This document shows, piece after piece, positions 1-11,652 of a stretch of 11,652 nucleotides of DNA; position 1 is the first letter of the stretch; each line of letters opens with the position of its first letter. The DNA comes from Stephanodiscus triporus (taxonomy: Eukaryota > Bacillariophyta > Thalassiosirophyceae > Thalassiosirales > Thalassiosiraceae), in NCBI GenBank assembly GCA_036939755.1, contig JALLAZ010000848.1, forward strand, positions 1-11,652, in the 5' to 3' direction. The translations under genes and the position numbers were made by a program. Below the pieces are notes generated by a model. It made no database searches, had not been told where the DNA came from, and saw only the letters and a program-made list of their open reading frames with translations.

Positions 1-272
1 TCGTTTTCCTCCTCTCGCAGAATTTAAATATAAGCCCATTTGAAATTTTTTCGTCCAGCTAGTCCCGCTCTCTCTCTCCTCTGTCAGCGTCCAAACAATA
101 AGCTAGCGTCGGGGAGGGACCCTTAAAGCGCCCCCCCAAAACATTAACAGTAACTACCATACGGAAGTAAGCGCGGGAAAGGGAAAAGATTCTACGGGGT
201 TTCTACTAAGGAATAGGTAGTAATAAACCCCCAATACTGATCCGGCCCTATTTTTCACAAGCACCATCAACC
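1..272. other. Upstream non-coding region / 5' leader of the SET gene
   Basis: No supported gene. The stretch contains a CT-rich tract around 67-84 and a C7 run near 131-137, both plausible in a promoter or 5' leader but not diagnostic. The first 20 bases end in a pyrimidine-rich stretch followed by CAG, which resembles a 3' splice site, so a non-coding 5' exon or the end of an upstream transcript cannot be excluded. No TATA box or other core promoter element could be assigned with confidence. Confidence 0.4.
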
Positions 273-2208
273 ATGCCGCCACCGAGGAAGAGAAAGACCA
301 AAATTGCAAAGGCGCATCAATCTGCACAGCCACACGAGCGTCGGCTCGAGGCGCGATTAGGATTGCTTTCGGTGGCCTTCGCGGCACTCGGCGTCGCGCT
401 CGCCTATCGGTGGGCATCGACCACGCGATCAGACGATGGCACTACTCTGTCATCGGAGGCCATGCTGGCGATGGTGAGACGGAGCGCCTCGTTCGATCTC
501 GCGAGCGATGGTAAACGCACTCTATCTGCCACTGCGAACATTCCGGCCGGAACGGTGCTGATGGAAATACCGCGAGAACTGATGATGTAAGTAGATATTT
601 TTATTCACGTGTCGCGACAAGCATAAAGTAATCAATGCAACAGGCTCATTTATTTATTCTCATCGACCGTGTCATTCTTTATCGTGGCGCTACAGTTGGG
701 ACCTCGACGCCTGTCGGGATGATTTTGTCAGGAAGGAACTATTTCGCGCGCCGCTGATGAGAGGAGACTCGTTGGATCCAACGTCCAAACGCTCGGCGTT
801 GCTCTCGGCGTACCTAGCCCTCTTGCGAAATAAGGCTGTTCCTGCTACCAGTCGGCTGCAATCATCCGTCGTGTTGGCACTGCCATCTTACCATGAGTAT
901 GCCTCGTATCACCCCGTCCTTACTAATTTGACACAAATAGAGATAACACTCGGTGAGCATTCTCCGGCGTTTCAACGTTTGGTCCACACTCGTGACAGTT
1001 TGAACAGAGAGTATGATTCCTTCGCATCGACTTCCACGAAGTTTGCACATCGCGTTTCCCTGGAGGACTATCTGTCATCTGGAATAGCAGTTCAAAGTCG
1101 AGCGTTTGAAATACCCAATACAAAATCGGATGTTGACATGGAGGAAAGATCATTTTACCAACAGACACTGGGTATCGATTTCAGTAGTGGCGTGGTATCA
1201 ATTGAGCCGGTCAACGATTGGATGAACAGCCATGCAAATAACAATGTCAAGGTTGGCGGCTACGACGTTAAGAAACGATCGAGCCAAGCTTGGTCGACGA
1301 AAGCGATTCCCAAAGGGCAAGAACTGATAAACAGTTATGGGGAGCAGTTTGACTATGTGCTCTTTAGTCAATATGGCTACGTCCCACCTGACGGCACTGG
1401 TTCAAGCATCGCATGGCTCTTCGTGTATCATGATATTAGTTTGATGGGTGGCTTTGCGGTTGGTTCGGTGGCGAGTCACTCGCTACCTTCGCTCGACGGA
1501 TTGGTTCCATACTTACAAATGGATTACGGCTACGTCGATTGCATTAGGAAAGAATCTCAGCCGGATGCATTTGAACTGAAACGTCTGAAGCTCTTGTATC
1601 TCCAGCAAATAGCCACTGACCGTGATTGGTGGGTTCTTCCTCTCCCACCACGAACGTCTACTGGTGATACCCCAGTATCCACAACTGAAATATCAAGGGA
1701 CTACAAGGTTCCGTCGTTCGGCCCCGACGTTTACGAATACCTCGATGCGAACGCACTCAGAATTTCTCTGCCATGTCGCCTGATCACGCTAACTGGCGGA
1801 GACCTGGAAGATGTGTCTGCTCTATTGAAACAAGATCTAAAGACGCTGAAAGAATCGCCAATGCCTCTGCAAACTCCAGTGTTGAGACTCGAGGAGCTCG
1901 AAGTCCCCATCGATTGGATGATCAGAACCATACACTGCATGCGGACTTTGTCCTCTACGCAGCTGCGGAAGTATAAAATGTCCGTAAAGGATCAGGAGAA
2001 TCATGTAATGACTCTAGCGGAGAATGGCACTTGGAATACTTTAGAATGGTACGTCGCTCATATGAAACTAGAAGAGATGCAGTCCCTAGAAGCGATTTCG
2101 AACTGGGCCCTCGATGCGCTGGAAAGTATAGCAGACTTCGAAGGAGTTTCCCTGGATGTACGCAGCGAGCCTTGTCCCGAAAGGTATAGTTTGGAATTGA
2201 TCGGATAG
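273..2208 (+). CDS. Membrane-anchored SET-domain lysine methyltransferase (Rubisco LSMT/SETD3-like), two exons
   Basis: Exons 273-586 and 696-2208 join (codon AT|T) into a 608-residue protein. The ATG at 273 has A at -3. Residues 1-25 are basic, and about 29-46 form one hydrophobic segment followed by a soluble domain, so the protein looks tail-in and membrane-anchored. The SET fold starts at about 74-105 (ending IPRELMI-WDLD, rebuilt across the intron). The cofactor/substrate core follows: IEPVNDWMNSH at 274-284, matching the D-x-x-N-H-type motif, and NSYGEQFDYVLFSQYGYV at 317-334, with the conserved SYG tyrosine at 319. The C-terminal half (about 360-600, with LYLQQIATDRDWW and LRISLPCRLITL) resembles the Rubisco-LSMT substrate-binding domain. 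By family, it would use S-adenosylmethionine to methylate lysine (or histidine, as in SETD3) on a non-histone protein. The substrate is unknown. No plastid-type bipartite leader is obvious. The fold is certain, the substrate is not. Confidence 0.88.
587..695 (+). other. Intron of the SET methyltransferase gene (109 bases, phase 2)
   Basis: The donor is GTAAGT at 587-592 and the acceptor is TACAG ending at 695. Without splicing the frame hits TAA at 588-590. With splicing the SET N-terminal strand IPRELMI runs straight into WDLDACRDD, as expected for the family. Confidence 0.88.
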
Positions 2209-2333
2209 GTTGATGTGAGTGTGATGGGCGGTAAGCATGGACTTATTCAAACGTAGGGTCTTTTGGTGGTTTAAAAAAAAAATGTTTTCTCACAAAGGTC
2301 CAAAAGTCAGGCATCGCATCTTCCTCCGCCGTG
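2209..2333. other. Short intergenic region between the SET gene and the fusion gene
   Basis: Only 125 bases separate the SET stop codon from the next start, so the 3' end of one gene and the promoter of the next are packed together. It contains an A10 run at 2273-2282. No AATAAA signal or TATA box was recognised. Confidence 0.5.
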
Positions 2334-5024
2334 ATGGGATCGGGGGTATCGAAAGCCACGGATGCAATGGGTCGTAGTATTGTTGACCCAATGGGTCTTT
2401 TCCCCAAAAAGGGAGGTGCACTTTCGATGAAAAAGAGGATTCAGTATCTCAAAGAAACTCCTTTCTTTCAGTATCTTACGCCGGAAACGATTGACGAATT
2501 CGCACGTTGCTTCACTCAAACAAAAAGAGCGAAACCTGGAAAGAGCATATTGCTAGACGCTCATAAGGTTTACGTTGTGTGCGAGGGAGAAGTTGATCTC
2601 AGCACTTCGTTCCCCGAAGAAGGATCGAAGCTTGAAACCAGGGGTTATTTGTGCAGGAAACGTCGTGGTGACATAGTGAATGTCTGCCAAACAAAGCAAG
2701 ACGTACAACGTCGAATGAATGTCAAGAAAATGAAGGAGCTTGCTGAGGACATAATGACGGTAGGCGGTGGAGATACTGAGATTCTTCTCCTCTGCGGGGA
2801 CGTGGGTGCCTTGGAGAATTTCAGCAATGCCCATCCCGAACTGTCAAAGCCGATTGTTGAAATTTGTTCATCACAAATCGAGGATAGATTGCTATCAGTG
2901 CCATTCCTTCGCGAAATATCCAAGTCCAAGCTAAGCGTTTTGGCGGCAATGTGCCGCTACGAAGCCTTTGAATCAGGTCAGATAGTGTTTGAGGAAGACA
3001 GTGACGCGGACAAACTCTTCTTGGTCCTCAGTGGCGTCGCGCAGGTGGTGGCGAAGCCTGAACTCGCGCCATCCATCCGTAGCATACCATCTGAGTCATC
3101 ACAGGCCATATCAGAGCAAGCGGTGGCATTGAGACGATCTTTGGAGTGCAGCTGCGATAGAAAGGCTATACTGGAACGCATAGACGTACCGCTTGTCCCG
3201 ATTGCCGAGCTTAAGAGCGGAGACTACTTTGGAGAAACAGCTTTGGTATTCAATATAGCCCGAACATGTGGCGTTAAAACAGCGGAAAAGTGTCTTTTTT
3301 TGACAGTACACAAGACTGATTTTGAGAACTTTCTCAAAATCTGTCCAATCGAGGAGTCGCTAAAGAGAGTAATCAAGCAAAGAATGGTGTCTAAGTTGTC
3401 GTCTTTGGGAATTCCATTCTTGCAGGGAATTCCAGAGGAAATGCTCTCCACCCTGGCTTCTTCTGTGTCGATAAATGAGGTCCCACAAGACCACGTTATA
3501 TTCAATCAAGGAGATGTTGGCGATCATTTTTACATCATTGTCCACGGTAGCGTCAAGGTGGAGACGAAGCACACTCCCGAAGATGAAACAAATAACGACA
3601 TTGATGAAAACGGAGATAGAGCTGATCAGACAGCCACGGGAGACTTTCTCGGTTCACTTGGACCTGGGCAGTATTTTGGAGAAATGTCACTCGTTAGCAC
3701 CAACTGTCATTTGAGATCAGCCACGGTCACTTCAACTCAAAAATCAATTTTACTCAGCACAGACAAGGAGAGTTTCCTTAAACTGTTCGGCCCCTGCAAC
3801 AACATACGCGCCGAATTCGAGCTCAGATTACTGAAGAGCTCGGCGACGCTAAAGCAACTACTTGCACATCCCCTAGGAGCAGCTTCGTTCAGGGAGTTCC
3901 TCGAAGCTGAGCATGCAGGGGAGAACATCGACTTTTGGCTTGTGGCGAATGACTTCCGGAACAATAGAGGAGATGACTCGGAAAAAAGAAGGGAACAGGC
4001 CAAGCAAATCTTTACGACATTTTGTGCCGAATTTGCTGACAGACAAGTGAATCTAGCTCATACAATGCTAGCAGAAATCAACGCTAGACTAAACAGAGAC
4101 AACGAGGTCACACCTGATTTGTTCGACGCGGCGATGCAGGAAGTTTATCGGCTGATGGAAAAAGATAAATTTGTAAGATACAAAAAATCAAACACTTTCA
4201 AGTCCTTCTTGGCGCGATTAGGGATCCTGTCGCCGCCATGCAAGGGTGCCATGACTACACCAAAGGTGAAACGTGCGACTCTCGAATCAATGAAGAAAGA
4301 TGTGGCGATCGAAAGGGTTCACAACGGAAGTGTCGCAATTCCAACATGTTCCGAAAAAGACTGCGCAAAGATGGTGGCGCCCAAGTTAATCATCGCAGGA
4401 GCACCAGCCAGCGGAAAGGGGACACAATGCGAACTGATAAAACAAAAGTATGGCGTCGTCCACCTGAGTACGGGAGATATGCTCCGCGCTGCCGTCGCGG
4501 CCGGTACCGATGTGGGGAAAAGGGCGAAGGATTTCATTGATGCAGGGAAGCTGGTTCCCGACGAGGTGATTATTGGAGTCGTCAAAGAGAGAATGCTTGC
4601 GCGGGACTGCGTGGAATCAGGCTGGCTCCTCGATGGCTTCCCTCGCACGCCCGCCCAAGCGAAGTCTCTCGCAGACGCTGGCATTTCCGCCGATTGCTTT
4701 ATCTTTCTTAACGTTCCCGACGATATTCTTGTAGAACGTGTCGTAGGGCGCCGGACTGACCCTGTCTCTGGTAAAATTTACCACATGAAATTCAACCCCC
4801 CGAAGGATGAGGAGATTCTTGCACGTTTGGTTCAAAGATCGGATGATACCGAGGAAAAGGTAAAGGTCCGACTAGAGCAGTTCCATTTGAATGTTGCGGC
4901 AGTTAAGGGAAGTTATACGGATATCGCCATTGAGGTCGATGGTACTAAAAAGCCAGAGGAGGTTTCGGTAATGATAATGAAGTCTATTGATGGTATGCTT
5001 GGTGCGAGTCGTGGTCTAGCCTAA
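2334..5024 (+). CDS. Cyclic-nucleotide-binding (x3) - RGS - adenylate kinase fusion protein
   Basis: A single 896-codon exon. The ATG at 2334 (G at -3 and +4) gives an N-terminus M-G-S-G-V-S-K, a good N-myristoylation signal. Domains in order: a degenerate CNB-like module (about 35-180, no FGE motif); CNB2 (about 186-335) with FGETALVFNIART, Glu301/Arg310 and a roughly 50-residue insertion at 240-289; CNB3 (about 358-490) with FGEMSLV and LRSATV, Glu450/Arg461 and an acidic loop near 411-427; an RGS domain (about 507-630) with GENIDFW at 529-535 and RYKKSNTFKSFL near its end; a linker (631-679); and adenylate kinase (680-896) with P-loop GAPASGKGT at 689-697, LSTGDMLR at 711-718, DGFPRT at 767-772, a long-type LID from GRRTDP at 805 and LID arginines 831 and 835. 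The LID has no zinc cysteines. Inferred role: a cAMP/cGMP-responsive Galpha GAP coupled to AMP + ATP = 2 ADP chemistry. The domain calls are firm; how they work together is not. Confidence 0.93.
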   Translation: MGSGVSKATDAMGRSIVDPMGLFPKKGGALSMKKRIQYLKETPFFQYLTPETIDEFARCFTQTKRAKPGKSILLDAHKVYVVCEGEVDLSTSFPEEGSKLETRGYLCRKRRGDIVNVCQTKQDVQRRMNVKKMKELAEDIMTVGGGDTEILLLCGDVGALENFSNAHPELSKPIVEICSSQIEDRLLSVPFLREISKSKLSVLAAMCRYEAFESGQIVFEEDSDADKLFLVLSGVAQVVAKPELAPSIRSIPSESSQAISEQAVALRRSLECSCDRKAILERIDVPLVPIAELKSGDYFGETALVFNIARTCGVKTAEKCLFLTVHKTDFENFLKICPIEESLKRVIKQRMVSKLSSLGIPFLQGIPEEMLSTLASSVSINEVPQDHVIFNQGDVGDHFYIIVHGSVKVETKHTPEDETNNDIDENGDRADQTATGDFLGSLGPGQYFGEMSLVSTNCHLRSATVTSTQKSILLSTDKESFLKLFGPCNNIRAEFELRLLKSSATLKQLLAHPLGAASFREFLEAEHAGENIDFWLVANDFRNNRGDDSEKRREQAKQIFTTFCAEFADRQVNLAHTMLAEINARLNRDNEVTPDLFDAAMQEVYRLMEKDKFVRYKKSNTFKSFLARLGILSPPCKGAMTTPKVKRATLESMKKDVAIERVHNGSVAIPTCSEKDCAKMVAPKLIIAGAPASGKGTQCELIKQKYGVVHLSTGDMLRAAVAAGTDVGKRAKDFIDAGKLVPDEVIIGVVKERMLARDCVESGWLLDGFPRTPAQAKSLADAGISADCFIFLNVPDDILVERVVGRRTDPVSGKIYHMKFNPPKDEEILARLVQRSDDTEEKVKVRLEQFHLNVAAVKGSYTDIAIEVDGTKKPEEVSVMIMKSIDGMLGASRGLA

Positions 5025-5028
5025 TAAA
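5023..5028 (+). promoter_or_regulatory. Possible AATAAA polyadenylation signal overlapping the fusion-gene stop
   Basis: The last two bases of the TAA stop codon begin an AATAAA hexamer. It is the only such signal in the 73-base gap to the convergent glycosyltransferase. Whether this lineage uses AATAAA strictly is unknown, so this is suggestive only. Confidence 0.25.
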
Positions 5029-5097
5029 TATTAATGGTGGCGATTTTTTTGGAACTGAACTTGAGCGCAGCGCGATCGTATCGTAATTCGGTATCGC

Positions 5098-7379
5098 TCA
5101 TGCCTCATTCTTCCACTTGTCCACAAAACGGAAAGTGATCGTATCGTAATCAATCCCCATCCCGTTAGTTCGCAAATGGGGGATGAACTCCGCCTGCATG
5201 GGCCTGCCAACGAAGCGACACAGATTACCCTCCACCCTCTGTTCCTTCACGTGGATGCCGAAAACATCAAAGAACCGCTGAACATCACGGACTTTTCCAA
5301 TCCCATATTTCAATTCATCCGTGCGAATCCAATCATCGCTCGGTGATGTCGACATGTGAATTATCGCGTTGAGCCTGTTCATTCCGTAATTACCGGATCC
5401 TTTGTATATGTTGCTATTTTCCCAAAACAACGGGACACCGTGTCTTCCATAGTAATGATAGCACGCCTGCCTTTCGGGAGTGTAGTAGTCGTAGCCATAT
5501 CTGCCGCACAACGGATGGAGACGTCGATGAATGGCGAGAATGACGTGAGCACGAGGCACGATAAATGTGACACACGACAGAAGACCATTCGAATGCACAC
5601 AAAAACCGATCGAGGAGAAGTGAACGGTCATCAACTAACTCACGAGAAGCCCCTGAGGCCGATAGATATCTCCTCTCCCTGGAATATCCATGGCAGGTGC
5701 TGATCGTACGGGACGTTCACCACGAAGTGACCCCTCCCGAACGAGAATCCCGCCGCCCAGAACGGCTCGATCGTTGGCATGTCGTGTATGTACGGCTCCC
5801 CCTCCGGCTGCTGCCCGTGTCGCAGGTGCCTCGTGCCGGCACTGCCGTCGCCCTCGAAGTCGCTCATGCACATGATCGGACGATTCTTCGACGTTCGCAC
5901 TCCGGACTCGACGTCGACGTGATCCTCCGTCCCGGAGACGTACGCCGTGAGTATCGCCATCTCGTTCCCGGCCGAACGCCACTGGTCGATTATCTCGTCG
6001 TCCCACCCGTTCACGTACTCGACGTGCGCGTCCGACTGCATCGCGAAGTACTCCCCGCGGTACATCCGATGGCCGAGATGTCGCGCGAATACGGGCCCGA
6101 CGGAAAGCCCGGCGTCGACCGTGAGGTAATCTATCCGCGACGCGTGGACGCAGGCGGCCTGGTCGGGGTACGTCGCGCACGCGCCGCGGGGCGGCGCGGA
6201 GCAAGAAGCGTCGACGCCGGATCGGACTTGATCGACGACGCCGACCCTCACCCTCTCGGGATGATTCGCGCGCGAGAATATGGATTCGACCGTGCGCGAG
6301 CACTGAAAGTCGCGATACGACGCAATGGCCACGAATATCGTATCGAGTCGACGATCGTCCGCGCCGCCGCCGCCGTCGCTGCCCGGCGACGATACGTCGG
6401 GCGGCACGACGCGGCTGCCCACGGACCTCGCCTCGAACGGCGTCATCAGACGCGAGCCGTAGTCGCCGAGGTACCGGCGCACGCCGCTTCGGCCGTCGCT
6501 CCCGTCGTCGTCCCCGCGGTCCGCCCCCCCCCGACTCCCCCCCCGTCGCTCTCGCTCGTCGGCGATCATTCCGTACGGAGGCGGATCCCAGAATTTGGGC
6601 ACCCTCATGTAATATGCTCCGCCGCCGTCCCTTTTTTTCTCCCCCTCCTTCTCTTTCTCCTCCGCCCCGCTCTCCCCTTTCGGCCGCTTGCCTCCGGACA
6701 GGACCCTCGCCAGTTCCCTCGCGGTCACGGGCGTCTTCTTTCGTCGTGTCTCCCCCTCCTCCTCCGTCTTCCTCTTCTTCATCATGCCCCCCGGCGTATC
6801 CTCCCCCCTCCCCTCCTTCCCCCCCCCGAAGATCCTCATGACCTCGGCGGCTGGATGCTCGATAGATTCCCAATCGTCACTCGCGCCGTCGACGTCCGTA
6901 CCGATCGACGACAGGAAACGATTCAGCTCGACGCGATAAGCGAGCATTATCGACGGCTCGTATTCCATCATGACCGCGGGAGGCGCGTTGTCGGGCGGCC
7001 TCGGCGGGAGGGGGGGAAGGCGAGGGTCGCCGCCAAGTCGAAGGGATTTCGCCGCCGACGACGAGGACGAGTACGACGATCCGCCGTCGTCGTCACCACA
7101 ACCACCACCACCACCGGGGAGGAGGACGAGTACGACCAGGAGAAATAATAATATCGCGACGAGACAGAATCCCACGACGGCGACGACGGCGGCGGCGATC
7201 TTGCCGACGACGGGGGTGGCGCTCCTCCTCCTCCTCGTGGGTCGAAGTCGTCGTCGTCGTCCAGCGGCATCGCGCGCATGATCGACGACGACCGATAGCC
7301 CCCTCGCGGCGGTCGCGTCGTCGTGATCGTGATCGTGATCGTCGTCGTCCGCCGACGTAGCGATCATTGTTGTTTGCAT
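5098..7379 (-). CDS. Type II membrane glycosyltransferase, GlcNAc-transferase (PF11397 / Skp1-GnT, GT60-like) family
   Basis: Two exons, 7379-5644 and 5500-5098, join at TC|A into about 712 residues. The cytosolic N-terminus has an Asp/His repeat (11-21) and a basic cluster (41-52). One transmembrane helix follows at about 61-87, giving Golgi-type type II topology by the positive-inside rule. A long low-complexity, charged stem (about 88-340) precedes the catalytic domain from D346 (DTIFVAIASYRDFQC). Supporting motifs are AMQSDAHVEYVNGWDDEI (446-463, with a D-x-H metal-binding-like site at D450/H452) and PFWAAGFSFGRG. Splicing joins SIGLRGFS to YGYDYYTPERQACYHYYGR, and the end contains YGIGKVRDV, all typical of this family. 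Family members transfer GlcNAc, the best studied onto hydroxyproline of Skp1 in the cytosol; the predicted membrane anchor argues for a secretory-pathway acceptor instead. Stem homopolymers (G/C runs near 6526 and 6817) make that part the least certain. It is convergent with the fusion gene and divergent from the dehydrogenase. Confidence 0.88.
5501..5643 (-). other. Intron of the glycosyltransferase gene (143 bases, phase 2)
   Basis: On the - strand the donor is GTGAGT (5643 downward) and the acceptor is GTGCGGCAG ending at 5501. Retention would give a TGA directly after GFS. Removal rebuilds the GFS-YGYDYYTP join expected for GlcNAc-transferases. Confidence 0.88.
7318..7349. repeat. GTGATC/GTC tandem repeat coding an Asp/His tract
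   Basis: About three copies of GTGATC followed by GTC triplets. On the - strand it encodes the D/H run near residues 11-21 of the glycosyltransferase. This is a length-variable type of coding microsatellite. Confidence 0.75.
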
Positions 7380-7687
7380 GTCGGTCGTCTCGACGTCGTC
7401 ATCGACAAAAAGGCCACGCCGTTTTCGATTCGCCTTCGCCTCGGCGGGGGACGGGAGGCCGACGGGCCGTAGACGTCGTCGCCCCCCTCCGCCATCGTCA
7501 TTATTTTTCTTTCGGCGCGCGGATCTTATTAATTTTCCCGGGGTAAAGAGAGCACCAGCATCGGCTCCGAGTCACATCGTTCCCGCCTTTTTGATGTATC
7601 TCTGCGGCCGGGCGGGCGGGCGGGTTTCTGGGGAGACGTGCCGAAATGAGAACACGCTGAACCCCTCAGCATAAAGTCATTATTATT
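7380..7687. promoter_or_regulatory. Shared divergent promoter region (glycosyltransferase / D-lactate dehydrogenase)
   Basis: These 308 bases separate the start codons of two divergent genes, so both promoters and 5' leaders must sit here or overlap the genes. Two GACGTC palindromes (7392-7397 and 7472-7477), a TTATTAATTTT stretch near 7527-7537 and a (GGGC)n tract are visible. The dehydrogenase ATG at 7688 has A at -3 and G at +4. An ORF beginning at 7378 crosses the region but has no recognisable domain. Core promoter elements could not be fixed. Confidence 0.55.
7610..7624 (+). repeat. Perfect G-quadruplex motif (G3C)3G3
   Basis: Four GGG tracts at 7610-7612, 7614-7616, 7618-7620 and 7622-7624 are separated by single C bases. 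They lie 63 bases upstream of the dehydrogenase ATG on its coding strand. It can equally be read as overlapping GC boxes. Confidence 0.7.
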
Positions 7688-10098
7688 ATGGCGACCTCCA
7701 TCCTGGCAACCTCAGCCATCGCCCGCAGGCTGGCGCCTCTACGGGCCGCCACCCGATCATCGCTCTCGAGGACATTCTCCTCCTCCTCCTCCTCCTACTC
7801 CGCCAATTCCGATCGCGCCAAAGGCTCGACCGCCGGGCCGGATCGACTGTCGCTCCGGCCATCCACCGCCCTGACCATCGCCATCGCATCCCTCCTCGGA
7901 GGTTATTTCCTCGGCTCGTCGCATTCCGAACGATGGGACGAAATGAACAAGAATCGCGAGCTGCCGAGGGGCGAGCCGAGCGGGTGCTGTTCGTGCGACG
8001 ATGACGACGACGACGACGACGGCGGCGGCCTCGGCGCGACTACTACGACGACCGCCGCTGCCGCTGCCGCCGCCGGGGAGGAGGCTCCTCGATTCGCCAA
8101 AGCGCGAGCGGAGCTCGTTTCGAAGTTGGTCAAAATCGTCGGGAGGGATCACGTATTCGACGGTACGACGGAAGGTGGGGGCGGGAGGAGTTCTCGATTC
8201 CTCACGGGCGCGAGGTTGGGACGTGGAAGGGCGCTTTGCATCGTGCAGCCGGGGACGGTGCGGGAGGCGGTGAGGTGCCTGCAGGAGATCGTCGACGCGG
8301 GATGCGTCGTGTTGCCCCAGGGGAGTAATACGGGTTTGACGGGAGGGTGAGAGTCGTTCCCTTCTTCCCCTTCCCATGATATATGTTATGTTTGGCGTTT
8401 GACGCGGCGTGTGGCTTGATCATTTTTGCATGCGTCGTTCCCTACTACTTATATTATTATCCCCCCCCCCCACCCCCCCGACAGATCGGTCCCGAGAAAC
8501 GACACCCCGGATACTCGTCCTGCCGTCGTCCTGTCGATGAAGCGCCTCGACGCGCACTTCCCCATCGACGACGGCAATCGTGTCGTATGTCTCGCCGGCT
8601 GTGGCATTTCCACGCTCGCCTCTTCCATCAAGTCTTGGTTCCCAAATCGCGAATCTCACTCCATATTGGGCAGCACCTTCTTGAATCCCACCACCGCCGC
8701 CGGGGTCGCGTTGGGCAGTGGCGGCACGTACGTTAGGAAGGGACCCGCGAGGACCGATCGCGCGTTGTACTGCAGGGTGTCGAGGAATAAATGGGGCGAG
8801 AACGTAGTGACGGTCGTGAACACCCTAGGCGTGAGGGGGTTGGAGGATTCCGACTTTCAGGATCACTCCGGAGAAGATGCAGTGGGAAGATTGGACGCGT
8901 ACGCCACCGACGTCCGACAGGGATTCAGGCGCGCGATGGGAGAATCTTCCACCTCGATTCACGGCCGGGCGCAATCGAGTGATTCGAACTACGCCGATGC
9001 CGTGTGCAGGAGCACGAAGCGAGTGAGCCGGTACAATGCGGATACTACCGGAGAGGACTGCAATCGATCGGAGGGCAAGGTGGTGATATTGGCAACGGTC
9101 CACGACACCTTTCCAGTACCGGAGAGGAATCGCGTGTTCTGGATTTCCTTTCCCGATCTGGAGACGACGTTGGCATTTCGAAGGGAGGTCTGCCTGAACA
9201 ACCCAAAGGACTTGCCTATTTCGTGCGAATACTTGGACAGAGATTCCGTGGACATAATCGACCGATCCGGGAGGATAAGTGCGCACTTAATTCGATACTT
9301 GGGCATGGGAGATATCATGGGTTTCCTATGGGATATTAAAGTTCGGATATCAACCCTTCCCTTTTCGTGGGCCCCATTACTTAGTGATAAGCTGTTGTAC
9401 ATGTTTAATGACTGGGTACCCGAGGCCATCCCTAAAAAATTCATGACCGCTGGGAAGCAATGGGATCATCATTGTTTGGTTTCGGTAGGAGAATTCGGGG
9501 ATGGTACGCTGGATCGGTTCGTCGGCAGAATGAATGAGTTTGTCAAGAAGCGCAATGAAAAAGTAGATGTGGGTGGAAAAATAGTGTCCGTCGTGGAAGC
9601 CGAATCGCCATCAGAGATTGACGCATTGAATGCCTTTCGATTTGTTGCCGCTCTCGCTTTCAAGACGTATTGCGTCGGTGAAGACATTCAAGGAATAAGT
9701 CTTGATTATGCCTTGCCTTTGAATGGAGGCCTTGTGCCTCCACTGCCCACCTCCGCAGCTACACCTGTGAAGCGAATGAGGTATTCTCATTTTGGATGCA
9801 ACGTGGTGCATGAGGATGTTGCTTATCCATTGGGAGTGGATACCCATAAAGAGAAGATGTTATTGAAGCGTGTTGTTGAGGAGCAAGGTGGGAAATTGCC
9901 AGCGGAGCAGTAAGTGCATTTATTCATACTGTCGATGTAACCCACATACTATTCTCACTTCATTCTTCTCGCAGTGGCCATGGTACAGAATATCATGCGC
10001 CTTTGGCTACCCAAAAGAGATGGATGGCCATGGATCCATTGAATGTATTGAACCCTGGCATAGGTGGATTGTCAACTCTGCCCAAGTACGGCAAGTGA
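7688..10098 (+). CDS. dld: FAD-dependent respiratory D-lactate dehydrogenase, bacterial Dld type, mitochondrial
   Basis: Three exons, 7688-8346, 8485-9909 and 9975-10098, give 735 residues; E. coli Dld has 571. The enzyme oxidises D-lactate to pyruvate and passes electrons to quinone. Residues 1-40 are rich in Arg/Ser/Ala with few acids, like a mitochondrial presequence. About 60-76 is a short hydrophobic anchor, then an Asp8 run (104-111) and Thr/Ala-rich linker. The FAD-binding (PF01565) part holds PQGSNTGLTGG, completed across intron 1 by SVPRNDTPDTRP, and HSILGSTFLNPTTAAGVALG, SGGTYVRKGPARTD. The Dld membrane/substrate domain (PF09330) follows with SRYNAD, HLIRYLGMGDIM, HFGCNVVHEDVAYPLGVD, and, across intron 2, PAEHGHGTEYHAP, DPLNVLNPGIG. 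A Ser/Asp-rich insertion lies near SSTSIHGRAQSSD. The presequence-plus-anchor layout suggests an inner-membrane protein facing the intermembrane space (inference). The ATG at 8426 is intronic and not a start. Homology is firm, localisation is predicted. Confidence 0.9.
7994..8020. repeat. GAC/GAT triplet repeat coding Asp8
   Basis: A run of GAC/GAT codons in exon 1 of the dehydrogenase encodes eight aspartates just after the hydrophobic anchor. Threonine and alanine homopolymer stretches follow, forming a low-complexity linker before the FAD domain. Confidence 0.8.
8347..8484 (+). other. D-lactate dehydrogenase intron 1 (138 bases, phase 2, C-rich acceptor tract)
   Basis: The donor is GTGAGA at 8347 and the acceptor ACAG ends at 8484. 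The polypyrimidine tract is almost pure C: C11 at 8461-8471, one A, then C7 at 8473-8479. Splicing restores NTGLTGG-SVPRND of the FAD domain; retention gives TGA at 8348-8350. Confidence 0.88.
9910..9974 (+). other. D-lactate dehydrogenase intron 2 (65 bases, phase 2)
   Basis: The donor is GTAAGT at 9910 and the acceptor TCTCGCAG ends at 9974. Splicing rebuilds PAEH|GHGTEY, the histidine-containing C-terminal motif of Dld, and the frame ends at TGA 10096-10098. Confidence 0.88.
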
Positions 10099-10878
10099 AC
10101 TAGGCGAGGTGCTCATTCGACTTACACTGACAGACAAAGAATCGGGATCTGCATGTTATCTTTACTATTCTTCGGTCACATAGTCAAAGGCCTGGTCCCT
10201 TCTAAATTGTTTAATCATTTGATAAGACCTCGTTGCAGCTCAGCAAGTTTCTTTTCCGCGCCGTTCGCATCTTATACTTTGTTTCTTATTATTTCAATTG
10301 GTACACACAGTGGTTGCAGTAGATATAAGCGCTGCGCCCCCTAGTCCTGACGACTACGTCAATAATATCGTCATAAGTTGCTTGGTCTGAGACAAGAGAT
10401 ATGGCAAGGATAAGGTATGTGGCGTTTGCAATACCATCAGAGGTTGCTAACTGAAATCAGAATATTTAATAAATCGTCATCACTCAGTCGTGAAGCATAA
10501 TGTGATATGACTTATTCATCTTCAGGCTCTGCGCTGGGGCAAAGTCAGATTCTTCATCAGGTTGTTGGCACTCCATTGGGCTCATCACAATTGCGACACA
10601 CCTTCTTTTTCCACTGTATCTCTTTGATGTCGACAGTTTCCGATGAACAAGTATGGTAGAGCTGAAGTAAATAATCAACACACATGTTTGTTAGGCTGGT
10701 GGGAGTGCAGTGTCAGAATTGGAGCCATCATCATTTGTCATCCCTTTGCAATTGACGTTTTAAGTTTTAACCAGGTTGTACCTTTAAGAGGGGGCCTTTG
10801 GGGGAAGGATTGGGCTGCGAGGGCGTTTTCTAAAAGATCAATAATATCGAATACATAGCATCGATGGATCGATTAATA
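10099..10878. other. 780-base intergenic region between convergent genes
   Basis: No gene is supported. Short ORFs (for example 10153-10344 and 10643-10858 on +, 10484-10681 on -) lack domains, convincing composition or splice partners. An AATAAA hexamer at 10468-10473 could belong to the dehydrogenase 3' end but lies about 370 bases past its stop. Composition is AT-richer than the flanking coding DNA. No tRNA-like fold, tandem repeat or mobile-element end was recognised. Confidence 0.5.
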
Positions 10879-11609
10879 TTAGTCGATTTTGTATAGGACC
10901 TTCCCTTTACTCTTCCCCGCCTCCAAATAAATATGCCCCTCGGCCGCCTGGTCCAACGGGAACGCACGGTCCACGCTGACGTTCAGCTTTCCCTCCTTCA
11001 GCCAGCCGAAGACCTCGTCCGCCCTCGAAACCAGCTCGGCGCGGTCAACGGTATAGTCCAACAATTTCGGACGCGTGACGTACGCCGACTTCCCTATCAG
11101 GCGGAGGACGGGGAACGCGGGCACGGCGCCGCTGGCGTTACCGAAGGAGATGAATATCCCGCGATGGGCCAGGGAGTTGATGCTGATGTCCACGGTGGAC
11201 TTGCCGATGCCGTCGATGACGGCCTTGCACCCCTTCCCGTCCGTCACCTCCATGACGCGCGTGACGATGTCCGCGGACTCGTAATCCTCGTACGACGCCC
11301 CCGGGACCTCGTCGAGAACTATGAGCTCGTCGCACCCGAGCGCGCTAGCGACGTCGGCCTTGCCCTTGGAGCACGTGCCGATGACCTTGAACCCGCGAAG
11401 CTTGGCCATCTGCGCGGCCCACTGGCACGTGCCCCCCCCGACGCCGTGGATGAGGCACCACTCGCCGGGCCGTATCAGGCCCGCGTGCGCCGAGGTCGTC
11501 AGGTAGTGGGCTGTCAGGCCCTGGACTACGCACGAGGTCGCGACGTCTAGGCCCACGCCCTCCGGCACGGGCAGGAGCTTCGCCGCCGGCACGGCCGTGT
11601 ACTGCGCGT
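10879..11609 (-). CDS. NADPH:quinone oxidoreductase (QOR/zeta-crystallin, MDR superfamily), 3'-terminal exon, partial
   Basis: The last exon reads from 11609 down to TAA at 10881-10879 and encodes 242 residues. Family members have about 320-340, so some 80-100 N-terminal residues lie in exons outside the window. It opens with AQYTAVPAAKLLPVPEG, aligning to the end of the catalytic fold. A nucleotide-binding Rossmann segment follows (LIHGVGGGTCQWAAQMAK, then GFKVIGTCSKGKADVASALG). GIFISFGNASGAV and AYVTRP are characteristic of the QorA branch, and FPLDQAAEGHIYLEAGKSKGK is the usual C-terminus. No structural zinc cysteine cluster is visible in this part. By family it performs NADPH-dependent reduction of quinones, probably in the cytosol; plastid or mitochondrial targeting cannot be judged without the N-terminus. 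A GTG at 11592 is not a start, because the conserved frame continues upstream to a splice acceptor. Confidence 0.85.
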
Positions 11610-11652
11610 CTGTTGGGCGTTTTGGAGAAAGGACAACGGGGGGGGGCGTGGG
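11610..11652 (-). other. 3' end of an intron in the quinone oxidoreductase gene (runs off the window)
   Basis: On the - strand a C9 tract (G run 11638-11646 on +), then TCCTTTCTCC and CCCAACAG end at 11610. The exon continues as AC|GCG|CAG, so this acceptor is phase 1. If the missing base is T, the codon is Tyr, giving the family-like YAQY. The donor is outside the window. Confidence 0.7.

What the first reader, a model, noticed from the sequence alone, without database searches (positions are those of the whole stretch)
2334..5024. One polypeptide joins cyclic-nucleotide sensing, an RGS domain and a full adenylate kinase
The sequence shows three CNB-like modules, one RGS domain and a complete long-type adenylate kinase in one uninterrupted 2.7-kb exon. 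CNB domains bind cAMP/cGMP, RGS domains speed GTP hydrolysis on Galpha, and adenylate kinase consumes AMP, the product of cAMP phosphodiesterase. The inference is a self-contained signal-termination module: cyclic nucleotide bound to CNB could control the GAP, while the kinase removes AMP locally. I know of no characterised protein with this order, but I could not search.
Basis: partly seen in the sequence, partly recalled or inferred. Interest (0 to 1): 0.82.

Follow-up and report, generated by a model that had tools for sequence, protein, structure and literature searches.

The report
Diatom cyclic-nucleotide/RGS protein with adenylate kinase
Some Cyclostephanos-type diatoms carry one long gene that joins a probable membrane-bound, cyclic-nucleotide-controlled G-protein switch-off protein to an intact-looking adenylate kinase apparently copied from the chloroplast-type enzyme; the combination is real and unusual, but what the added enzyme does is untested.

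Summary
Window 2334-5024 is one 896-codon frame: myristoylation-type start, three CNB folds (the first degenerate, seen only by structure prediction), an RGS domain with its G-alpha contact residues kept, a 50-residue linker and a full adenylate kinase (ADK). It is not an assembly artefact: Cyclostephanos tholiformis and three unnamed proteins have the same order (77-80% identity). Among the five, the ADK is as conserved as any domain and the linker drifts. The fusion is young. The CNB-RGS relatives seen in other diatoms end near the RGS domain. Trees put the ADK beside the stand-alone, plastid-signal-bearing ADK of Stephanodiscus/Cyclostephanos, so a plastid-type enzyme was copied without its signal. 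A sister copy sits on an unrelated coiled-coil protein, whose relative in this genome ends without it: a portable C-terminal cassette. The two good CNBs carry cGMP-type Thr/Ser, while AMP comes from cAMP; the protein holds no cyclase or phosphodiesterase; and no G-alpha was found in this assembly, which has 7 of 8 CCT genes. Most likely: a membrane-tethered, cyclic-nucleotide-gated RGS GAP that gained an active ADK for local adenylate buffering (inferred). New variant of a known kind.

The parts
2334..5024 (+). Whole coding sequence, 896 aa plus stop, no intron seen
   Evidence: four full-length relatives with the same order
2334..2354 (+). N-terminal MGSGVSK, N-myristoylation-type start (Gly2, Ser6)
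   Evidence: MGxxx[S/T] at residue 1 in 25 of 55 family members examined and within the first 40 residues in 31 of 55 (several of the others look truncated or start late); an N-myristoyltransferase domain is in the genome
2421..2888 (+). Module 1 (residues 30-185): degenerate CNB-fold domain without a recognisable phosphate-binding cassette
2889..3389 (+). CNB-A (residues 186-352) with an internal insert; phosphate-binding cassette about 298-316 (YFGETALVFNIARTCGVKT)
3390..3788 (+). CNB-B (residues 353-485); phosphate-binding cassette about 446-467 (FGEMSLV...LRSATV)
3846..4211 (+). RGS domain (residues 505-626); E530, N531, N573, D611, R615 kept
4227..4376 (+). Linker (residues 632-681), low conservation, low pLDDT
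   Evidence: 42-62% identity to the other four fused proteins; pLDDT under 50 for 638-683
4377..4973 (+). Adenylate kinase domain (residues 682-880), plastid-type by descent
   Evidence: 87-89% identity to the other four fused proteins; 111 of 116 near-invariant ADK columns kept
4974..5024 (+). Short variable tail and stop codon
   Evidence: 31-44% identity to the other four fused proteins

Best explanation
A diatom CNB-RGS protein, most likely a membrane-tethered GTPase-activating protein for G-alpha gated by cyclic nucleotide (cGMP-type sites), acquired a C-terminal adenylate kinase in the Cyclostephanos/Stephanodiscus lineage. The kinase is a copy of the stand-alone plastid-type ADK without its targeting signal. 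Shown by sequence: the architecture, the conservation, the unfused and stand-alone relatives, the descent of the ADK. Inferred: N-myristoylation places the protein at a membrane; ligand on CNB-A/B moves the RGS domain; RGS speeds GTP hydrolysis on G-alpha; the ADK is active and buffers AMP/ADP/ATP in the thin layer below that membrane, as myristoylated AK1-beta is thought to do, rather than forming a dedicated cAMP-to-AMP disposal line.
Against: No G-alpha over cut-off in this assembly, although 7 of 8 CCT subunits were found, so absence by incompleteness is possible but not the first guess; G-alpha is reported for four other diatoms (PMC3727952, passages). No binding, GAP or kinase assay. No transcript across the junction was available. 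Ligand preference is read from a motif only. Two unfused CNB-RGS proteins (P0008, P0009) fall inside the fused clade, and only 1% and 2% of 200 bootstrap trees keep the fused five apart from them, so the ADK may have been lost once, which would argue against a tight need; holding the five together is not rejected (p-AU 0.197).
Confidence: 0.5

Rival explanations
1. One reading: a cAMP-off module in which bound cAMP controls the GAP and the ADK clears AMP made by a nearby phosphodiesterase.
For: CNB, RGS and ADK in one chain; the genome has PDEase_I domains, one of them (C13) in the same 1399-aa frame as a cyclase domain. AMP from phosphodiesterase is discussed as an ADK-linked signal in PMC2680645 (passages).
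Against: cGMP-type Thr/Ser in the binding cassettes; no cyclase or phosphodiesterase in the protein; most listed CNB-RGS relatives do without the ADK.
Confidence: 0.15
2. The ADK acts as a sensor rather than a supplier: its lid closure on AMP/ATP feeds adenylate energy state into the RGS switch.
For: ADK follows RGS on the same chain and is as conserved as any domain.
Against: The long linker with pLDDT under 50 makes direct mechanical coupling less likely; nearly all near-invariant ADK columns are kept, which a pure sensor would not need.
Confidence: 0.12
3. The ADK is a passenger: a portable C-terminal cassette that landed on two host proteins by gene duplication and is tolerated, adding only redundant housekeeping ADK activity.
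For: The same relocated ADK sits on an unrelated coiled-coil protein, whose relative in this genome ends without it; possible loss in P0008/P0009.
Against: 87-89% identity of the ADK across fused proteins whose linker is at 42-62% suggests that it is held by selection.
Confidence: 0.2
4. Two genes wrongly read as one (read-through, hidden intron, assembly join).
For: The linker is variable and the halves exist apart elsewhere. Length limits and gene callers favour listing open frames.
Against: Uninterrupted frame here and the same order in four other proteins, one on a 420-kb contig of a named species; no YAG acceptor for an intron inside the linker.
Confidence: 0.03

Closest known systems
Diatom CNB-RGS proteins without kinase (e.g. 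Thalassiosira exigua, Cyclotella cryptica, Conticribra weissflogii; probably the family of the RGS gene noted in T. pseudonana by Port 2013, inferred)
   Same: N-terminus, CNB modules, RGS; 55-68% identity to the window in the six aligned
   Different: End at or a few dozen residues after the RGS domain; no ADK
Stand-alone plastid-type ADK of Thalassiosirales (P0158, P0156, P0141, P0167)
   Same: ADK domain 77-86% identical in the named species; sister in the trees
   Different: About 285-301 aa, with plastid-type N-terminal signal, no signalling domains
Coiled-coil-ADK proteins (P0080, P0081, P0086, P0087)
   Same: Same relocated ADK (shared E752, K819, N821)
   Different: N-terminal part is an unrelated coiled-coil-like protein
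Classical RGS proteins (RGS2, 3, 4, 10)
   Same: RGS fold and contact residues
   Different: No CNB or ADK
cGMP-dependent protein kinase I regulatory region
   Same: Tandem CNB with Arg-Thr cassette
   Different: Drives a protein kinase, not an RGS domain
Myristoylated AK1-beta and Plasmodium AK2 (PMC2680645, passages)
   Same: ADK with N-myristoylation, proposed to act at membranes
   Different: No signalling domains; not this ADK copy

Membership tests
Adenylate kinase | ADK domain above curated cut-off | tested here: met
   Pfam PF00406 160.3 bits vs 26.8; TIGR01351 211.3 vs 168. The narrower NCBIfam equivalog models shown are below their cut-offs, and PF05191 (lid) is below its own (21.7 vs 26.6)
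Adenylate kinase | P-loop and near-invariant core columns intact | tested here: met
   111 of 116 columns kept, the 5 changes outside the P-loop
Adenylate kinase | Catalytic activity | not testable with these tools
   needs assay
RGS domain GAP | RGS domain above curated cut-off | tested here: met
   94.9 bits vs 23.9
RGS domain GAP | G-alpha contact residues | tested here: met
   E530, N531, N573, D611, R615 invariant in 11 of 11; equivalence to RGS4 E87, N88, N128, D163, R167 is recalled, consistent with the alignments
RGS domain GAP | A G-alpha partner in the same genome | tested here: inconclusive
   none over cut-off; assembly incomplete (7 of 8 CCT subunits)
Cyclic-nucleotide-binding domain | CNB domain with FGE...R cassette | tested here: met
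   CNB-A and CNB-B, 48 of 48
Cyclic-nucleotide-binding domain | Module 1 is a competent CNB | tested here: not met
   fold yes; no Pfam match, no cassette seen by eye
Cyclic-nucleotide-binding domain | Ligand and affinity | not testable with these tools
   motif suggests cGMP-type; recalled rule
N-myristoylated protein | MGxxx[S/T] start | tested here: met
   window, and 25 of 55 family members at residue 1
N-myristoylated protein | Myristate and membrane location | not testable with these tools
   needs experiment

The most novel reading that the evidence does not exclude
In one diatom lineage a plastid-type adenylate kinase became a portable C-terminal cassette. Without its targeting signal it was attached to at least two unrelated host proteins, one of them a membrane-bound, cyclic-nucleotide-gated RGS protein, so that G-protein shut-off and local adenylate turnover are physically coupled in one chain.
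Probability: 0.35. Interest if true: 0.72.

Novelty: new variant of a known kind. Interest (0 to 1): 0.5.

Why it matters
Cyclic-nucleotide gating of an RGS protein would link two signalling systems within one chain; I know of no characterised protein that does so. In diatoms the CNB-RGS combination looks old, as Corethron and Leptocylindrus have it too. The ADK tail, with fused and unfused relatives, is a natural experiment on what local adenylate turnover does at a signalling membrane, and it would show a plastid-type metabolic enzyme recruited into signalling by gene fusion.

Tried and rejected
Assembly or read-through artefact: rejected. Three competent CNBs: rejected for module 1. The weak G-alpha hit: rejected, it is an Arf-like GTPase, best solved match ARL2. 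A link to flagellate sperm was considered: the named CNB-RGS hosts are, to my knowledge, all non-pennate diatoms (lineages looked up for Cyclostephanos, Corethron, Leptocylindrus and, for the stand-alone ADK, Stephanodiscus triporus), and Port 2013 found a complete RGS only in T. pseudonana, not in Pseudo-nitzschia, Phaeodactylum or Fragilariopsis (passages). Three diatom sex papers searched for RGS, cyclic nucleotide, adenylate (kinase), G-protein, cGMP and cAMP gave no relevant passage in the main text (PMC5501676, PMC12618581, PMC6678668). Left as a lead. PMC12159174 (passages) describes annotation of diatom genomes; it did not tell me how the Cyclostephanos model P0004 was made.

Limits. 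The first structure job used alignment A2, in which the ADK-only rows were misplaced (seen: the two checked, P0158 and P0126, have no overlap with the ADK columns); the ADK part of that model has low pLDDT and is not used. Homologue listings were capped: 120 shown of 159, of 7890 and of 245, each after scoring about 8000 candidates within a length limit, so absence from them proves little. The first ADK set was filtered by a P-loop pattern and length (128 rows: 5 fused, 4 coiled-coil, 119 others); 5 distant rows were dropped before the column count (123 left). The CNB-RGS tree used 49 rows, the clade test 24. The test that Thalassiosirales stand-alone ADKs exclude the relocated ones gives p-AU 0.034, a modest rejection. 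In that call the bootstrap had not settled, and the five fused ADKs are not one clade in the free tree, though holding them together fits slightly better (p-AU 0.557).

Literature searches: (this architecture or CNB with RGS in Thalassiosira) found 0 papers; one search found 1 (Port 2013); one search found 1, one search found 1, one search found 4, one search found 1, one search found 41 (12 listed); none of those listed is about such a fusion by title and abstract start. The library lacks most subscription papers, so 'not in print' is not shown. UniRef lists the Cyclostephanos protein as 'Adenylate kinase'.

Full report
What is there. The + strand frame 2235-5024 is open for 929 codons, and from its first ATG at 2334 it encodes 896 aa. 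Pfam finds cNMP_binding, RGS and ADK in that order, all far above cut-off; NCBIfam's TIGR01351 adk model passes its own cut-off over 684-883, while the narrower adenylate kinase equivalog models shown do not. By sequence the nearest solved relatives are maize adenylate kinase 1zak for the ADK part (E 1.6e-72), RGS2, RGS3, RGS10 and RGS4 among the best for the RGS part, and cGMP-dependent protein kinase I for the CNB part. The N-terminus MGSGVSK is a myristoylation-type start that recurs through the family: 25 of 55 examined proteins have MGxxx[S/T] at residue 1 and 31 of 55 within the first 40 residues.

Is the fusion real. Of the 120 relatives listed, 4 have all three domain types: P0002, P0003, P0004 (Cyclostephanos tholiformis, 420-kb contig) and P0005, at 77-80% identity over 99-100% of the length. 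Against these four the window is 87-89% identical in the ADK, 83-89% in CNB-A, 78-83% in module 1, 74-81% in CNB-B, 73-80% in RGS and 42-62% in the linker. A kinase at least as conserved as the rest, behind a drifting linker, is what translation and selection predict. No YAG acceptor lies inside the linker. I had no transcript across the junction; the Cyclostephanos gene model may itself be a prediction.

Where it came from. Unfused CNB-RGS proteins, mostly about 600-690 aa and ending at the RGS domain or shortly after, are found in Thalassiosira exigua, T. profunda, Conticribra weissflogii, Cyclotella cryptica, Corethron hystrix, Leptocylindrus danicus and many unnamed sources; distant CNB-RGS and PH-CNB-RGS proteins exist too (P0283, P0284). 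Stand-alone ADKs of about 285-300 aa, 77-86% identical to the window's ADK in the named Thalassiosirales, begin with a signal and an A-F junction in the 7 that I read, the diatom plastid import type as I recall it; Cyclostephanos has both the fused (P0004) and the stand-alone form (P0158). In a tree of 128 ADKs the fused ones and the coiled-coil ones form a clade (100/98) whose sister is the stand-alone ADK of Stephanodiscus triporus, Cyclostephanos and P0163 (join 100/87); a reduced set of 34 gives the same (96/88) and modestly rejects an origin outside the Thalassiosirales stand-alones (p-AU 0.034). Fused and coiled-coil ADKs share E752, K819 and N821 where at least 80% of the 114 others have D, T and S.

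A portable cassette. The coiled-coil host (P0086, 1007 aa) carries the ADK at 798-975. This genome has a relative of the coiled-coil part at C1279 (49-52% identity in two stretches) that ends in ...SYISEAVLRLAR and a stop, just where P0086 runs on as ...SYISEALHRLSSVESKVAPPKLIIAG into the ADK; no ADK match lies on that contig. So the same ADK copy was added to the C-termini of two unrelated genes, or moved from one to the other; whether C1279 shows the state before insertion or a loss is not settled. Two unfused CNB-RGS proteins (P0008, P0009) fall inside the fused clade, with only 1% and 2% of 200 bootstrap trees keeping the fused five apart; this may be a loss or a long-branch effect, as holding the five together is not rejected (p-AU 0.197).

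The setting in this genome. The assembly (21.65 Mb, 1324 contigs) holds two RGS matches, 27 cNMP_binding matches, 15 cyclase-domain matches, 8 PDEase_I matches (one on C13 lies in the same 1399-aa frame as a cyclase domain) and an N-myristoyltransferase domain. G-alpha was not found over cut-off; the only weak hit is an Arf-like protein nearest ARL2. By best NCBIfam match seven of the eight CCT subunits are present (gamma missing; two further loci are GroEL). That is a small yardstick, but it says that the assembly is not complete, and single missing genes such as G-alpha or the stand-alone plastid ADK (not found) may lie in the gap. Port et al. 2013 report G-alpha in four diatoms and a complete RGS only in T. 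pseudonana (PMC3727952, abstract and passages); 'cyclic nucleotide' and 'adenylate kinase' occur 0 times in its main text.

How it most likely works. Membrane tether by myristate, cyclic nucleotide on CNB-A/B as input, RGS GAP as output: this core is inferred from conserved residues and is shared with the unfused relatives. The ADK is probably active.

Noticed in passing
G000 C1279:5733-7289 (L044): Relative of the coiled-coil-ADK protein that ends without the ADK, showing the pre-insertion or lost state.
   Followed up: yes
G000 C101:9095-9475 (L002): Second RGS match of the genome, in a frame with a PHD-finger-like Cys/His stretch (by eye, not tested): perhaps an RGS domain in a chromatin-type protein.
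   Followed up: no
G000 C13:17548-20355: Phosphodiesterase and cyclase domains in one 1399-aa frame.
   Followed up: no
P0010: 1244-aa protein with four ADK and two nucleoside diphosphate kinase stretches.
   Followed up: no
P0049 (Nannochloropsis oceanica): Two ADK stretches joined to an LrgB-type membrane part; several rows carry the same LrgB family.
   Followed up: no
P0284: PH domain, three CNB stretches and RGS in one protein: possibly another membrane-targeting solution for CNB-RGS.
   Followed up: no
window 595-2208 (+): 537-aa open frame without Pfam match; resembles a SET-type methyltransferase by eye only.
   Followed up: no
window 5640-7571 (-): GlcNAc-type glycosyltransferase (PF11397).
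   Followed up: no
window 7661-9913 (+): Two frames that by eye may be one split D-lactate dehydrogenase gene; the second has PF09330, the first had no Pfam match.
   Followed up: no
window 10879-11652 (-): Zinc-binding dehydrogenase, cut by the contig end.
   Followed up: no
rows of about 450-520 aa: A group of shorter CNB-RGS proteins (mostly 40-46% identity, covering about three quarters of the query) from unnamed sources.
   Followed up: no
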